A DNA stretch of 64,000 bases from Gluconacetobacter takamatsuzukensis. Its GTDB lineage: Bacteria; Pseudomonadota; Alphaproteobacteria; Acetobacterales; Acetobacteraceae. The notes under the pieces are model-generated. The model saw only the letters and a list, made by a program, of their open reading frames with translations, was not told the DNA's origin and searched no databases. The DNA lies in assembly GCF_014174275.1 (NCBI RefSeq), contig NZ_JABEQK010000002.1:310001-374000 (forward strand), read 5' to 3'. Position numbers and translations under genes: made by a program. Below are positions 1 to 64,000 of the stretch, one piece after another. Positions within the stretch are counted from its first letter, which is position 1. Every line of letters starts with the position of its first letter.

Positions 1-18
1 AAAGGAAAGGACCACCCA

Positions 19-222
19 ATGTCCCGCCTGACAGAAGAAGAACGCAACGCCCTGCCCGACAGCGCCTTCGCCCTACCCGGCCGCCGCTACCCGATCCCCG
101 ACGCCGCCCATGCCCGGGACGCGCTGGCCCGCGCCAGCGCAATGCTGCACGAGGGGCACTTGGACCAGGAAGAATACGAAACAATCGTCCAACGCGCCCG
201 CGCGGTCCTGGGCGAAGAATAA
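19..222 (+). CDS. small conserved hypothetical protein
   Basis: A 67-residue soluble, charged protein. An AAAGGA ribosome-binding site lies a few bases before the ATG. It contains the segment LPDSAFALPGRRYPIPD followed by HARDALARAS. This resembles a short motif seen in small proteins and in the tails of phage-related or DUF6582-like proteins, where it reads as a folded alpha-helical unit. No catalytic motif, signal peptide or membrane segment is visible. It ends at a hairpin-rich convergent junction with etfA and has no operon partner inside the window. Its function is unknown. Confidence 0.7.
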   Translation: MSRLTEEERNALPDSAFALPGRRYPIPDAAHARDALARASAMLHEGHLDQEEYETIVQRARAVLGEE

Positions 223-234
223 CGAATCGGGGTC

Positions 235-277
235 AAGGGGCCGCCGGCCCCTTGCGGGTTCGGGCAGAGCCCGACCC
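235..277. terminator. bidirectional terminator-like hairpins between convergent genes
   Basis: A perfect 8-bp stem with a 3-nt loop (AAGGGGCC at 235-242, GGCCCCTT at 246-253) is followed by a second GC-rich inverted repeat (GGGTTCGGGC, then GCCCGACCC). They sit between the converging ends of the small hypothetical gene and etfA. There is no long T-run, so the termination role is inferred from position and structure. Confidence 0.5.
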
Positions 278-286
278 TCCCCCCCT

Positions 287-1219
287 TCAGCCCGCCGTAT
301 CCAGCGCCGCCTCGACCTGCGGCAGGATCTCGAACAGATCCCCCACCAGCCCGTAATCGGCCACCTGGAAGATCGGCGCCTCCGGGTCCTTGTTGATCGC
401 GACGATGACCTTGCTGTCCTTCATCCCGGCCAGATGCTGGATCGCACCGGAAATACCGACGGCGATATACAGGTCCGGCGCCACGATCTTGCCGGTCTGC
501 CCCACCTGGTAGTCGTTGGGCACGAAACCGGCATCGACGGCGGCGCGCGAGGCACCGATGGCGGCACCCAGCCGGTCGGCCAGCGGGTTCAGCAGCTTGA
601 AATTCTCCTCGTTCTGCATGCCGCGACCGCCCGAGACGATCACCCGCGCCGATTCCAGCTCGGGCCGCTCGGACTGCGACAGCGCGATCGAGACGAATTC
701 CGACAGCACCGGCCCCTCGGGCACCGCCACCTGCTCGATGGGGGCGGCACCGCCCTCGGCCGGGGCTGGGTCGAAAGAGGACGCGCGCACCGTCAGCACC
801 TTCTTCGCGTCCGACGATTTCACGGTCGCCAGCGCGCTGCCGGCATAGATCGGGCGCACGAAGGTATCGGCATCGACGATCGACACCACGTCGGGGATCG
901 GCTGCACGTCCAGCAGGGCGGCGGCACGCGGCAGCACGTTCTTGCCACTGGCGCCGGAGGCCGCGAGGATATGGCTGTAGCCGGGGGCGAGGTCCGCGAT
1001 CACCGCCGCCAGCGGCTCGGCCAGTTCATGGGCGGCGGCGGCACCGGCGGCGCGCAGCACCTTGGCCACGCCGTCGATCCGCGCGGCGGCTTCGGCCACC
1101 GGGGCATCGCCCGTCACCAGCACGTGCACCTCGCCCAGCGCCCGCGCGGCGGTCACGGCCGAACGCGACGCCTGGCGGATGACACCGGACTCATGATCCA
1201 GGAAAACGAGTACGGCCAT
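287..1219 (-). CDS. etfA: electron transfer flavoprotein subunit alpha
   Basis: A 310-residue FAD-carrying subunit of the soluble ETF heterodimer. ETF accepts electrons from acyl-CoA and related dehydrogenases and passes them to ETF-ubiquinone oxidoreductase. The C-terminal FAD domain carries the family signature [20 protein letters not shown] followed by AIQHLAGM. The N-terminal half has the ETF alpha/beta fold start [12 protein letters not shown]. It begins 2 nt after the etfB stop, so the two are co-transcribed. The ETF-QO gene lies directly upstream, completing the electron route to the quinone pool. Length is normal for the family. Confidence 0.97.
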
Positions 1220-1221
1220 GA

Positions 1222-1971
1222 TCAGATCACCTTCGCTTCGTTGCGCAGACGGGCCACCAGGTCGGCGGCGGATTCGACCTTGATGCCCTGCTGGCGCGCC
1301 GGCGGCTCGGCCACCGAGACGATGGTCAGGCGCGGCGTCACATCCACGCCCAGGTCGGCGGGCGCAATCGTCTCCAGCGGCTTCTTGCGCGCCTTCATGA
1401 TGTTGGGCAGCGAGGCATAGCGCGGCTCGTTCAGCCTCAGGTCGGCCGTCACGATGGCCGGCAGCGCCAGCGTCAGCGTCTCCAGCCCGCCATCGATCTC
1501 GCGCGTCACGGTCGCCTTGCCATCCGCGATCTCGATCTTGCTGGCGAACGTGCCCTGGCCCCAGCCCAGCAGACCGGCCAGCATCTGGCCGGTGGCGTTC
1601 ATGTCGTCGTCGATCGCCTGCTTGCCCAGCAGCATCAGGTCGGGATTTTCCTTCGCGACCAGCGCCTTGAGGATCTTGGCCACCGCCAGCGGCTCCACCG
1701 CCACGTCGGTCAGGACCAGGATGGCACGATCCGCCCCCATCGCCATCGCGGTGCGCAGCGTGTCCTGCGCCTGCTGCACGCCGACCGACACCGCCACCAC
1801 TTCGGTCGCGATGCCCTTTTCCTTCAGGCGCACGGCTTCCTCGACCGCGATCTCGTCGAAGGGATTCATCGACATCTTCACACCGGCGGTCTCGACACCC
1901 GTGCCGTCCGCCTTCACGCGCGGCTTGATGTTGAAATCGATCACGCGCTTTACGGGAACAAGAACCTTCAT
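1222..1971 (-). CDS. etfB: electron transfer flavoprotein subunit beta
   Basis: A 249-residue AMP-binding subunit of ETF. The start is placed at the ATG giving [14 protein letters not shown], which is the usual family N-terminus and is preceded by a GAAGAGG ribosome-binding site. An upstream in-frame ATG would add ten residues with no family support. The signature [20 protein letters not shown] and the [19 protein letters not shown] segment are typical. It sits between ETF-QO and etfA on the same strand. Confidence 0.96.
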
Positions 1972-2046
1972 GGACCTCTTCGCCTGTCTGTCAGCGGGCA
2001 CTCACCCGAGGGGAGGGCGCCCCCCATAGCCCATTTCACCGAAAAA

Positions 2047-3684
2047 TCACATCCCGCCGGGATAGTTGGGCCCGCCGGCGCCCTCGGGCGTCGCCCAGTC
2101 GATATTCTGCGCCGGGTCCTTGATGTCGCAGGTCTTGCAGTGCACGCAGTTCTGGGCGTTGATCTGCAGGCGCGGCGCGGTCTCGGCATCCGCGACCTCA
2201 TAGACCCCGGCCGGGCAGTAGCGGCTCTCGGGGGCGCGGAACACATCCCAGTTCACCGTCTTCCACAGCGCGTCGCTGCGCAGCTTCAGGTGAACGGGCT
2301 GGTCTTCCTCATGGTTGGTTGCGGAGAGAAACACCGACGACAGCTTGTCGAAGGTGATCTTGCCGTCCGGCTTGGGATAGGCGATCGGCGCCGACTGGCT
2401 GGCCGATTCCAGGACCTCGTTATCCGCATGGCGATGATGCAGGGTCCACGGCGCCCGGCCGCGCAGCAGCATGGCGTCGATCCCCGCATACAGGGCACCG
2501 CCCTTCATCCCGAAGCGCGAGAAGGCGGGGCGCACATTGCGCACCGCGCGCAGCTCTTCCCACAGCCAGGATTTGCGCACCCGCGCGGTATACGATGTCG
2601 GCTCGGCCCGGCCGCCCTCCATCGCCTCGGCCACCGCCTCGGCCGCCAGCATGCCCGATTTCATGGCGGTATGGGTGCCCTTGATCTTGGGCACGTTCAG
2701 AAAGCCCGCCGTATCGCCGATCAGCGCGCCACCGGGAAAGGTCAGGCGCGGAATCGACTGGATACCGCCCTCCGACAACGCCCGGGCGCCATACGCGATG
2801 CGGCGGCCGCCCTCGAACGTGGCGCGGAAGGACGGGTGCAGCTTCACGCGCTGCATCTCATCGAACGGCGAGAGCCAGGTATTGGGATAATCCAGCCCGA
2901 CCACGAAACCGTACGAGACCAGGTTCTCGCCGAAATGATACATCCAGGCGCCGCCATAGGTCCGGTCGTCCAGCGGCCAGCCGAAACTGTGCTGCACCAG
3001 CCCCGGGCGATGCTGCTCCGCCGGAACCTCCCACAATTCCTTGATGCCCAGCCCGTAGGTCTGCGGGTCCACGCCCTTGCGCAGGTTGTACATCGCCATC
3101 AGCCGCTTGGTCAGCGACCCGCGGCACCCTTCGGCGAACAGCGTGTATTTCGCGCGCAGCTCCATGCCCGGCGCATAGTTCGGTCCGGGCTCGCCATCGC
3201 GGCCGATGCCCATGTCGCCCGTCACCACGCCCACGACCCGCCCGTCCTCGACCAGCACGTCCGCGCCGGCGAACCCGGGATAGATCTCCACCCCCATCTC
3301 CTCGGCGCGCCCGGCCAGCCAGCGGCACACATCGCCCAGGCTGACGATGTAGTTGCCGTGGTTGCGCATGTGCGGCATCACCCGGTCCAGCATCGGCACC
3401 GAATAGCCCCGGCTTTCGGTCAGGAAGAGCATCGCCTCCTCCGTAACCGGCGTATTCAGGGGCGCCCCGGTCTCGCGCCAGTCGGGCAGCAATTCGTCCA
3501 GCGCGCGCGGCTCGATCACGGCACCCGAGAGGATATGGGCCCCGATCTCGCTGCCCTTCTCGATCAGGCACACGCTGGCCTGCGGCACCAGCTGCCGCAG
3601 GCGGATCGCCGCCGCCAGACCGGACGGGCCGCCACCGACAATGACAATATCGAATTCCATCGTCTCGCGTGCGTGTTCGGTCAT
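2047..3684 (-). CDS. electron transfer flavoprotein-ubiquinone oxidoreductase (ETF-QO)
   Basis: A 545-residue membrane-associated iron-sulfur flavoprotein that oxidises reduced ETF and reduces ubiquinone. The N-terminal dinucleotide fold reads MEFDIVIVGGGPSGLAAAIR. The C-terminal 4Fe-4S domain has a first Cys in RYCPAGVYEV and a CVHCKTC cluster near the end, as in the mitochondrial and bacterial family. The start is placed at MTEHARETMEFD because an AGAAGG ribosome-binding site precedes it. Two further in-frame ATGs upstream would add about 14 residues. It lies 75 nt upstream of etfB on the same strand, so the three genes probably form one operon. Confidence 0.95.
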   Translation of the reverse strand: MTEHARETMEFDIVIVGGGPSGLAAAIRLRQLVPQASVCLIEKGSEIGAHILSGAVIEPRALDELLPDWRETGAPLNTPVTEEAMLFLTESRGYSVPMLDRVMPHMRNHGNYIVSLGDVCRWLAGRAEEMGVEIYPGFAGADVLVEDGRVVGVVTGDMGIGRDGEPGPNYAPGMELRAKYTLFAEGCRGSLTKRLMAMYNLRKGVDPQTYGLGIKELWEVPAEQHRPGLVQHSFGWPLDDRTYGGAWMYHFGENLVSYGFVVGLDYPNTWLSPFDEMQRVKLHPSFRATFEGGRRIAYGARALSEGGIQSIPRLTFPGGALIGDTAGFLNVPKIKGTHTAMKSGMLAAEAVAEAMEGGRAEPTSYTARVRKSWLWEELRAVRNVRPAFSRFGMKGGALYAGIDAMLLRGRAPWTLHHRHADNEVLESASQSAPIAYPKPDGKITFDKLSSVFLSATNHEEDQPVHLKLRSDALWKTVNWDVFRAPESRYCPAGVYEVADAETAPRLQINAQNCVHCKTCDIKDPAQNIDWATPEGAGGPNYPGGM

Positions 3685-3793
3685 CGCCCTTCTCGCCTCG
3701 TCCTGCTGCTGCGCCATGAACGCCACGGCCTGGTTGGAAGATTTATGCCTTCCTAGAACCGAACGGGGGCGGAACGCAAAACCGGCGGAAGGG

Positions 3794-4471
3794 TCAGGCC
3801 GGGGGGCCGAAGGCCAGCTCCCCGGTCGCCCGCCATTCGGACGAGACGAAATTGACGATCAGCGACCGGCGCAGGCCCAGGATCGGCCGGCGCACGAACC
3901 CATGCCAGCTCTCTTCGCCGGGCACGAACATCAGGCCGGAATTGAACGCGCCGCTGGCCCGCGCCACCGCCCGGCCATCCGCCGTCATCAGGTCGGTACC
4001 CCACTCCGCCGCCCCGGCACCGGTCGAAAGCGCGACCAGCAGGGTCAGCTTCTTGGCCCCGATATCGGTATGCGGCTCCAGCCAGAACCCGTCCGTATCC
4101 AGGCACAGCTCCAGCCGCAGGGCGGTCCCCGCCAGCCGGGCACCGCAGCGCGCGGCAATGGCCTCGCGCGTTTCGGCCGCATCGAACAGCCGCGCCAGCA
4201 GGTCCAGCCCCGGCTCGCGGCGCGTTGCGGGCGTAACGAAGACGCGCCGGCCGTTGCGGGCATCGCGCCGCCCGCCGGTATCCCCGCCATGGGACGCCGC
4301 CCCGGGGTCCCACGCCAGCAGCGCGGCCTGGGCCGCCGGCGGCAGCACGTCGTCCAGCAGCCAGTGCGCGAACGGCCACGCCCGGGCCTCGGCCCCCCGC
4401 ACCGACGCAGCCGGCCGGTTGGGCTCCGGCCCGTCCGTTCCCGTCACGGCAGGGCTACAGCGCGCCGGCAT
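3794..4471 (-). CDS. 2OG-Fe(II) oxygenase-like protein
   Basis: About 225 residues. A double-stranded beta-helix oxygenase pattern is visible: the metal-binding H-x-D in WLEPHTDIGAKKLTLL, a distal histidine in EESWHGFVRRP, and the 2-oxoglutarate-binding Arg in LRRSLIVNFV. This resembles the prolyl-4-hydroxylase-like 2OG-Fe(II) group. The substrate cannot be told from sequence. The start is uncertain: ATG codons at 4471 and 4495 are both possible and neither has a clear ribosome-binding site. Both overlap the end of hemN, suggesting translational coupling. An oxygen-using enzyme at the end of a hemN operon is unexpected. Confidence 0.7.
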   Translation of the reverse strand: MPARCSPAVTGTDGPEPNRPAASVRGAEARAWPFAHWLLDDVLPPAAQAALLAWDPGAASHGGDTGGRRDARNGRRVFVTPATRREPGLDLLARLFDAAETREAIAARCGARLAGTALRLELCLDTDGFWLEPHTDIGAKKLTLLVALSTGAGAAEWGTDLMTADGRAVARASGAFNSGLMFVPGEESWHGFVRRPILGLRRSLIVNFVSSEWRATGELAFGPPA

Positions 4472-5828
4472 GGCGCTTGACGCCCGCGGGCGCATGATGC
4501 GCGTCAAACACCGCCGCGATATTGCGCAGGAAAGGCCGCCCCTCCTCGGTCACGCGGATCACGGTGCCGTCCAGCACCACCAGCCCGTCCGCCTGGGCCT
4601 GCCGCAGGGCCGGCCACGCCCCGTCGTACCACGAGGCCGGGGCCCCATGGCGGGCCCCCACCGCCGCCGGGTCGACCTTCAGGTCGCACATCAGCCGCTC
4701 GATCACCTCACCGCGCAGCCGGTCGTCCGCGGTGCGGCACACGCCGCGCACGGCGGGCAGGCTGTCGGGCATCGTCTCCATGGCACGCGCATAGAAGGCC
4801 TGGGCCGGCACGTTCTGCGTCATGCCCTGCGGGAAGCTGGAAATCGCCGAGGCACCGATCCCGATCAGCACCGGCGCGGGGTCGACCGTATAACCCTGGA
4901 AATTCCGGTGCAGGGTCCCGGCCTCGGCGGCACGGCAGAGCGCATCGCCGGGCCGCGCATAATGGTCCAGCCCGATGGCACGATAGCCCGCCAGGCGCAG
5001 GGCCGCGTCGATGCGCGCGCGCTGCGCCAGCCGCTCCGCCGGCGGCGGCAGCGCGCCTTGGGGCAGCAGGGCCTGGCGCTTCTGCTTCCACGGCACATGG
5101 GCATAGCCGAACACCGCCAGCCGGTCCGGCCGCAGCGTGTCCGCGACCGTCAGCGCGGTGTCGCCCGCGCCGTCGGTGGTCTGGTACGGCAGCCCGTAGA
5201 TCAGGTCGACATTGATCGAGGAAATCCCCGCCGAGCGCATCCGGCGCACGCAATCCTCGGTCTGTTCCAGGCTCTGCACCCGCCCGCTGGCCGCCTGCAC
5301 CACCGGGTCGAGATCCTGGACCCCGAGGCTGGCGCGGTTGAACCCCAACTCCCCCAGCAGCGGCGGATAATCCTCGGGCAGGAAACGCGGATCGAGCTCG
5401 ATGGCGATTTCGGCACCCGCCTCCACGCGAAACAGCCGGTGGAGCGTCTCCATCACGGCCCGCATGGTCGCAGGCGGCAGGGTCGTCGGCGTGCCGCCGC
5501 CCCACTGCACATGCCGCACCGGGCGATCGGGGCCCAGCCGTGCCGCCACCCGCTGCAATTCGTCGATCAGCAGCAGGCCATAGGCCGCCCGCAGGCCGGA
5601 ATCGCGCACCACCGAGGTATTGCACCCGCAGAACAGGCACAGCACGTCGCAGAACGGAACATGCAGGTAAAGCGAGATCGGTGTTCCCGCCGGAACCGCC
5701 CGAAGCCACGCCTCGGCTTCGGCGGCGCCGACCGTGGCGTCGAACTGCGCCGCGGTCGGGTAGCTGGTATAGCGCGGCAAGTTGCCCCCATACCGAACCA
5801 GAACGTCGGAAGGGGGCAACGTGTCCAC
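4455..5828 (-). CDS. hemN: oxygen-independent coproporphyrinogen III oxidase
   Basis: A radical-SAM enzyme that decarboxylates coproporphyrinogen III to protoporphyrinogen IX without oxygen in haem synthesis. It carries the signature PFCDVLCLFCGC (C-x3-C-x2-C-x-C) and the N-terminal PRYTSYPTA block. The GTG chosen here gives 457 residues starting before DTLPPSDVLVRYGG, which is the normal HemN length and avoids overlap with ompW. ATG codons at 5885 and 5933 would add unsupported N-terminal residues. It lies about 5 nt downstream of ompW, so it is probably controlled from the FNR box upstream of ompW. Confidence 0.93.
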   Translation of the reverse strand: MDTLPPSDVLVRYGGNLPRYTSYPTAAQFDATVGAAEAEAWLRAVPAGTPISLYLHVPFCDVLCLFCGCNTSVVRDSGLRAAYGLLLIDELQRVAARLGPDRPVRHVQWGGGTPTTLPPATMRAVMETLHRLFRVEAGAEIAIELDPRFLPEDYPPLLGELGFNRASLGVQDLDPVVQAASGRVQSLEQTEDCVRRMRSAGISSINVDLIYGLPYQTTDGAGDTALTVADTLRPDRLAVFGYAHVPWKQKRQALLPQGALPPPAERLAQRARIDAALRLAGYRAIGLDHYARPGDALCRAAEAGTLHRNFQGYTVDPAPVLIGIGASAISSFPQGMTQNVPAQAFYARAMETMPDSLPAVRGVCRTADDRLRGEVIERLMCDLKVDPAAVGARHGAPASWYDGAWPALRQAQADGLVVLDGTVIRVTEEGRPFLRNIAAVFDAHHAPAGVKRHAGAL

Positions 5829-5832
5829 TGGA

Positions 5833-6621
5833 TCAGAACCGGTATTCGATACCGGCACCGACCACGGTCGGGTCGAGCGAGTCATGCGCCTTGATGAAGG
5901 GGCTGCTCGTGCCGCGGTCGTTGGCCCATGCATGCATCCGCATGAACATCTGCTTCACGTCGAAGTTGAAGAACCAGTTGCCCACCAGCTGGTAGTCGAA
6001 GCCGGCATTGACCGACGGGCCGCCGGTAAAGCCGACATTGAGCTTCTGCACCAGACCACCGGCCGGCGAGACGTTATGGAACCACGCCATCGTGCCGCCG
6101 ACACCCACATAGGGGTTGAAGCGCTTGTGCGGCCGGAAATGCCACGCGAAGGTCACGGTGGGCGGCAGCACCCAGGCGCTGCCGACATCGACATGGGCCG
6201 CCCCGCCGACACCCTCGGCCGCGACCTCATGCCGCGAGCTGGCCGCGATCAGGTCCACCGACAGGTTGTCGGTGAAGAAATATTCGAACGTCAGCTCCGG
6301 CGTGACCTGACGCGTGGTCTTGATCCGGCCCGGCACCGCCGCGTTGTTGATCCACAGCTTGCTGTCGCGGTCCTCGGGCAGCACGCCCAGCGCGGACAGG
6401 CGGATCAGGAAATCGCCCTTGCCCAGGCCGATCTTGGTGCTGGCGCAGGTCTCGAACAGGCCGCAATGGCTGCGGCGCGAGGGCGGCGGCGGAACGGCAT
6501 CGGCGGCAACAGGCGCATTGACATAGGCCGACGGCGTCGCCGTCTGGGCACGTCCCGCGCCCGGCGCCAGCGCCAACAGGCCGGCCAGGGCCGGAACGAC
6601 GAGGCTACGGGTCAATTTCAT
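5833..6621 (-). CDS. ompW: OmpW family outer membrane protein
   Basis: A 262-residue eight-stranded beta-barrel protein. A signal peptide runs from MKLTRSLVVPALAGLLALAPG to a cleavage near GRAQ. A proline-rich linker follows, then OmpW-family features: LTFEYFFTDNLSVDLIAAS, VTFAWHFRPHKRFNPYVGVG, and an aromatic C-terminus ending GIEYRF. OmpW proteins form narrow hydrophobic channels in the outer membrane, and in enterobacteria OmpW is FNR-dependent. An FNR box lies about 80 nt upstream here. It appears to lead an operon with hemN and the 2OG oxygenase-like gene. Confidence 0.9.
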   Translation of the reverse strand: MKLTRSLVVPALAGLLALAPGAGRAQTATPSAYVNAPVAADAVPPPPSRRSHCGLFETCASTKIGLGKGDFLIRLSALGVLPEDRDSKLWINNAAVPGRIKTTRQVTPELTFEYFFTDNLSVDLIAASSRHEVAAEGVGGAAHVDVGSAWVLPPTVTFAWHFRPHKRFNPYVGVGGTMAWFHNVSPAGGLVQKLNVGFTGGPSVNAGFDYQLVGNWFFNFDVKQMFMRMHAWANDRGTSSPFIKAHDSLDPTVVGAGIEYRF

Positions 6622-6696
6622 CGTGTGCGCCTTTCAACTTTCAGCGATAAACAACATCGTGTGGTGTGCATTGATCACGCACCGCCTGTCATCGCC

Positions 6697-6710
6697 TTGA
6701 CATAAATCAA
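6697..6710 (-). promoter_or_regulatory. FNR/ANR-type binding site upstream of ompW-hemN
   Basis: The sequence TTGACATAAATCAA matches the FNR consensus TTGAT-N4-ATCAA in 9 of 10 defined positions. Its centre is about 82 nt upstream of the ompW start codon. If it were a class II activator site (centre at -41.5), transcription would begin near 6662, giving a 5' leader of about 40 nt. It overlaps the last bases of the neighbouring hypothetical gene. Confidence 0.75.
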
Positions 6711-7183
6711 GCCATATTCTGCGAGATCTCGATCAGTGTGCGAATCGCCACAGGGTGGCCCGCAACCCGCCCCCGGGCCGCCATCCGCGCCAGAAGCGCC
6801 TGCTGGTTCCCGGGCAGGATCACGCGCGCGCTCCCGCAGCCGGCCTTGCAGGCCATATTCTCCAGCGCGGGCAGAAAGGCATCCAGCACCGACCAGACCT
6901 CGCCGAACGTCAGTGCAACGAAATGCTCCGCCGTCAGGACCCGCCCGTGGCGCATATCAGGATCGCAGCGAAAGGATATCAGCCCGCACGGCGCGCAGGC
7001 CGGGCCATGCCGCGCCACCAGGATGCCGTGCCGGCCGCGCGGGCCCGTGCGCAGGGCACGCCGGGCCAGGCGCATCCACGTTCCGCGCGCCATCGCGGGA
7101 TAGGCCGCGCGCACCAGCGGATAGGCCAGCGCGGCGTCCTCGGCCCGCAACAGACCGACGACAAGGGCAGGGTCGGCATTCAT
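6707..7183 (-). CDS. hypothetical protein, possibly GNAT-like
   Basis: A 158-residue protein rich in Ala and Arg. It begins with a segment like an acyltransferase fold (LVVGLLRAEDAALAYPLVRAAYPAMARG) and contains several cysteines (CAPCG, MACKAGCG). It has some look of a divergent GNAT acetyltransferase or a PEP-CTERM/exosortase-associated acyltransferase, but no diagnostic acetyl-CoA loop is clear. It is transcribed divergently from fnr with an FNR box between them, so it may be oxygen-regulated. Its function is unassigned. Confidence 0.55.
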   Translation of the reverse strand: MNADPALVVGLLRAEDAALAYPLVRAAYPAMARGTWMRLARRALRTGPRGRHGILVARHGPACAPCGLISFRCDPDMRHGRVLTAEHFVALTFGEVWSVLDAFLPALENMACKAGCGSARVILPGNQQALLARMAARGRVAGHPVAIRTLIEISQNMA

Positions 7184-7243
7184 CGTCGGGCGCGGCAGAA
7201 ACCTTCCATTCCCGCACGCTTGGGTCCGATGCAGTAAAAGACA

Positions 7244-7257
7244 TTGATTCAGATCAA
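7244..7257 (+). promoter_or_regulatory. perfect FNR box between fnr and the divergent gene
   Basis: TTGATTCAGATCAA is an exact match to TTGAT-N4-ATCAA. It lies 61 nt from the start of the minus-strand hypothetical gene and 111 nt before fnr. It could serve autoregulation of fnr, control of the divergent gene, or both. Confidence 0.8.
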
Positions 7258-7367
7258 TTCAGCCCGCATTCTGCGGTATGTTCCGGCCCGAGCGGACGGA
7301 TGGCCGCCCGCGCCGAAACGACCGGCCCGCCCTCCGGCGGGCCAGAACCGGGAGGAACCCGGACGAT

Positions 7368-8123
7368 ATGTCTGACCAGACCACCTGCCAGCGCGATGCG
7401 CGCCCGCGCCGCCTGATCCTGGCCGGCGCCCACCGGCAGCCCGGCTACTGCCTCAGTTGCGGCATCCGGGCCCAGAGCGTGTGCAGCGTCATCGACGATG
7501 ACGACATCGCCCGGCTGGCCGAAACGGCGGTCGAAACGCTGGTCCTGCCCGGCCGCACCTTCATCGAGGAAGGCGCCCCGGCGACCGATTTCTACAATAT
7601 CACCTCGGGCAACGTGAAACTGTTCAAGGCCCTGCCCGACGGGCGGCGGCAGATCACGGGCTTCGCCACCACCGGCCATTTCCTGGGCCTGGCGGTGTCG
7701 GACCAGTACGCCTTCGGCGCCGAGGCCATGGACACGGTGCGGCTGTGCCGCTTCTCGCGGGCGCGCATGCGCCAGCTGATGGACGATTTCCCCCGCCTGG
7801 AACGCCGGCTGCTGGCCGAAGCCTCGAACGAACTGGTGGCCGCCCAGAACCAGATGCTGCTGCTGGGCCGCAAGACGGCGCGCGAACGGGTGGCCAGCTT
7901 CCTGCTGGAACGCGTGCGCGAGGTCCCGAACCCCTCCGAGGACGTCCCCCTGCCCATGACCCGCTCGGACATGGCCGACTATCTGGGCCTGACCATCGAG
8001 ACCGTCAGCCGGACCCTCAGCTGGATGCGCACCGAACGCCTGGTCGCGATCGGCAAGGGCCACACCGTGCGCATCACCGCGATGGAGCGGCTGGAAGCCC
8101 TGGCCGCTGGCGAGGCCGCCTGA
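7368..8123 (+). CDS. fnr: FNR-type oxygen-sensing transcriptional regulator (Crp/Fnr family)
   Basis: A 251-residue regulator. The N-terminal cysteines C28, C31 and C39 (CLSCGIRAQSVC) plus an internal cysteine in TVRLCRFSR match the four ligands of an oxygen-labile 4Fe-4S cluster. A cyclic-nucleotide-like beta-roll, a dimerisation helix (QNQMLLLGRKTARERVASFL) and a C-terminal HTH (DYLGLTIETVSRTLSWM) follow. The E-x-V-S-R recognition helix is the FNR type that reads TTGAT half-sites. The ATG at 7368 has a GGGAGGA ribosome-binding site. The frame stays open upstream, but that part shows no family similarity. Nearby ompW and hemN are plausible targets. Confidence 0.92.
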   Translation: MSDQTTCQRDARPRRLILAGAHRQPGYCLSCGIRAQSVCSVIDDDDIARLAETAVETLVLPGRTFIEEGAPATDFYNITSGNVKLFKALPDGRRQITGFATTGHFLGLAVSDQYAFGAEAMDTVRLCRFSRARMRQLMDDFPRLERRLLAEASNELVAAQNQMLLLGRKTARERVASFLLERVREVPNPSEDVPLPMTRSDMADYLGLTIETVSRTLSWMRTERLVAIGKGHTVRITAMERLEALAAGEAA

Positions 8124-8136
8124 AGGGATAGCCCGC

Positions 8137-8185
8137 CAAGGGCTTTGCCCTTGACCCACCAAAGGGCAAAGCCCTTTGGAAACCC
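8137..8185 (+). repeat. R1 repeat copy 1 (GC-rich double hairpin)
   Basis: Two adjacent hairpins: CAAGGGC-TTT-GCCCTTG, then CCAAAGGGC-AAA-GCCCTTTGG, ending in AAACCC. The same unit recurs at 12972, 39295 and 43004 and inverted at 43071. Every copy lies between convergent genes, here fnr and the PerM-like gene. A bidirectional terminator or REP-like role is inferred. Confidence 0.8.
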
Positions 8186-8208
8186 ATTCGTCATCAAATA
8201 ATTGGGGT

Positions 8209-8250
8209 GCAGGGCCTCAGGCCCTGCCGGGTCCAGGGAGCGCCCTGGGA
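8209..8250. terminator. paired terminator-like hairpins
   Basis: A perfect 8-bp stem (GCAGGGCC, loop TCA, GGCCCTGC) at 8209-8227 is followed by a 6-bp stem (CCAGGG/CCCTGG) at 8233-8248. Both lie just past the 3' end of the PerM-like gene and after repeat R1, so they may stop transcription from either side. Confidence 0.5.
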
Positions 8251-8254
8251 TCCC

Positions 8255-9481
8255 TCACTCGACCTCGGGACTCGGCTCCGGAAGAACCGCCGGCGGATGC
8301 ATCTTCGGCCCACGCGTCGGGCCGCCCACGATATGGCCGATCGGGGTCAGCACCTCCACATGGTCGCAGATGATCTTGAACACCGCGAGCATCGGCACCG
8401 ACAGGAACGCCCCCCACACCCCCCACAGCCAGTCCCAGAACATCAGCGACCCCATGACCAGCACCGGATTCAGCGTAAAGCGCCGGGCCAGCACCATCGG
8501 GGTGATCGTCTCGCCTTCCATCAGATGGATGCACAGATAGACCATCGGCGGCAGCAGCGCCTGGAGCACCGACGGAAACACGAACAGGCTGATGACGAAA
8601 TAGATCACGATCCCGGTCAGCGGACCGATGATCGGGATATAGTTCAGCAGAAAGGCCAGCACCCCCCACAGCAGCGGGTTGGGCAGGCCGAACGCCCAGC
8701 ATTGCAGCATGTTCGCCAGCCCGACCAGCACGTTGATGATCGTGATCGTCGTCAGGTACAGCGAGACGTTGCGCTCGATCTGGTAGGCGATCTGCACCGC
8801 CCGGCGCTTGTCGGCAAAGGTCGGCATGATCTCCACGAAGCGCCGCAGCAGGCTGTCCCCCTGCGCCAGCAGGAAGAACAGCATCAGCATCATGGTAAAG
8901 AGCTGGCCCACGAACGCCCGCGTGCCCAGCAGCACGCTGGAGCCGAACGTGCCCAGCCCCCCCTCGGCCGACGGCGCGGCGGGCGCCAGCAGCGCGCCCT
9001 GCGCGCCCTCGTGGCCCCGGCCGCTGACCACGGCCAGAAAGCTCTCGATCCGTTCGTTGGCGGCCTGGATCATCCGCAGCGGCCCGTGCAGCACCGCCAT
9101 ATGGGCCTGGATCGCGGCCATGGTCTGCGGCGCGCGGCTGATCCACCCTGCGGCCGGCACCGAAATCGCGGTGCCGATCGCCCCCACCACCCCGAACAGG
9201 CACAGGATCAGGATCAGCGCCGCCAGCGTCTTGGGCAGCCGCAACCGCGCATGCAGCACGCGCATGGGCGCAGACAGCAGCAGGTTGGCCACCAGCGCCA
9301 GCACGATGGGCAGGATGATCGCAGCCGCGAAATACAAGGTGTAGAAGACCGCCAGCACAGTCAGGATCAGCAGGCAGATGGTCTGCGCGCTGAAACGGCT
9401 GCGGCGCACGACCTCGATGGCCCGTTGCTGCTGGCGCGTCTCGAACGAATCCGCTTCTTCACTCTCGGGAGCCAGCATCAT
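8255..9481 (-). CDS. AI-2E family transporter (PerM-like membrane protein)
   Basis: About 408 residues. It has hydrophobic segments near the N-terminus (TICLLILTVLAVFYTLYFAA, ILPIVLALVANLLL, LAALILILCLFGVVGAIG), a soluble middle region, then a C-terminal membrane block. That block includes LLWGVLAFLLNYIPIIGPL, with the YIPIIGP motif typical of the AI-2E/PerM exporter family. The family includes AI-2 exporters and sodium/proton antiporters, and the substrate is not predictable here. The start is set at tandem ATGs at 9481/9478 after GAGG; the ORF extends upstream without family-like sequence. Confidence 0.88.
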   Translation of the reverse strand: MMLAPESEEADSFETRQQQRAIEVVRRSRFSAQTICLLILTVLAVFYTLYFAAAIILPIVLALVANLLLSAPMRVLHARLRLPKTLAALILILCLFGVVGAIGTAISVPAAGWISRAPQTMAAIQAHMAVLHGPLRMIQAANERIESFLAVVSGRGHEGAQGALLAPAAPSAEGGLGTFGSSVLLGTRAFVGQLFTMMLMLFFLLAQGDSLLRRFVEIMPTFADKRRAVQIAYQIERNVSLYLTTITIINVLVGLANMLQCWAFGLPNPLLWGVLAFLLNYIPIIGPLTGIVIYFVISLFVFPSVLQALLPPMVYLCIHLMEGETITPMVLARRFTLNPVLVMGSLMFWDWLWGVWGAFLSVPMLAVFKIICDHVEVLTPIGHIVGGPTRGPKMHPPAVLPEPSPEVE

Positions 9482-9662
9482 GCCCCAGCCTCGCCAACAG
9501 CATTCGGCGGACAGGACCCGCCCGACCGCCGTTGCATGGGGCGTAGTCCCCCGCCCGCGCCGACGCAAGGCATAACGCGCATCAACATTGGTGCCACGCG
9601 TCCGACGCGGTGCATGCCCCCCCCGGTCGCCCCATTTTCACAGAAACGTGAGCATTCGGAAC

Positions 9663-9715
9663 CCCGATGGTCCGGAAAATGCCGCGATCAAGGCTTGAAA
9701 GCCGCGACCATCGGG
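9663..9715 (+). promoter_or_regulatory. long inverted repeat upstream of pqqA
   Basis: CCCGATGGTC (9663-9672) is perfectly inverted at GACCATCGGG (9706-9715), enclosing a 33-nt loop with a smaller GGCTT/AAGCC stem. It lies 61-113 nt before the pqqA start. The rest of the 294-nt gap (9482-9775) shows no other recognisable element. A role as operator or leader RNA structure for the PQQ operon is inferred. Confidence 0.45.
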
Positions 9716-9775
9716 CGTCACATCCGATCTGAAAGCGGGAGCCCCGCCTTCATGACCTGAATGATGGAGGATCAC

Positions 9776-9856
9776 ATGGCCTGGACTGCTCCGAAGATCA
9801 CCGAAGTTCCGCTGGGCGCGGAAATCAACAGCTACGTCTGCGGCCAGAAGAAATAA
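9776..9856 (+). CDS. pqqA: PQQ precursor peptide PqqA
   Basis: A 26-residue ribosomal peptide, MAWTAPKITEVPLGAEINSY followed by VCGQKK. It supplies the Glu (E16) and Tyr (Y20) that become the PQQ skeleton; the conserved E-x3-Y spacing is present. A strong GGAGG ribosome-binding site precedes the ATG. It heads the pqqABCDE operon and is separated from pqqB by a strong hairpin, which could give excess PqqA relative to the enzymes. PQQ is the cofactor of the periplasmic alcohol and sugar dehydrogenases of acetic acid bacteria. Confidence 0.97.
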   Translation: MAWTAPKITEVPLGAEINSYVCGQKK

Positions 9857-9863
9857 GCCGCAC

Positions 9864-9897
9864 GAAACGCCGCCCAGCCTCGTGCGGGCGGCGTTTC
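9864..9897 (+). terminator. intraoperonic hairpin between pqqA and pqqB
   Basis: A perfect 12-bp stem (GAAACGCCGCCC at 9864-9875, GGGCGGCGTTTC at 9886-9897) with a 10-nt loop is followed by TGTTCT. It begins 8 nt after the pqqA stop and ends 20 nt before pqqB. It is probably a partial terminator or mRNA-stabilising hairpin that sets the pqqA to pqqB-E ratio. Confidence 0.7.
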
Positions 9898-9916
9898 TGT
9901 TCTAGATATCTGCGCC

Positions 9917-10840
9917 ATGATCGACATCATCGTTCTCGGCGCGGCCGCCGGCGGCGGCTTTCCGCAATGGAATTCCAATGCAGCCGGGTGCCGACGCGCC
10001 CGCGCGGGCGACCCCGACGCCCTGCCCCGGACCCAGGCCTCAATCGCCATCAGCGGCGACGGCACCCACTGGTTCGTCGTCAACGCCTCGCCCGACCTGC
10101 GCACGCAGATCAACCAGACGCCGGCGCTGCACCCGCATCAGGGCCTGCGCTCCACCCCCATCGCCGGGGTGATCCTGACCGGCGGCGAGGTCGATACCGT
10201 GACCGGCCTGCTCACCCTGCGCGAGCGCCAGCCCTTCACCCTGCTGGGCACCCGCCCGGTGCTGGACCTGCTGGACGCCAACCCGATCTTCGAGGCCCTG
10301 GACCGCGCCATCGTGCCGCGCCTGGCCCTGGCGCTGGACCAGCCCTACCCGCTCGCCCTGCCCGACGGAAAACCGGCCGGGCTGACGATCACCCCCTTCG
10401 CGGTACCCGGCAAGGTGCCGCTCTATGCCGAAACCGGCCCCGACCCCGCCGCCATCGTCGAAAATGGCGAGACGGTGGGGCTGGCGATCACCGACGGCAC
10501 ACGCCATGTCTTCTTCATTCCCGGCTGCGCCCGCATGACCGACGCGCTGCGGGCCCGCCTGCGGGGGGCGGATATCGTGTTCTTTGACGGCACATTGTGG
10601 ACCGACGACGAAATGCTGCGCGCAGGCGTGGGGCAGAAGACCGGCCAGCGCATGGGCCACATGTCCGTCAGCGGCACCGACGGCACCATCCACGCGCTCT
10701 CCGACCTCGAAATCGGGCGCAGGATCCTGATCCACATCAACAATTCCAACCCCGTCCTGCTGGCCGACAGCCCCGAGCGCGCCGCCGCGCGCGACGCGGG
10801 ATGGGACGTGGCCTTCGACGGCATGAGGATGACGGCATGA
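9917..10840 (+). CDS. pqqB: PQQ biosynthesis protein PqqB
   Basis: A 307-residue metallo-beta-lactamase-fold oxygenase. In PQQ synthesis it hydroxylates the tyrosine part of the Glu-Tyr intermediate. The N-terminus IIVLGAAAGGGFPQWNSNA is diagnostic, and the metal-site region LTGGEVDTVTGLLTLRE replaces the hydrolase H-x-H-x-D-H motif as in true PqqB. The C-terminus has KTGQRMGHMSVSG and ILIHINNSNPVLL. Its stop overlaps the pqqC start (ATGA). Confidence 0.97.
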   Translation: MIDIIVLGAAAGGGFPQWNSNAAGCRRARAGDPDALPRTQASIAISGDGTHWFVVNASPDLRTQINQTPALHPHQGLRSTPIAGVILTGGEVDTVTGLLTLRERQPFTLLGTRPVLDLLDANPIFEALDRAIVPRLALALDQPYPLALPDGKPAGLTITPFAVPGKVPLYAETGPDPAAIVENGETVGLAITDGTRHVFFIPGCARMTDALRARLRGADIVFFDGTLWTDDEMLRAGVGQKTGQRMGHMSVSGTDGTIHALSDLEIGRRILIHINNSNPVLLADSPERAAARDAGWDVAFDGMRMTA

Positions 10841-11574
10841 CCAGCCTTCCGCTTTCCCCGGACGAACTGGAGGCCGCGCTGCGTGCCATCGGCGCCGCCC
10901 GCTACCACAATCTGCACCCGTTCCACCGCGCGCTGCATGACGGGCGGCTGACCCGGGGCCAGGTGCAGGCCTGGGCGCTGAACCGCTATTATTACCAGTG
11001 CCGCATCCCCGCCAAGGACGCGACGCTGCTGGCCCGGCTGCCCACGGCAGAGCTGCGGCGCGAATGGCGGCGCCGCCTGGTCGATCACGACGGCGACGCG
11101 CCGGGCACCGGCGGCGTGGCCCGCTGGCTGAAGCTCACCGACGGCGTCGGGCTGGACCGCGCCTATGTCGAGTCGCTGGAAGGGCTGCTGCCCGCCACCC
11201 GCTTCGCCGTCGATGCCTATGTGGAGTTCGTGCGCGACCGCTCGATCCTGGAGGCCATCGCCTCGTCCCTGACCGAGCTGTTCTCGCCCACCATCATCAG
11301 CGAGCGCGTGTCGGGCATGCTGCACCATTATGATTTCGTCACCCCGGAAACGCTGGCCTATTTCCAGCCCCGGCTGACCCAGGCCCCCCGCGATTCCGAC
11401 TTCGCCCTGGCCTATGTCCGCGAACACGCCCGCACCGTGGCCGAGCAGAAATCGGTGCTGGACGCGCTGACCTTCAAATGCGCCGTACTGTGGTCGATGC
11501 TGGACGCGCTGGATTACGCCTATGTCGTCCCCGGCCGCATCCCCCCCGGCGCCTTCACGCCCGACCCCGCATGA
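10837..11574 (+). CDS. pqqC: pyrroloquinoline-quinone synthase PqqC
   Basis: A 245-residue cofactor-free oxidase that carries out the final ring closure and eight-electron oxidation to PQQ. Helical-bundle family landmarks are clear: RYHNLHPFHRALHDGRLTRG, LNRYYYQCRIPAKDATLLAR, and SGMLHHYDFVTPETLAYFQP. The start overlaps the pqqB stop and its own stop overlaps the pqqD start, so pqqB-C-D-E are translationally coupled. Confidence 0.97.
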   Translation: MTSLPLSPDELEAALRAIGAARYHNLHPFHRALHDGRLTRGQVQAWALNRYYYQCRIPAKDATLLARLPTAELRREWRRRLVDHDGDAPGTGGVARWLKLTDGVGLDRAYVESLEGLLPATRFAVDAYVEFVRDRSILEAIASSLTELFSPTIISERVSGMLHHYDFVTPETLAYFQPRLTQAPRDSDFALAYVREHARTVAEQKSVLDALTFKCAVLWSMLDALDYAYVVPGRIPPGAFTPDPA

Positions 11575-11867
11575 CCGACGCCCCCGCCCCGCCGCCGGTC
11601 GCCGAAGACACGGTCGTCCGCTTCCTGCGCGGGACCCGCCTGCAACATGACCGGGTGCGCGACCAGTGGGTGATCCAGGCACCGGAACGCGCCTTCATCG
11701 CCGACCCGATCGCCGCCGAGATCCTGCGCCTGGTTGACGGCACGCGCCCGGTCGCCGCCATCATCGACATCCTGGCCCAACGCTTCGCCGCCCCGCGCCC
11801 GGTCATCGCCCACGACGTGCTGGAAATGATCGCCAGCCTGGCCCAGCGGCAGGTACTGACCGCATGA
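11571..11867 (+). CDS. pqqD: PqqA-binding chaperone PqqD
   Basis: A 98-residue RiPP recognition element that binds PqqA and delivers it to PqqE. The family pattern is visible in [20 protein letters not shown] and [19 protein letters not shown]. The ATG at 11571 overlaps the pqqC stop; the ORF continues upstream but that part is out of the family. Its end overlaps pqqE by 4 nt. Confidence 0.95.
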
Positions 11868-12964
11868 CCCACATCCCCGTCCCACCGCCCATGAGCCTGC
11901 TGGCCGAGCTGACGCACCGCTGTCCGCTCCAGTGCCCGTACTGCTCCAACCCGCTGGCGCTGGACGGGCGGGAGCACGAACTCACCACCGACGACTGGCT
12001 CCGCGTGCTGGAACAGGCGGCCGAACTCGGCGTGCTCCAGGTCCATTTCTCCGGCGGCGAGCCGATGGCCCGCCGCGACCTGCCCGACCTCGTGCGCCGC
12101 GCCGCAGCGCTGGGGCTGTACACCAACCTCATCACCTCCGGCGTGCTGCTGACCGAGGCCACCCTGGCCCAGCTGGCCGAGGCCGGGCTGGACCATGTGC
12201 AGCTCTCGTTCCAGGACGTCGACACCGCCCCGGCCGAAACCATGGGCGGCATGCCCGGCGCGCAGGAAAAGAAGCTGGCCGCCGCGCGCCTGATCGTGGC
12301 CGAAGGCATGCCGCTGACGACCAATTTCGTCATCCATCGCGGCAATGTCGGCCGCATCGGCCGCATGCTCGACCTGGCGGTCTCGCTGGGCGCCCGCCGG
12401 GCCGAAATCGCCCATACCCAGTATTACGGCTGGGGCCTCGTCAACCGCGCCGCCCTGATGCCCAGCCGCGCCCAGCTCGAAGAAGCAACCCGCGCGGTCG
12501 AGGACGCCCGCACCCGTCTGGCGGGCACGCTGGCCATCGACTACGTCACCCCCGACTACTACGCCGACCAGCCCAAGCCCTGCATGGGCGGCTGGGGCCG
12601 GCGCTTCGTCAATATCTCGCCCACCGGCCACGTCCTGCCCTGCCACGCCGCCGAGACGATCAAGAGCGTCCCCATCCCCGACATCCGCACCGACAGCCTG
12701 GCCGCCATCTGGGCCGACGCCCCCCTGTTCCGCCTGTTTCGCGGCACGGACTGGATGCCCGAACCCTGTCGCGGCTGCGACCTGCGCGAACAGGATTGGG
12801 GCGGCTGCCGCTGCCAGGCCCTGGCCCTGCTGGGCGACGCCGCGGCAACCGACCCGGTCTGCACCCGCTCGCCCGACCACGCCCGGATCAGCAGGATCCT
12901 GGCCGACCTGCCGGAGACACCGCCGCCACTGGTCTATCGCCGGTACGGCAACGCGCCGGGGTAG
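11864..12964 (+). CDS. pqqE: PqqA peptide cyclase PqqE (radical SAM)
   Basis: A 366-residue radical-SAM/SPASM enzyme that crosslinks Glu and Tyr of PqqA. The SAM cluster motif is [12 protein letters not shown] (C-x3-C-x2-C) near residues 20-27. Auxiliary-cluster cysteines appear in the C-terminal half ([35 protein letters not shown]). It is the last gene of the operon; no pqqF/pqqG protease gene follows. R1 repeat copy 2 lies right after the stop. Confidence 0.97.
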
Positions 12965-12971
12965 GGGGCAG

Positions 12972-13021
12972 CAAGGGCTTTGCCCTTGACCCACCAAAGG
13001 GCAGTCGCCCTTTGGAAACCC
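12972..13021 (+). repeat. R1 repeat copy 2
   Basis: The double hairpin CAAGGGC-TTT-GCCCTTG then CCAAAGGGC-AGTC-GCCCTTTGG, ending AAACCC. It begins 8 nt after the pqqE stop, in the convergent gap between pqqE and the TM2 gene. The remaining gap to 13151 is AT-richer and shows nothing else. Confidence 0.8.
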
Positions 13022-13151
13022 GGTCGTTACGAAAGATGGAACGATATCGATCCGGGATCTTTCATTCTTTTTTTCTGGTCATCGGATATATCCGATGACC
13101 CCGGATTTTCCCTCGCCGCGTGTCCGCAAGCGCGCATTTCCGGTCGGGCCC

Positions 13152-13628
13152 TCAGAACCATTCCTTCTGATGGGCAACATACGTCTCATAGAAATCCTGG
13201 TCGGATTTCGAGATGTAGATAACGCCCTCGATAAAGGCGATCAGCCAGATCACCGCCCCCGGTATGCCGAAAAAGATAAAGCCGAACATCGTAATCAGCA
13301 GCATTACGATCCCGGCCTTGTTGTACCCCAGATAGAATTTATGAATCCCGAACCCGCCCAGGAAAAACGCCAGCAGCCCCGCAACAATCTTCGATTTCTC
13401 GCCCGAGCCGTTGATATCGATATTGATGCTGCCCAGCGGCGGCTCGGACATGACGAAGATCGACAGCGCCTCGCCATTGCTCTTGTCGAAATCGACCTTC
13501 ACGCCTTTCTTCAGCGCGGAAAAATCGGACCGTACGCTCGTTCCCTTGAACGTATATCGATTATTGTCGTCCCCGCTGATCAATCCTTCTCCAATCCGGG
13601 GATCATAATCGAGAACGGTTCCGCGCAT
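13152..13628 (-). CDS. TM2 domain protein with N-terminal cold-shock-like domain
   Basis: 158 residues. The first 60 residues (MRGTVLDYDPRIGEGLISGD, RYTFKGTSV, ALKKGVKVDF) look like a cold-shock/OB-fold beta-barrel. Residues about 75-130 form a TM2 domain: two membrane helices with the hallmark GGFGIHKFYLGYNKAGI and GAVIWLIAFIEGV. The role of TM2 proteins in bacteria is poorly defined. Base composition is clearly more AT-rich than its neighbours, suggesting transfer or relaxed selection. The AT-rich 13629-13846 gap upstream holds no convincing gene. Confidence 0.8.
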   Translation of the reverse strand: MRGTVLDYDPRIGEGLISGDDNNRYTFKGTSVRSDFSALKKGVKVDFDKSNGEALSIFVMSEPPLGSINIDINGSGEKSKIVAGLLAFFLGGFGIHKFYLGYNKAGIVMLLITMFGFIFFGIPGAVIWLIAFIEGVIYISKSDQDFYETYVAHQKEWF

Positions 13629-13846
13629 CGTGTGCCATCCGAAAATCTTGTGCCGACCCCGTCAGCATAAGGATCGGGGACAATTTTCGTCAATTCGAAA
13701 CGCCCGGCATCATAACTAAAATCATGTTCCAGACGAACATGGAAACAAACACCAAAAACAAGCATGAAAACATAACAGTATAAAATCATATCAATCCTTC
13801 ATTAGACCCCAACCGGGCAGACCATCCGGGCAGACCGCCCAACCCC

Positions 13847-15259
13847 CTATCCCGCCGGTTTCCCGGCCAGCCGCACCGGCAGCAGGCGGGTCGTCAGGCA
13901 CAGCAGCGCATGCAGCACGCACAGCACGCCGAACGCCACGGCAAAGACCCGCGATGCCATGAACGGGCCGGCCGATGCCTGCCCGCCCAGGGTCATCGCG
14001 CACAGCGTCGTCCAGATCGGCCCGCCCAGCCTCTGCACGATATTCAGCGCCGTGGTCGCCACCGGCAGGTCCTGCCGCTTCACCGCGGCATATCCCGCGC
14101 TCATCGACGGAATGCCGATCGCCCCCATCCCCGCCCCCCGCAGGAACAGCGCACCGGCCAGGATCGAAAAAGCGACCCCGTACAAGGCAAAAAACACAAG
14201 CAGCAGGGTCCCCGCAAACGCCACCAGTGCGCCGCAATGCGTCAGCCTGCGGATACCGAACCGGTCCGTCAGCCACCCCATCAGCGGATAGGTGCACATC
14301 ATGCCCAGCCCCATGGGCGTCATCAGCCAGCCGACCCGGTCGGGCGACAGGCCACCGCCATGGATCAGCCAGACCGGCACCAGCATCTGCCCCGCGAACA
14401 GCGCACCGTTCAGCAGGAACATGGTGCCGACCGAGGCGGAAAAGACCCGCCCCCCGAACAGCCGCAAATCGATCAGCGCCCCATCGCCCTTCCGGCGCGC
14501 CCACGCGCCATACACCGCAAACAGCAACAGCCCACCGCACACCAGCGCACCGCCCACGCGCTGGCCAAGACGGTCGATACCGTAAAGAAAGAACACAAGA
14601 GCCGGCGAAAGCAGCGCCAGACCAACCAGGTCGAGCACGCGCGGGCGCACCTGCTGCCGATCGTCGGGCAGGAAACGCCACGCGAGCACAAAAGCCAGGA
14701 GCCCGACCGGCAGGTTGAAGAGAAAGATCCAGCGCCAGGAGGCAAATGTCAGGATCCCGCCCGCGACGACCGGCCCCAGAAGCGGCGCCAGCAGGACCGG
14801 CATCACCACCATGCTGGCCACGCGCGGCATGTGCCGGCCGGCGGCGCGCGCCACCAGCATCTGCGCCATCGGCGCCAGAAAGCCGCCCGCCATCCCCTGC
14901 ACCACGCGAAAACCGATCAGCGACGGCGCCGACCATGCCAGCCCGCACAGGCCGGATGCCAGGGTGAACGCGGCGAAACACCACAGATACAGCGCCCGCG
15001 CCCCGATACGATCGACCAGCCAGCCATTCAGCGGCAATGTCAGCGCCAGCGCCAGCAGATACCCGCTCATGACCCACTGGATGGTCGGGAACGCAGCATG
15101 CAGCGTCCCCGCCAGCCCCGGCAGCGAGACATTGACGATCGTGGCGTCGAGCTGCGACATGAACGAACCAATGGCCGCAACACTGGCGATTTTCCAGATG
15201 CCGGGCGGCAGCCGGTCGCTCTCCCCGGGCGACGCGCCCGCCTCCGCCGCGCGGCTCAT
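13847..15259 (-). CDS. DHA2-family MFS drug/metabolite efflux transporter
   Basis: A 470-residue multispanning membrane transporter of the EmrB/QacA (DHA2) group. It carries the family start MSQLDATIVNVSLPGLAGTL, motif A-like GWLVDRIGARALYLW, and the antiporter motif C region VVMPVLLAPLLGPVVAGG. The gene is 31 nt downstream of the isochorismatase-fold gene on the same strand. It is likely controlled by the divergent TetR regulator, which fits an inducible efflux unit. The substrate is unknown. Confidence 0.9.
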   Translation of the reverse strand: MSRAAEAGASPGESDRLPPGIWKIASVAAIGSFMSQLDATIVNVSLPGLAGTLHAAFPTIQWVMSGYLLALALTLPLNGWLVDRIGARALYLWCFAAFTLASGLCGLAWSAPSLIGFRVVQGMAGGFLAPMAQMLVARAAGRHMPRVASMVVMPVLLAPLLGPVVAGGILTFASWRWIFLFNLPVGLLAFVLAWRFLPDDRQQVRPRVLDLVGLALLSPALVFFLYGIDRLGQRVGGALVCGGLLLFAVYGAWARRKGDGALIDLRLFGGRVFSASVGTMFLLNGALFAGQMLVPVWLIHGGGLSPDRVGWLMTPMGLGMMCTYPLMGWLTDRFGIRRLTHCGALVAFAGTLLLVFFALYGVAFSILAGALFLRGAGMGAIGIPSMSAGYAAVKRQDLPVATTALNIVQRLGGPIWTTLCAMTLGGQASAGPFMASRVFAVAFGVLCVLHALLCLTTRLLPVRLAGKPAG

Positions 15260-15290
15260 GCCGAAAAGCCGGGGCCAGTCATGCGGCGGT

Positions 15291-15863
15291 TCAGGCCGTC
15301 AGTTCGACGGCATCGGCAGCCGTCACCCGGCCGAGCATCGGAAAGATCTGCGCGAAGGCAAAGCGATGCATCTCCGCCGACAGGCCCGACGTCGCATCCT
15401 CCGCCACCACCACGGCATAACCATGCTCATGCGCGGCCCGTGCGGTCGATTCCACGCCCATATTGGTCGCAATCCCGCCCAGCACGATCGTCGTGATGCC
15501 GCGCCGGCGCAGTTGCAGGTCCAGGTCCGTGCCGTAGAAGGCCCCCCATTGCCGCTTCGTCACCGTCAGGTCGCCCGGTTCGGCCAACCCGTCCACCAGT
15601 TCGGTCCAGTCCTCGGGAAAGCCGCCCGGCGGCGGGGAAAACGGCCGGTCGACCGGCGTCCGCACCGCATCGGCGAAATCGGGCGCGAAGGCGACATTGA
15701 CCAGCACCACCGGCGCGCCGGCCGCCCGGAAACGGCCGGCCAGGCGCTTGCCGCGCGCCACCACCTCGTCCCCCGAGTGCGGTGCCACGGCGCGGCCGAC
15801 AATGCCCTTCTGGAGGTCGATCAACACCAGGGCGGTCCGGGAAGCGGGGAGGGATATCATCAT
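15291..15863 (-). CDS. isochorismatase-fold hydrolase lacking the nucleophilic Cys
   Basis: A 190-residue alpha/beta hydrolase. The conserved Asp (VLIDLQKGIV) and Lys (VTKRQWGAFYG) of the family triad are present. The usual C-V nucleophile position reads GGIATNMGVESTARAAHEHG, with Gly instead of Cys. This Gly form is seen in isochorismatase-type and YcaC-related members, so amidase chemistry through Cys is unlikely. It is the first gene of the unit with the MFS transporter and is divergent from tetR. Confidence 0.85.
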   Translation of the reverse strand: MMISLPASRTALVLIDLQKGIVGRAVAPHSGDEVVARGKRLAGRFRAAGAPVVLVNVAFAPDFADAVRTPVDRPFSPPPGGFPEDWTELVDGLAEPGDLTVTKRQWGAFYGTDLDLQLRRRGITTIVLGGIATNMGVESTARAAHEHGYAVVVAEDATSGLSAEMHRFAFAQIFPMLGRVTAADAVELTA

Positions 15864-15900
15864 GCGGTTCCGATATCGTTGCCTTCGTTCCCCCGGCGCG

Positions 15901-15929
15901 TTGTCGGCACCGGCGGGGTTCGATAGAAT
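15901..15929 (+). promoter_or_regulatory. sigma-70-like promoter for the TetR gene
   Basis: TTGTCG at 15901-15906 and TAGAAT at 15924-15929 are separated by exactly 17 nt, giving a good vegetative promoter pointing toward tetR. The predicted start site near 15936 falls inside the first operator, which would allow tight negative autoregulation. Confidence 0.55.
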
Positions 15930-15974
15930 TTGAGGACGAACTCAAGCAGGGGCATTATTTGAGCATGGGCTCAA
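15930..15974. promoter_or_regulatory. two TetR operators (TTGAG-N6-CTCAA)
   Basis: Two inverted repeats of identical format lie 29 bp apart: TTGAGGACGAACTCAA at 15930-15945 and TTGAGCATGGGCTCAA at 15959-15974. The first covers the predicted tetR transcription start; the second overlaps the tetR ATG at 15965. They sit between tetR and the divergent isochorismatase-MFS unit and are the obvious binding sites for the TetR protein. Confidence 0.8.
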
Positions 15975-16591
15975 CTTCGTCAAGCACCCATCGCGCCGCG
16001 TTGCAGCCCCAGCGCGCGGTCGGCCGCCAGCGGGTGGCGGAATTGCTGGCGGCGGCCTCCGACCTCATCGCCGAACGCGGCTACGAGGCCACGACCATGG
16101 CCGCGATCGCCGAGCGTGCCGGCGCCCGGATCGGGTCCCTCTATCGTTTTTTCCCGAACAAGGAGGCAATCGCCGATACCCTGCTGCGCCGGCATCTCGA
16201 CATATTGCGCGAGGCCTATGACGCGCTCGGCCACCGCGCGGCTGGCGCCACGCCCCAGGAACTGGCCGATATCCTGATCGATCTCCTGGCCACGCTTTAT
16301 CCGCGTGTGAAATCGCTGCCCGCCCTGATGGATGTCCGCACCGACCGGACCGAACTCAGCCGCCAGTCGCGGGCCACGGCCCTGGGCGGCATTTCCGCCG
16401 CGCTGCGCGCCTGCGCGCCGAAGCTTGACCCGCGGGAGGCCGACGATATCGCAACCGTCGTGCTCAACAACATGAAGACGATGCTGGGCATGGTCCTGAA
16501 CACCGCACCGACATCACCCGGCGCGCCGGACGAGCTGCGCCTGATGAACCGGCTCTACCTCGCCGCCCGCCTGGCGCCTGCCCTCGGCTAG
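15965..16591 (+). CDS. TetR/AcrR family transcriptional regulator
   Basis: 208 residues. The N-terminal HTH is classical: AAASDLIAERGYEATTMAAI then AGARIGSLYRFFPNKEAIAD. The C-terminal ligand domain is of the TetR_C type with no recognisable ligand specificity. It is divergent from the isochorismatase-fold/MFS pair, with two matching operators in between, so it is most likely a local repressor. The start codon lies inside operator 2. Its stop overlaps the converging serine hydrolase gene by 4 nt. Confidence 0.9.
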   Translation: MGSTSSSTHRAALQPQRAVGRQRVAELLAAASDLIAERGYEATTMAAIAERAGARIGSLYRFFPNKEAIADTLLRRHLDILREAYDALGHRAAGATPQELADILIDLLATLYPRVKSLPALMDVRTDRTELSRQSRATALGGISAALRACAPKLDPREADDIATVVLNNMKTMLGMVLNTAPTSPGAPDELRLMNRLYLAARLAPALG

Positions 16592-17514
16592 GGACCGCCA
16601 AGGCGGCGGTGATAGGCCGTGAAGACCGTCCCGGAAACCGCATTCAGCACCCGGATCCCCGCCGCCTCGTCCGGCAGGTCGCGGCTGAGTTCCACGAGGA
16701 TATAATGCGCCCCGTTCGGCAGGAACACGATCGCGGCGTCGTTGCGCACGCCGTTGACCCACCCGGTCTTGTGCGCCACCGGCGTCCCGCCGGGCAGGGG
16801 AGGCGGAATGATATCGTTGAAGGTCTGGCCCAGCATGATGCTGATCATGGCCCGGCTTTCCTCGGGCCCCACGATGGCCCCCTGGTCCAGCTTCTGCAGG
16901 AACCCGCCCAGCCCGCGCGCCGTGACGCGATTGCGGATGCCCTGGGCATCGGCATCGAAATCCTCGATCATCCGGCCGAAGACGATGCCCTCCAGCCCCT
17001 GCCGCGCCACGACGGCGCGAATGGGCAGCACCCCCAGCCGCTCGATCATCAGGTTGGTCGCAAGATTGCTGCTGTACTGGATCATGACCCGCAGCAATTC
17101 GATCACCGTGACAGGCTGGCCCGCCTGGGCATAGAGCGGATCGTAGGAATCCTCCTTCTGGTCGAGCGCGAAACTGCCCGTGCCGACCAGCGAGTGGAAA
17201 CGGTTATGGACGACAATCGCCTCGTCGGGCTTCAGCGTGCCGTCGCGAAAGGCGGCATAGGCGGCATCCATCACAAACAGCTTGATGGTGCTGGCGGCAT
17301 TGATCGGCTCGTCGCAATGCAGGCACACATCCGGCGCCTTCCCCGACGGCGCGGCATAGACGGCGAAGAAACCCGGCCGCCCGTCCACGATCCGCGCCAC
17401 CGAATCCGCCATCGCGTCCGCGCGGGCCGCCCACGCCACCCCGGCCGGAAGCGCCAGCCCGCACAGGACGGCACCGGCGCGGATCAGCCAGAATCGAAAT
17501 CCGGATAGCGGCAC
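16588..17514 (-). CDS. class A beta-lactamase-like serine hydrolase, exported
   Basis: About 308 residues from a GTG start preceded by GAGGAG. This gives a clean signal peptide (PLSGFRFWLIRAGAVLCGLA then LPAGVAWA). Penicillin-binding fold motifs are present: S-x-x-K as STIK near residue 75, SSN in QYSSNLATN, and KTG in VAHKTGWVNG. The omega-loop glutamate of true class A beta-lactamases is not evident, so it may be a peptidase or esterase relative. ATGs further upstream (17574, 17601) would place extra residues before the signal. It converges with tetR and diverges from the D-amino-acid-oxidase-like gene. Confidence 0.82.
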   Translation of the reverse strand: MPLSGFRFWLIRAGAVLCGLALPAGVAWAARADAMADSVARIVDGRPGFFAVYAAPSGKAPDVCLHCDEPINAASTIKLFVMDAAYAAFRDGTLKPDEAIVVHNRFHSLVGTGSFALDQKEDSYDPLYAQAGQPVTVIELLRVMIQYSSNLATNLMIERLGVLPIRAVVARQGLEGIVFGRMIEDFDADAQGIRNRVTARGLGGFLQKLDQGAIVGPEESRAMISIMLGQTFNDIIPPPLPGGTPVAHKTGWVNGVRNDAAIVFLPNGAHYILVELSRDLPDEAAGIRVLNAVSGTVFTAYHRRLGGP

Positions 17515-17693
17515 GGTCACTCTCCTCGGGCATGGAGCCACGCATTGCGAAACCGTTATAATCTTCGTTTTCATGCCCGACCAATTCACCGAGATTCCCA
17601 TGCCTTAGCCTTGGGTTATCACCTGTGGAAAAGTTTCGCCTTCCTAAGCGGGCCACGATCGGCGAAGGAGGAAGGAGCGATCGACAAGGGGCT

Positions 17694-17786
17694 GCCTGCA
17701 AAGCCGCCCTGCCGGGCGGGCGTACCGCGCAGCGCGGACAACGCGCCGGGGCCACGCCCGCAGGACGATTTTGCAGACAGTCTCTC
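17694..17786. repeat. R3 repeats, an inverted pair
   Basis: Two copies of the short R3 repeat face each other: GCCTGCAAAGCCGCCCTGCC at 17694-17713 on plus and GAGACTGTCTGCAAAATCGT, read on minus, within 17755-17786. They enclose a GC-rich spacer, giving a small element of about 95 bp with inverted ends. It sits in the 296-nt divergent gap (17515-17810), which also contains a TATAAT-like stretch near 17554. Confidence 0.5.
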
Positions 17787-17810
17787 ATGCAGCGGGGTGG
17801 CGGCGCGATT

Positions 17811-19055
17811 ATGGATACAGGCAGGATTTCACGCCGGGGCGTGTTCGCGGGCGGCGCCGCACTGGGCGCCGTGGCCATGATGGCGGGCGAGCGCACCCTC
17901 TTGCCCCACAGCGCCACGGCAGGGGACGCACTTGTCCCGCCGCATCGCCCCCGTCTGGCACCGCTGCACCCGCGCGTGGACCAGATCACCGACCTCAAGG
18001 TCTGCATCCGCCCCTTTCGCGCCGCCGGCCCCCGGCTGGATGTCGAGCGGATCGGCGACAAGACGATCTTCCATAATTACGGCCATGGCGGCAGCGGCTG
18101 GTCCCTGTCCTGGGGGTCGGCCAACCTGGTGGTCGGCAATGTGGCGGCCACGCTGCACCGCAAGGTCGCGGTCATCGGCTGCGGCATCGTCGGGCTGACA
18201 AGCGCGCTCACGGCACAGCGCGCGGGCTTCGACGTGACGATCTACACGCGCGACCTGCTGCCCCACACGCGCTCGGTCCGCGCGAACGGAAGCTGGACCC
18301 CGGATTCCCGCATCGCCCTGACCCAGACCGCCGGCCCCGCCTTCGCCGACCAGTGGGAGCAGATGGCCCGTTTTTCCTGGGCGACCTACCGCACCTATCT
18401 CGGCCTGCCCGGCGCGCCGATCATGTTCGAGGATAATTACATCCTCTCCGACAAGCCTTTCGACGACCGGCCCGCCCCACCCCCGCCCGCCGGCGCCCCC
18501 GGAACGATGCCGCGCGCTACCGAGGATTTCGCAACCTACGAAAGCAGGATCCGCGACATCGTCCCGGCCGTCGAGGATATTCCCGACGCCGAGAACCCCT
18601 TCGCCGCTCCGCATGCGCGGCGTCATTCCCTGATGATCTACAATTTCGGCGCCTACGGCCATTTGCTGCTGTCCGAATTCCATCAGGCCGGCGGCCGCAT
18701 CGTCATCCGCGAATTCCATACCCCCCACGACCTGGCCTCGCTGCCCGAAAAGGCGATCATCAACTGCCCCGGCTACGCGGCGCGGGAATGGTGGCGCGAC
18801 GACAGCCTGATCCCCGTCCGGGGCCAGACGGCCTGGCTGCCGCCCCGGCCCGAGGCCCCGTACGGCCTCGATTACCGGGGCGCCGCCCTGCTGTCGAAGA
18901 CCGACGGCGTCATGATCCAGGCCGTGGACCTGGACGGGCTGGGCGAAATGACGGGCGTGGGCAACAGTTTCGAACATCCCGACCCGGCGGAAGCCGCGCG
19001 CGCCATCGGCGTGTTCGCCGACCTGTTCGCCCGCATGCCGATGGTGGGCGGCTGA
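17811..19055 (+). CDS. Tat-exported D-amino-acid-oxidase-like flavoprotein, apparently circularly permuted
   Basis: 414 residues with a twin-arginine signal (ISRRGVFAGGAALGA). Unusually, the D-amino-acid oxidase C-terminal signature, an RPFR arginine block and HNYGHGGSGWSLSWG, lies at residues 68-102. That is before the FAD Rossmann motif VAVIGCGIVGL (about 119-129). The rest follows the normal DAO order: INCPGYAARE, then PVRGQ near residue 337, then a final helix. The ordinary C-terminal segment is absent from the end. This fits circular permutation of the DAO fold. A cytochrome c gene starts 2 nt later, suggesting a periplasmic dehydrogenase rather than an oxidase. The ATG at 17787 is an alternative start. 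Confidence 0.85.
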   Translation: MDTGRISRRGVFAGGAALGAVAMMAGERTLLPHSATAGDALVPPHRPRLAPLHPRVDQITDLKVCIRPFRAAGPRLDVERIGDKTIFHNYGHGGSGWSLSWGSANLVVGNVAATLHRKVAVIGCGIVGLTSALTAQRAGFDVTIYTRDLLPHTRSVRANGSWTPDSRIALTQTAGPAFADQWEQMARFSWATYRTYLGLPGAPIMFEDNYILSDKPFDDRPAPPPPAGAPGTMPRATEDFATYESRIRDIVPAVEDIPDAENPFAAPHARRHSLMIYNFGAYGHLLLSEFHQAGGRIVIREFHTPHDLASLPEKAIINCPGYAAREWWRDDSLIPVRGQTAWLPPRPEAPYGLDYRGAALLSKTDGVMIQAVDLDGLGEMTGVGNSFEHPDPAEAARAIGVFADLFARMPMVGG

Positions 19056-19056
19056 C

Positions 19057-19410
19057 ATGACGATGCGCCAGGCCATCCTCTTCACCCTCATCGCCCTCCT
19101 GCCCGGCATCGCCTCGGCCCGCCCGGCCGCCGAGGCGACCCACGGCGCCGACCTCTACCGCGCGGCATGCGCGATGTGCCATGGCCCGACGCTGGAGGGC
19201 AATTTCCAGACCCCGGCCCTGACCGGCCGCTTCGTCGCGAACTGGGCGGGCGCCCCGGTGGCGGAACTGGAATCCTATGTCCATCGCGCCATGCCGCTGA
19301 TGGCGCCGGGCACATTGTCGCCGGAAGATACACGGGCCATCGTCGCGTTCCTGCTCCAGGCGAACGGGCTTGCGCAGGGCGGAACCATACGGCGGGTCCA
19401 TCCCTCGTGA
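19057..19410 (+). CDS. periplasmic c-type cytochrome, partner of the flavoprotein
   Basis: 117 residues. The signal peptide is MRQAILFTLIALLPGIASA. One haem site is CAMCH, with the distal methionine probably in AMPLMAPGTLS. Length and layout are those of a small class I monohaem cytochrome. It starts 2 nt after the stop of the DAO-like gene, so the two are co-expressed. The obvious inference is that it takes electrons from the exported flavoprotein. An R2 repeat follows directly. Confidence 0.9.
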   Translation: MTMRQAILFTLIALLPGIASARPAAEATHGADLYRAACAMCHGPTLEGNFQTPALTGRFVANWAGAPVAELESYVHRAMPLMAPGTLSPEDTRAIVAFLLQANGLAQGGTIRRVHPS

Positions 19411-19427
19411 AATCCGACGCAATGTTC

Positions 19428-19551
19428 TCTTCTTTTTCTGAAGAAAAAGAAGCAAAAAGACTTTTATCCGTTCAGGGACATCGCGTGTCCCCAGCAAAAA
19501 GCTCCTGAACGAATCAAAAGTTTTTTGGTTCTTTTTTCAAAAAAGAACAGA
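19428..19551 (+). repeat. R2 repeat copy 1 (AT-rich, three stem-loops)
   Basis: The element starts with CTTCTTTTTC-TGAA-GAAAAAGAAG. A middle structure follows with GGGACA-TCGCG-TGTCCC inside GTTCAGG/CCTGAAC. It ends with GTTCTTTTTT-C-AAAAAAGAAC. It lies 17 nt past the cytochrome c stop and before the LysR gene. Copies recur at 22192, 55405 and (inverted) 57995. Confidence 0.85.
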
Positions 19552-19577
19552 ACTCCACCTCCCCGGAAGGACCCAGA

Positions 19578-20468
19578 ATGCGCCTGCGCCAGATCGAAGT
19601 CTTCTACGCGATCATGACGACGGGCTCGCTCCGGCGTGCCGCCGAACTGCTGCATGTCTCGCAGCCGGCCGCCAGCAAGGTTCTGCGCTACGCCGAACAA
19701 TCGCTGGGCTTCGCATTGTTCGAGCGCGCGGGCGGCCGGCTGGTACCGACGCGCGAGGCCCGCATCATGCTGCCGCACGTCAACGCCATTTTCGAAAAAC
19801 TGTCGGACCTCAAACGCCTGACCGACAATCTGCGCTATGCGCGCGACGGGCATTCCATCAGCATCGGCTGCGTGCCCAGCCTGGGGCTCAGCCTGGTACC
19901 GCGCGTGGTCCAGCGCTACCGCGCCGCCCATCCGGGCATGGAACTGACGATCGACGCGCTGCACGGCACGGAAATCGTGTCGCGTATCCTCAACCACGAT
20001 CTCGACCTCGGCATCGTGTTCGGCGACTATTCGCGTGACGGACTGACCGCGCTGCATATCGCGGATATCCCGCTGCTGATGATCGACCGCGAAGGCGGAG
20101 GCGGCCCCGTCAGCCTCTCCGCGATCGACCCCGCCCGCTATATCGGGCTGAGCGAGAACGATCCCACGGCCCGCCTGCTCGACATGGCGCTGGACGAGGC
20201 CGGAATTCCCACCACGCCCCCGGTGCGGGTGCGCACCCATTTCATGGCGGCCGAACTCGTGCGCCTCGGCGGGGGCTGCGCCATCGTCGATGCCCTGACC
20301 GCATTGCATCACCCGGGCCTGCCCCGGCCGCGCCCGCTCTCCCCGCCGCTGGACGTGACCTGCACCGTCCTGTTCCGCGCCGACCATGCGCTGTCGCATA
20401 TCTCGCAGAACATCCTCGCCCTGCTGCGCAGCGAACTCGAAATCGACCTGGCCGCGCTGGCGGAATGA
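19578..20468 (+). CDS. LysR family transcriptional regulator
   Basis: 296 residues. The N-terminal HTH reads MRLRQIEVFYAIMTTGSLRR then AAELLHVSQPAASKVLRYAE, close to the LysR/NocR/OccR group that responds to amino acids and opines. The C-terminal half is a periplasmic-binding-like effector domain. It lies inside the cluster of D-amino-acid and amide-hydrolysing genes, all on the same strand, so it is the likely local activator. No T-N11-A operator was assigned. Confidence 0.9.
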   Translation: MRLRQIEVFYAIMTTGSLRRAAELLHVSQPAASKVLRYAEQSLGFALFERAGGRLVPTREARIMLPHVNAIFEKLSDLKRLTDNLRYARDGHSISIGCVPSLGLSLVPRVVQRYRAAHPGMELTIDALHGTEIVSRILNHDLDLGIVFGDYSRDGLTALHIADIPLLMIDREGGGGPVSLSAIDPARYIGLSENDPTARLLDMALDEAGIPTTPPVRVRTHFMAAELVRLGGGCAIVDALTALHHPGLPRPRPLSPPLDVTCTVLFRADHALSHISQNILALLRSELEIDLAALAE

Positions 20469-20611
20469 CGTACGGAAAGCCCTTCACCCCAGGTTAAGGG
20501 AGACATGCATTTGGGGACGCGACGGGCGAAACGTTTCGTGCTTTCAATGGACCCCTTTCCGTTGCGGCCCATCCATGACCGGGGGCCGGAATTTCACATC
20601 CAGGGCCGTCG

Positions 20612-22231
20612 ATGATCCAGCGTTTCCGATATGCGTGCATGATGGCCGTCCCGGCGGCCGCCCTCCTGTCCGCCTCGTGCCCCGCCCGCGCGGCCTCCCT
20701 GCCGCCGGGCCTGACGGAGCAGGAAATCGCCACGACGGTCGAACGCGCCCGCCAGGCCTTCAACGTGCCGGGCGTCGCGGTGGCGGTGGTGCATGACGGG
20801 CAGATCGTGTTCAGCCACGGCTACGGGCGCCGGGCCGAGGACAAGGCCAGCGCGCCGGTCGACGGGCGCACGCTGTTCGCCATCGGGTCGAACACCAAGG
20901 AATTCACCGCGACGGCGCTGGCGCAACTGGTCGAGCAGGGCAAGCTGGACTGGAACGACCGCGTGATCGACCATATGCCGGAATTCCGCGTCGCCGATCC
21001 GTCGATCACGCGCGATTTCCGGGTGTCGGACCTGCTGACCCACCATAGCGGCATGGGCCTGGGCGCGGGCGACCTGATGCTGTTCTCCCACAGCACGCTC
21101 ACCCGGCCGGAAGTCCTGGCCGGCCTGCCCTTCATGCCCTTCACCGCGCCGTTCCGCACCCAGTACGCCTACAACAACCTTCTCTATGTCGTGGCCGGCG
21201 CCCTGGTCGAGCGGCTGACGGGGCAAAGCTGGGAAGAGGTGGTCCAGAAACGGCTGATCGACGCGGCCGGCCTGCCCGCCTGCCAGAGCACGCCCCCGGT
21301 CAGGGGCCAGACGGACGTCGCCACCGGCGAAGGCGAAAGCGGCGCCCTGCCCGACAAGGCCACGCGCCTGCTGCCCGCCGTGGCCCCCGCCGGCGGCATC
21401 TGGTGCAGTGCCGACGGCATGGCGCGCTGGGCCCAGACCTATCTCGCCGGCGGCCGCGCGCCGGACGGCAGGCAGGTCTTCAGCCAGGCCAGCCGCGACG
21501 CGCTGTGGGCACCGCACGCCCTGCTGCCGCTGCCCAGCACGGCAGAGGCGACCAGAACCCATTTCCGCGCCTATGGCTATGGCTGGTTCATGGAGGATTT
21601 CTTCGGCTACAAGCGCGTGTGGCACACCGGCACCATCGACGGCATGGTCAGCTACGTGACCTTCCTGCCGGAACAGAAGACCGGCATCGTCATCCTGACC
21701 AACCATGACGACTACAACGCGACCTATTCCATCGCGACGACCCTCAGCGCCTATGTCGCCACCGGCACCAGCGCGGACTGGGTCGCCCACTGGCGGGATG
21801 CCAAGAACGCCGAAGACGCGGCGACGGCCAAGGCGGCCACCACCACCGGCCCCGGCTCGCCCGCGCGCCCCTTCATCACGCTGTCCGAAAGCGCGCGGCA
21901 GGAATACGCGGGCACCTATCGCGACGATTGGCGCGGCCCGATCACCGTCAGCCTGCGAGGGCAGGACCTGCGCATGGCATTCAGCCACGCCGATGGCCTG
22001 GCGGGAACCCTCTCGGCCCTGCCGCACGACCTGTTCGTCGTCCGGTGGGACGATCGCGGGCAGGATGCCGAAGACGATTCCTATGTGCAGTTCGAACGCG
22101 ATGTCTCGGGCAAGGTGGTGGGCATGAGCATGCGCGTGATCGGGTCCGATTTCAGCTTCGATGCGCAGGATCTGCACCCCAGGAAGGAAGCCTCTTCTTT
22201 TTCTGAAGAAAAAGAAGCAAAAAGACTTTGA
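20612..22231 (+). CDS. secreted class C beta-lactamase-fold serine hydrolase
   Basis: 539 residues. The signal peptide lies near MMAVPAAALLSASCPARA. The active-site S-x-x-K is SNTK (IGSNTKEFTATAL), the Y-x-N is YAYNN, and HTG occurs in RVWHTGTIDGM. A C-terminal beta-rich domain (about residues 430-530) resembles DUF3471/lipocalin-like tails of D-aminopeptidase and PBP4-like hydrolases. The last 12 or so residues (SSFSEEKEAKRL) are encoded by R2 repeat copy 2, so the natural C-terminus was probably replaced. D-peptidase, esterase or beta-lactamase activity are all possible. Confidence 0.85.
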   Translation: MIQRFRYACMMAVPAAALLSASCPARAASLPPGLTEQEIATTVERARQAFNVPGVAVAVVHDGQIVFSHGYGRRAEDKASAPVDGRTLFAIGSNTKEFTATALAQLVEQGKLDWNDRVIDHMPEFRVADPSITRDFRVSDLLTHHSGMGLGAGDLMLFSHSTLTRPEVLAGLPFMPFTAPFRTQYAYNNLLYVVAGALVERLTGQSWEEVVQKRLIDAAGLPACQSTPPVRGQTDVATGEGESGALPDKATRLLPAVAPAGGIWCSADGMARWAQTYLAGGRAPDGRQVFSQASRDALWAPHALLPLPSTAEATRTHFRAYGYGWFMEDFFGYKRVWHTGTIDGMVSYVTFLPEQKTGIVILTNHDDYNATYSIATTLSAYVATGTSADWVAHWRDAKNAEDAATAKAATTTGPGSPARPFITLSESARQEYAGTYRDDWRGPITVSLRGQDLRMAFSHADGLAGTLSALPHDLFVVRWDDRGQDAEDDSYVQFERDVSGKVVGMSMRVIGSDFSFDAQDLHPRKEASSFSEEKEAKRL

Positions 22232-22314
22232 TCCGTTCAGGAGCCTCCCATGCCCCGGCAAAAAATCCCTGAACAAATCAAAAGTTTTTTGGTTCTTTTT
22301 TCCAAAAAAGAACA
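22192..22314 (+). repeat. R2 repeat copy 2, overlapping a gene end
   Basis: The same three stem-loop element as at 19428, starting CTTCTTTTTC-TGAA-GAAAAAGAAG and ending GTTCTTTTTT-CC-AAAAAAGAAC. Here it begins inside the coding region of the serine hydrolase and supplies its stop codon. The rest of the gap to 22482 holds no clear gene. Confidence 0.85.
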
Positions 22315-22482
22315 GAAACCCTTTCCAATTCGTTTTCCTAACAAAACAACCACTTAACCACAGGTTATAAGAGGACGGTCTCTTTGCATTGGCTGGAATG
22401 CTCCCGGACTTCTAGGCTTTGTCCATCATGACGGCGCACGGGGCCCCCTCGTCCCCACGCGCCCAGCCTATTCGGGAATTTC

Positions 22483-23703
22483 ATGGCCGGCAGACGGACC
22501 ATCACCATCATCGGCGGGGGCGTCATCGGTCTCGCCGCCGCCTATGCCCTCGTCCGCGACGGGCACACGGTCACACTGGTCGAGCGTGGCGAGGATGTCG
22601 GGCGGGAAGCCAGTTTCGCGAATGGCGGCCAGCTCAGCTACCATTATGTCAGCCCGCTGGCCGATGCCGGCGTGGCGCGCGACGCGCTGGGCTGGCTGCT
22701 GCGCCCGCAGGCGCCGATCGCGCTGCGGCTGCGGGCCGATCCGCGCCAGTGGCGCTGGCTGCTCGCCTTTCTCCACGCCTGCAACCGGCACATGAATCGC
22801 AAGAATGCCGCGATCCTGCTCGATCTTGCACTGAGCGGACAGGCGGAACTCCAGACATGGCGCAACGCCGGACTGGACGATTTCCTGTGGCGCCGCCCGG
22901 GCAAGCTGGTGCTGTATCGCGACGCATCGACCTTCCGCAAGGCGGCACGCGCCGTCACCGATCCGAATGGGCAGCGCACCCTGTCGCCGTCCGAATGCGC
23001 GGCGGTCGAACCCGCATTCGCGGGATTGCAGCCCCGGCTCGCGGGCGGGATCTTCTCGCCGGACGACGAGGTCGGGGATTGTTTCCTGTTCTGCACCGCC
23101 TTGCGCAAGGCCCTGTCGGCGGAACCGGGCTTTCGCCTGGTGCGGGGCACGGCCACGCTCGGCCCCGGCCCGGCCGGCCGATGCGCCGTCGGCGTCGATG
23201 GCCGCCCGTTCGAGACCGATCTGGTCGTCCTCGCGGCCGGCATCGCCTCGCGCGCGCTGGCACAGCCGCTGGGGATCGACCTGCCGCTTTACGGCCTGAA
23301 AGGCTACAGCCTCACCACGCGGCCACCGCCCGGCACCGTGCCCTCGGTCAGCGTGACGGATTACGACAATCGCGTGGTCTATGCCGGGCTGGGCGACCGG
23401 CTGCGGGTGGCCGCGATGGTCGATATCGGGTCGGAAGACACGGTACCGGACCCAAGGCGCCTCGCGGCACTGCGCGCACTGGTCGCGGAAACGCTGCCGG
23501 GGGCGCTGGGGCAGGGCGAGGACACGCCATGGGCCGGGCTGCGCCCCGCAACGCCGACCGGCGTCCCGGTGATCGGGCGAACCCGCTACGGCAACCTGCT
23601 GCTCAATGTCGGCCACGGCGCCCTCGGCTTCACATTGTCGGTCGGCTCGGCCATGCGGCTGAAAGAGATCGTGTCCGGGGCCGACGCCCGGGCCATCGGG
23701 TAA
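22483..23703 (+). CDS. DadA-like D-amino acid dehydrogenase
   Basis: A 406-residue FAD oxidoreductase. The N-terminal fold is TITIIGGGVIGLAAAYALVR. DadA-type landmarks include SFANGGQLSYHYVSPLAD, YGLKGYSLT, and the C-terminal PTGVPVIGRTRYGNLLLNVG then HGALGFTLS. DadA enzymes oxidatively deaminate D-amino acids to 2-oxo acids and pass electrons to the respiratory chain. It has no signal peptide, so it acts from the cytoplasmic side, unlike the Tat-exported DAO-like enzyme nearby. It is the first gene of a tight four-gene unit ending with the S9 peptidase. Confidence 0.9.
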   Translation: MAGRRTITIIGGGVIGLAAAYALVRDGHTVTLVERGEDVGREASFANGGQLSYHYVSPLADAGVARDALGWLLRPQAPIALRLRADPRQWRWLLAFLHACNRHMNRKNAAILLDLALSGQAELQTWRNAGLDDFLWRRPGKLVLYRDASTFRKAARAVTDPNGQRTLSPSECAAVEPAFAGLQPRLAGGIFSPDDEVGDCFLFCTALRKALSAEPGFRLVRGTATLGPGPAGRCAVGVDGRPFETDLVVLAAGIASRALAQPLGIDLPLYGLKGYSLTTRPPPGTVPSVSVTDYDNRVVYAGLGDRLRVAAMVDIGSEDTVPDPRRLAALRALVAETLPGALGQGEDTPWAGLRPATPTGVPVIGRTRYGNLLLNVGHGALGFTLSVGSAMRLKEIVSGADARAIG

Positions 23704-23719
23704 GAAAGGCAAGGTTCTG

Positions 23720-26107
23720 ATGCAGGCAACCCGTCGCGCGGTTCTTCTCGGCGGCGTCGCCGCAACCCTGTCCCTGCCGATGCGCGGCGCCGGGGCAGCA
23801 ACCTCCCTCCCGGTCCTGCCCGGCCTCGCCCAGCCGGTCGAGATTCTGGAAGATCGCTGGGGCGTCCCGCATGTACGCGCCCGCACCATCCCCGACGCCT
23901 TCTTCGCGGATGGGTATCTGGTGGCGCGGGACCGGCTGTGGGAGCTCGATTTCGGCCACCGCCGGTCGCTGGGGCGGCTGGCCGAACTGTTCGGCCCGGC
24001 CTTCGTGCCGTCCGATACGGCCAACCGGCTGGTGCTGTTCCGGGGCGATGCCGGGCGCGAACTCGCCGCCTTTTCGCCGCTGGTGCAGGCATGCGCGCGC
24101 GCCTATGTCGCCGGCATCAACGCCCGGATCGCCGAGGTCACGGCCACGCCGGCCCTCCTGCCGCCCGAATTCGCCCTTTTCGCCTGCACGCCGCTGGAAT
24201 GGGACGCGCTGGACCTGATCCGCATCCGCGCCGAGGTCACGGGCAACACCAGCGCCGAAATCCGCCGCGCACAGCTGGCCGCACGCGGCGCGCTGGCCTA
24301 CGATACGATCATGACCCCGCTGGAACCCGCCCACACGCTGCGGGTGCCCGACGGGCTGGATGTCGGCGCGGTCGGTGTGGGCGATCTGGGGCTGTTCGCG
24401 GTGCTGCAAGCCCCCCTGCCGCTGCAAGGCCTGCACGCGGCGGCCGAGGACGCGACGCGGCGACGGAACGAAGGCAGCAATGCGTGGGTCATCGCCCCCA
24501 GCCGTACCGCCACCGGCCGGCCGATCCTGGCAAACGATCCGCATCTGGAATTCGGCGCGCCGGGCCCGCGCCATGTCGTGCATCTGACGGCACCGGGGCT
24601 GGACGTCATCGGCGGCGGCTCGGCGGGCATGCCGGGCGTGATGCAAGGCCACAATGCAAGGATCGCCTTCGGCCGCACGAATTTCCATATCGACCAGGAA
24701 GATCTGTTCATCCTCCGCACCGACCCGCACGACCCGCTGCGCTACGCCCACCAGGGCGGCTGGAAGCGCATGGAACAGGTCGAGACACGGATCGCGGTCC
24801 ACGGCGAGCCCGACCGGGTGGTAAGCCTCTTCCATTCGGTGCACGGGCCGGTGGTATCGCGCGATCCGGCACGCAACCGCGCAACGGCGGTGTCGGCCAC
24901 CTGGCTGGCACCGGGCGCGAACGGCCTGCTGGCCAATATCGGCATCAACCTCGCCCATGACTGGCCGAGCTTCCGCGAGGCATTGCGGGTCCATACCAGC
25001 CCGACCAATTTCACCTACGCCGATATCGACGGCAATATCGGCTGGCAGGCCGCAGGCGGCCTGCCCCACCGCGCCGACGGCCATGACGGGCTGATGCCCG
25101 CGCCGGGCGACGGCCGGTACGACTGGCAGGGGCTCCAGCCGCTGGAGGCGCTGCCCAGCAGCTTCAACCCGGCGCGCGGCTGGTTCGGCAACTCCAACGA
25201 AATGAACCTGCCCCCCGACTACCCGGCGGAACAGCGCCGCGTCAGCTTCGAATGGCGCGACCGGTTCCGTCACGAGCGCGTGGCCCAGATGCTGGACGCA
25301 ACCCCGCGCGCCACGCTGGCCGACAGCGTGGCGCTGCAACACGACACCCTGTCCGTGCCGGCCCTGCAAATGGTGCGGCTGCTGCCCGACCTCCCGCCCG
25401 CACTGGCCGCCGAGGCCGCGCTGCTGCGGGCCTGGAACGGCCGCGTGGACGCCGACAGCGCGGCGGCGGCGCTGTACGAAGTCTGGTGGACCCGGCTGGA
25501 ACGCGCGCTGCACGCGCTGATCATCCCTCCGTCGCTGCGCGACCTGCTGCCCGGCCCGGTGGGCGCCACGGTGCAGCTTTCCCTGTTCCAGTCACCCGAT
25601 TCCCGGTTCGGCCCCGACCCGGCACAGGGGCGGGACAGGATGCTGGCCGACACGTTCGGCGCGGCGGTGGCCGAACTGCGCACGCGCCTGGGCCCCCTGC
25701 CGGCCGCATGGCGATGGGGGGCGCTGCACACCATCACGCTGCACCACCCGCTGGCCACGGTCCCGGCCGTGGCGGCCGCCTTTCCCGCCATCGGCGGCCC
25801 GGCCGCGCAAAGCGGCGGCGACCCCTACACCGTCATGGCCCGCTGGTACAGCCCGCACGCGGGCGGCCCGAATGCCTACGCCGCAACGGGCGGGGCAAGC
25901 TACCTGATGGTGTGCGATGTCGGGGACTGGGACAAATCCCTGTTCCTCAATTTCCCCGGCCAGTCGGCGGACCCGCATTCGCCGCATTACGCCGATTTCC
26001 TGCCCGTCTGGCTGCGCGGCGCCATGCAGCCACTGTCCTTCGGCACCCACAGCGTCAACGCCGCCGCCGTCCGGCGGCTGACCCTCCAGCCGGAGAAACC
26101 GCGATGA
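23720..26107 (+). CDS. penicillin acylase family Ntn hydrolase, Tat-exported
   Basis: A 795-residue proenzyme. A twin-arginine-type signal (ATRRAVLLGGVAATLSL) is followed by an alpha-chain region and the autocleavage site. The nucleophile is Ser253 in EGSNAWVI, with PILANDPHLEF just after. The beta chain has typical family blocks such as GNIGWQAAGGLP and WFGNSNEMNLP. Family members hydrolyse amide bonds of penicillins, N-acyl-homoserine lactones or N-acyl peptides. Specificity cannot be set from sequence. It starts 16 nt after dadA and overlaps the next gene by 4 nt. Confidence 0.92.
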   Translation: MQATRRAVLLGGVAATLSLPMRGAGAATSLPVLPGLAQPVEILEDRWGVPHVRARTIPDAFFADGYLVARDRLWELDFGHRRSLGRLAELFGPAFVPSDTANRLVLFRGDAGRELAAFSPLVQACARAYVAGINARIAEVTATPALLPPEFALFACTPLEWDALDLIRIRAEVTGNTSAEIRRAQLAARGALAYDTIMTPLEPAHTLRVPDGLDVGAVGVGDLGLFAVLQAPLPLQGLHAAAEDATRRRNEGSNAWVIAPSRTATGRPILANDPHLEFGAPGPRHVVHLTAPGLDVIGGGSAGMPGVMQGHNARIAFGRTNFHIDQEDLFILRTDPHDPLRYAHQGGWKRMEQVETRIAVHGEPDRVVSLFHSVHGPVVSRDPARNRATAVSATWLAPGANGLLANIGINLAHDWPSFREALRVHTSPTNFTYADIDGNIGWQAAGGLPHRADGHDGLMPAPGDGRYDWQGLQPLEALPSSFNPARGWFGNSNEMNLPPDYPAEQRRVSFEWRDRFRHERVAQMLDATPRATLADSVALQHDTLSVPALQMVRLLPDLPPALAAEAALLRAWNGRVDADSAAAALYEVWWTRLERALHALIIPPSLRDLLPGPVGATVQLSLFQSPDSRFGPDPAQGRDRMLADTFGAAVAELRTRLGPLPAAWRWGALHTITLHHPLATVPAVAAAFPAIGGPAAQSGGDPYTVMARWYSPHAGGPNAYAATGGASYLMVCDVGDWDKSLFLNFPGQSADPHSPHYADFLPVWLRGAMQPLSFGTHSVNAAAVRRLTLQPEKPR

Positions 26108-27378
26108 GCCCGCTCCGCACCTGCGGCCTCGCCCTCCTCACGCTGGCAGCCCTGGCCCCGGCCGCACGGGCCCGGACAGCCACCGACCGCGCAATGGACC
26201 GCGTGCTGACGCAGGCCGAGGCCCGGCCCCTGGCCGCCATCGCAGCCGTGCGCCTGCGCCACGGCCAGGTCGCCTACAGCTATTATGGCGGCTTCGCCCG
26301 CCAGACACCGGGTGAAACGGTACCCGTCGGGCCCGACACGCTCTTCCGCATCGCCTCCATCTCCAAGATCGTGACGACCATCGGCCTGATGGAACTGGTC
26401 GAACAGGGCCGGATCGATCTCGACCGCGATGCGTCCGACTATCTGGGCTTCCGCCTGCGCAATCCCGATTTCCCGCAGGTGCCGATCACGGTGCGGATGC
26501 TGCTCAACCACACATCCAGCATCCGCGACGCCGACAGCTACACCATCCCGCCCGGCCGCCGGATCGCGGAGCTGTTCGACCCCGCCCGCAAACCCGGCGA
26601 CCCCGGCTACCATTTCGCCCATGCCGACGGCCATCCGCCGGGGACATGGTTCGATTACTGCAATCTCTGCTACGGCCTGATCGGCACGATGATGGAGCGC
26701 GCAAGCGGCGAACGGTTCGACCGTTTCCAGCAGGCGCATGTGCTCGGCCCGCTGGGGATCGACGGCGGCTACAACCCCGCCGCCCTGGCCCATCCCGACC
26801 GCCTGGCCACCCTCTATCACCACCTGCCCACGGGCTGGCAGGCCGAAACCGACACGCTGCCGGTCAAGGGCTGGGGCAGGGCGGCGCTCGATGCCTACAT
26901 GCCGGGCACCAACGGTACCCTGTTCTCGCCCCAGGGCGGCCTGCGCGTGTCGATGCAGGGGCTGACCCGCCTCGTACGCTTCATGCTCGGCCACGGCACG
27001 CTGGACGGCGTGCGCCTGCTCTCGCCCCAGAGCATCGACCGGATGCTGACACCGACCTGGCAGTATGACGGCCATAACGGCACCTGCCCCTACCCGATCG
27101 CCGCCTACGGGCTCAGCATCGCCCGCCTGACCGGCGCACGGGATTCCTCGGGGCGCGAAACCCGGCCCTACAAGGGCTATTCCGGCGACCTGGCCGGCCA
27201 TCTGGGCGATGCGTACGGTCTGCGGTCGGGGTTCTGGTACGACCCGGCAACCGGCGACGGCTTCCTGTTCGCGGCCGACGGCTTCCCCGACGACGGGCAG
27301 GAACGGCCAGGCACCTATTCCTCCTTCACCCGCGTCGAGGAAGCGCTGTTCACCGCCCTCGCCGGAGCCGGACAATAA
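26104..27378 (+). CDS. secreted class C beta-lactamase-fold serine hydrolase
   Basis: 424 residues. The signal peptide is MSPLRTCGLALLTLAALAPA with a cleavage near ARA. The S-x-x-K is SISK in FRIASISKIVT, and the Y-x-N is YCN in FDYCNLCYGLIG. The third motif is less clear (HLGDAYGLRSG). Likely an esterase or D-stereospecific peptidase of the family. ATGA overlap with the penicillin acylase gene and a 5-nt gap to the S9 peptidase mark one operon. Confidence 0.87.
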   Translation: MSPLRTCGLALLTLAALAPAARARTATDRAMDRVLTQAEARPLAAIAAVRLRHGQVAYSYYGGFARQTPGETVPVGPDTLFRIASISKIVTTIGLMELVEQGRIDLDRDASDYLGFRLRNPDFPQVPITVRMLLNHTSSIRDADSYTIPPGRRIAELFDPARKPGDPGYHFAHADGHPPGTWFDYCNLCYGLIGTMMERASGERFDRFQQAHVLGPLGIDGGYNPAALAHPDRLATLYHHLPTGWQAETDTLPVKGWGRAALDAYMPGTNGTLFSPQGGLRVSMQGLTRLVRFMLGHGTLDGVRLLSPQSIDRMLTPTWQYDGHNGTCPYPIAAYGLSIARLTGARDSSGRETRPYKGYSGDLAGHLGDAYGLRSGFWYDPATGDGFLFAADGFPDDGQERPGTYSSFTRVEEALFTALAGAGQ

Positions 27379-27383
27379 ACCGC

Positions 27384-29450
27384 ATGCCCATCCGATCCTC
27401 CCTTCTGGCCGCCACCGCCCTGCTGGCCATCACCATCGTCCCCGCCCACGCCACGCCGGCGGAGGACGCACCCCGCCTGGCCGGCCTGCTGGCCATGCCC
27501 TACGCCACCGGCATGGCCGGCGCGGCCGACGCGCCCCGCGTGGCGTGGGTGGAACGCCGGGGCGGCGTGCGCAACATCCTGGTCTCGGACGGCGGCGCGG
27601 CCCCGCACCGCGTCACGGCCTACACGCAGGATGACGGAACCGACCTCTGGGGCCTCGCCCTCAGCCCGGACGGCCAGATGCTCGCCTTCGTCGAAGGCGG
27701 CGACCCGGAATATTCCAACGACGCCCCGCCCAATGCCGGCAATGCGCCGGTCCCGGGCAAGCAGACGGTGCGCGTCGTCCTGCCCGACGGGCACATCGTC
27801 ACGGCGGGGGAGGGATATGCGCCCACCTTCTCGCCGGACGGAAAACTGCTGGCCTTCGCCCATGGCGGCACGCTGCTGGTCGGCAGGGCAGGGGGCAGCG
27901 CGCGGGCGGTGCTGACGACACCGGGCGCGATCACCGCCCTGCATTGGTCGCCCGACGGCACAAGGCTGGCCATCGAGATCGATCGCGGCTCGCACGCCCT
28001 CATCGCATTGTGGCAGCCGAAGGCCGCCGACGCGCCGCCCGTCTTCCTGCCCGCCGCCATGGCGCACGACCGGATGCCGGCCTTCTCGTGGGACGGCCAC
28101 ACCATCGCCTTCGTCCGCACGCGCGATCCCCTGCTGACGGCGGAACCGGGGAAGGGGCGCTTCTGGTCGGTGCAGGCCTACGACATCGCCACCGGCACCG
28201 AACGCACGCTCTGGACAGCGCCGGAAGGCGCGGGCAGCCGCTTCTGGGCGCCGGAAGGCGTCGGCCTGTCCTGGACCCGCGACGGCCGGCTGCTCCTCCC
28301 GTGGGAGGGCAGCGGCTGGCTGCGCCTCTGCGCGCTCCCGGTCGCGGCCAATCCGGCGGAACCACGCTGCCTGACGCCGGACGGCGCCGAAATCGCCTCC
28401 TACCGCCTCGCGGCCGATGGCACGCACCTGCTCTATACCGCCAATGCCGGCGATCCGGACCATTGGCGCGCCTGGTCCCAGCCGCTCGACGGCGGCCCCG
28501 CCAGCCCGCTGACGGGCGAGGACGAACAGGTGATGGACCTCGTCACGGCCGGCCCCGCCATCGCGGTCACGGCCACGGGCATCACGCAGCCCGCCCATCC
28601 GGTCGTGCTTCGGGACGGCACCCGCCGGCTACCGGTCGCCCCCGCGTCCCCCGAAGGGTTCACCTTCGTCGCCCCCCGGATCGTGCATGTCCACAGCGAG
28701 GACGGGCGCGACATCCACGGGCAATTGTTCCTGCCCCCGGCCGGCACGCCCGGCCCGCACCCGGCCCTGATCTTCGTCCATGGCGGCCCGGAGCGGCAGA
28801 TGCTGCCGGCCTTCCACCCGATGGGGTATTATTCCAACGCCTATCTCATGAACCAGCTCATGGCGGCACGCGGCTATGTCGTGCTGTCGGTGAATTATCG
28901 CAGCGGAACCGGCTACGGCCTGGCCTTCCGCGACGCCCCCGGCATCGGCCGCGCCGGCGCCACCGAATATCGCGACGTGCATGCGGCCGGCCTGTACCTG
29001 CGCGCCCGCCCCGACGTGATCCCGGGCCGGATCGGCATCTGGGGCGGAAGCTGGGGCGGCTACCTCACGGCACTGGCCCTGGCCCGCGACAGCGGCCTGT
29101 TCGCCGCCGGGGCCGATTTCCACGGCGTGCACGACCTGACCGAGCCCGACCATCCCGGCCTGTCGCCCGAAGAAAAACAGCAGGCGCGGGTCTCCGAATG
29201 GCAATCGTCCCCCGCCGCCGACGTCGCGCACTGGCATGCACCGGTGCTGCTGGTCCACGGCGACGACGACCGCACGGTGGAATTCGAACAATCCGTCCTG
29301 CTGGCCCGCATGCTGACGGCACTGAACGTCCCGTTCGAGGACCACGCCCTTCCCGCCGAGCGCCACGCCTTCCTGCGCGCGCAGGACTGGCAGACCGCCT
29401 ATCTGTGGACCATGCGCTTCTTCGACACCAACCTGCCGAGCGCGCCCTAG
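27384..29450 (+). CDS. secreted S9 family (prolyl oligopeptidase-like) peptidase
   Basis: 688 residues. The signal peptide is PIRSSLLAATALLAITIVPA. An N-terminal beta-propeller (WD40-like repeats such as WGLALSPDGQMLAF) caps a C-terminal alpha/beta hydrolase. The catalytic Ser is near residue 556 in GGSWGGY, the Asp in HGDDDRTVEF and the His in AERHAF. This matches acylaminoacyl- and dipeptidyl-peptidases acting on short peptides. It is the last gene of the dadA unit, and its stop overlaps the converging chvG gene by 4 nt. Confidence 0.93.
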   Translation: MPIRSSLLAATALLAITIVPAHATPAEDAPRLAGLLAMPYATGMAGAADAPRVAWVERRGGVRNILVSDGGAAPHRVTAYTQDDGTDLWGLALSPDGQMLAFVEGGDPEYSNDAPPNAGNAPVPGKQTVRVVLPDGHIVTAGEGYAPTFSPDGKLLAFAHGGTLLVGRAGGSARAVLTTPGAITALHWSPDGTRLAIEIDRGSHALIALWQPKAADAPPVFLPAAMAHDRMPAFSWDGHTIAFVRTRDPLLTAEPGKGRFWSVQAYDIATGTERTLWTAPEGAGSRFWAPEGVGLSWTRDGRLLLPWEGSGWLRLCALPVAANPAEPRCLTPDGAEIASYRLAADGTHLLYTANAGDPDHWRAWSQPLDGGPASPLTGEDEQVMDLVTAGPAIAVTATGITQPAHPVVLRDGTRRLPVAPASPEGFTFVAPRIVHVHSEDGRDIHGQLFLPPAGTPGPHPALIFVHGGPERQMLPAFHPMGYYSNAYLMNQLMAARGYVVLSVNYRSGTGYGLAFRDAPGIGRAGATEYRDVHAAGLYLRARPDVIPGRIGIWGGSWGGYLTALALARDSGLFAAGADFHGVHDLTEPDHPGLSPEEKQQARVSEWQSSPAADVAHWHAPVLLVHGDDDRTVEFEQSVLLARMLTALNVPFEDHALPAERHAFLRAQDWQTAYLWTMRFFDTNLPSAP

Positions 29451-31228
29451 CCTCCGCGCGGCAGGGTCACGACAAAGCGGGCCCCCGCCACCTGCCCGTC
29501 GGGCCCCACCCGGTTCTCGGCCCGGATCGTGCCGCGCAGCGCCTCGACGATCTGGCGGCTGATGGACAGGCCCAGCCCGGAATGCTGGCCGAAATTCTCG
29601 CTGGTGGGCCGTTCGGAATAGAACCGGTCGAAAATGCTGCCCAGCTTGGCGGCCGGTATCCCCGGCCCCTGGTCGGTCACGGCGATTTCCACCATCCCGC
29701 CGGGCGCGGCGGCGGCGCTGAGCACGATCTGCCCGTCCGGCGGCGAGAACGAGATCGCATTGCCGATCAGGTTGCGCAGCACCTGCACCAGCCGGTCCTC
29801 CACCGCCATCACCGTCAGCGGCCGCTCGGGCGACCCGGCGCTGCTGACGCTCATGACCGGCTGGCCCGGGCGGCGCGTCGCCTGGTGGATTTCCGCCAGC
29901 ACCGACAGCATCGGCACCACCGCCACCGGCTCGGCCCGGGTGCGCGACAGTTCGGCATCCACCCGGCTGGCATCGGCAATGTCGGTAATCAGCCGGTCCA
30001 GCCGGCGCACATCGTCATTGATGATCGACAGCAGCCGGCGCTGCCGGTTCAGGTCCTCGATCCGCAGCAGCGTCTCGATCGCCGAGCGGATCGAGGAAAG
30101 CGGGTTCTTGATCTCGTGGCTGACATCGGCGGCAAAGCGCTCGATCGCATCCATGCGCGCCCACAGCGCGCGCGCACTGTCCTGCAACGCCCGCGCCACC
30201 TCGCCGATCTCGTCCCGGCGGGCCAGCAGGCGCGGCGGCACGCTGTCCGACCGGCCCGAGGATTCGCGGATGACATGGGCCGACGCCGCCAGCCGCAGCA
30301 GCGGCCGCGCGATGGTCAGCGACAGGTACCACGACAGCAGCACGGTAATGGCCAGCGCCAGCAGCACCAGCGACAGGATCGACGACCGCACCGCGAACAG
30401 CGACCGGTCCACATCCCGCGCCTGGCGCGTCAGCTGGATGATGCCGACCGTCTGGCCCTCATGCATCACCGGCTCGGCCACGGTCACGATCAGGTGCCGG
30501 TTGGCGGTCCGGCGGATATAGGGCGGCATTTCCGGCGCGGCCTGCCCACCCCCCGCGACAGGCTGGACCGAGGGATCGGTATCGGGCGTGTCCAGCGTGA
30601 TGATCCGCGTGCCCGACAGGGTCGGCAGCATCGACAGCAGCCGGTCGTAGAACCGTTCGGCAAACCCCGCATTGGCCGCGCTGTCCACAACCCGGTCGTC
30701 CCCATCGTCGCCCGCAACGGGCGAGGGCAGGGGCTGGGCATCGATCTGGCCCCGCACCCGATGGTGGCGCACCGCCGCCGCCTCGACCCGGCTGTCCGCC
30801 ACCAATTGCCCGTCGGGGGCAAACAGCCGCGCATGGGCGCTGGGGCTGGGCTCGGTCAGGCGCAGCAGCAGCGGCCGCGCCTGGGCGGCATCCAGCGCCG
30901 GGTCGCCCCCGCGCCCCGCTGTCACCGCATTCTGCCCCAGCGCGCCGGCATAGATGCGCGCCTGCTCGCGCAGGGCCATCACCTCGGCTTCCAGCAGGCT
31001 GTTCTGGAACTGGTTGAGGTACACCAGCGTCAGCGCCAGCAGCATCAGCGGCAGGGCATTGACCAGCAGGATGCGCCGCATCAGCGGCGAGACCAAGCGC
31101 GTGCGATATTCGTGGAAGGCCGAGGCCGCGTCGTGGCTCTGGATCTCGGCCCACGACGCCATCGCTCCGCGCACCCGCGCCACCACGCCCGAGGGCGGCA
31201 CGCCGTCCGCCTCGCCGCGCACCGGCAT
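29447..31228 (-). CDS. chvG: ChvG-type sensor histidine kinase
   Basis: 593 residues. TM1 at about residues 52-71 (ILLVNALPLMLLALTLVYLN), a periplasmic sensor region, TM2 in SLVLLALAITVLLSWYLSL, HAMP, then the kinase core. The H-box is SHEIKNPLSS, the N-box NLIGNAISFS, and the G-boxes DQGPGIP and GLGLSI. The ChvG/ExoS group senses acid and cell-envelope state in alphaproteobacteria. The start overlaps the stop of chvI (TAATG). The ORF runs on upstream through chvI in another frame, which is not real. Confidence 0.9.
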   Translation of the reverse strand: MPVRGEADGVPPSGVVARVRGAMASWAEIQSHDAASAFHEYRTRLVSPLMRRILLVNALPLMLLALTLVYLNQFQNSLLEAEVMALREQARIYAGALGQNAVTAGRGGDPALDAAQARPLLLRLTEPSPSAHARLFAPDGQLVADSRVEAAAVRHHRVRGQIDAQPLPSPVAGDDGDDRVVDSAANAGFAERFYDRLLSMLPTLSGTRIITLDTPDTDPSVQPVAGGGQAAPEMPPYIRRTANRHLIVTVAEPVMHEGQTVGIIQLTRQARDVDRSLFAVRSSILSLVLLALAITVLLSWYLSLTIARPLLRLAASAHVIRESSGRSDSVPPRLLARRDEIGEVARALQDSARALWARMDAIERFAADVSHEIKNPLSSIRSAIETLLRIEDLNRQRRLLSIINDDVRRLDRLITDIADASRVDAELSRTRAEPVAVVPMLSVLAEIHQATRRPGQPVMSVSSAGSPERPLTVMAVEDRLVQVLRNLIGNAISFSPPDGQIVLSAAAAPGGMVEIAVTDQGPGIPAAKLGSIFDRFYSERPTSENFGQHSGLGLSISRQIVEALRGTIRAENRVGPDGQVAGARFVVTLPRGG

Positions 31229-31938
31229 TATTCTTCCTTGTACCGGTAGCCGATGCCGTACAGCGTCTCGATCTGGTTGAAATCCTCGTCCACCTGGCGG
31301 AATTTCTTGCGCACGCGCTTGATATGGCTGTCGATGGTCCGGTCGTCGACATAGATGTTCTCGCCATAGGCGGCATCGATCAGCTGGTCGCGCGACTTGA
31401 CCAGCCCCGGCCGCGCCGCCAGCGCCTTGACCAGCAGGAATTCCGTCACCGTCAGCTGGATATCCTTGCCGCGCCACAGGCACTGGTGCCGGGTCTCGTC
31501 CAGCGACAGGTCGCCGCGCACCAGGCTGCCGCCGGCGGCCGCCCCCCCGGCATCGACGCGGTTGACCTCGTTGCGACGCAGCAGGGCGCGGATGCGCTCC
31601 AGCAGCAGCCGCTGCGAGAACGGCTTGGTGATGTAGTCGTCGGCCCCCAGCCGCAGGCCCATCAGCTGGTCCACCTCCTCGTCCTTCGAGGACAGGAAGA
31701 TGACGGGCAGTTGCGAGCGTGCCCGCAGGCGCTGCAACAGTTCCATGCCGTCCATGCGGGGCATCTTGATGTCCAGCACCGCCAGGTCGACCGGGCGGCT
31801 CATCAGCCCGTGCAGCGCGCTCTCGCCATCGGTATAGGTGCGGACGTTGAACCCCTCGGCCTCCAGCGTCATCTGGACCGACGCCAGGATATTCCGGTCG
31901 TCGTCGACCAGGGCGATCGTGTGTTTCGTCGGCTCCAT
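31228..31938 (-). CDS. chvI: ChvI-type response regulator
   Basis: A 236-residue OmpR-family regulator. The receiver domain starts [15 protein letters not shown] with phospho-Asp in [13 protein letters not shown] and Lys in DYITKPFS. The C-terminal winged helix has [20 protein letters not shown] and YGIGYRYKE. It is the partner of the adjoining ChvG kinase. The usual downstream hprK and PTS genes of rhizobia are absent here. The 270-nt gap to grpE (31939-32208) shows no recognisable element. Confidence 0.92.
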
Positions 31939-32208
31939 CGCGGCGTTCTCGCTCCCTTCCAGGCCGGGGTCGGCCTTGCTTGTGTCCAGCCGGGGGCGGC
32001 GATGCGGCCCCGTACAGTCCAGGCGCCATCTTAGCCCCGGCCATGTGCCGATGTCATGACTGCCGGCTCATGACGATCCATCCATCTTCATCCGGCGCAT
32101 TCCTGCCCCGCGCGGGGCGGCATGCAGGGCAGAAAGCCGCATGAACATCACGTTGATGGTGGTCGTGACGCCTTGTCCAAGCGCGCGGGCTCACCTACTT
32201 CAGAAGGC

Positions 32209-32826
32209 ATGAGCCACGATACAGACCCCACCCACGTCGCCGACTCTCCGAGCGGAGAGACCGGGGCGTCCGCGCCGGGCCAACACCCCGGCACCGATCA
32301 GGACCCGATCCGGCCGGAAAGCGGCCAGGCCGAGGCCGCCCACCCCCGCATCCAGGAGCTGGAAGCGGCGGTGGAGGAAATGCGCGAGAAATGGCTGCGC
32401 TCCGAGGCGGAGATGCAGAACCTGCGCACCCGCACGAAGCGCGAGGTCGACGATGCGCGGCAATATGCCACGCAGAAATTCGCCCGCGACGTCGTCGAGG
32501 CCGCCGAGAACCTCAAGCGCGCGCTCGGCAGCCTGCCCGCCCCCGCCGAAGGCGAGGACCCGCTGATCACCCGCATGCGCGAGGGCATCGAAAGCACCGA
32601 GCGGTCGTTCCTGGGCATCCTGGAGCGCAACGGCATCTCGGCCACCGACCCGGCCGGCCACCCGTTCGACGCCAACCACCACCAGGCGATGGCCGAACAG
32701 CATAGCGACGAGCACGCCCATGGCACCGTGATCCAGGCCTGGACCCCGGCCTGGACGCTGCACGGCCGCCTGCTCAAGCCGGCGATGGTCGTCGTCTCCA
32801 AGGGCGCCCCGCCGGCGGCGGGCTGA
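32209..32826 (+). CDS. grpE: nucleotide exchange factor GrpE
   Basis: A 205-residue DnaK co-chaperone that releases ADP. The ATG at 32209 follows an AGAAGG ribosome-binding site; upstream in-frame sequence lacks family features. A disordered acidic N-terminus is followed by the long helix (ELEAAVEEMREKWLRSEAEM) and the C-terminal beta domain with PFDANHHQAMAEQHSDEHAH and VIQAWTPAWTLHGRLLKPAM. It lies directly upstream of dnaK. Confidence 0.95.
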   Translation: MSHDTDPTHVADSPSGETGASAPGQHPGTDQDPIRPESGQAEAAHPRIQELEAAVEEMREKWLRSEAEMQNLRTRTKREVDDARQYATQKFARDVVEAAENLKRALGSLPAPAEGEDPLITRMREGIESTERSFLGILERNGISATDPAGHPFDANHHQAMAEQHSDEHAHGTVIQAWTPAWTLHGRLLKPAMVVVSKGAPPAAG

Positions 32827-32859
32827 ACCTTGGGGAGGCGCCGCCCGGCGACGGCGCCC

Positions 32860-32888
32860 CTTGAAACAGGCGCCATGGCTGAATACAT
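32860..32888 (+). promoter_or_regulatory. candidate heat-shock (RpoH) promoter before dnaK
   Basis: CTTGAAA begins at 32860 and AATACAT lies at 32882-32888, 18 nt after CTTG. This resembles the alphaproteobacterial RpoH pattern CTTG-N17/18-CYTATNT, although the second element is imperfect. It would give a leader of about 120 nt before dnaK. No CIRCE element is visible. Confidence 0.35.
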
Positions 32889-33017
32889 GCTGGATACGGC
32901 CATGGCGGTACGGGCGGATGTGGTAAAACAGTCCGGTCATTCCACCACACGGCAGATTTTCTAGGGTCCATTCCGGTGCTTCGGGCCGGTCCGGGCCGCT
33001 GACAGGAGAGAAGATAC

Positions 33018-34922
<1,905 letters not shown>

Positions 34923-34997
34923 GCGGTCGGCCGCACAGGCCGGCGTTTACCGCGCGGCATGCGCCGGCCCCCGGGCCGGCGCCCTGCCCCAAGCGAG

Positions 34998-35027
34998 GCG
35001 CCCCCTTCCCTGAAGGCGGGCGCTTTT
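34998..35027 (+). terminator. Rho-independent terminator after dnaK
   Basis: The stem GCGCCCCCTTC (34998-35008) pairs with GAAGG-C-GGGCGC (35012-35023), with one bulged base and a 3-nt loop, followed by TTTT. It lies 76 nt after the dnaK stop, so dnaJ probably has its own promoter or depends on read-through. Confidence 0.7.
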
Positions 35028-35113
35028 CCGTTACATGACTGACAGGGCCGCCCTGCGGCCGGTGCCACGATGCGCCGGTCCGTCGCAAGGCGGTCCCGCC
35101 AATGAGGACCATG

Positions 35114-36238
35114 ATGGCCACGAAGCTTGATTACTACGCCGTGCTCGAAGTCTCCCGCGATGCGAATGGCGACGAGGTAAAGAAGGCGTATCGCAGGCTG
35201 GCCATGCAGTACCATCCGGACCGCAATCCCGGCGACGCATCGGCCGAGGCCCGGTTCAAGGAAATCAGCGAAGCCTACGACGTCCTCAAGGACGACCAGA
35301 AGCGCGCCGCCTACGACCGGTTCGGCCATGCGGCGTTCGAGGGCGGCGGCCCCGGCGCCGGCGGCTTCGATTTCGGCGGCGGCCTGGGCGACATCTTCGA
35401 GCAGATGTTCGGCGACATGATGGGCGGCCGTCGCGGCGGCCGCCGCGCGGGCAGCGACATCCAGGTACAGATCTCGATTTCGTTCACCGAGGCCTTCTCG
35501 GGCGTCAGGAAGCCCATCACCGTCCCCACCCGCGTGGCATGCGAATCCTGCGAGGGCACGGGCTCGGCCGACCGCGACCAGGGGGCCGAAACCTGCCCGA
35601 CCTGCCACGGCGCGGGCAAGGTGCGCGCCCAGCAGGGTTTCTTCCTGGTCGAACGTGCGTGCCCCACCTGCCACGGCGCGGGCAAGGTAGTGCGCAACCC
35701 CTGCACCGTCTGTCGCGGCACCGGCACGGTCGAGCGCGACCGCACGCTGGAAATCGCGATCCCGGCCGGGGTCGAGGACGGCACCCGCATCCGCCTGTCG
35801 GGCGAGGGCGAGGCCGGCGGCAAGGGCGCGCAGCCGGGCGACCTGTACGTGCATGTCGCGGTCGAACCGCATCCGATCTTCCAGCGCGACGGGGCCAACA
35901 TCTATTGCCGGGTCCCCCTGCGCATGACCCAGGCGGCACTGGGCACCGAAATCGAGGTCCCGGTCGTCGACGGCTCCCGCGCCAAGGTCAAGGTGCCGGC
36001 CGGCACCCAGACGGGCGAGAATTTCCGCCTGCGCGGCAAGGGCTTCTCGGTCCTGCGCTCGTCGGCGCGCGGCGACATGTATATCCAGGTCTCGGTCGAA
36101 ACCCCGCACCATCTCACCAAGCGCCAGCGCGAACTGCTCGAAGAGTTCGAGTCCGAGGCCGACGACCACGCGCGCGCCAATCCGGAAAGCACGGGCTTTT
36201 TCAGCAAGGTCCGCGATTTCTTCGAAGGCAAGCTCTGA
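35114..36238 (+). CDS. dnaJ: chaperone protein DnaJ (Hsp40)
   Basis: 374 residues. The J domain holds [16 protein letters not shown] with the HPD motif. A Gly/Phe-rich region ([20 protein letters not shown]) follows, then four zinc-finger repeats: [32 protein letters not shown]. The C-terminal substrate domain is complete. The second of two adjacent ATGs, giving [11 protein letters not shown], is chosen because an AGGA lies just upstream and it matches the family N-terminus. Confidence 0.97.
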
Positions 36239-36304
36239 CCTCCGGCGGCCGGGCGGGCAATACGCGCTGTTGAACCCCCTTTTGGTTGGGGGTAGAAAAC
36301 CCGC

Positions 36305-36340
36305 TATCCATGGTGATCCCCCCAACTCGCACCATGGATA
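36305..36340. repeat. perfect 11-bp inverted repeat between dnaJ and dapB
   Basis: TATCCATGGTG (36305-36315) is exactly inverted at CACCATGGATA (36330-36340), with a 14-nt spacer. Each arm contains the palindrome CCATGG. A short CCCCC/GGGGG hairpin (36275-36292) lies just before. It could be a dnaJ terminator without a T-run or a regulatory site for dapB, which begins 55 nt later. Confidence 0.6.
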
Positions 36341-36394
36341 ATCAGGCGGCGCGATCCCCCGGTCGCGCCGCCACCCATTTTCCCGGACCGTGAC

Positions 36395-37171
36395 ATGACG
36401 ACAGACAGGATGCGGATCGGCATCGCCGGCATCAACGGGCGCGTCGGCCGCCTGCTGCGCGAGGAAGTAACGGCCGCCGGCGCGCAACTCGCAGGCGGCA
36501 CCAGCCGCGACCCGAACGCCGACCCCGCCCAGGGCCTCTTCGCCACGCTCGCCGAACTGGCCCCGCTGAGCGACGTGGTGATCGACTTCACTCATGCCGT
36601 CACCGTCCGCGCCCACGCCGCCGCCCTGGCAAAAGCCGGCGTGGCCTGGGTCCTGGGCACGACCGGCCTTTCGGATGCGGAACAGGATGCGGTGGCCACG
36701 GCCGCCCGCACCATCCCCGTGGTCCAGGCCGCCAATTATTCGCCGGGCGTCACCCTCGTCACCCGGCTGGCACGCCAGATGGCCGAAGTGCTGCCATCCA
36801 CGGTCTACGACGCCGAGATCCTGGAAATGCACCACCGGCAGAAGGTCGACGCCCCCTCCGGCACCGCGCTCGCCATCGGCCAGGCGGTCGCCGACGGCCG
36901 GGGCATCGACCTCTCCACCCATATGGAATCCGGCCGCACCGGCCATACCGGCCCCCGCCAGGCCGACGCGATCGGCTTCGCCGTCCTGCGCGGCGGGCAG
37001 ATCGTGGGCGAGCATACGCTGCTGTTCACCTCGGCCACCGAGCAGATCGCCCTGACCCACCGCGCGTTCGACCGCAGGGTCTTCGCCACCGGCGCGGTGC
37101 GCGCCGCCCTGTGGCTGCGCGGCCGCGCGCCGGGTCTGTACAGCATGGAAGACGTTCTGGGGCTTCACTGA
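36395..37171 (+). CDS. dapB: 4-hydroxy-tetrahydrodipicolinate reductase
   Basis: A 258-residue NAD(P)H enzyme of the lysine/diaminopimelate pathway. The nucleotide fold begins MRIGIAGINGRVGRLL. The catalytic region is AEILEMHHRQKVDAPSGTAL, with the H-H-x2-K and K-x-DAPSGTA motifs. GEHTLLFTSATEQIALTHRA is the other signature. It follows dnaJ, and metK comes next on the same strand. Confidence 0.96.
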   Translation: MTTDRMRIGIAGINGRVGRLLREEVTAAGAQLAGGTSRDPNADPAQGLFATLAELAPLSDVVIDFTHAVTVRAHAAALAKAGVAWVLGTTGLSDAEQDAVATAARTIPVVQAANYSPGVTLVTRLARQMAEVLPSTVYDAEILEMHHRQKVDAPSGTALAIGQAVADGRGIDLSTHMESGRTGHTGPRQADAIGFAVLRGGQIVGEHTLLFTSATEQIALTHRAFDRRVFATGAVRAALWLRGRAPGLYSMEDVLGLH

Positions 37172-37211
37172 ATATTTTTCCCCACCGAAACGATCGTGCC
37201 GGCAATTCCCG

Positions 37212-37233
37212 TGCGGGACCGTGGTATCCCGCA
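37212..37233. repeat. hairpin in the dapB-metK gap
   Basis: TGCGGGA (37212-37218) and TCCCGCA (37227-37233) form a perfect 7-bp stem with an 8-nt loop, followed by AAAAAT. It is 105 nt before metK. No SAM riboswitch consensus was recognised in the 166-nt gap, so its role is unknown. Confidence 0.4.
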
Positions 37234-37337
37234 AAAATACTTGACGATTTGTAGGTAGTCGGCCAAACGAACCCGCCCGGACCCCGCATGCGTGGCGGTG
37301 TCGTTCCCTATCCCCGTACGAGACAGACAGGACCATC

Positions 37338-38525
37338 ATGCGTAACAAAGGTGATTTTCTGTTCACATCGGAATCGGTATCCGAAGGCCATCCCGACAAG
37401 GTCGCCGACCGGATCAGCGATACGGTGCTGGACGCCTATCTGGCGGCCGATGGCGAATCCCGTGTTGCGTGCGAGACCCTCGTCACCACCAATCGGGTGG
37501 TCCTGGCCGGCGAAGTCCGTGGCCCGGCCTCCGTCACGACCGAGGCCCTGATCGAGGGCGCACGCGCCGCGATCCGCGACATCGGCTACGACCAGTCCGG
37601 CTTCTCGTGGAAGAACGCCACGATCGAATCCTTCCTGCATGCGCAGTCCGCCGACATCGCCGTGGGCGTCGACAGCGCCGGCGACAAGGATGAAGGCGCG
37701 GGCGACCAGGGCATCATGTTCGGCTTCGCGACCCGCGAGACCGAGACGCTGATGCCGGCACCGCTCTTCTATTCCCACGCGATCCTGCACCGCATCCGCG
37801 ACCTGCGTAAGGCCGGCGACGCCCGCGTCGCCAACCTCCAGCCCGACGCCAAGAGCCAGGTCACGCTCCGCTATGTCGACGGCCGCCCGGTCGGCGCGAC
37901 CTCGGTCGTCATCTCGACCCAGCATGACGAAGGCGCCAGTCAGGCCGGCATCCGCGACGCCCTGCGCGAGATCGTGGTGGACGTGCTGCCGGAAGGCTGG
38001 ATGTGCCCGGATGACGAATTCTACGCCAACCCGACCGGCGTGTTCGTCGTCGGCGGCCCCGACGGCGATTGCGGCCTGACCGGGCGCAAGATCATCGTCG
38101 ACACCTACGGCGGCGCGGCCCCGCATGGCGGCGGCGCGTTCTCCGGCAAGGACCCGACCAAGGTCGACCGTTCGGCGGCCTATGCCTGCCGCTACCTGGC
38201 CAAGAACGTGGTCGCGGCCGGCCTGGCCGATCGCTGCACGCTGCAGATCTCCTACGCCATCGGCGTGTCGCACCCGCTCTCGGTCTATGTCGACCTGGAC
38301 GGCACCGGCAAGGATGTGGACGAGGAAAAGCTGGGCCGCGTCCTGCGCGAGGTCATGAACCTGACGCCGCGCGGCATCCGCCGCCACCTGCGCCTCAACC
38401 GCCCGATCTACACCGAAACCTCGGCCTACGGTCATTTCGGCCGCACGCCCGACGCTGCCCGCGACAATTTCACGTGGGAACAGACCGATCTGGTGGACGC
38501 GCTGCGTGGTGCGTTCAACCGCTGA
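37338..38525 (+). CDS. metK: S-adenosylmethionine synthase
   Basis: A 395-residue enzyme making SAM from methionine and ATP. It carries the conserved [20 protein letters not shown], the methionine/ATP loop [12 protein letters not shown], and the P-loop-like [19 protein letters not shown]. Length matches the family. The ATG has AGGA upstream. trmB, a SAM-using tRNA methyltransferase, follows 19 nt later, a common alphaproteobacterial pairing. Confidence 0.98.
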
Positions 38526-38544
38526 TCGCAGGAGCGGGGACCCC

Positions 38545-39294
38545 ATGACGGTACCCGAAATGGCAACCCCGGCCTCGGCTGACGAGGCCGGGGCCCCTGC
38601 CGTTTCCGTCAAGGCCTCGCCCGACCGGCTCTATGGCCGCCAGCGTGGCCATCCGCTGCGGCCCCGCCAGCAGCGCCTGCTGGACGAAACCCTGCCCCGC
38701 CTGCGACTCGACCAGGCCCTTCTGGACGATCCGGCGCGCGCCTTCGGCCGCGTCCCGGCGGAAATCTGGCTCGAGGTCGGCTTCGGCGGCGGCGAACATT
38801 CGCTGGCCCAGCACGCAGCCCATCCCGATATCGGCTACATCGCCAGCGAAGTCTTCGAAAACGGCCTGTGCTCCCTGCTGTCGCGCCTGGTGCCCGACGA
38901 CCAGGAAGCCACCGCCCCTGTGCCCGACCTGCTGCGGATCTGGGACGAAGACGCGCGCGTCCTGCTGCGCGCCCTGCCCGAGCGCTCGCTCGACCGCATG
39001 TTCCTGATGTTCCCCGATCCCTGGCCCAAGGCCCGCCACGCCAAGCGCCGCTTCGTGCATCCCGGCAATATCGGCCTGGTCGCCCGCGCCCTGAAACCCG
39101 GCGCAATCTGGCGCGTCGCCAGCGACGACCCGACCTACCAGGCCTGGGTCGAAGAGGTCATGGGCGCACAGGACCTGTTCGAAACCGCCCCTCCGGCCAC
39201 CACTCGTCCCGAAGGCTGGCCGCCTACCCGCTACGAGGCCAAGGCCCTGCTCGCCGGACGCCAGCCGCTGTACTGGACCTTCGTGCGGCGGTGA
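38545..39294 (+). CDS. trmB: tRNA (guanine-N7-)-methyltransferase
   Basis: A 249-residue SAM-dependent enzyme that methylates G46 of tRNA. The SAM-binding motif is IWLEVGFGGGEHSLAQHAA and the family hallmark is MFLMFPDPWPKARHAKRRFV. The C-terminal TRYEAKALLAGRQPLYWTF is typical. The ATG at 38545 has an AGGAGCGGGG ribosome-binding site; earlier in-frame codons overlap metK. Confidence 0.95.
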   Translation: MTVPEMATPASADEAGAPAVSVKASPDRLYGRQRGHPLRPRQQRLLDETLPRLRLDQALLDDPARAFGRVPAEIWLEVGFGGGEHSLAQHAAHPDIGYIASEVFENGLCSLLSRLVPDDQEATAPVPDLLRIWDEDARVLLRALPERSLDRMFLMFPDPWPKARHAKRRFVHPGNIGLVARALKPGAIWRVASDDPTYQAWVEEVMGAQDLFETAPPATTRPEGWPPTRYEAKALLAGRQPLYWTFVRR

Positions 39295-39332
39295 CAAGGG
39301 CTTTGCCCTTGACCCACCAAAGGGCAGAGCCC
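39295..39332 (+). repeat. R1 repeat copy 3 (shortened)
   Basis: CAAGGGC-TTT-GCCCTTG is intact, followed by ACCCACCAAAGGGCAGAGCC; the second hairpin arm is lost. It starts 1 nt after the trmB stop and runs into the converging SDR gene end. Confidence 0.75.
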
Positions 39333-39336
39333 GAGC

Positions 39337-40281
39337 TTAAAGCGCCACCCCGGTCAACCGCTCCGACACCGCCCACAACCGCCGCGCCACCGACAGGCTG
39401 AGCGCCTGCGGCGGAATCCGCGCTTCCGTCACCCGCCCGCGCCGCTCGCCCCGGCCGCCCGGCCCGTAATAGCCGCCATCGCGTGCCTCGGGCGCCGCGG
39501 CGGCAAACAGGATCGGCCGCGCCCCGGCCTCGGCCGACTGGCCCAGATAGCGAAACCCCACCCGGACAATGCGCCGCATCAGCCGCTCCACGATGCCCTG
39601 CGGGGCCGACGACCGGCTGACGGCAATGTCGGTCCGCGCCCAGCCCGGATGGGCGGCAATCGAATGCAGCCGCCACCCGGCGGATTGCGCCACCCGGTTC
39701 AGCTCCAGCGCAAAGATCAGATTGGCCAGCTTGCTCTGCTGATAGGCGCTGAACGGCGTATAGCGATGTCGGCCCTGAAGATCGTCGAACACGATCTGCC
39801 CCTGCCACGCCGCCAGGCTGGCCACGCTGACCACCCGCCCGCCACCCGTCGCGCGCACCAGCAGCGGGCGCAGATGGCCGGTCAGGGCAAAATGGCCCAG
39901 ATAATTGGTGCCGAACTGCAATTCGAACCCGTCCGCCGTCTCCTGCCGCCGGGGCGAGGCCATCACCCCCGCATTGTTCACCAGGATATCCAGCGTATCG
40001 GTCCGCTCCTTCAGGTCGGCAGCGAAATCGGCAACCGAACGCAGGCTGGCCAGGTCCAGCGGCAGAAACTCCGCCCGCGCCTCCGGCAGCTGCGCGCGCA
40101 GGGCATCCAGCGCCCGCGCGCCGCGCACCGCATCGCGCCCCGTCAGCAACACGCTCGCCCCGCGCGACGCCAGGCCGCGCGCAACCTCATACCCCAGCCC
40201 ACCCGTCGCCCCGGTCACGACGGCGGTCCGGCCGGTCAGGTCCGGCGCCCGGTCGATGGTCCACTTCGCGGCGATGGTCAT
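39337..40281 (-). CDS. short-chain dehydrogenase/reductase (retinol dehydrogenase-like)
   Basis: A 314-residue Rossmann-fold NAD(P)-dependent oxidoreductase. The cofactor motif is TGATGGLG, the structural motif NNAGVMA, and the catalytic Tyr-Lys pair is in YQQSKLANLIFALELNR (Y-x3-K). The layout resembles the retinol dehydrogenase/WWOX-like SDR group. The substrate is unknown. It is translationally coupled to the upstream DedA gene by a 4-nt overlap. Confidence 0.9.
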   Translation of the reverse strand: MTIAAKWTIDRAPDLTGRTAVVTGATGGLGYEVARGLASRGASVLLTGRDAVRGARALDALRAQLPEARAEFLPLDLASLRSVADFAADLKERTDTLDILVNNAGVMASPRRQETADGFELQFGTNYLGHFALTGHLRPLLVRATGGGRVVSVASLAAWQGQIVFDDLQGRHRYTPFSAYQQSKLANLIFALELNRVAQSAGWRLHSIAAHPGWARTDIAVSRSSAPQGIVERLMRRIVRVGFRYLGQSAEAGARPILFAAAAPEARDGGYYGPGGRGERRGRVTEARIPPQALSLSVARRLWAVSERLTGVAL

Positions 40282-40949
40282 GGTGCGGATTCTCCTTGCT
40301 GTTCACGCTCGGCGGCACGGGTCGCTTCCGCGGTCAGGCGCACTTCGTTCTTCTTCAGGAAAAGAAAGCTGCCGCCCAGGACGACGGCCGCGACGATACC
40401 AAGCGTGATTCCAACCGGCCCCGAAAGGCTGAGCACCTTGTGCCCCAGATAATACGCCCCCACCGCATACCCGCCGGCCCAGCCGATACCACCCAACGCA
40501 TTGAAGAACAGGAACGTATGCCACGGCATGCGGTTCGCCCCGGCCAGCAGCGCGACAAAGACGCGCAGCACGGCGATGAAGCGGCCGAAGAATACCACCT
40601 TGCCGCCATGGCGGCGAAACAGGTAGCGCCCCAGCATCAGCCGGCTGTCGTTCAGGCCCACCTTGCCGCCATGGCGCTCCAGCAGCCGATGGCCGAAGGT
40701 CCGGCCGATCAGATAGCCGAAATTGTCGCCCATGATGGCACCGACGATCGCCGCCACCGCCACCCAGGAAATGTCCAGGCGGTGCGTCGCGGCGCAATAG
40801 AGCGCCGAGGAAATGATCAGCGTTTCGGCCGGCAGGGGCAGCCCCATGCTTTCCAGCATGACGACGACCGCGATCACGCCATAGCCGTAATGCACGAAAA
40901 GAGATTCGAAGGAATGAAGCAGCGGACCGGATCCGTCCAATGAGACCAA
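40278..40949 (-). CDS. DedA family membrane protein
   Basis: 223 residues with several membrane segments. The DedA signature is VVMLESMGLPLPAETLIISS, with the re-entrant GxxxG region AIVGAIMGDNFGYLIGRTFG and the conserved FFGRFIAVLRVFVALLAGAN. The family acts in membrane homeostasis and lipid flipping. The start given is a TTG with no clear ribosome-binding site; a TTG at 40940 is an alternative. It is co-transcribed with the SDR gene. Confidence 0.85.
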   Translation of the reverse strand: MVSLDGSGPLLHSFESLFVHYGYGVIAVVVMLESMGLPLPAETLIISSALYCAATHRLDISWVAVAAIVGAIMGDNFGYLIGRTFGHRLLERHGGKVGLNDSRLMLGRYLFRRHGGKVVFFGRFIAVLRVFVALLAGANRMPWHTFLFFNALGGIGWAGGYAVGAYYLGHKVLSLSGPVGITLGIVAAVVLGGSFLFLKKNEVRLTAEATRAAEREQQGESAP

Positions 40950-41023
40950 GTGCGTGAGGAACCGTCTGGTCAGCCCGCTGTCAAGTCAATACGACAGACC
41001 GGCACCCATGACTGGAGGACCGC

Positions 41024-42997
41024 ATGACCGACCCGACCGCCGGGACCGGCCCCGAACCCGCCATCCGCCCCTACGGCACATGGCCATCCCCCGTGACGGC
41101 GGCCCTGGTGGCCGGCAAGACCCTGGGCCTGGGCAGCGTGCAGGCGGACGGCGAGGCAGTCTACTGGCTGGAAACACGGCCCTCCGAGGCCGGGCGCACC
41201 GTCCTGGTACGCTGGACCGCCGCCGACGGCATCCGCGACATGACCCCGCCCCCGTTCGATATCGGCACCCGGGCGCATGAATATGGCGGCGGCGCCTATG
41301 TCGCGGCATCCGGCCGCATCGCCTTCAGCCACCGGCCGGACGGCAGCATTTGGCTCCTCACCCCCGGCACCGCCCCCCGGGCCCTGAGCACGGTCTCCGG
41401 CCTGCGCTTCGCCGATTTCGCCTTCTCCCCCGACGGCACCCTTCTGTTCTGCGTGCGCGAAGACCATCGCGCGCCCGGCGAGCCCCTCTCCACCCTGGTC
41501 GCCTTCGCCACCGACAGCGACGCCGACCCGGCGGAACAGGCCGGCCAGGTGCTGGTCTCCGGCCCCGATTTCGTCAGTTCCCCCCGCCCGTCGCCCGACG
41601 GCGCATGGCTGGCCTGGATCGAGTGGGACCACCCCGCCATGCCGTGGGACGCCACCCGCCTGCGGCTGGCCCGGCTGGCCCCCACGCCCGGCACCACCAC
41701 CCTGACCGATCTCCGCACCGTGGCCGATGACGGCGCATCGGTCATCGAACCCGCATGGGCCGGCCCCGAAACGCTGCTGGCCGCCTCCGACCGCGACGGC
41801 TGGTGGAACCTCCTCCGCTGGACCATCCCCGACGGGCCGGCCGTCTCCATCGCACCGATGGAGGCCGAAATCGGCCTGCCCCACTGGGTCTTCGGCCTGC
41901 GCAGCTACCAGCCGCTACCCGACGGCACGATCCTGGCCATCGCCATCGAAAACGGCGAGCTCCGCACCCTGCACCTCACCGGCCCGGTCGCCCGCCCGGT
42001 GGCGCTGGGCCACCCGGCAAACTGTCTCGCCCTGCTGGCGGACGGATCCCTCGCCTGGCTCGACACCCCGCCGGACGGCGCCCCCGCCGTGCGCGTGGGC
42101 CGCATCGACGCGCCATCATACGTCCTGCGCACCGCCGCCACGCTGGACCTCGCACCCGGCGACATCGCCCATGCCGAGACCATCCGCTTCCCATTGCCCG
42201 ACGGGCAGCACACCGGCCACGCCTTCTTCTATCCCCCCGCCAACAGCCGCTTCCGTGGCCCGGCGGACGAAAAACCGCCCCTGATCGTCATGGCCCATGG
42301 CGGCCCCACCGGCCGGGCCGCCAGCGCCTTCGCCTTCAAGGTCCAGTGGTGGACCAGCCGGGGCTTCGCGGTGGTCGACATCAATTATCGCGGCTCGACC
42401 GGCTTCGGCCGCGCCTATCGCCGCCAGTTGGAAGGGCAGTGGGGCATCGCCGATGTCGAGGACTGCATCGCCGCCTGCCGCCACCTGATCGCAACCGGCC
42501 GCGTCGACGCCGCCCGCATCGCCATTCGCGGCAGCAGCGCCGGCGGCCTCACCGTGCTGCTGGCACTCGCCGGCTCCGACCTGTTCGCCGCCGGCGCCAG
42601 CCTGTACGGCGTCACCGACCTGCGCGCCCTGGCGCAGGAAACCCATAAATTCGAATCCCGCTATCTCGACAGCCTCGTCGGCCCCTGGCCCGAGGCCGAA
42701 GCCACCTACCTGGCCCGCTCCCCCCTGACCCGCGCCGACGCCATCCGCACCCCGGTCCTGTTCCTCCACGGCCTGGCCGACGCCGTGGTCCCCCCCGCGC
42801 AGGCACAGGCCATGGTCGATGCCCTGGCCGACGGCGGCATTCCCCACGCACATTATACGTTCGAAGGCGAAGCCCACGGCTTCCGGCGCGAGGAGACGGT
42901 GCGCCGCGCACTGGAACTGGAACTGGATTTCTATGGGCGGATCTTCGGTTTTACCGTTCCCGATGTGGGGGAACGGGTGGTGCTGGCGGGGGAGTAA
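41024..42997 (+). CDS. cytosolic S9 family prolyl oligopeptidase-like peptidase
   Basis: 657 residues with no signal peptide. An N-terminal beta-propeller (VYWLETRPSEAGRTVLVRW, FADFAFSPDGTLLFC) precedes the catalytic alpha/beta domain. The nucleophile is near residue 505 in IRGSSAGGLTVLLAL, the Asp in HGLADAVVPP and the His in GEAHGFRR. It resembles acyl-peptide hydrolases and dipeptidyl aminopeptidases acting in the cytoplasm. GGAGG lies just before the ATG. Confidence 0.93.
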   Translation: MTDPTAGTGPEPAIRPYGTWPSPVTAALVAGKTLGLGSVQADGEAVYWLETRPSEAGRTVLVRWTAADGIRDMTPPPFDIGTRAHEYGGGAYVAASGRIAFSHRPDGSIWLLTPGTAPRALSTVSGLRFADFAFSPDGTLLFCVREDHRAPGEPLSTLVAFATDSDADPAEQAGQVLVSGPDFVSSPRPSPDGAWLAWIEWDHPAMPWDATRLRLARLAPTPGTTTLTDLRTVADDGASVIEPAWAGPETLLAASDRDGWWNLLRWTIPDGPAVSIAPMEAEIGLPHWVFGLRSYQPLPDGTILAIAIENGELRTLHLTGPVARPVALGHPANCLALLADGSLAWLDTPPDGAPAVRVGRIDAPSYVLRTAATLDLAPGDIAHAETIRFPLPDGQHTGHAFFYPPANSRFRGPADEKPPLIVMAHGGPTGRAASAFAFKVQWWTSRGFAVVDINYRGSTGFGRAYRRQLEGQWGIADVEDCIAACRHLIATGRVDAARIAIRGSSAGGLTVLLALAGSDLFAAGASLYGVTDLRALAQETHKFESRYLDSLVGPWPEAEATYLARSPLTRADAIRTPVLFLHGLADAVVPPAQAQAMVDALADGGIPHAHYTFEGEAHGFRREETVRRALELELDFYGRIFGFTVPDVGERVVLAGE

Positions 42998-43003
42998 GCA
43001 AGG

Positions 43004-43053
43004 CAAGGGCTTGGCCCTTGACCCACCAAAGGGCAGTCGCCCTTTGGAAACCC
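43004..43053 (+). repeat. R1 repeat copy 4
   Basis: CAAGGGC-TTG-GCCCTTG then CCAAAGGGC-AGTC-GCCCTTTGG, ending AAACCC. It starts 7 nt after the stop of the S9 peptidase gene, in the convergent gap with the sugar MFS gene. Confidence 0.8.
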
Positions 43054-43070
43054 AATCATTAATGCAGAAT

Positions 43071-43120
43071 GGTTTCCAAGGGGCGCCGGCCTTTGGTGGG
43101 GGTCGGGGGCAAAGCCCCCT
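43071..43120 (-). repeat. R1 repeat copy 5, inverted
   Basis: A diverged copy in the opposite orientation (GGTTTCCAAGGGGCGCCGGC, then CTTTGGTGGGGGTC, then GGGGGCAAAGCCCCC). It ends against the stop codon of the sugar MFS gene. Together with copy 4 it puts one repeat behind each converging gene. Confidence 0.7.
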
Positions 43121-44569
43121 TTACTGCTCCACGATGGCGGTCTGGCCGCGACGCGGGCGAAAACGCCCTTCCTGGAGCGCTTTCTCGATATCCTCCAGCG
43201 AGGCCCCCCGCGTTTCCGGCACCAGGAAATAGACGAACAGAACCGACGCCAGGTTGACCCCGGCATAGAACCACATCGTCCCACCCAGCGAGATCGTCTG
43301 CACCAGCGTCAGCGCCGTGCTCGTCACCAGCAGGTTGCTGCCCCACAGGGTGGCCGCATGCAGGCTGGTGGCGGTGCCGCGCATCGGCAGCGGGAACATC
43401 TCGGCCCCCAGCAGCCAGCCGACGACCTGGATGCCGCCCGAGTTGAACATCATGAACAGCAGCAGGAAGACGATGATCATCCAGCTCCCGACACTGCCCT
43501 TGTCGGGATGCAGCATGAACATCAGCCCCAGCCCGATCAGGCTCAGAACCGACCCCGGCCCCATGATCAGCATCAGCCGCCGCCGGCCGATCCGGTCGAC
43601 GACCAGCGAACCGGTCAGCGTCATCGCCAGATACACGACCGCCACCCCAACGCTGGCCAGCAGCGCCGCCGAATGGCCGAACCCGGCATCCGACAGGAAG
43701 GTGGGCGCATAATAGATCATCATCTCCAGCCCGCCGCACTGGGTGAAGAAGGCCACGCCGAACGCCGCGATCAGGGCAGGGCGCACCCAGGGCTGCGACA
43801 GGCCGCGCCACCCCCGCTGATCCTCGGAAACGTTCGAGGACGCCGCGTGAATCTTCTTTATTTCCTTGTGGATTTCCCGATGGCTGGTCCGCACCTTGGT
43901 CAGTTCGCCGATCGCGGCGTCCAGCCCCTGGTTCTCGGCCGTCCAGCGCGGGCTGCGCGGCATGAAGAACATGGCTATGAACACGAACAGCGCCGGCCCC
44001 GCCGCGATCGCGATCATCGGCCGCCAGCCCCACGCATCGCGCATCGCAAACCCGACGATATTGGCAAGAAAGATGCCGACCCCGATCGCCACGTTGAACA
44101 GCGTGACCAGCCGCCCCCGCCGCGCCGCAGGCGCCAGTTCCGAGATATACATCGGCACGACCTGCGTCGATCCGCCGACACCCAGGCCCAGATAGATACG
44201 GGCCGCGATCAGCGTGCCCACATCGGGCGCCATCGAACAGGCCAGCGCCCCGGTCACGAACACGGCGGTCACGATCATGACGGTGGTGCGGCGGCCGAAA
44301 CGCTCCGACAGCCAGCCGGTGCCCACGGCACCGATCACGGCACCGGCCAGGATCGCCGAGGCCACGAATTCCTGGTCGGTGCTGCCCAGATGAAAATCCC
44401 GCGTAATCAGCAGCAGGGCACCTGAAATGATGCCGGTGTCGTAGCCGTAGAGGCCGCCACAGATGGCGGCCACGGCGGCTGCGAGCCAGAGGGTCAGCCG
44501 CGCATTATCCGAAATCTCGTATTCGGATATGTGGGCCAGACTCGTCGATTGCGGTGAGAAATTCTGCAT
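43121..44569 (-). CDS. sugar porter family MFS transporter
   Basis: A 482-residue, 12-helix sugar/H+ symporter-like protein. Family signatures are LYGYDTGIISGALL, TGWLSERFGRRTTVM, ARIYLGLGVGGSTQVVPMYI then SELAPAARRGR, VVDRIGRRRLMLI and VPETRGASLEDIE. The start at 44569 has GGGAG upstream; the frame is open further 5' but outside the family. An inverted repeat lies in the upstream region. Confidence 0.92.
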   Translation of the reverse strand: MQNFSPQSTSLAHISEYEISDNARLTLWLAAAVAAICGGLYGYDTGIISGALLLITRDFHLGSTDQEFVASAILAGAVIGAVGTGWLSERFGRRTTVMIVTAVFVTGALACSMAPDVGTLIAARIYLGLGVGGSTQVVPMYISELAPAARRGRLVTLFNVAIGVGIFLANIVGFAMRDAWGWRPMIAIAAGPALFVFIAMFFMPRSPRWTAENQGLDAAIGELTKVRTSHREIHKEIKKIHAASSNVSEDQRGWRGLSQPWVRPALIAAFGVAFFTQCGGLEMMIYYAPTFLSDAGFGHSAALLASVGVAVVYLAMTLTGSLVVDRIGRRRLMLIMGPGSVLSLIGLGLMFMLHPDKGSVGSWMIIVFLLLFMMFNSGGIQVVGWLLGAEMFPLPMRGTATSLHAATLWGSNLLVTSTALTLVQTISLGGTMWFYAGVNLASVLFVYFLVPETRGASLEDIEKALQEGRFRPRRGQTAIVEQ

Positions 44570-44589
44570 TCCATATCTCCCTGTCCCGA

Positions 44590-44654
44590 AGCCTGTCAGG
44601 ATATGCGCGCCGACGGCGGGCCGCCGCCCGACAACCCGCATGTCCCGACAGGCT
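44590..44654. promoter_or_regulatory. long imperfect inverted repeat upstream of the sugar MFS gene
   Basis: AGCCTGTCAGGATATGCG (44590-44607) is inverted at 44637-44654 with 16 of 18 positions matching. The 29-nt loop is itself GC-rich and self-complementary. It lies 20-85 nt before the transporter start, so it may be an operator or a leader hairpin. Confidence 0.5.
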
Positions 44655-44740
44655 CCGGCAAAAACTGTCCTGGAACTCCTTGCTCCACAGACGCCCCGGC
44701 GGGCCCGATTGCCACGCCGGTCTCCCCACCGCGCCCGCCG

Positions 44741-46159
44741 TCAGGCGGCGGGCGACAGGGCAGCCTTCATGTCCCGGATCGACGCGAGCGTGTCATCGAG
44801 CATGCTCCAGTCATCCCGGTCCGCGATCGGCTGCCATATCCGCTCCACTGCATCGATCAGCATGGTGCAGGGGGCGGATCGGGAAAAATACGGACTGGAA
44901 AGATCCAGGTCCGGTCGCGAAGGATGGGCTTCGATCCGCTGACGCAACGGCTCGAAATCCGCACTCGCATAAAAATGGGCATTGGGCCCATTCAGCGCCC
45001 GATGCCTGCTCTGTGCCCCACCATACCAATCGAAGAACAAATTTTCAAATCCTATTCCCGATCGTTCCAGAAACGTCCATGTCGCCGCCGACAGCGCGCG
45101 GTCTTCATTTCTGGAAAGGGAAGACAAACCAAGGCGCTTCACGATGAAGCCATTCATCTCCACTTCATAACGATCCGGAAAATCGTCGAAGATCTTCTGC
45201 AGCTCTTCGATTTCCGTCAGCGGGATCAGGCATTCCGCCAGCCGCGCCAGCGTCCACAGCACGGCCTCGGGCTGGCGCGCGAACGCATACAGGCCCGACT
45301 GGTCGAAATAGGCGGCAACGAACGCAGGGTCGTACCGGGGCAGGAAACGCCACGGACCGTAATCGAAGCTTTCGCCGGTGATGTTGATATTGTCGGTATT
45401 CAGCACACCATGCACGAATCCTGCCCCCATCCACTGGGCCGCCAGACGGGCCGTGCGCGTGCAGACGATGTCGAACAGCGACGTCGCCGCATTGCCCCCG
45501 CCATGGCGGTCGGGGAAATAGGTGGCCATGACATAATCCACCAGCCGCGCCAGGCTGGCCTGGTCTTCCAGCGCGGCAAGGCGCTGGAAAGTTCCCACCC
45601 GGATATGCGAATGGCTCAGCCGCGCCAGCACGCACGACCGGGTGGGCGAGGGCTCGTCCCCCCGCTGCAACCGCTCGCCGGTCTCGATCACGCTCAGCGT
45701 CCGCGAGGTCTCCACCCCCAGCGCATCCAGCATTTCGCTGGCCAGGATCTCGCGCACCCCGCCCTTCAGGGTCAGCCGCCCGTCCCCCCCGCGCGACCAG
45801 GGCGTGCGGCCGCTGCCCTTGGTGCCGATATCCAGCAGCCTGCCGTCCCGCGCATCGCGCATCTGTGCGAACAGGAATCCCCGCCCGTCGCCCAGGTCGG
45901 GATTGTACTGGCGGAACTGGTGGCCGTGATAGCGCAGCGCCAGCGGCGTCGGCAGCCCGTCGGGCAGCGGGACGAAACGCCCCAGATGCGCGATCCATTC
46001 CGCATCGGTCAGCGTGTCCAGCCCGATCCGCGCCGCCGCCTCCTGGTTGCGGAAGCGCAGGATATGCTCGGGAAAGCGCGCCGCTTCCACAGGGTCGTAG
46101 AACGCCTCCCCCAGCGTCAGGTGCTCACGGGCGGGATGATAGGCGGCAGAGAACGGCAT
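44741..46159 (-). CDS. selO: protein adenylyltransferase SelO (YdiU family)
   Basis: A 472-residue pseudokinase-fold enzyme that transfers AMP from ATP to protein Ser/Thr/Tyr in redox stress responses. Conserved blocks are RYHGHQFRQYNPDLGDGRGF, LDIGTKGSGRTPWSRGGDGR, GGVREILASEMLDALGV and the catalytic VHGVLNTDNINITGESFDYG. The ATG at 46159 matches the family N-terminus; the frame is open upstream without similarity. Many bacterial SelOs end in a redox Cys pair, which is not seen here. Confidence 0.92.
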   Translation of the reverse strand: MPFSAAYHPAREHLTLGEAFYDPVEAARFPEHILRFRNQEAAARIGLDTLTDAEWIAHLGRFVPLPDGLPTPLALRYHGHQFRQYNPDLGDGRGFLFAQMRDARDGRLLDIGTKGSGRTPWSRGGDGRLTLKGGVREILASEMLDALGVETSRTLSVIETGERLQRGDEPSPTRSCVLARLSHSHIRVGTFQRLAALEDQASLARLVDYVMATYFPDRHGGGNAATSLFDIVCTRTARLAAQWMGAGFVHGVLNTDNINITGESFDYGPWRFLPRYDPAFVAAYFDQSGLYAFARQPEAVLWTLARLAECLIPLTEIEELQKIFDDFPDRYEVEMNGFIVKRLGLSSLSRNEDRALSAATWTFLERSGIGFENLFFDWYGGAQSRHRALNGPNAHFYASADFEPLRQRIEAHPSRPDLDLSSPYFSRSAPCTMLIDAVERIWQPIADRDDWSMLDDTLASIRDMKAALSPAA

Positions 46160-46229
46160 GGATCGAAACCTCGGATCGAGGGAAAGGGGGCAATAGCCCG
46201 AAGGCGCACAGGGACGAAACGGCGCGCGG

Positions 46230-47285
46230 TCACACGGGTTCGGGAAAGACGGGCAGGTCCAGCGTATCGGGACGCGGCGCGAAGCACGCCTCGATCGCCG
46301 CATCGCCCAGCGCCCCGCCCTCCAGCCAGCGCGGCGCATTGTCCTTGTCGACGATCTTGGCCCGCACCCCCTCGGTGAAATCGGGCTGGCGGATCAGGTT
46401 GCCGATCAGGCGATATTCCTGCTCCAGCACCGTGTTCAGGTCGGGCAAGCGCCGCGCGGCATGCCAGGCACGGAACGTCACCCGCAGCGACAGCGGCGAG
46501 GCCTGCTCCATCGCCGCCCGATCCTCCGCCGCCCAGGGCGCGTCGCTCTCCGCCAGCCGCGCGCGGATCGTCTCCAGGTCCGGCGCGTCGTACAGCGCGT
46601 CGATCGCCGCCAGGTCCCCCTGCGCCGCACGGGGCGCGGCAGGGGCCAGGTCCACCACCTCCCCCGCTGGCCGCCCGGCCAGCGCGGCCGCCAGCTCCGG
46701 CAGGTCCGCCGCCGCCAGCATCCGGTCGGCAAACCCCGCGGCCACCGCCTGCCCACCCTTCATCCGCCCCCCGGTCAGGGCCAGGCGCAGCCCGGACAGC
46801 CCCGGCGCGCGCGACAGCAGGTACGACCCGCCCGCATCGGGCGTCAGCCCGATCGCAACCTCGGGCATCGCCAGGACGCTGCGCTCGGTCACGATCCGGT
46901 GACGGACATGCGCCCCCAGCCCGATCCCGCCCCCCATCGTGATCCCGTCCATGAACGAGACCACGGGCTTGGGATACCCCGCCAGCACCGAAACCAGCCG
47001 ATATCCGGCACGAAAGACCGCCGCGGCCGCCCCCGGCCCCGCCTCCAGCGCCAGTGTATAGAGCGCGCGCAGGTCCCCGCCGGCCGAAAATGCCCGGGGG
47101 CTGGTACTGTCGATCAGCACGGTCTCCACCGACGGGTCGTCCCGCCACGCCGCAAGCGCGGCCGAAATCCCGCGATAGAGCGTAATATCCAGTGCATTCA
47201 GTGCCTTGGGCCGATTGACCGTCAATCGCCCCAGGCGCCCCTGGCGCGAGATCAGCAAAGTCCCGTCCGTCGCGTCGGCCTGCAT
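46230..47285 (-). CDS. enoyl-CoA hydratase/3-hydroxyisobutyryl-CoA hydrolase family protein
   Basis: A 351-residue crotonase-fold enzyme. The oxyanion segments AFSAGGDLRALY and ITMGGGIGLGAHVRHRI and the acidic MPEVAIGLTPDAGGSYLLSR match 3-hydroxyisobutyryl-CoA hydrolases of valine breakdown more closely than plain hydratases. The C-terminal helical region (LIGNLIRQPDFTEGVRAKIV) supports this. The ATG at 47285 has GAAGGA upstream. It is divergent from a flavin reductase gene. Confidence 0.85.
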   Translation of the reverse strand: MQADATDGTLLISRQGRLGRLTVNRPKALNALDITLYRGISAALAAWRDDPSVETVLIDSTSPRAFSAGGDLRALYTLALEAGPGAAAAVFRAGYRLVSVLAGYPKPVVSFMDGITMGGGIGLGAHVRHRIVTERSVLAMPEVAIGLTPDAGGSYLLSRAPGLSGLRLALTGGRMKGGQAVAAGFADRMLAAADLPELAAALAGRPAGEVVDLAPAAPRAAQGDLAAIDALYDAPDLETIRARLAESDAPWAAEDRAAMEQASPLSLRVTFRAWHAARRLPDLNTVLEQEYRLIGNLIRQPDFTEGVRAKIVDKDNAPRWLEGGALGDAAIEACFAPRPDTLDLPVFPEPV

Positions 47286-47390
47286 GATGATGCGTTCCTT
47301 CCGTTTTCCCTGTCGTGATACTATGCCAGAACGATCAATGATGAAGATGTCGCCCCTACAGGAATGGACGACGGCAGGAAGGGCGCGGGC

Positions 47391-47888
47391 ATGAGTGTGG
47401 ACTCCCAGACCTATCGGGACGCGATGGCGCGGCTGGGCGCGGCCGTAAACGTGGTCACGACCGGCACGCTGGACGACCCGGTGGGCTTCACCGCCTCGGC
47501 GGTCTGCTCGGTCAGCGACGCACCGCCCACGCTGCTGGTGTGCATGAACCGCGCCTCGCGCGCGCGCGACGCCTTTCACACCGGCGGGGCGATCTGCATC
47601 AACGTCCTGTCCGCCGGCCAGCGCGACATCTCAGGCACCTTCGCCGGGCCGATGGACATGTACGAACGCTTCACCGTCGGCCACTGGACGACGCTGGCCA
47701 CCGGCGCACCGGCGCTGGAGGAAGCCGTCGCCTCCTTCGACTGCCGGATCGACCGGATCGTCGAGGTCGGCACCCACAGCGTCATGTTCGGCGTGGTCGA
47801 GGCCATCCGCATCGGCGCGCCGGTGGGCGGCCTGGTCTATTTCAACCGCGCCTACCATGTGCTGCCCCACGGCGGCCACGACCACTGA
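47391..47888 (+). CDS. flavin reductase (RutF/HpaC-like)
   Basis: A 165-residue split-barrel FMN-binding protein. Characteristic segments are MARLGAAVNVVTTGT, GFTASAVCSVSDAPPTLLVC and ICINVLSAGQRDISGTFAG, with a C-terminal GLVYFNRAYHVL. Such proteins supply reduced flavin to partner monooxygenases; no such monooxygenase is adjacent. The ATG at 47391 follows AGGAAGG; an ATG at 47364 is possible. Confidence 0.88.
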   Translation: MSVDSQTYRDAMARLGAAVNVVTTGTLDDPVGFTASAVCSVSDAPPTLLVCMNRASRARDAFHTGGAICINVLSAGQRDISGTFAGPMDMYERFTVGHWTTLATGAPALEEAVASFDCRIDRIVEVGTHSVMFGVVEAIRIGAPVGGLVYFNRAYHVLPHGGHDH

Positions 47889-47911
47889 CCCCACAGCCGG
47901 AGACCCGCGCG

Positions 47912-48037
47912 ATGCCCACACGCCGCCGCCTGGACCACCCCCCGGTCATCGACGGCCGCATGCTGCTCGCCCTGCATGCCGGTCTGGGCACCGTGCTGGC
48001 CCTGATGGCATGGTGGTGCTGGGCCCTGCCATCCTGA
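47912..48037 (+). CDS. possible small single-pass membrane protein
   Basis: A 41-residue ORF beginning 23 nt after the flavin reductase stop. A basic N-terminus (MPTRRRLDHPP) is followed by one hydrophobic helix (MLLALHAGLGTVLALMAWWC). The positive-inside pattern and closeness to the upstream gene favour a real small protein, but there is no strong ribosome-binding site and no known family. Confidence 0.35.
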   Translation: MPTRRRLDHPPVIDGRMLLALHAGLGTVLALMAWWCWALPS

Positions 48038-48089
48038 CGGGCCGCCCCGGCACGCCTGCCCATTCGGCCACCCAAGGCGGCTTGAAAAG

Positions 48090-49472
48090 TCAGCCCGCCT
48101 TCGCGAGCGTCCCCTGCTTCCGGGTCTCGAAACGCGACACGATCCGGTTCAGCGAACTGGCTTCCTGCGCCAGGCTGTGACTGGCCGCCGTGGTCTCCTC
48201 GACCATCGCGGCATTCTTCTGGGTGATATCGTCGATCTGCCCCATCGTCTGGTTGACCTCGTTCAACCCGTCCGCCTGCTGGTGCGACAGGACCGAGATA
48301 TTCCCGACCGTGGCGTTGAGAACGGCAACGTTCCTGACGATATCGGCCAGCATCTCGCCGGTATTGTTGACCAGCGTCACGCCGTCATCCACCGTCCGCC
48401 GCGACACGGCGATCACATCGCGGATGTTCTTGACCGCCTCCGACGATTGCTGCGCCAGCACCCGCACCTCATTGGCCACCACGGCAAAGCCGCGCCCCGT
48501 CTCCCCGGCGCGCGCGGCCTCCACCGACGCGTTGAGCGCCAGGATATTGGTCTGGAACGCGATCTTCTCGATCATGCCGACGATGCTCGCGATCTGCCTG
48601 GAGGAATCGGCAATCTTCGTCATCGCATTCATGGCTTCGGACACGACAAGCTTCGATTTCTCCGCACTGTCATGCGACGACAGCGCCGCCTCGCTGGCCG
48701 ATTTCACATCCCGCGCCATGCCGCGCACGCCGGCCGCGATCGTGCCGATCGTCGCCACGGCCTGCGCCAGGCTGGCCGCCTGTTCCTCGGTCCGCCGCGC
48801 CAGATCGTCCGACGCCATCACGACTTCCGCCGAGGTATCGCGCACCTTGCGCGTATGGTCGGTCACGTTCAGCATCGCGTCGTGCAGCCGGGCAATCCCC
48901 TGGTTGAAATCCTGCCTCATCTCCTCATAGTCTTTCGGAAACGCCTCGGAAATCCGCACGCCCAGGTTCCCCTCGCTGACCTCGGCCAGCGCCTGGCTGA
49001 AGGAATGGCGGACATGCCGCACCGCCTCGTCCACTTCCTTCTGCCGCTGCTGCGCGGCATGCTGGTCGCGCCGATCCTCCCAGACCGAGGCAACCTCCTT
49101 CCGGCCCGCGAGCACCACCGTGAACAGCGTGACCCGCACCGGCAGCGGGCTGCCGTCCAGCGCCTGGTGCATCCAGTCGAAACAGACCGGCCGATTGGTG
49201 CGGAACAGCTCTTCCAGCCGCTTCTGCACGCCCACGGCCGATTCCTGCCCATCCGGCTGCACTCTGGGCGAAATCTGGTCCGGCCCCATGCCGATCAGCT
49301 TCTCCCGCGTCCCGCCGACCAGCGCGATCAGCGCCGGATTGCATTCCGCGATCTTTCCGCCGCGCAGCAGAAAGCACGCACTCAGCGAATGTTCGAAGAT
49401 CGCCTCGGCCAGCATCATCCGCATGCTCTGTTCCGAAGATTCGTCGGATTGACGCTGGCGAAAAGAGAACAT
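48090..49472 (-). CDS. soluble methyl-accepting chemotaxis protein with PAS domain
   Basis: 460 residues with no membrane segment. An N-terminal PAS-like domain (about 20-130; AIFEHSLSACFLLRGGKIAE, CNPALIALVGGTREKLIG) is followed by a HAMP-like linker (EVSEGNLGVRISEAF) and the MCP signalling coiled coil. The conserved hairpin tip is AFQTNILALNASVEAARAG then ETGRGFAVVANEVRVLAQ. Such cytosolic receptors sense internal redox or energy state. No other chemotaxis gene is in the window. Confidence 0.9.
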   Translation of the reverse strand: MFSFRQRQSDESSEQSMRMMLAEAIFEHSLSACFLLRGGKIAECNPALIALVGGTREKLIGMGPDQISPRVQPDGQESAVGVQKRLEELFRTNRPVCFDWMHQALDGSPLPVRVTLFTVVLAGRKEVASVWEDRRDQHAAQQRQKEVDEAVRHVRHSFSQALAEVSEGNLGVRISEAFPKDYEEMRQDFNQGIARLHDAMLNVTDHTRKVRDTSAEVVMASDDLARRTEEQAASLAQAVATIGTIAAGVRGMARDVKSASEAALSSHDSAEKSKLVVSEAMNAMTKIADSSRQIASIVGMIEKIAFQTNILALNASVEAARAGETGRGFAVVANEVRVLAQQSSEAVKNIRDVIAVSRRTVDDGVTLVNNTGEMLADIVRNVAVLNATVGNISVLSHQQADGLNEVNQTMGQIDDITQKNAAMVEETTAASHSLAQEASSLNRIVSRFETRKQGTLAKAG

Positions 49473-49630
49473 CGAAATATATCCTTCTCTTGAAATCCGG
49501 CCTGCTGCAATCGACGCTTCATCGAATATTCATACGAAAGCGCCACCCCCGACGACCACCGTTCATCGGAAAACCGGACATCGACTATTACTGCGTTATG
49601 CCCCCGATACCATGATTCCTCACGATAATT

Positions 49631-49665
49631 AAGAGACTGTCCGCAAAGTCGCTGCCGCCGATACG
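49631..49665 (+). repeat. R3 repeat copy (diverged)
   Basis: AAGAGACTGTCCGCAAAGTC followed by GCTGCCGCCGATACG resembles the R3 copies at 56901 and 63691. It lies in the 233-nt gap between the MCP start and the znuB end, which is otherwise AT-rich and empty. Confidence 0.45.
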
Positions 49666-49705
49666 ATATGAAATATTATGATGCACAGCCCGGAAAACCA
49701 CGCCC

Positions 49706-50521
49706 TCAGCATTCCCCGGCGCGCGCACGCCCCTCGACCGCCCGCCGGATGCCGGCAGCCAGATAAAAGCCGGTGCTGAGCACGCTGATCCAGAACGAGG
49801 CCGGGCAGTCGGTCCACCAGGACAGGGCCAGCCCCCCCCAGCCCGCCCCAACCGCCAGCAGCACGGACAGCACGATCCCCCAGCCCGGCGTGGCCGTCAG
49901 CCGCTGCGCCGTCGCCGCCGGCCCCACCATCAGCGCAAAGACCAGCAACACGCCGGTAATCTGCACGCATTCCGCCGTCACGACGGCGACGATGGCCAGG
50001 AAGATGGTCGAGACCAGGCGCAGCTTCACGCCCCGCGCCTCCGCCGTCTCGGGCTGGAGGCTGGCGAACAGCAGCGGCCGCGACAGCGCCGCCATGGCCA
50101 GCACGCAGCCCACGCCCAGCACCAGCAGCCACCCCAGCATCGACCGGTCCACCCCCAGCACGTTGCCGAACAGCAGCGCCGTGGCACGGGTGGCCGATGT
50201 GGTCAGGAAATGCAGGAACAGCAGCCCGCAGCCCAGCATGCACGACAGGACCAGCCCGATCGTGACATCCCGCCCCTGGGTGGTGCCGCGCCCGCCCAGC
50301 CCCATGGCCACCCCGGCCAGCACCGTGGCACCCATCAGCCCCCAAAAGGGCGGCATGCCCACCAGCAGCGCCCCGGTCGCCCCCGCGAAGCCTACGTGCG
50401 ACAGCGCATGCCCGGCAAAGCTCTCGCCCCGCAGCACCATGAAATACCCGACCAGCCCGGACAGGATCGCGACGATCCCCGTCGCGGCAAAGGCATGGCG
50501 CATGAATTCGAACGCGAACAT
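49706..50521 (-). CDS. znuB: zinc/manganese ABC transporter permease (ZnuB-like)
   Basis: A 271-residue ABC-3 family membrane protein with about eight hydrophobic helices. The signatures include GYFMVLRGESFAGHALSHVG, FAGATGALLVG and the coupling-helix region SLQPETAEARGVKLRLV. Its start is 50 nt past the znuC stop. Zinc as substrate is inferred from the Zur box and the neighbouring zur gene. Confidence 0.9.
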   Translation of the reverse strand: MFAFEFMRHAFAATGIVAILSGLVGYFMVLRGESFAGHALSHVGFAGATGALLVGMPPFWGLMGATVLAGVAMGLGGRGTTQGRDVTIGLVLSCMLGCGLLFLHFLTTSATRATALLFGNVLGVDRSMLGWLLVLGVGCVLAMAALSRPLLFASLQPETAEARGVKLRLVSTIFLAIVAVVTAECVQITGVLLVFALMVGPAATAQRLTATPGWGIVLSVLLAVGAGWGGLALSWWTDCPASFWISVLSTGFYLAAGIRRAVEGRARAGEC

Positions 50522-50571
50522 GATCGGATGCTACCGGCCCCGCACAAGAAAGAAGAAAAGCTGCCGCCCGG

Positions 50572-51420
50572 TCACGACTGCACCACCCCGTCGGCCACGA
50601 CGAAGATGCGCCCGTTCGCCCGGATCACCTCGACCGGCATGCCGTACAGCGTGCTCAGCACCGGGTCGGTCACGACCTCGTCCACCGTGCCCAGCCGCGC
50701 CGCCCCGCGCCCCACATACAGCACCCGGTCCATCACCCCCAGCAGCGGGTTGAGGTCATGGGTCGAAAACAGCACCGCAATCCCAAGCTGCCGGCGGATC
50801 GTATCCACCAGCGCCACCACCTCGCGCGCCCGATGGGGGTCCAGGCTGGCCAGCGGTTCGTCCAGCAGCAGCAGCCGGGGCCGCCCCAGCAGGGCCTGCG
50901 CCAGCAGCAGCCGCTGCCGCTCGCCGCCCGAAAGATGGTCGATCGGCCGATGCGCCAGATGCGTGGCCCCGACCAGGTCCAGCACCCGGTCGATCTCCAT
51001 CGCATCGTGGCGCCGATGCCGCCCGGGGCGCCAGTCGCAGGGCAGGCCCCAGCGTTCCCCATGCAGGGCGGCGGCAATGAAGCTGCGCCCGTCCAGGCGC
51101 GGCGCGGATCGCGCCGGAAACTGCGGCAGGTAGCCGATATCGTGATTGCCCCGCCCCACCGGCCGCCCGAAGACCGAAATCCGCCCGGCCGCAACCGGCA
51201 CCACGCCCAGAATGGCGCGGATCAGGCTGCTCTTGCCCGCCCCGTTCGGCCCCAGCATGCCGACAAAGGCCCCGGCAGGCACCGTCAGGCCGACATCCGA
51301 CAGGATCGTGCGGTCCCCGATGCGCAGCGTGACATGCGCCATGTCGATCGGCGGCAGCGCGGCGGCACCCGGCGCGGCCACGGGCCCGCCGCAGCACGCA
51401 TGTCCGTCATGACCGCTCAT
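50572..51420 (-). CDS. znuC: zinc/manganese ABC transporter ATP-binding protein (ZnuC-like)
   Basis: A 282-residue ATPase. Walker A is GPNGAGKSSL, the signature LSGGERQRLLLAQAL, Walker B LLLLDEPLASLD, and the switch His is in FSTHDLNPLL. The N-terminal MSGHDGHACCGG holds a His/Cys-rich stretch that could bind metal. Its start overlaps the znuA stop. Confidence 0.93.
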   Translation of the reverse strand: MSGHDGHACCGGPVAAPGAAALPPIDMAHVTLRIGDRTILSDVGLTVPAGAFVGMLGPNGAGKSSLIRAILGVVPVAAGRISVFGRPVGRGNHDIGYLPQFPARSAPRLDGRSFIAAALHGERWGLPCDWRPGRHRRHDAMEIDRVLDLVGATHLAHRPIDHLSGGERQRLLLAQALLGRPRLLLLDEPLASLDPHRAREVVALVDTIRRQLGIAVLFSTHDLNPLLGVMDRVLYVGRGAARLGTVDEVVTDPVLSTLYGMPVEVIRANGRIFVVADGVVQS

Positions 51421-52352
51421 GTCGGCCCCCCGCCCTGGGCCAGCGCCCGGTCCAGCCGATCCAGCACCCCGGCGATCCAGTCCTGGTAGCGCGTCCCCGG
51501 CGGCAGGCTCTCGCCGACATGCAGCACCGGGATGCCGGCCCCACGCGCCAGCTGCTCCAGCCGCTCGGTGGCCGGCCCCGTCGTCTGCTCGTTCAGGATC
51601 AATATCCGCACCCGCCGCGCCGTCAGGTCCTGCTCGAACCCCGCAACCTCGAACGGGCCCGGATCGGTGCCGTTCATGACCGCGCGCTGAAAGTCCCCGT
51701 CATGCATCGCCAGCCCGACCTGCCGCGTCATCAGGCCGAAGATCGGTTCCGACGCCGCAACCGGCACACCATGATACCGCGCCCGCAACCCGTCGATCCG
51801 CTGCTGAAGCGGCGCCAGCGCATCCAGGAACTGTCGCAGCCGCGCCTCGAACGCCGCCCGCCGCTCGGGGCGGATCGCCCCGCAATCGGCGGCAAACGCC
51901 GTCGCGACGGCGCGGACCATCGACAGGTCGTACCAGAAATGGGCGTTGTCCCCATCCCGCCAGCCCACCAGCGCGGCAACATCCAGCACCACCGGCCGCC
52001 CGGTGGCCCCGCTTCCCTCCATCAGCCGGTCGATCCAGCCATCGTACCCCCCGCCATTGGCGATCACGATCCGCGCGGCGCCCAGCATCCGCCCATCCAT
52101 CGGGCTGGCCTCGAACGCATGCGGGTCGGCGGCGGGGTTGGTCAGGATGCTGGTCACGGCCACGTCCGCCCCCCCGACCTGGCGCGCGACATCGCCCCAG
52201 ACCGCCTCGGCGGCAACGACGGCAATGGGGCCGTCGGCCCGGGCCGGCCACGCCGCGGACAGCACCGGCATGACAGCCATCAGCCATACGCAGGTCAGGC
52301 GCACCAGGCCCGAACGGACGGCACGAAGAGGGGATACAAGGTCAGCAGACAC
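51417..52352 (-). CDS. znuA: metal ABC transporter substrate-binding protein (ZnuA-like)
   Basis: A 311-residue periplasmic protein. The signal peptide is around LVRLTCVWLMAVMPVLSAAW then PARA. Candidate metal ligands are His in NPAADPHAFEASP, His in NAHFWYDL, and Glu in AASEPIFG. The His-rich loop of many ZnuA proteins is missing. The GTG at 52352 is the longest start; ATG 24 codons later would shorten the signal. It is first in znuA-C-B and divergent from zur. Confidence 0.85.
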   Translation of the reverse strand: MSADLVSPLRAVRSGLVRLTCVWLMAVMPVLSAAWPARADGPIAVVAAEAVWGDVARQVGGADVAVTSILTNPAADPHAFEASPMDGRMLGAARIVIANGGGYDGWIDRLMEGSGATGRPVVLDVAALVGWRDGDNAHFWYDLSMVRAVATAFAADCGAIRPERRAAFEARLRQFLDALAPLQQRIDGLRARYHGVPVAASEPIFGLMTRQVGLAMHDGDFQRAVMNGTDPGPFEVAGFEQDLTARRVRILILNEQTTGPATERLEQLARGAGIPVLHVGESLPPGTRYQDWIAGVLDRLDRALAQGGGPT

Positions 52353-52386
52353 GCAACAGGCCGTCAGCAGGAGGGTTGGCAGGTCA

Positions 52387-52411
52387 AAATACGTTATAAT
52401 GTAACATATTT
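52387..52411. promoter_or_regulatory. Zur box between znuA and zur
   Basis: AAATACGTTA-TAATG-TAACATATTT is a near-perfect 25-bp palindrome with the core GTTATAATGTAAC at 52393-52405; one pair mismatches. It is AT-rich in a GC-rich background and lies between znuA and zur. It fits the Zur operator type and suggests zinc repression of both transcripts. Confidence 0.75.
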
Positions 52412-52504
52412 GAAGCCTTCATATAACGCGCTTTCCGGCGTATGGAAACCAGGGAGCCGCCGGGGCGGCATCACTGGACAGACCGGGGGCATGGCGCGGC
52501 AGGC

Positions 52505-52996
52505 ATGGCGGCAACGACTTTCGCCGAAAAGACCGAGACTCGGCTGGATAATGCCGAGCGCTTGTGCGCCGCGCACGGTTCGCGGCTGACCGACCTGCGG
52601 CGCCAGGTGCTGGGCCTGGTGCTCGAGGCCGCGCGCCCGGTCGGCGCCTACGACCTGCTGGACGGATTGCGCGCCGACAAGAAGGGCGCCGCCCCGCCCA
52701 CGGTCTATCGCGCCCTCGATTTCCTGCTGGAAGAGGGGTTGATCCACAAGATCGAACGCCTCTCGGCCTTCGTGGGCTGCACCCATACGCTGGACGGCAG
52801 CCATGCCGAGGCCGGCCATCCCCATGCGGCGCAATTCCTGATCTGCACCGGCTGCGGGCAGGTGACCGAACTCGACGATCACGGCATCCTGCACGCATTG
52901 ATCGACGCCACGCGACATATCGGTTTCACGGTGCGCCACTCGACCGTCGAGGCCGAGGGGCTGTGCATCCTCTGCCGCGACGCGGCAACGGCATGA
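52505..52996 (+). CDS. zur: Fur-family zinc uptake regulator Zur
   Basis: A 163-residue metalloregulator. The winged helix includes RLTDLRRQVLGLVLEAARPV and PPTVYRALDFLLEEGLIHKI. The structural zinc site is ICTGCG plus CILC near the C-terminus, and regulatory His residues lie in AGHPHAAQF. The ATG at 52505 (MAATTFAEK) fits the family; an ATG at 52442 would add 21 residues. It is divergent from znuA with a Zur box between them. Confidence 0.9.
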   Translation: MAATTFAEKTETRLDNAERLCAAHGSRLTDLRRQVLGLVLEAARPVGAYDLLDGLRADKKGAAPPTVYRALDFLLEEGLIHKIERLSAFVGCTHTLDGSHAEAGHPHAAQFLICTGCGQVTELDDHGILHALIDATRHIGFTVRHSTVEAEGLCILCRDAATA

Positions 52997-53039
52997 GCCA
53001 CGGCCGGCCATGACGGCAGGCGACTTCGGACTTCACGGC

Positions 53040-53069
53040 GAACGGCACGACTGAGAACGGCACGACTGA
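53040..53069 (+). repeat. exact 15-bp tandem duplication
   Basis: GAACGGCACGACTGA occurs twice in direct succession (53040-53054, 53055-53069), ending against the GAGG ribosome-binding site and ATG of the next gene. It may be a recent slippage event affecting the leader. Confidence 0.8.
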
Positions 53070-53071
53070 GG

Positions 53072-53857
53072 ATGATGGTGAGAAACGGCTACAAGGTCAG
53101 GCCGACCGGCCTGACGACCCGGAATTCGGGGCACATGATCTTCCGGATCGACGACATGCGGGGGCAGCCGCGCGCACGGATCGCAGCGCAGGACGCCCCC
53201 CAGGCCCTGATGCTGTTCTGGCGCCGGCGCGGCCGGCAGATCATGGCGGAAAGCCTGCCCGACCCCGACCCCGTAGCCACCCTGCGCCGGAATTTCGACA
53301 TGGCACGCATCCGCCCGGATACCGCCGAACTACCGCTGCCCGAGCCGGTCCGCACGGCCGCCCAGCCCGCGCCCCGCCGTCCCCGCACGCCCCGCCCGGT
53401 GCGCGAGGCAACCGGGCAGGGACAGAACGACCTGTTCGCCTCGCCGCTCCCCACGGCGGAGCCGCCCGCCGAACCGCCGAAGGCCGAGCCCCCGCCGCCC
53501 CGGCGCCAGGTGGCGTCGCTGGATGCCGAGACCCTGCAACTGGCGCGCGTCCATTATCGCGGCCTCCAGGCATCCGACCCCGCCGACAGCTACCTGTACC
53601 ACATCACGACCGACGAGAACGCCGAGGCCATGCTGCGCGACGGCCTGACCATGAGCCGCCGCCACCCCCTGCTGCTGACCGAGCGCGGCGGCGTGCCCTA
53701 CTGGCTGTCGCTGGTGGCCGACGACGACGATGCCAGCGAAGCCGACATCGCCGTGCTGCGCATGAAGCGCTTCATGATCGACGACCTGATCGAGGACGAC
53801 CCGGACTCGACCCGCAGTTCGGGCAGCCCCAGCTACTTCCTCACCGGCAACACCTGA
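53072..53857 (+). CDS. hypothetical protein with possible ADP-ribosyltransferase-like C-terminus
   Basis: 261 residues in three parts. The N-terminal part (about 1-85) has no known motif. A Pro/Ala-rich linker (about 86-145) follows. The C-terminal domain has SYLYHITTDENAEAMLRDGL, TERGGVPYWLSLV and VLRMKRFMIDDLIEDD. The Y-H-I-T...LRDGL pattern recalls ART-fold proteins such as KptA- or DarT-like families, but catalytic residues cannot be confirmed. The two adjacent ATGs have GAGG upstream. Its function is unknown. Confidence 0.65.
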   Translation: MMVRNGYKVRPTGLTTRNSGHMIFRIDDMRGQPRARIAAQDAPQALMLFWRRRGRQIMAESLPDPDPVATLRRNFDMARIRPDTAELPLPEPVRTAAQPAPRRPRTPRPVREATGQGQNDLFASPLPTAEPPAEPPKAEPPPPRRQVASLDAETLQLARVHYRGLQASDPADSYLYHITTDENAEAMLRDGLTMSRRHPLLLTERGGVPYWLSLVADDDDASEADIAVLRMKRFMIDDLIEDDPDSTRSSGSPSYFLTGNT

Positions 53858-53879
53858 CTTCCAAGGACGACGCCCCCCA

Positions 53880-54878
53880 ATGGACACAGCAATCGCCGAG
53901 ATCGAACGCGGCGGCCGCGTCGAATCCCGCCATGCCGGCACCGCCGTGGTGGTCGATGCCGATGGCGACGTGCTGTTCGCGCTGGGCGACATCGCGCAGC
54001 CGACCTATCCGCGCTCGGCGGTCAAGGCCTTCCTGGCCCTGCCGCTGGTCGAAAGCGGCGCCGCCGACCGGCTGGGCCTGGATGACGAGGAACTGGCCCT
54101 GGCCTGCGCCTCGCATAATGGCGAGCCCGCGCATGTCGCGGTGGCGGCGCGGATGCTGGGCCGGGCAGGGCGCGACGTCGCGTGCCTCGAATGCGGCACC
54201 CACTGGCCGACGAACGCCGACGCCGCCCACGCGCTGGCCCGCTCCGGCGGCGCCCCCAACGCGCTGCACAACAATTGCTCCGGCAAGCATGCCGGCTTCG
54301 TCTGCCTGGCCTGCGACCAGGATCAGGACCTCGCCGGCTATATCCAGCCCACCCATCCGATCATGCGCGAGGTCACAGCCGCACTGGCCGACGTGACCGG
54401 CGCCGCCCACGGCGAAGACAATCGCGGCATCGACGGCTGTTCCATCCCCACCTACGCCATCCCGATGCGCGCCTTGGCCCACGGTTTCGCCCGCTTCGGC
54501 ACCGGCCACGGGCTGGGGCCGCAACGCGCCCGCGCGGCGGCCCGGCTGCGCACCGCCGTGGCCAACGCCCCCTTCATGGTCGGCGGCAGCGCACGCTTCG
54601 ACACGGTGCTGATGCAGGCGCTGGGCCCGGCCGTGTTCAGCAAGATGGGCGCCGAAGGCATCATGGCCGCCAGCCTGCCACAGCAGGGGCTGGGCATCGC
54701 GATCAAATGCCATGACGGCGCCCCGCGCGCGGCCGAGGTCGCCATGGCCGCCCTGCTGATGCGCTTCCTCGGCCCCGAAACCCGCGACCACACGGTGCTG
54801 CGCGACCTGGCAACCCACGATATACGCAACTGGAACGGCATGACGGTCGGCCGCGTCCGCGCCGCCCCCTTCCTCTGA
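53880..54878 (+). CDS. class 3 (Rhizobium-type) L-asparaginase
   Basis: A 332-residue beta-lactamase-fold amidohydrolase that cleaves asparagine to aspartate and ammonia. The S-x-x-K pair is S46/K49 in YPRSAVKAF. Other landmarks are ACASHNGE and NALHNNCSGKHAGF, with the conserved Cys. This matches the rhizobial thermolabile enzyme family (COG4448), unrelated to E. coli AnsA/AnsB. It starts 22 nt after the hypothetical gene and is followed after 16 nt by the deformylase-like gene. Confidence 0.9.
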   Translation: MDTAIAEIERGGRVESRHAGTAVVVDADGDVLFALGDIAQPTYPRSAVKAFLALPLVESGAADRLGLDDEELALACASHNGEPAHVAVAARMLGRAGRDVACLECGTHWPTNADAAHALARSGGAPNALHNNCSGKHAGFVCLACDQDQDLAGYIQPTHPIMREVTAALADVTGAAHGEDNRGIDGCSIPTYAIPMRALAHGFARFGTGHGLGPQRARAAARLRTAVANAPFMVGGSARFDTVLMQALGPAVFSKMGAEGIMAASLPQQGLGIAIKCHDGAPRAAEVAMAALLMRFLGPETRDHTVLRDLATHDIRNWNGMTVGRVRAAPFL

Positions 54879-54894
54879 TCCCGCAGCCGCTGGA

Positions 54895-55401
54895 ATGACC
54901 GTCCGCCCCATCGTCCGGTTCCCCGACCAGCGCCTGCGCCGGCCGGCCGCCCCGGTCACGCATTTCGACGCGGCCCTGCGCACCCTGGCCGCCGACCTGC
55001 TCGACACGATGCGCGCCGCCCCCGGCATCGGCATCACCGCGCCGCATATCGGCGTCGCCCTGCGCGTCGTGGTCCTCAACCTGCCCGACGCCCCGGCCCC
55101 CCAGACCTACATCAATCCCGAAATCCTCTGGACCTCCGACGAGACACTCCGCCACGAGGAAGGCAGCGTCTCCATGCCGGGCGTCATCGAGCAGATCGAA
55201 CGCCCGGCCAGACTGCGCCTGCGCTACCAGGATCTCGACGGCACCGGCCATGTCGAGGACTCCGATGGCCTGCGCGCCATCTGCCACCAGCACGAAATCG
55301 ACCAGCTCGACGGCATATTCTGGATCCAGCGCCTCTCTGCCCTGCGTCGCAACCGGCTGGTGGCCCGCTATGAAAAGCTTAGGCGTACAGAAGGAAGGTA
55401 A
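54895..55401 (+). CDS. peptide-deformylase-like protein lacking key metal ligands
   Basis: 168 residues with the deformylase fold, but all three catalytic motifs are altered. Motif 1 is GIGITAPH (usual Q replaced by H51). Motif 2 is EGSVS, with Ser91 where the metal-binding Cys belongs. Motif 3 is HEIDQ, with Gln137 where the second metal-binding His belongs; His133 and Glu134 remain. Normal deformylase catalysis is therefore doubtful. An R2 repeat follows the stop by 3 nt. Confidence 0.85.
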   Translation: MTVRPIVRFPDQRLRRPAAPVTHFDAALRTLAADLLDTMRAAPGIGITAPHIGVALRVVVLNLPDAPAPQTYINPEILWTSDETLRHEEGSVSMPGVIEQIERPARLRLRYQDLDGTGHVEDSDGLRAICHQHEIDQLDGIFWIQRLSALRRNRLVARYEKLRRTEGR

Positions 55402-55404
55402 AGA

Positions 55405-55528
55405 ATCTTCTTTTTCTGAAGAAAAAGAAGCAAAAAGACTTTCATTCGTTTTTGGGCCATCGCCTGTCCCAGCAAAAAACTCCAGAACAGATCAAAAGTT
55501 TTTTGGTTCTTTTTTTCAAAAAAGAACG
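55405..55528 (+). repeat. R2 repeat copy 3
   Basis: The same AT-rich element: CTTCTTTTTC-TGAA-GAAAAAGAAG at the left, a weaker middle structure, and GTTCTTTTTTTC-AAAAAAGAAC at the right. It fills the convergent gap between the deformylase-like and ECF41 genes. Confidence 0.85.
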
Positions 55529-55535
55529 AATCCCT

Positions 55536-56420
55536 TCACCCAGGCAACATCCCCCGCAACTTCCCGGGATTCCGCACGACATAAACCGCAACAACCCGCC
55601 CCTCATAGCAGCTCAGGGTCGTGACCTGCGGCAACCCATCCTCCTCCAGGGTCACAAACCCCGGCTCCCCGTTGACCAGCCCCTGGTACAGAACCGGCGG
55701 AGCCCGATACTGCCGCTTGCGGGCCAGCCCGGCCAGCAGGCGGCTGACTTTCCCGATCCCTTCGATGATTTTCCGGGCAGCAGGCCGAACGCCGCCGCCA
55801 TCCGACACAAAGCGGACATCCTGGCTCAGCAAGGTCCGCAGGGCCGTCTCGTCCCCCAGCCGCGATGCCTGCAAGAACGCCTCGGTCAGTTTCCGGCCCG
55901 CTTCCCGATCCATGGGGTGCCGGGGGCCGGGTTGCCGGAGATGCTTGCGGGCACGAGACGCCATCTGGCGGCAGGCGGCCTCGCTCCGCTGCAACAGTTC
56001 CGCCAGCTCATCGAACGGCATTTCGAAAAGATCGTGCAGGATAAAGGCCGCACGCTCGGCCGGCGACAGGGCCTGAAGCGCGGAGAGAAACGCCATGGAC
56101 AGATCCTGTTCCCACACATGCTGCCGGATCTGGGGCGCATCCTGCGTGTCCAGAACGGGTTCCGGCAGCCACGGCCCGACATAATGCTCGTATCGGTGCG
56201 CGGACGAACGCAGCCAGTCCAGGCACAGCCGCGTCACCACCCGGGCAAGCCAGGCCCGGGGGTGGTCGATCGTGCCGCGTGCGGCGGCATGCCAGCGCAG
56301 GAAGGCCTCCTGCGCCAGGTCCTCCGCAACCGCCAGCGATCCGGTCATGCGATAGGCAATGCCGATCAGGTCCGGCCTGACGGCAAGAAAGCGGGCCGTC
56401 GCGTCGGCGGCGTCAGGCAT
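55536..56420 (-). CDS. ECF41 family sigma factor (SigJ-like)
   Basis: 294 residues. Sigma region 2 (LIGIAYRMTGSLAVAEDLAQ then EAFLRWHA) and region 4 (ALSPAERAAFILHDLFEMPF then DELAELLQRSEAACRQMASR) are followed by a C-terminal SnoaL-like domain of about 110 residues. That is the ECF41 architecture, in which the tail controls activity. The ATG at 56420 overlaps the stop of the carboxymuconolactone decarboxylase gene by 8 nt, so the two are coupled. An ECF41-type promoter lies upstream of the pair. Confidence 0.9.
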   Translation of the reverse strand: MPDAADATARFLAVRPDLIGIAYRMTGSLAVAEDLAQEAFLRWHAAARGTIDHPRAWLARVVTRLCLDWLRSSAHRYEHYVGPWLPEPVLDTQDAPQIRQHVWEQDLSMAFLSALQALSPAERAAFILHDLFEMPFDELAELLQRSEAACRQMASRARKHLRQPGPRHPMDREAGRKLTEAFLQASRLGDETALRTLLSQDVRFVSDGGGVRPAARKIIEGIGKVSRLLAGLARKRQYRAPPVLYQGLVNGEPGFVTLEEDGLPQVTTLSCYEGRVVAVYVVRNPGKLRGMLPG

Positions 56421-56871
56421 GCGGGCCGGATGGCCGGCGCGGCTGGGCGCGGAAGCCGATGGCAATCCGGTTCCAGTGATTGATCATGCCGATGACGAGC
56501 GTAAGCTGCACGATCTCCTGATCCGTAAAATGGCCGCGCAGCCCATCGTAATCCGCATCCGGCGCATGGGTATCGGCCACCAGCGTCAGCGCCTCGGCCC
56601 AAGCCAGCGCCGCGCGTTCCCGGGGCGTATAAAATGCCGTTTCCCGCCACGCCGGCAGCAGCACGATCCGCCGCATGTCCTCGCCCGATTTTTTCATGAT
56701 CGCGGCATGCATGTCGAGGCAGAACGCACAGCCGTTGATCTGCGAAACCCGCATCTTGACCAGTTCGATCAGGCCAAGATCGAGGCCCGAGGATGCAAGA
56801 GCCTCCTCAAGCTCCATCATCTTGCCCAGAAGAGCGGGAGCGGTCGCCAGATAGTCCATTCGGGGTGTCAT
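56413..56871 (-). CDS. carboxymuconolactone decarboxylase/AhpD family protein
   Basis: A 152-residue helical protein with the redox CxxC-His motif CAFCLDMHAA of the AhpD-like alkylhydroperoxidase group. NHWNRIAIGFR near the C-terminus is typical of the ECF41-associated members. The start MTPRMDYLA is preceded by AGGG; upstream ATGs would add up to 17 residues. Pairing with an ECF41 sigma factor is a known conserved context. Confidence 0.9.
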   Translation of the reverse strand: MTPRMDYLATAPALLGKMMELEEALASSGLDLGLIELVKMRVSQINGCAFCLDMHAAIMKKSGEDMRRIVLLPAWRETAFYTPRERAALAWAEALTLVADTHAPDADYDGLRGHFTDQEIVQLTLVIGMINHWNRIAIGFRAQPRRPSGPHA

Positions 56872-56900
56872 GATCATCATCCCTGCATACTGTTTGCCGT

Positions 56901-56937
56901 AAGAGTCGGCTTGCAAAGTCACCCTGCCGGCGATCCG
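56901..56937 (+). repeat. R3 repeat copy
   Basis: GGCTTGCAAAGTCACCCTGC then CGGCGATCCG, nearly identical to the copy at 63696 (two differences in about 30 bp). It lies in the leader of the ECF41 operon, between promoter and first gene. Confidence 0.6.
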
Positions 56938-56962
56938 ACACGACTTTTCAAACCGCCTTTAA

Positions 56963-56989
56963 GACGAAACAGCAGGCGGGTTTGTGACA
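56963..56989 (-). promoter_or_regulatory. ECF41-type promoter
   Basis: Read on the minus strand: TGTCACA (56989-56983), a 16-nt spacer, then CGTC (56966-56963). These are the known -35 and -10 elements of ECF41 sigma factors. They lie about 92 nt before the carboxymuconolactone decarboxylase gene, indicating that the sigma factor activates its own operon. Confidence 0.8.
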
Positions 56990-57008
56990 CGCCCCGCCCC
57001 GAATACCG

Positions 57009-57974
57009 TCAGGCGATGAACGTACCCGCATACAGGGCCAGCACGCCGCCCACATCGACATCCACCGCCACGGCGCGCGAGGGCGCGTCGTCCCAGGCCG
57101 GCGCCGGCGGCCCGGGCAGGCCCGCAGGCTTCTGGATCGTCTGCCCATCCGCCAGCCCGCCGCACACCACCCGCACCGGCCCGTGCCGCAGGGTAAACAG
57201 ATGCGGCGCCAGAACCTGGATCACCGCCAGACTGTCATGGGCAAAAATCCCGGCCAACCCGCGCGACCGCTCGTGAAACCCCTGGTAAAACCGCGACACC
57301 GCCCGCAGAAAGGCCCCATCCGCACCGCCCCGCTCTTCCAGCCGGTCCAGATAGGCGGCATCCATCACCACCTGCTGCGTCACATCCAGCCCCAGGATCG
57401 TGACCTTCCACGGCGCGGTCATCACCAGGTCCGCCGCCTCGGGGTCCGACCGGATATTGGCTTCGGCCACCGGCGACACATTGCCGCAATGCCCATGGGT
57501 GCCGAACGCCCCGCCCATCAGGCTCACCCCGGCCACAAGCCCGGCAATGGCAGGGTCATGCCGCAGCGCCAGCGCCAGATTGGTCAGCGGCCCGATGGCA
57601 ACCAGCGTCACCTCATGCGGATGGGCCCGCACCGTATCGACGATCACCTGCCACGCGGGTCGCGGATCGACCGCCCGGGCCAGTTGCGCGGGCGGCGTCA
57701 GGTCGCCCAGCCCGCTTGCCCCATGCACATGCGGCACGCCGGCCCCCGCCGGCCGCACCAGCGGCGTGGCCGCCCCCATGGCCACCGGCACATCCAGCCC
57801 CAGCCGCTCGGCCAGCCACAGCGCGTTGCGGGTGACGGTGTCGATATCCAGGTTGCCATGCACCGTGGTCACGGCCAGCAATTCGCATTCCGGCCGCCGG
57901 GTCAGGAAATACAACGCCATCGCGTCGTCCACGCCGGGGTCGGTATCGAAGAGGATCTTGTGGCGATGCGTCAT
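57009..57974 (-). CDS. inosine-uridine preferring nucleoside hydrolase family protein
   Basis: A 321-residue enzyme splitting nucleosides into base and ribose. The calcium-binding signature is ILFDTDPGVDDAMAL, with further ligands in VAIGPLTNLALAL and the catalytic His region IFAHDSLAVIQVL. The ribose-binding NVSPVAEANIRSDPEAA is typical. No signal peptide is seen. A GAGGGG ribosome-binding site precedes the ATG, and an R2 repeat separates it from folC. Confidence 0.93.
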   Translation of the reverse strand: MTHRHKILFDTDPGVDDAMALYFLTRRPECELLAVTTVHGNLDIDTVTRNALWLAERLGLDVPVAMGAATPLVRPAGAGVPHVHGASGLGDLTPPAQLARAVDPRPAWQVIVDTVRAHPHEVTLVAIGPLTNLALALRHDPAIAGLVAGVSLMGGAFGTHGHCGNVSPVAEANIRSDPEAADLVMTAPWKVTILGLDVTQQVVMDAAYLDRLEERGGADGAFLRAVSRFYQGFHERSRGLAGIFAHDSLAVIQVLAPHLFTLRHGPVRVVCGGLADGQTIQKPAGLPGPPAPAWDDAPSRAVAVDVDVGGVLALYAGTFIA

Positions 57975-57994
57975 CGGGGGAGCCCCTCAAGGAT

Positions 57995-58115
57995 GTTCTT
58001 TTTTGAAAAAAAGAACCAAAAAACTTTGATTCGGTCAGGGACATCGCGTGTCCCCAGCACAAGATTCCCGAACGGATAAAAGTCTTTTTGCTTCTTTTTC
58101 TTCAGAAAAAGAAGG
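57995..58115 (-). repeat. R2 repeat copy 4 (minus orientation)
   Basis: The same element in reverse: GTTCTTTTTTGAAAAAAAGA at the left and GAAGAAAAAGAAG-type arms at the right, with GGGACA/TGTCCC in the middle. Read on the minus strand it begins 8 nt after the folC stop, so its orientation relative to the upstream gene matches the other copies. Confidence 0.85.
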
Positions 58116-58122
58116 CTTTAAC

Positions 58123-59436
58123 TCAACACGCGACCCACCCGTCCCGCGCCAGCACAACCCCCGCCAGATAAAGGCTGCCGCAAATCACCACCCGCCCGGG
58201 ACCCACTGCCCCGTCAGCCAGCCGCGCCAGCGCCGCCTCCACGGTCGGGCCCGCAACGGCCCGGCCGCCCGACGCGGCCACGATCGCCTCGACCGGCAGC
58301 GCCAGATGCTGCCCCGGCTCGGCCACCGCCTGCACGCTGGCCGCGCGCTCCAGCAACGGGGCCAAAAAGCCGCCGGCATCCTTGGTCTGCTTCATGCCGA
58401 CCACCAGATGCACCGGCCGGTCCGACCAGCCACCCAGCATCTCCGCCAGCGCGTGGCCCGCACCCGGATTATGCCCGCCATCCAGCCACAATTCCCAACC
58501 CGCCGGCAGCAGGGCCGCCAGCGCGCCATCCAGCCGTTGCAGGCGCGCGGGCCATTCGGTACGGCCGATACCCGCCCATGCGGCCTCCGGCACGGCCAGC
58601 CCGCTGGCCCGCAGCGCCGCCACCGCCAGCCCGGCATTATCCACCTGGTGCGCGCCCGGCAGGCCCGGCGCCGGCAGGTCCAGCACGCCCTGCGCGTCCG
58701 TATAGCGCACGCCGCCGGGCACCGCCGCAATCTCCCAGTCCACGTCGCGCACCAGCAGCCGCGCCCCGCATTCCGCCGCCCGGGCACGCAGCACCGCCAT
58801 GGCCTCGGGCGCCTGATGCCCGGTCACCACGGGCACGCCCGGCTTCATGATCCCGGCCTTCTCGGCGGCAATGGCGGCGATGCTGTCGCCAAGGAAAGCC
58901 TCATGATCCATGGAAATCGAGGCAATGGCGCAGGCGGCCGGCCGCGCAAGAACATTGGTGGCGTCACACCGCCCGCCCAGCCCGACCTCGATCACCGCCA
59001 GACGGGCAGGGTGACGGGCAAACAGCACGAAACCGGCGGCGGTCAGCACCTCGAACACCGTGATCGGCGCCCCGTCATTGACGCGCTCGACCTCCTCCAG
59101 CACCGCCACCAGTTCGTCGGTCGAAACGATGCGGCCGGAAACGCGGAAGCGCTCCGTCACGTCCACCAGATGCGGCGAGGTCATGACATGCACCGGCCAG
59201 CCGGCGGCCTCGCCGATGGCGCGCAGATTGGCGCAGGTGCTGCCCTTGCCGTTGGTGCCGGCGACATGGATCACCGGCGGCAGATGCTCTTCCGGGTGGC
59301 CCAGCCGCCCCAGCAGGGCCTCCAGCCGGCCCAGCGACAGGTCGATCAGGGCCGGATAGAGCCGGTTCAGCCTCTCCAGCACCGCGCCGGCCCGGCCGAC
59401 GAATTCCGGCCCCAGCGCCGTGGGCGAGGTCGTCAT
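58123..59436 (-). CDS. folC: bifunctional folylpolyglutamate/dihydrofolate synthase
   Basis: A 437-residue Mur-ligase-like enzyme that adds glutamate to folates. The P-loop is IHVAGTNGKGSTCANLRA. Further motifs are TSPHLVDVTERF, ISMDHEAFLGDSIAAIAAEK then AGIMKPGVPVV, and the C-terminal WLDGGHNPGAG. It begins 9 nt after the accD stop in the trpB-trpA-accD-folC series, a layout common in alphaproteobacteria. Confidence 0.96.
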   Translation of the reverse strand: MTTSPTALGPEFVGRAGAVLERLNRLYPALIDLSLGRLEALLGRLGHPEEHLPPVIHVAGTNGKGSTCANLRAIGEAAGWPVHVMTSPHLVDVTERFRVSGRIVSTDELVAVLEEVERVNDGAPITVFEVLTAAGFVLFARHPARLAVIEVGLGGRCDATNVLARPAACAIASISMDHEAFLGDSIAAIAAEKAGIMKPGVPVVTGHQAPEAMAVLRARAAECGARLLVRDVDWEIAAVPGGVRYTDAQGVLDLPAPGLPGAHQVDNAGLAVAALRASGLAVPEAAWAGIGRTEWPARLQRLDGALAALLPAGWELWLDGGHNPGAGHALAEMLGGWSDRPVHLVVGMKQTKDAGGFLAPLLERAASVQAVAEPGQHLALPVEAIVAASGGRAVAGPTVEAALARLADGAVGPGRVVICGSLYLAGVVLARDGWVAC

Positions 59437-59445
59437 CGGCCCGGA

Positions 59446-60321
59446 TCAGGCCGCCGGGCGCAGCGGCGCGGCGGCCTGCCGATGGTTCAGCAGCCCGATC
59501 AGGCGGCCCAGCATCGCCGGCAGGTCGGCACGCTTGGTCACCATGTCGATCATGCCGTGATCCAGCAGATATTCCGCGCGCTGGAAGCCCTCGGGCAGCT
59601 TCTCGCGCACCGTATCCTCGATCACGCGCGGCCCGGCAAAGCCGATCAGCGCATTGGGCTCGCTGATCTGCACGTCGCCCAGCATGGCGAACGAGGCCGT
59701 GACGCCACCCGTGGTCGGGTTGGTCAGCACGACGATATAGGGCAGGCCGGCATCGCGCAGCATCTGCACCGCCACCGTGGTGCGCGGCATCTGCATCAGG
59801 CTGATCATGCCTTCCTGCATCCGCGCCCCGCCCGAGGCGGTAAAGACGACCAGCGGCGCCTTCTGCAAGATCGCCAGCCGCGCCGCCGCCACAAAGGCCT
59901 CGCCCAGCGCGGCCCCCATCGTCCCGGCGATGAATTCGAACGCCATCACGGCCACGACCGCGTCATGCCCGCCGATCTTGCCATGCGCCACGGCCATGGA
60001 CTCGTCGAGCTGCGACTTCGCGCGCTCGTCCTTCAGCCGGTCGGTATAGCGCTTGCGGTCGCGGAACGAGAGCGGATCGACCACGACCTTGGGCAGGTCG
60101 ATGCGCGTGCACACACCCTCGTCGAACGTCCAGGCAAAACGCTCGGCCACGGTCGCGCGCATGTGATGGCCGCAATGCGGGCAGACATTCAGGCCCTTCC
60201 GCAGATCCTTCACCAGGATCATCTGGCTGCAGGATTCACAGTTGGTCCACAGATTGTCCGGCACCTCGCGCTTGAGCAGACCGCGGATCTTGGGGCGAAC
60301 GTAATCGGTCAGCCAGCTCAT
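59446..60321 (-). CDS. accD: acetyl-CoA carboxylase carboxyltransferase subunit beta
   Basis: 291 residues, the first committed step of fatty acid synthesis with AccA. The N-terminal zinc ribbon is CESC then CPHCG, 15 residues apart. The carboxyltransferase core has VFTASGGARMQEGMISLMQM, NPTTGGVTASFAMLGD and ALIGFAGPRVIEDT. The start is the ATG giving MSWLTDYVRPKIRG, the usual N-terminus, not the GTG one codon earlier. GGAGTG lies upstream. Confidence 0.97.
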   Translation of the reverse strand: MSWLTDYVRPKIRGLLKREVPDNLWTNCESCSQMILVKDLRKGLNVCPHCGHHMRATVAERFAWTFDEGVCTRIDLPKVVVDPLSFRDRKRYTDRLKDERAKSQLDESMAVAHGKIGGHDAVVAVMAFEFIAGTMGAALGEAFVAAARLAILQKAPLVVFTASGGARMQEGMISLMQMPRTTVAVQMLRDAGLPYIVVLTNPTTGGVTASFAMLGDVQISEPNALIGFAGPRVIEDTVREKLPEGFQRAEYLLDHGMIDMVTKRADLPAMLGRLIGLLNHRQAAAPLRPAA

Positions 60322-60480
60322 CACATCACTCCATCACACAGGGCGACACCGGCCCCGGAAACCCGCCTTCTTACAAGCAGGGTGCCGGAAAGGCCAGATG
60401 GTTCTCGGGGTAACGCCGGGCAAGGCCAGCGACCTCCGGAACGGCGCTGTGGTCGTTCAGTGTTGAACGCGTTTCCCCGG

Positions 60481-61302
60481 TCAGCGGGCTGCGCGCACGG
60501 CCTTTGCCAGGTCCGAAAGCTGGGTCAGGACGCGGGGCAGGGTGTCCGGCGTGGCGCGGCCTTCTTCGTCCAGCGACTCTTCCAGCGTCTTGATCAGCGC
60601 CGAGGCCACCACGGCCCCATCGGCGGCGCGGACGGCGGCGGCAGCCTGTTCGGGCGAGCGGATGCCGAAGCCGATGGCCACCGGCAGGTCGGTCACGGCG
60701 CGCAGGCGCGGCATGGCGGCCGCCAGCTCGTCGCTGCTGGCGGTGCGCGTGCCGGTCACACCGGTAATGCTGACATAATAGATAAAGCCCGACGCACTGC
60801 CGCACACCAGGGGCAGGCGCGCATCGTCGGTGGTGGGCGCCACCAGCCGGATGATGTCCAGCCCGGCCTCGACCGCAGGTCTGTCCAGCAGGTCGGCTTC
60901 CTCGGGCGGCATGTCGACGATGATCAGCCCATCCACCCCGGCGCGGGCGGCATCGGCGCAGAAGCGGGCATGGCCATAGGCCTCGATGGGGTTCAGATAC
61001 CCCATCAATATGATCGGCGTCTCGGCATCGTCCTCGCGGAAGCGGGCCACCATCTCCAGCACCCGCACCATGCTCGACCCCGCCTTCAGCCCCCGGCGCG
61101 CCGCCATCTGGATGGTCGGCCCGTCGGCGCTGGGGTCGCTGAACGGCACGCCGATCTCGATCAGGTCGGCACCCGCCCCCGGCATGGCGCGCAGAAGCGC
61201 CAGCGAGGTATCGTAATCCGGATCGCAGGCCTGCAGGTATGGGATCAGGGCACCGCGCCCCTGCTCCTTCAGGGCCGCGAAGCGGCGGGCGATGCGGCTC
61301 AC
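60481..61302 (-). CDS. trpA: tryptophan synthase alpha chain
   Basis: 273 residues. It cleaves indole-3-glycerol phosphate to indole. The GTG start overlaps the trpB stop (GTGA) and has GGGAG upstream. Conserved segments are [20 protein letters not shown] with the catalytic Asp/Glu, [24 protein letters not shown] and [12 protein letters not shown]. The 156-nt gap to accD shows no clear terminator. Confidence 0.97.
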
Positions 61303-62552
61303 AATGTCACTCCCAGATGTGCGGCGACGGTAAAGATGTCCTTGTCCCCACGGCCGGAGATATTCACCACCAGCAGCGTCTCGGGGCTGAGCGTGGGGGC
61401 GATCACGGCCACATGCGCCAGCGCATGGGCCGCTTCCAGCGCCGGGATAATCCCCTCGGTCCGCGTGCACAGCTGAAAGGCCGCCAGCGCCTGGTCGTCG
61501 GTGGCGCCGACATAGTCCACGCGCCCGATATCGGCCAGCCAGGAATGTTCCGGCCCGATGCCCGGATAATCCAGCCCGGCGCTGATCGAATGCGCCTCGT
61601 CGATCTGCCCGTCCGCGTCCTGCAACAGATAGGTCCGGTTGCCATGCAGCACGCCCGGCCGCCCGCGCAGGATCGATGCCGCCGTCTCGCCGCTGTCCAG
61701 CCCCCGCCCGGCGGCCTCGACCCCGATCAGCCGCACCGACGGGTCGTCGAGGAAGGGGTGAAAGATCCCCATGGCGTTCGACCCGCCGCCGATGGCCGCC
61801 ACGATCACATCCGGCAGGCGCCCCTCGGCCTCCTGCATCTGCACGCGGGTCTCGTCGCCGATCACCGACTGGAAATCGCGGACCATCTGCGGATAGGGGT
61901 GGGGCCCGGCCACGGTCCCGACCAGGAAATACGTGTCGCGGACATTGGTCACCCAGTCGCGCATCGCCTCGTTCATCGCATCCTTCAGCGTCCCGGCGCC
62001 GGAGGTCACGGGCACGACCTCGGCCCCCAGCAGACGCATGCGAAACACGTTGGGCTTCTGCCGCTCGACGTCGGTGGCACCCATGTAGATGGTGCATTTC
62101 AGCCCGAACAGCGCGCAGACGGTGGCGGTGGCCACGCCATGCTGCCCGGCCCCGGTCTCGGCCACGATCCGGCTGCGTCCCATCCGCCGGGCCAGCAGGA
62201 TCTGGCCCATGACGTTGTTGAGCTTGTGCGAGCCGGTATGGTTCAACTCCTCGCGCTTCATGTAGATGCGCGCGCCGCCCAGTTCCTCGGTCAGGCGCCG
62301 GGCGAACCACAGCGGGCTGGGCCGGCCCACATAATCCTTCAGGTAATAATCCAGCTCGCTGCGAAAGGCCGGGTCGGCCTTGGCCGCGGCATAGGCCGCG
62401 TCCAGTTCCAGGACCAGCGGCATCAGCGTCTCGGCCACGAACCGGCCGCCGAAGATGCCGAAGCGGCCGCGCGGGTCCGGCCCGGTCCGCAGGCTGTTGG
62501 GCAGCGCTCCTGCCACGCCGCGTTCCGCTCCGCTGGTGTCTGCTGCGCTCAC
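61299..62552 (-). CDS. trpB: tryptophan synthase beta chain
   Basis: 417 residues. It is a PLP enzyme joining indole and serine. The PLP lysine is in [18 protein letters not shown], with [20 protein letters not shown] and the phosphate-binding [12 protein letters not shown] start is used with GGAGAA upstream. trpF, usually upstream of trpB, is not here; corA diverges instead. Confidence 0.97.
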
Positions 62553-62714
62553 GTCGTTCTCCGGACCCGATTAGATGCAGGATATCGGGTGTTCTGGACC
62601 GCACGGCGAAAAATTACCAGCCTCGTCTCGCCGCCGCCCGGCCGGGGCCCCGGCCGATTTGACAGGCGCCGTAGGTCCCCCGATAGGAAGGGGAAGCGGA
62701 GAAAGACAGCATCC

Positions 62715-63689
62715 ATGTTTGTTGCCCATTGTCCCGGTCAGCCCCCCCGGCCGATCGCCACCGAGGCCGACGCCACGGGCATCGCCTGGCTGGACCTGCT
62801 GGACCCGACAGCCGACGAGCAGGCCCTGGCCGCCAGGATCACGGGCCAGCGCATCCCCACCCGCGCCGACCTCGAGGAAATCGAGAGTTCTTCGCGCCTG
62901 TTCATGGAAGACGACGCCGTCTACCTCTCCACGCCGCTGGTGCGCCGCGTGCAGGACGATTTCTTCGTCTCGCCGGTCGGCTTCGTGCTGATGCGCGACC
63001 GGCTGCTGACCATCCGCTTCACCGAATTCTCCTCCTTCGACCTGATCGCCAAGCAGATCACCGGCACCAAGGAGAGCTACAGCGGCGACGAGGTCTCGGT
63101 CCTGCTGCTGGAAGCGGTGGTCGATCGCATGGCTGATATTCTGGAACATCTGGGCCAGTCGCTGGATACGCTGTCGCGCGACGTCTTCCAGGCCGACCAG
63201 CCGCGCCAGGCCGGCCGCGCCGACCAGATGCTGCGCACGCTGCTGCGCCGGGTCGGCCGCTCGGGCGACCTGGCTTCGTCGGTCCGCGACAGCCTGCTGG
63301 GCATGGAGCGGATCGCGATCTTCGTCAGCGAAAACAAGAAGCACGACCTGTCGGAAAAACTGCGCGACCGCATGAGCACGGTCGCGCGCGACATCGTGTC
63401 CCTGAACGATTTCGTGTCCCAGATCTCCAACAAGGTCCAGTTCCTGCTCGACGCTACGCTCGGCTTCATCAGCATCGAGCAGAATAACGGCATGAAGATC
63501 CTGACCGTGGTCAGCTTCATCGGCGTCGCACCGACGCTGGTCGCCGGCATCTACGGCATGAATTTCCACGATATTCCGGAACTGAACTGGAAATACGGCT
63601 ACTGGTATTCCCTGGCCCTGATGGCCGCGACGATCATCGTCCCCCTCCTGTGGTTCTGGCACCGAGGCTGGCTGGCCCGAGGCCGCTAA
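62715..63689 (+). CDS. corA: CorA family magnesium/divalent cation transporter
   Basis: 324 residues. A cytosolic N-terminal domain and long helix (LRDRMSTVARDIVSLNDFVS) are followed by two C-terminal membrane helices. The selectivity signature YGMNFHDIPEL sits between them, and the first begins ILTVVSFIGVAPTLVAGI. CorA forms pentameric Mg2+ channels in the inner membrane. The ATG at 62715 fits the family; the long open frame upstream is an antisense artefact over trpB. Confidence 0.95.
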   Translation: MFVAHCPGQPPRPIATEADATGIAWLDLLDPTADEQALAARITGQRIPTRADLEEIESSSRLFMEDDAVYLSTPLVRRVQDDFFVSPVGFVLMRDRLLTIRFTEFSSFDLIAKQITGTKESYSGDEVSVLLLEAVVDRMADILEHLGQSLDTLSRDVFQADQPRQAGRADQMLRTLLRRVGRSGDLASSVRDSLLGMERIAIFVSENKKHDLSEKLRDRMSTVARDIVSLNDFVSQISNKVQFLLDATLGFISIEQNNGMKILTVVSFIGVAPTLVAGIYGMNFHDIPELNWKYGYWYSLALMAATIIVPLLWFWHRGWLARGR

Positions 63690-63690
63690 A

Positions 63691-63722
63691 AGGCAGCTTG
63701 CAAAGCCGCCCTGCCGGCGATC
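63691..63722 (+). repeat. R3 repeat copy
   Basis: AGCTTGCAAAGCCGCCCTGC then CGGCGATCCGG begins right after the corA stop, with a GGCAG/CTGCC inverted pair at 63692-63715. The rest of the 241-nt gap to rho is a probable leader region with no assigned element. Confidence 0.6.
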
Positions 63723-63930
63723 CGGCGCGCGGCCTTGACGATCGGCGCCGATTTCCTTATGATTTCGCTGTCTCTGGCGGGCTTTCGTCCGCCGGTTGCT
63801 CCCTCCGTATGGAACGTTGCTGGCCACTTTCCGGTTTATCCGGTTCTTTCTGGCAGGCGCACCTGATGCGCCGATGTCCAGGCCGATCGTTTCCCCCCCT
63901 TCTATGACCTGCCCATTCAAGGCAACCTGA

Positions 63931-64000
63931 ATGCATCTCGCCGAACTCAAGGCCAAAACCCCCGCGGACCTTCTGGCGTACGCCGAAAGCCTGCAGATCG
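63931..64000 (+). CDS. rho: transcription termination factor Rho, N-terminal fragment
   Basis: The first 23 codons, MHLAELKAKTPADLLAYAES then LQI, run off the window end. This is the typical alphaproteobacterial Rho N-terminal helix region. The gene follows corA on the same strand with a long leader, which is usual for the autoregulated rho gene. Confidence 0.85.
   Translation, partial: MHLAELKAKTPADLLAYAESLQI

Follow-up and report, generated by a model that had tools for sequence, protein, structure and literature searches.

Can the fold of D-amino acid oxidase (DAO), a textbook enzyme applied in biosensing and in the production of antibiotics, be encoded with its C-terminal part at the front of the chain, and can such an enzyme be exported and wired to a cytochrome c? 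This question is raised by a gene of Gluconacetobacter takamatsuzukensis that lies in a window of 64,000 nucleotides, which is the whole stretch of DNA analysed here. A sequence-only reading of the locus had proposed a circularly permuted, Tat-exported DAO-like enzyme that is followed by its own cytochrome c gene, and had taken the pair for a periplasmic D-amino acid dehydrogenase wired to the respiratory chain. The analysis supports this proposal in part. The features that bear on this proposal are collected in Table 1.

Table 1. Genes and protein segments at the locus, with coordinates given as positions in the window
Feature	Position	Strand	Remarks
Beta-lactamase2-family (PF13354) gene	16588-17601	divergent	Adjoins the permuted gene in six Gluconacetobacter loci
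Permuted DAO-fold flavoenzyme	17811-19055	+	414 aa; ATG at 17811, stop at 19053-19055
Tat-type signal region, SRRGVF	17811-17927	+	Residues 1-39; low pLDDT; outside the modelled fold
Displaced module	17958-18149	+	Residues 50-113; by alignment, DAO residues about 270-340
R67-P-F-R70	18009-18020	+	R67 aligned with the substrate-carboxylate Arg
HNYGHGG, DAO C-terminal signature	18072-18092	+	Residues 88-94
Junction, old C-terminal helix into old N-terminal strand	18150-18161	+	Residues 114-117
Part superposed on pig DAO 1-269	18159-19034	+	Residues 117-408; Rossmann GCGIVG (123-128) near its start
A359, column of the DAO carboxylate Tyr	18885-18887	+	MAFFT alignment
Monohaem cytochrome c	19057-19410	+	117 aa; CAMCH at 19168-19182; likely Met ligand in AMPLMAPG
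LysR-type regulator	19578-20468	+	167 nt past the cytochrome gene; syntenic context
Serine hydrolase, beta-lactamase family (PF00144 + DUF3471)	20612-22231	+	Context
Canonical-order DadA-like D-amino acid dehydrogenase homologue	22483-23703	+	Context
Penicillin-amidase family hydrolase	23720-26107	+	Context
S9-type peptidase	27384-29450	+	Context

Circular permutation of the DAO fold

Both the R67-P-F-R70 block and the H88-N-Y-G-H-G-G94 loop lie N-terminal of the Rossmann motif GCGIVG (residues 123-128), and the usual DAO order is therefore swapped. The proposed placement of the DAO C-terminal signature ahead of the FAD Rossmann motif was borne out, with one correction to its limits, as the block spans residues 67-102 and not 68-102. 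The normal C-terminal copy is indeed absent: the signature occurs once in the ORF and is not repeated at the C-terminus, where the chain ends in a helix (residues 392-407) that the aligner places ahead of DAO residue 269. With an assumed chain offset of 2, R67 would fall on R285 of RgDAAO.

When the genome was searched with the Pfam DAO model, positions 288-350 of the model were encountered first within one gene, followed by positions 1-71. In the native protein, hmmscan finds PF01266 in two stretches, the better of which aligns residues 118-406 with model positions 1-297, and the score of 72.6 bits is above the curated cut-off of 27.9. Moving residues 46-114 to the end of the protein leaves one Pfam DAO match, from residue 4 to residue 362 on positions 1-350 of the 353 in the model, and the score becomes 77.7 bits.

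Against the sequences of the PDB, the best 17 rows from phmmer are all DAO or D-aspartate oxidase (DASPO). Residues 64-115 align with positions 325-376 of the fungal DAO 7ct4 from Rasamsonia (piece E 6e-6), while residues 116-191 align with positions 6-81 of the Rhodotorula DAO 1c0i (piece E 1e-4). Taken alone, the long remaining piece (residues 118-341 on 7ct4 25-240) is weak, with a piece E of 8, and a further weak piece places residues 63-81 on positions 283-301 of the Rhodotorula DAO chain. Rotation of the protein gave no bit gain in phmmer against the PDB (39.9 vs 41.7), but the match to 7ct4, previously in two stretches, then became continuous. The swapped phmmer pieces on DAO chains and the single Pfam match on rotation led us to reject chance convergence as the source of the motif.

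As a control, each protein was rotated in steps of 3 residues, and all of its rotations were scored with a profile of six canonical bacterial DAOs. The best cut fell at most 7 residues from the Rossmann start, with a gain of at least 20 bits, in 31 of the 44 permuted proteins (described below), and cuts slightly farther from that start scored only slightly lower. For the canonical DAOs (7/7, six of them members of the profile), it fell at most 6 residues from the native ends. No single-domain gain was obtained in 13 of the 44, and the protein of the window is one of these (69.7 to 69.9 bits); its pieces are joined by Pfam only.

Since the swapped-order Pfam matches fuse on rotation and two swapped pieces align with DAO/DASPO chains, it is confirmed at the level of sequence that the gene encodes a circularly permuted DAO fold. 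The permutation is real and, as described below, conserved.

Predicted structure

Two AF2 models of the protein were obtained, one from 9 sequences (pLDDT 77.5, pTM 0.79) and another from 33 sequences (pLDDT 87.3, pTM 0.85), with block mean pLDDT values of 96-98 across residues 51-110 in the latter. The best 33 rows from Foldseek and the best 17 from VIA are all DAO or DASPO. In a sequential superposition, model residues 117-408 fall on residues 1-269 of pig DAO (Z 19.8, rmsd 2.7 Å, 249 residues), and the corresponding values for DASPO are Z 20.7 and 2.8 Å over 254 residues. This superposition, together with the single Pfam match of the rotated protein, agrees with the earlier claim that the remainder of the fold keeps its order. 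Neither model residues before 117 nor DAO residues after 269 are paired by the sequential superposition. Residues 50-113 are modelled as three strands and a helix (E61-70, E78-81, E84-88, H100-112) and, given the confidence of the model and the motifs that they carry, are predicted to occupy the position of the DAO C-terminus in three dimensions.

Distribution and origin of the permuted proteins

The window gene is found in six named Gluconacetobacter species at 85-94% identity, and a single Caulobacter MAG has it at 48%. At E <= 0.001, 22 of 60 relatives give a match, and many of these matches are short. The gene is patchy within the genus, since a strong full-length match was obtained in 7 of the 13 same-genus genomes (G001-G013). 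Wider samples of the class and the phylum, which overlap each other and include the window's own genome, contain matches to profile A1 (E <= 1e-20) in 14 of 385 and 20 of 398 genomes, respectively; profile A2 (E <= 1e-15) matched 16 of the 385 class genomes, one of them with a canonical protein. Plasmid records add Niveispirillum, Bradyrhizobium, Rhizobium, Mesorhizobium (frameshifted), Kozakia, and the actinomycete Nonomuraea.

Counting ORFs of at least 180 aa with the H-x-Y signature gave 51 distinct sequences. In 44 of these the signature precedes the Rossmann motif, and in 7 it is at the C-terminus; L076, L092, L094, L137, and L138 were assigned to one or the other set by signature position. 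Conservation of the signature in these 51 rows is partly a matter of selection because only H-x-Y-bearing ORFs were kept, and the set leaves out relatives without the signature, a broken copy on contig 8 of G010, and further paralogues of G002, G004, G007, and G010. The 44 permuted ORFs, several of which are near-copies within Gluconacetobacter, span the Alphaproteobacteria, another proteobacterial class, and one actinomycete. The survey of homologues that the sequence-only reading had called for found the N-terminal placement in these 44 ORFs. The spacing between the signature His and the Rossmann Gly is nearly constant among them, being 35 residues in 37 of the 44, 39 in five, and 34 and 41 in one each.

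In a tree built from rotated sequences, a branch with support of 100/100, present in 200/200 bootstrap trees, separates the permuted rows from the canonical ones; long branches are seen for L137, L138, and L089. A single, early origin of the permutation is favoured rather than proved, because the seven canonical rows make a thin outgroup. A canonical profile matched 21 of 299 Pseudomonadota genomes, and among the signature-bearing ORFs at the loci retrieved from these matches none has the signature in canonical order. The class sample yielded one canonical-order case (G272, L138).

Individual sequences deserve separate mention. Streptomyces BHT-5-2 (L092) was rejected as a permuted case, because tblastn had joined two pieces and the ORF itself is in canonical order. 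The copy of Mesorhizobium onobrychidis (L091:3974-5037) is annotated as two genes; natural fission was likewise rejected, the break being a frameshift inside the Rossmann motif. L137 (G169) is a very divergent permuted relative with the longest branch in the tree, and its N-terminus is Sec-like, not Tat-like, by eye.

Putative export signals and the adjacent cytochrome c

The N-terminus of the window protein has the sequence SRRGVF followed by a hydrophobic stretch, and all 9 homologues in the alignment keep the RR pair. The motif is Tat-like and marks a putative twin-arginine signal. The match to Pfam TAT_signal is weak (E 0.35, 11.4 bits, under the cut-off of 22.7). Among the 44 permuted ORFs, an RR pattern is found in 37, a lipobox-like motif in 22, and both in 21, where the patterns are loose and the start codons are not fixed. 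The RR pattern errs in both directions: the RR of L079 was missed, and those of L072 and L130 are not Tat-like by eye. Clade A (30 rows, including the window protein) mostly carries an RR signal, often followed by a lipobox-like Cys outside the Gluconacetobacter/Kozakia rows, while four of the five members of a second set (L066, L067, L068, L086, L088) have no visible signal. Most permuted members therefore look Tat-exported, judging by these motifs, and the permutation as such is not tied to export, as permuted relatives without a visible signal exist.

The cytochrome c gene that had been placed 2 nt downstream is adjacent and co-directional and has a CAMCH motif, but the gap is 1 nt. All ten rows of the Gluconacetobacter/Kozakia clade, those of the second paralogue type among them, have a CxxCH ORF directly downstream of the permuted gene, and the spacing by first start codon is 1 nt in four of these, 4 nt in three, and an overlap in three. 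The partner cytochromes of the clade are 62-85% identical to that of the window over 79-95 residues, and all ten have both CxxCH and an MAPG segment with the likely Met ligand. By sequence, the closest solved relative of the window's cytochrome is PDB 2xts chain B (E 1.8e-10).

The scan for cytochromes covers 43 of the 44 permuted members (L089 was left out), and none of the 33 members outside the clade has an adjacent cytochrome c, including L076 (G014) from the window's own family. One other CxxCH ORF was found within 2 kb; it lies 1.6 kb off in L069 and is unlike the partner cytochromes. A general tie of the permuted fold to cytochrome c was therefore rejected, as the pairing is limited to one clade: with 33 of 43 scanned members lacking it, the permutation is not tied to an adjacent cytochrome c. 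The pattern supports the view of the cytochrome c as a putative lineage-specific electron acceptor and not as a trait common to the family. Six same-genus genomes contain a second type of permuted gene, which is 65-70% identical; in the two loci inspected, L071 (G001) and L072 (G005), it has its own cytochrome c.

Gene neighbourhood

The same gene order is kept in all six Gluconacetobacter loci (L029-L034): the beta-lactamase-like gene, the permuted gene, cytochrome c, LysR, the S12 hydrolase, the DadA homologue, and the penicillin-amidase homologue. The order in Kozakia is LysR, S12, DadA homologue, S12, S9, permuted gene, and cytochrome c, so that the hydrolase/DadA cluster is partly kept; S15 and TonB receptor genes follow the cytochrome c gene on the opposite strand. 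The hydrolase cluster is missing beside the pair of the second paralogue (L071, L072) and beside most other members, and a TonB receptor gene adjoins the L072 pair. In one other genus, two genomes (L075, L080) have S9 genes at 26-27% identity beside the permuted gene. Together with an isochorismatase-like match in L082, these S9 genes were all that tblastn at 1e-8 returned outside Gluconacetobacter and Kozakia, and the idea that the hydrolase cluster generally accompanies the permuted fold was rejected.

Because the cluster is absent beside L071, L072, and most members, and lies at least 167 nt from the pair, a shared operon or pathway with the hydrolases is not established. For the Gluconacetobacter/Kozakia locus only, the gene content hints at a possible role in the breakdown of peptides or acylated amines.

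Other neighbours were observed as well. A D-2-hydroxyacid-dehydrogenase-like gene lies near the permuted gene in 4 of 24 clustered neighbourhoods from two genera (L074, L075, L079, L080; one was tested by Pfam). At positions 9917-12964 of the window, ORF starts are pqqB- and pqqE-like by eye (PQQ biosynthesis), in keeping with periplasmic oxidation.

Pocket residues and substrate

All 51 aligned rows have Arg at the position of R67. More variation is seen in the MAFFT column of the DAO carboxylate Tyr: Tyr is found in 1 of 30 rows of clade A, in 14 of 14 other permuted rows, and in 5 of 7 canonical rows, the other two having Phe. The window protein has A359 in this column, which is that of Y223 in RgDAAO and Y228 in the pig enzyme. 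Since this column is changed in clade A, the exported subclade has probably shifted its substrate. With the carboxylate Tyr lost, the plain D-amino-acid reading is weakened, and a D-amino acid is a doubtful substrate for the window enzyme. The substrate probably still has a carboxylate that is read by R67, but the pocket appears unlike that of true DAO.

In Bradyrhizobium, Rhizobium, Mesorhizobium, and Nonomuraea, the permuted gene is followed by that of a thiamine-diphosphate enzyme, for which the best NCBIfam model in the two cases tested, below its cut-off, is indolepyruvate/phenylpyruvate decarboxylase. Such a decarboxylase-like neighbour fits an amino-acid oxidase that delivers a 2-oxo acid. 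On the plasmids L066, L067, L068, and L091, the permuted genes that precede this thiamine-diphosphate 2-oxo-acid decarboxylase-like gene have no visible export signal. In L066 and L068, a gene for an FAD-binding oxidoreductase lies upstream of the permuted gene, and is of the berberine-bridge type by Pfam in L068.

Proposed mechanism and alternative explanations

The best reading, which we consider fairly probable, is that of a permuted DAO-fold dehydrogenase exported by Tat, with its own cytochrome c as electron acceptor. The DAO C-terminal module, with the substrate Arg and the HNYGHGG loop, precedes the Rossmann domain and is joined to it by a short, near-constant junction. Judging from the motifs, FAD uptake and folding would take place in the cytoplasm, and Tat export would follow. 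In Gluconacetobacter and Kozakia, the gene pairing suggests that the reduced flavin is reoxidised in the periplasm by the co-encoded cytochrome c; the enzyme would therefore be a dehydrogenase rather than an H2O2-forming oxidase. The substrate might come from peptides, or from acylated or beta-lactam-like compounds, cut by the neighbouring hydrolases, which is the weakest step and is suggested by gene context.

The electron acceptor could be a different one. The same permuted fold might act as an O2-using oxidase or a quinone-linked dehydrogenase, while the adjacent cytochrome c serves otherwise or only joins the general pool. Canonical DAO uses O2, no cytochrome c gene adjoins 33 of the 43 permuted members scanned, and the lipobox-like motif in 22 of 44 would hold proteins at the membrane; however, the pair is kept in every one of the ten Gluconacetobacter/Kozakia rows, even with the second paralogue type, and we regard this explanation as rather unlikely. 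A domain-swapped oligomer, in which the displaced module would complete the active site of another subunit and not that of its own chain, is compatible with a prediction made for a monomer, but the short, near-constant junction and the high-confidence monomer model leave little slack for it, which makes it improbable.

The loss of the carboxylate Tyr in the subclade would agree with a flavoprotein that has no turnover of its own, for example, a sensor. Yet an Arg kept throughout the R67 column and the pairing with an electron carrier argue against such a role, and its probability is very low. Hardly any weight can be given to an assembly or frameshift artefact: a frameshifted relative does exist in Mesorhizobium, but nothing of the kind is seen for the window gene itself, and the explanation is refuted by conservation, as this order recurs in 44 distinct ORFs that come from many assemblies.

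The exported, cytochrome-coupled dehydrogenase can be extended to a broader proposal that is possible, if doubtful. The permuted proteins would be an old, separate bacterial branch of DAO, of which the window subclade oxidises something other than free D-amino acids (e.g., D-residues at the ends of peptides, or derivatives of the amide, ester, or beta-lactam type that the neighbouring hydrolases release) and passes the electrons straight to cytochrome c. This would be a DAO-fold dehydrogenase of the flavocytochrome type that has not been described before.

Comparison with known systems

To our knowledge, whole catalytic flavoenzymes are rarely found as natural circular permutants, and a search of the open-licence literature did not find a report of a permuted DAO. 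The permuted branch, which probably arose once, includes both exported and apparently cytosolic members and so offers a natural experiment on the joint evolution of new chain ends, export, and electron acceptor. For acetic acid bacteria, the enzyme would be a further candidate for the periplasmic use of amine substrates. The Kozakia record illustrates that the label 'FAD-dependent oxidoreductase' can hide a rearranged fold.

The best sequence and fold matches of the window enzyme are DAO and DASPO, with which it has in common the Pfam DAO fold, the RPxR and HNYGHGG motifs, and the substrate Arg. It differs from them in the changed order of the chain, the export signal, the replacement of the carboxylate Tyr in the subclade, and the pairing with cytochrome c in one clade. 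DadA is another respiratory dehydrogenase with FAD and the DAO fold, and resembles the proposed enzyme in these respects; DadA is, however, quinone-linked. The DadA-type homologue in the window (PRK00711, under cut-off) has the canonical order, with the loop NVGHGALG at its C-terminus and no extension before the Rossmann motif. The pairing proposed here, of a periplasmic flavin subunit with its own c-type cytochrome, is known from p-cresol methylhydroxylase and flavocytochrome c sulfide dehydrogenase, the flavoprotein folds of which are not that of DAO. The closest solved relative of the cytochrome, 2xts chain B, is presumably SoxD of the sulfane dehydrogenase SoxCD, which, unlike the window cytochrome, serves a molybdenum enzyme.
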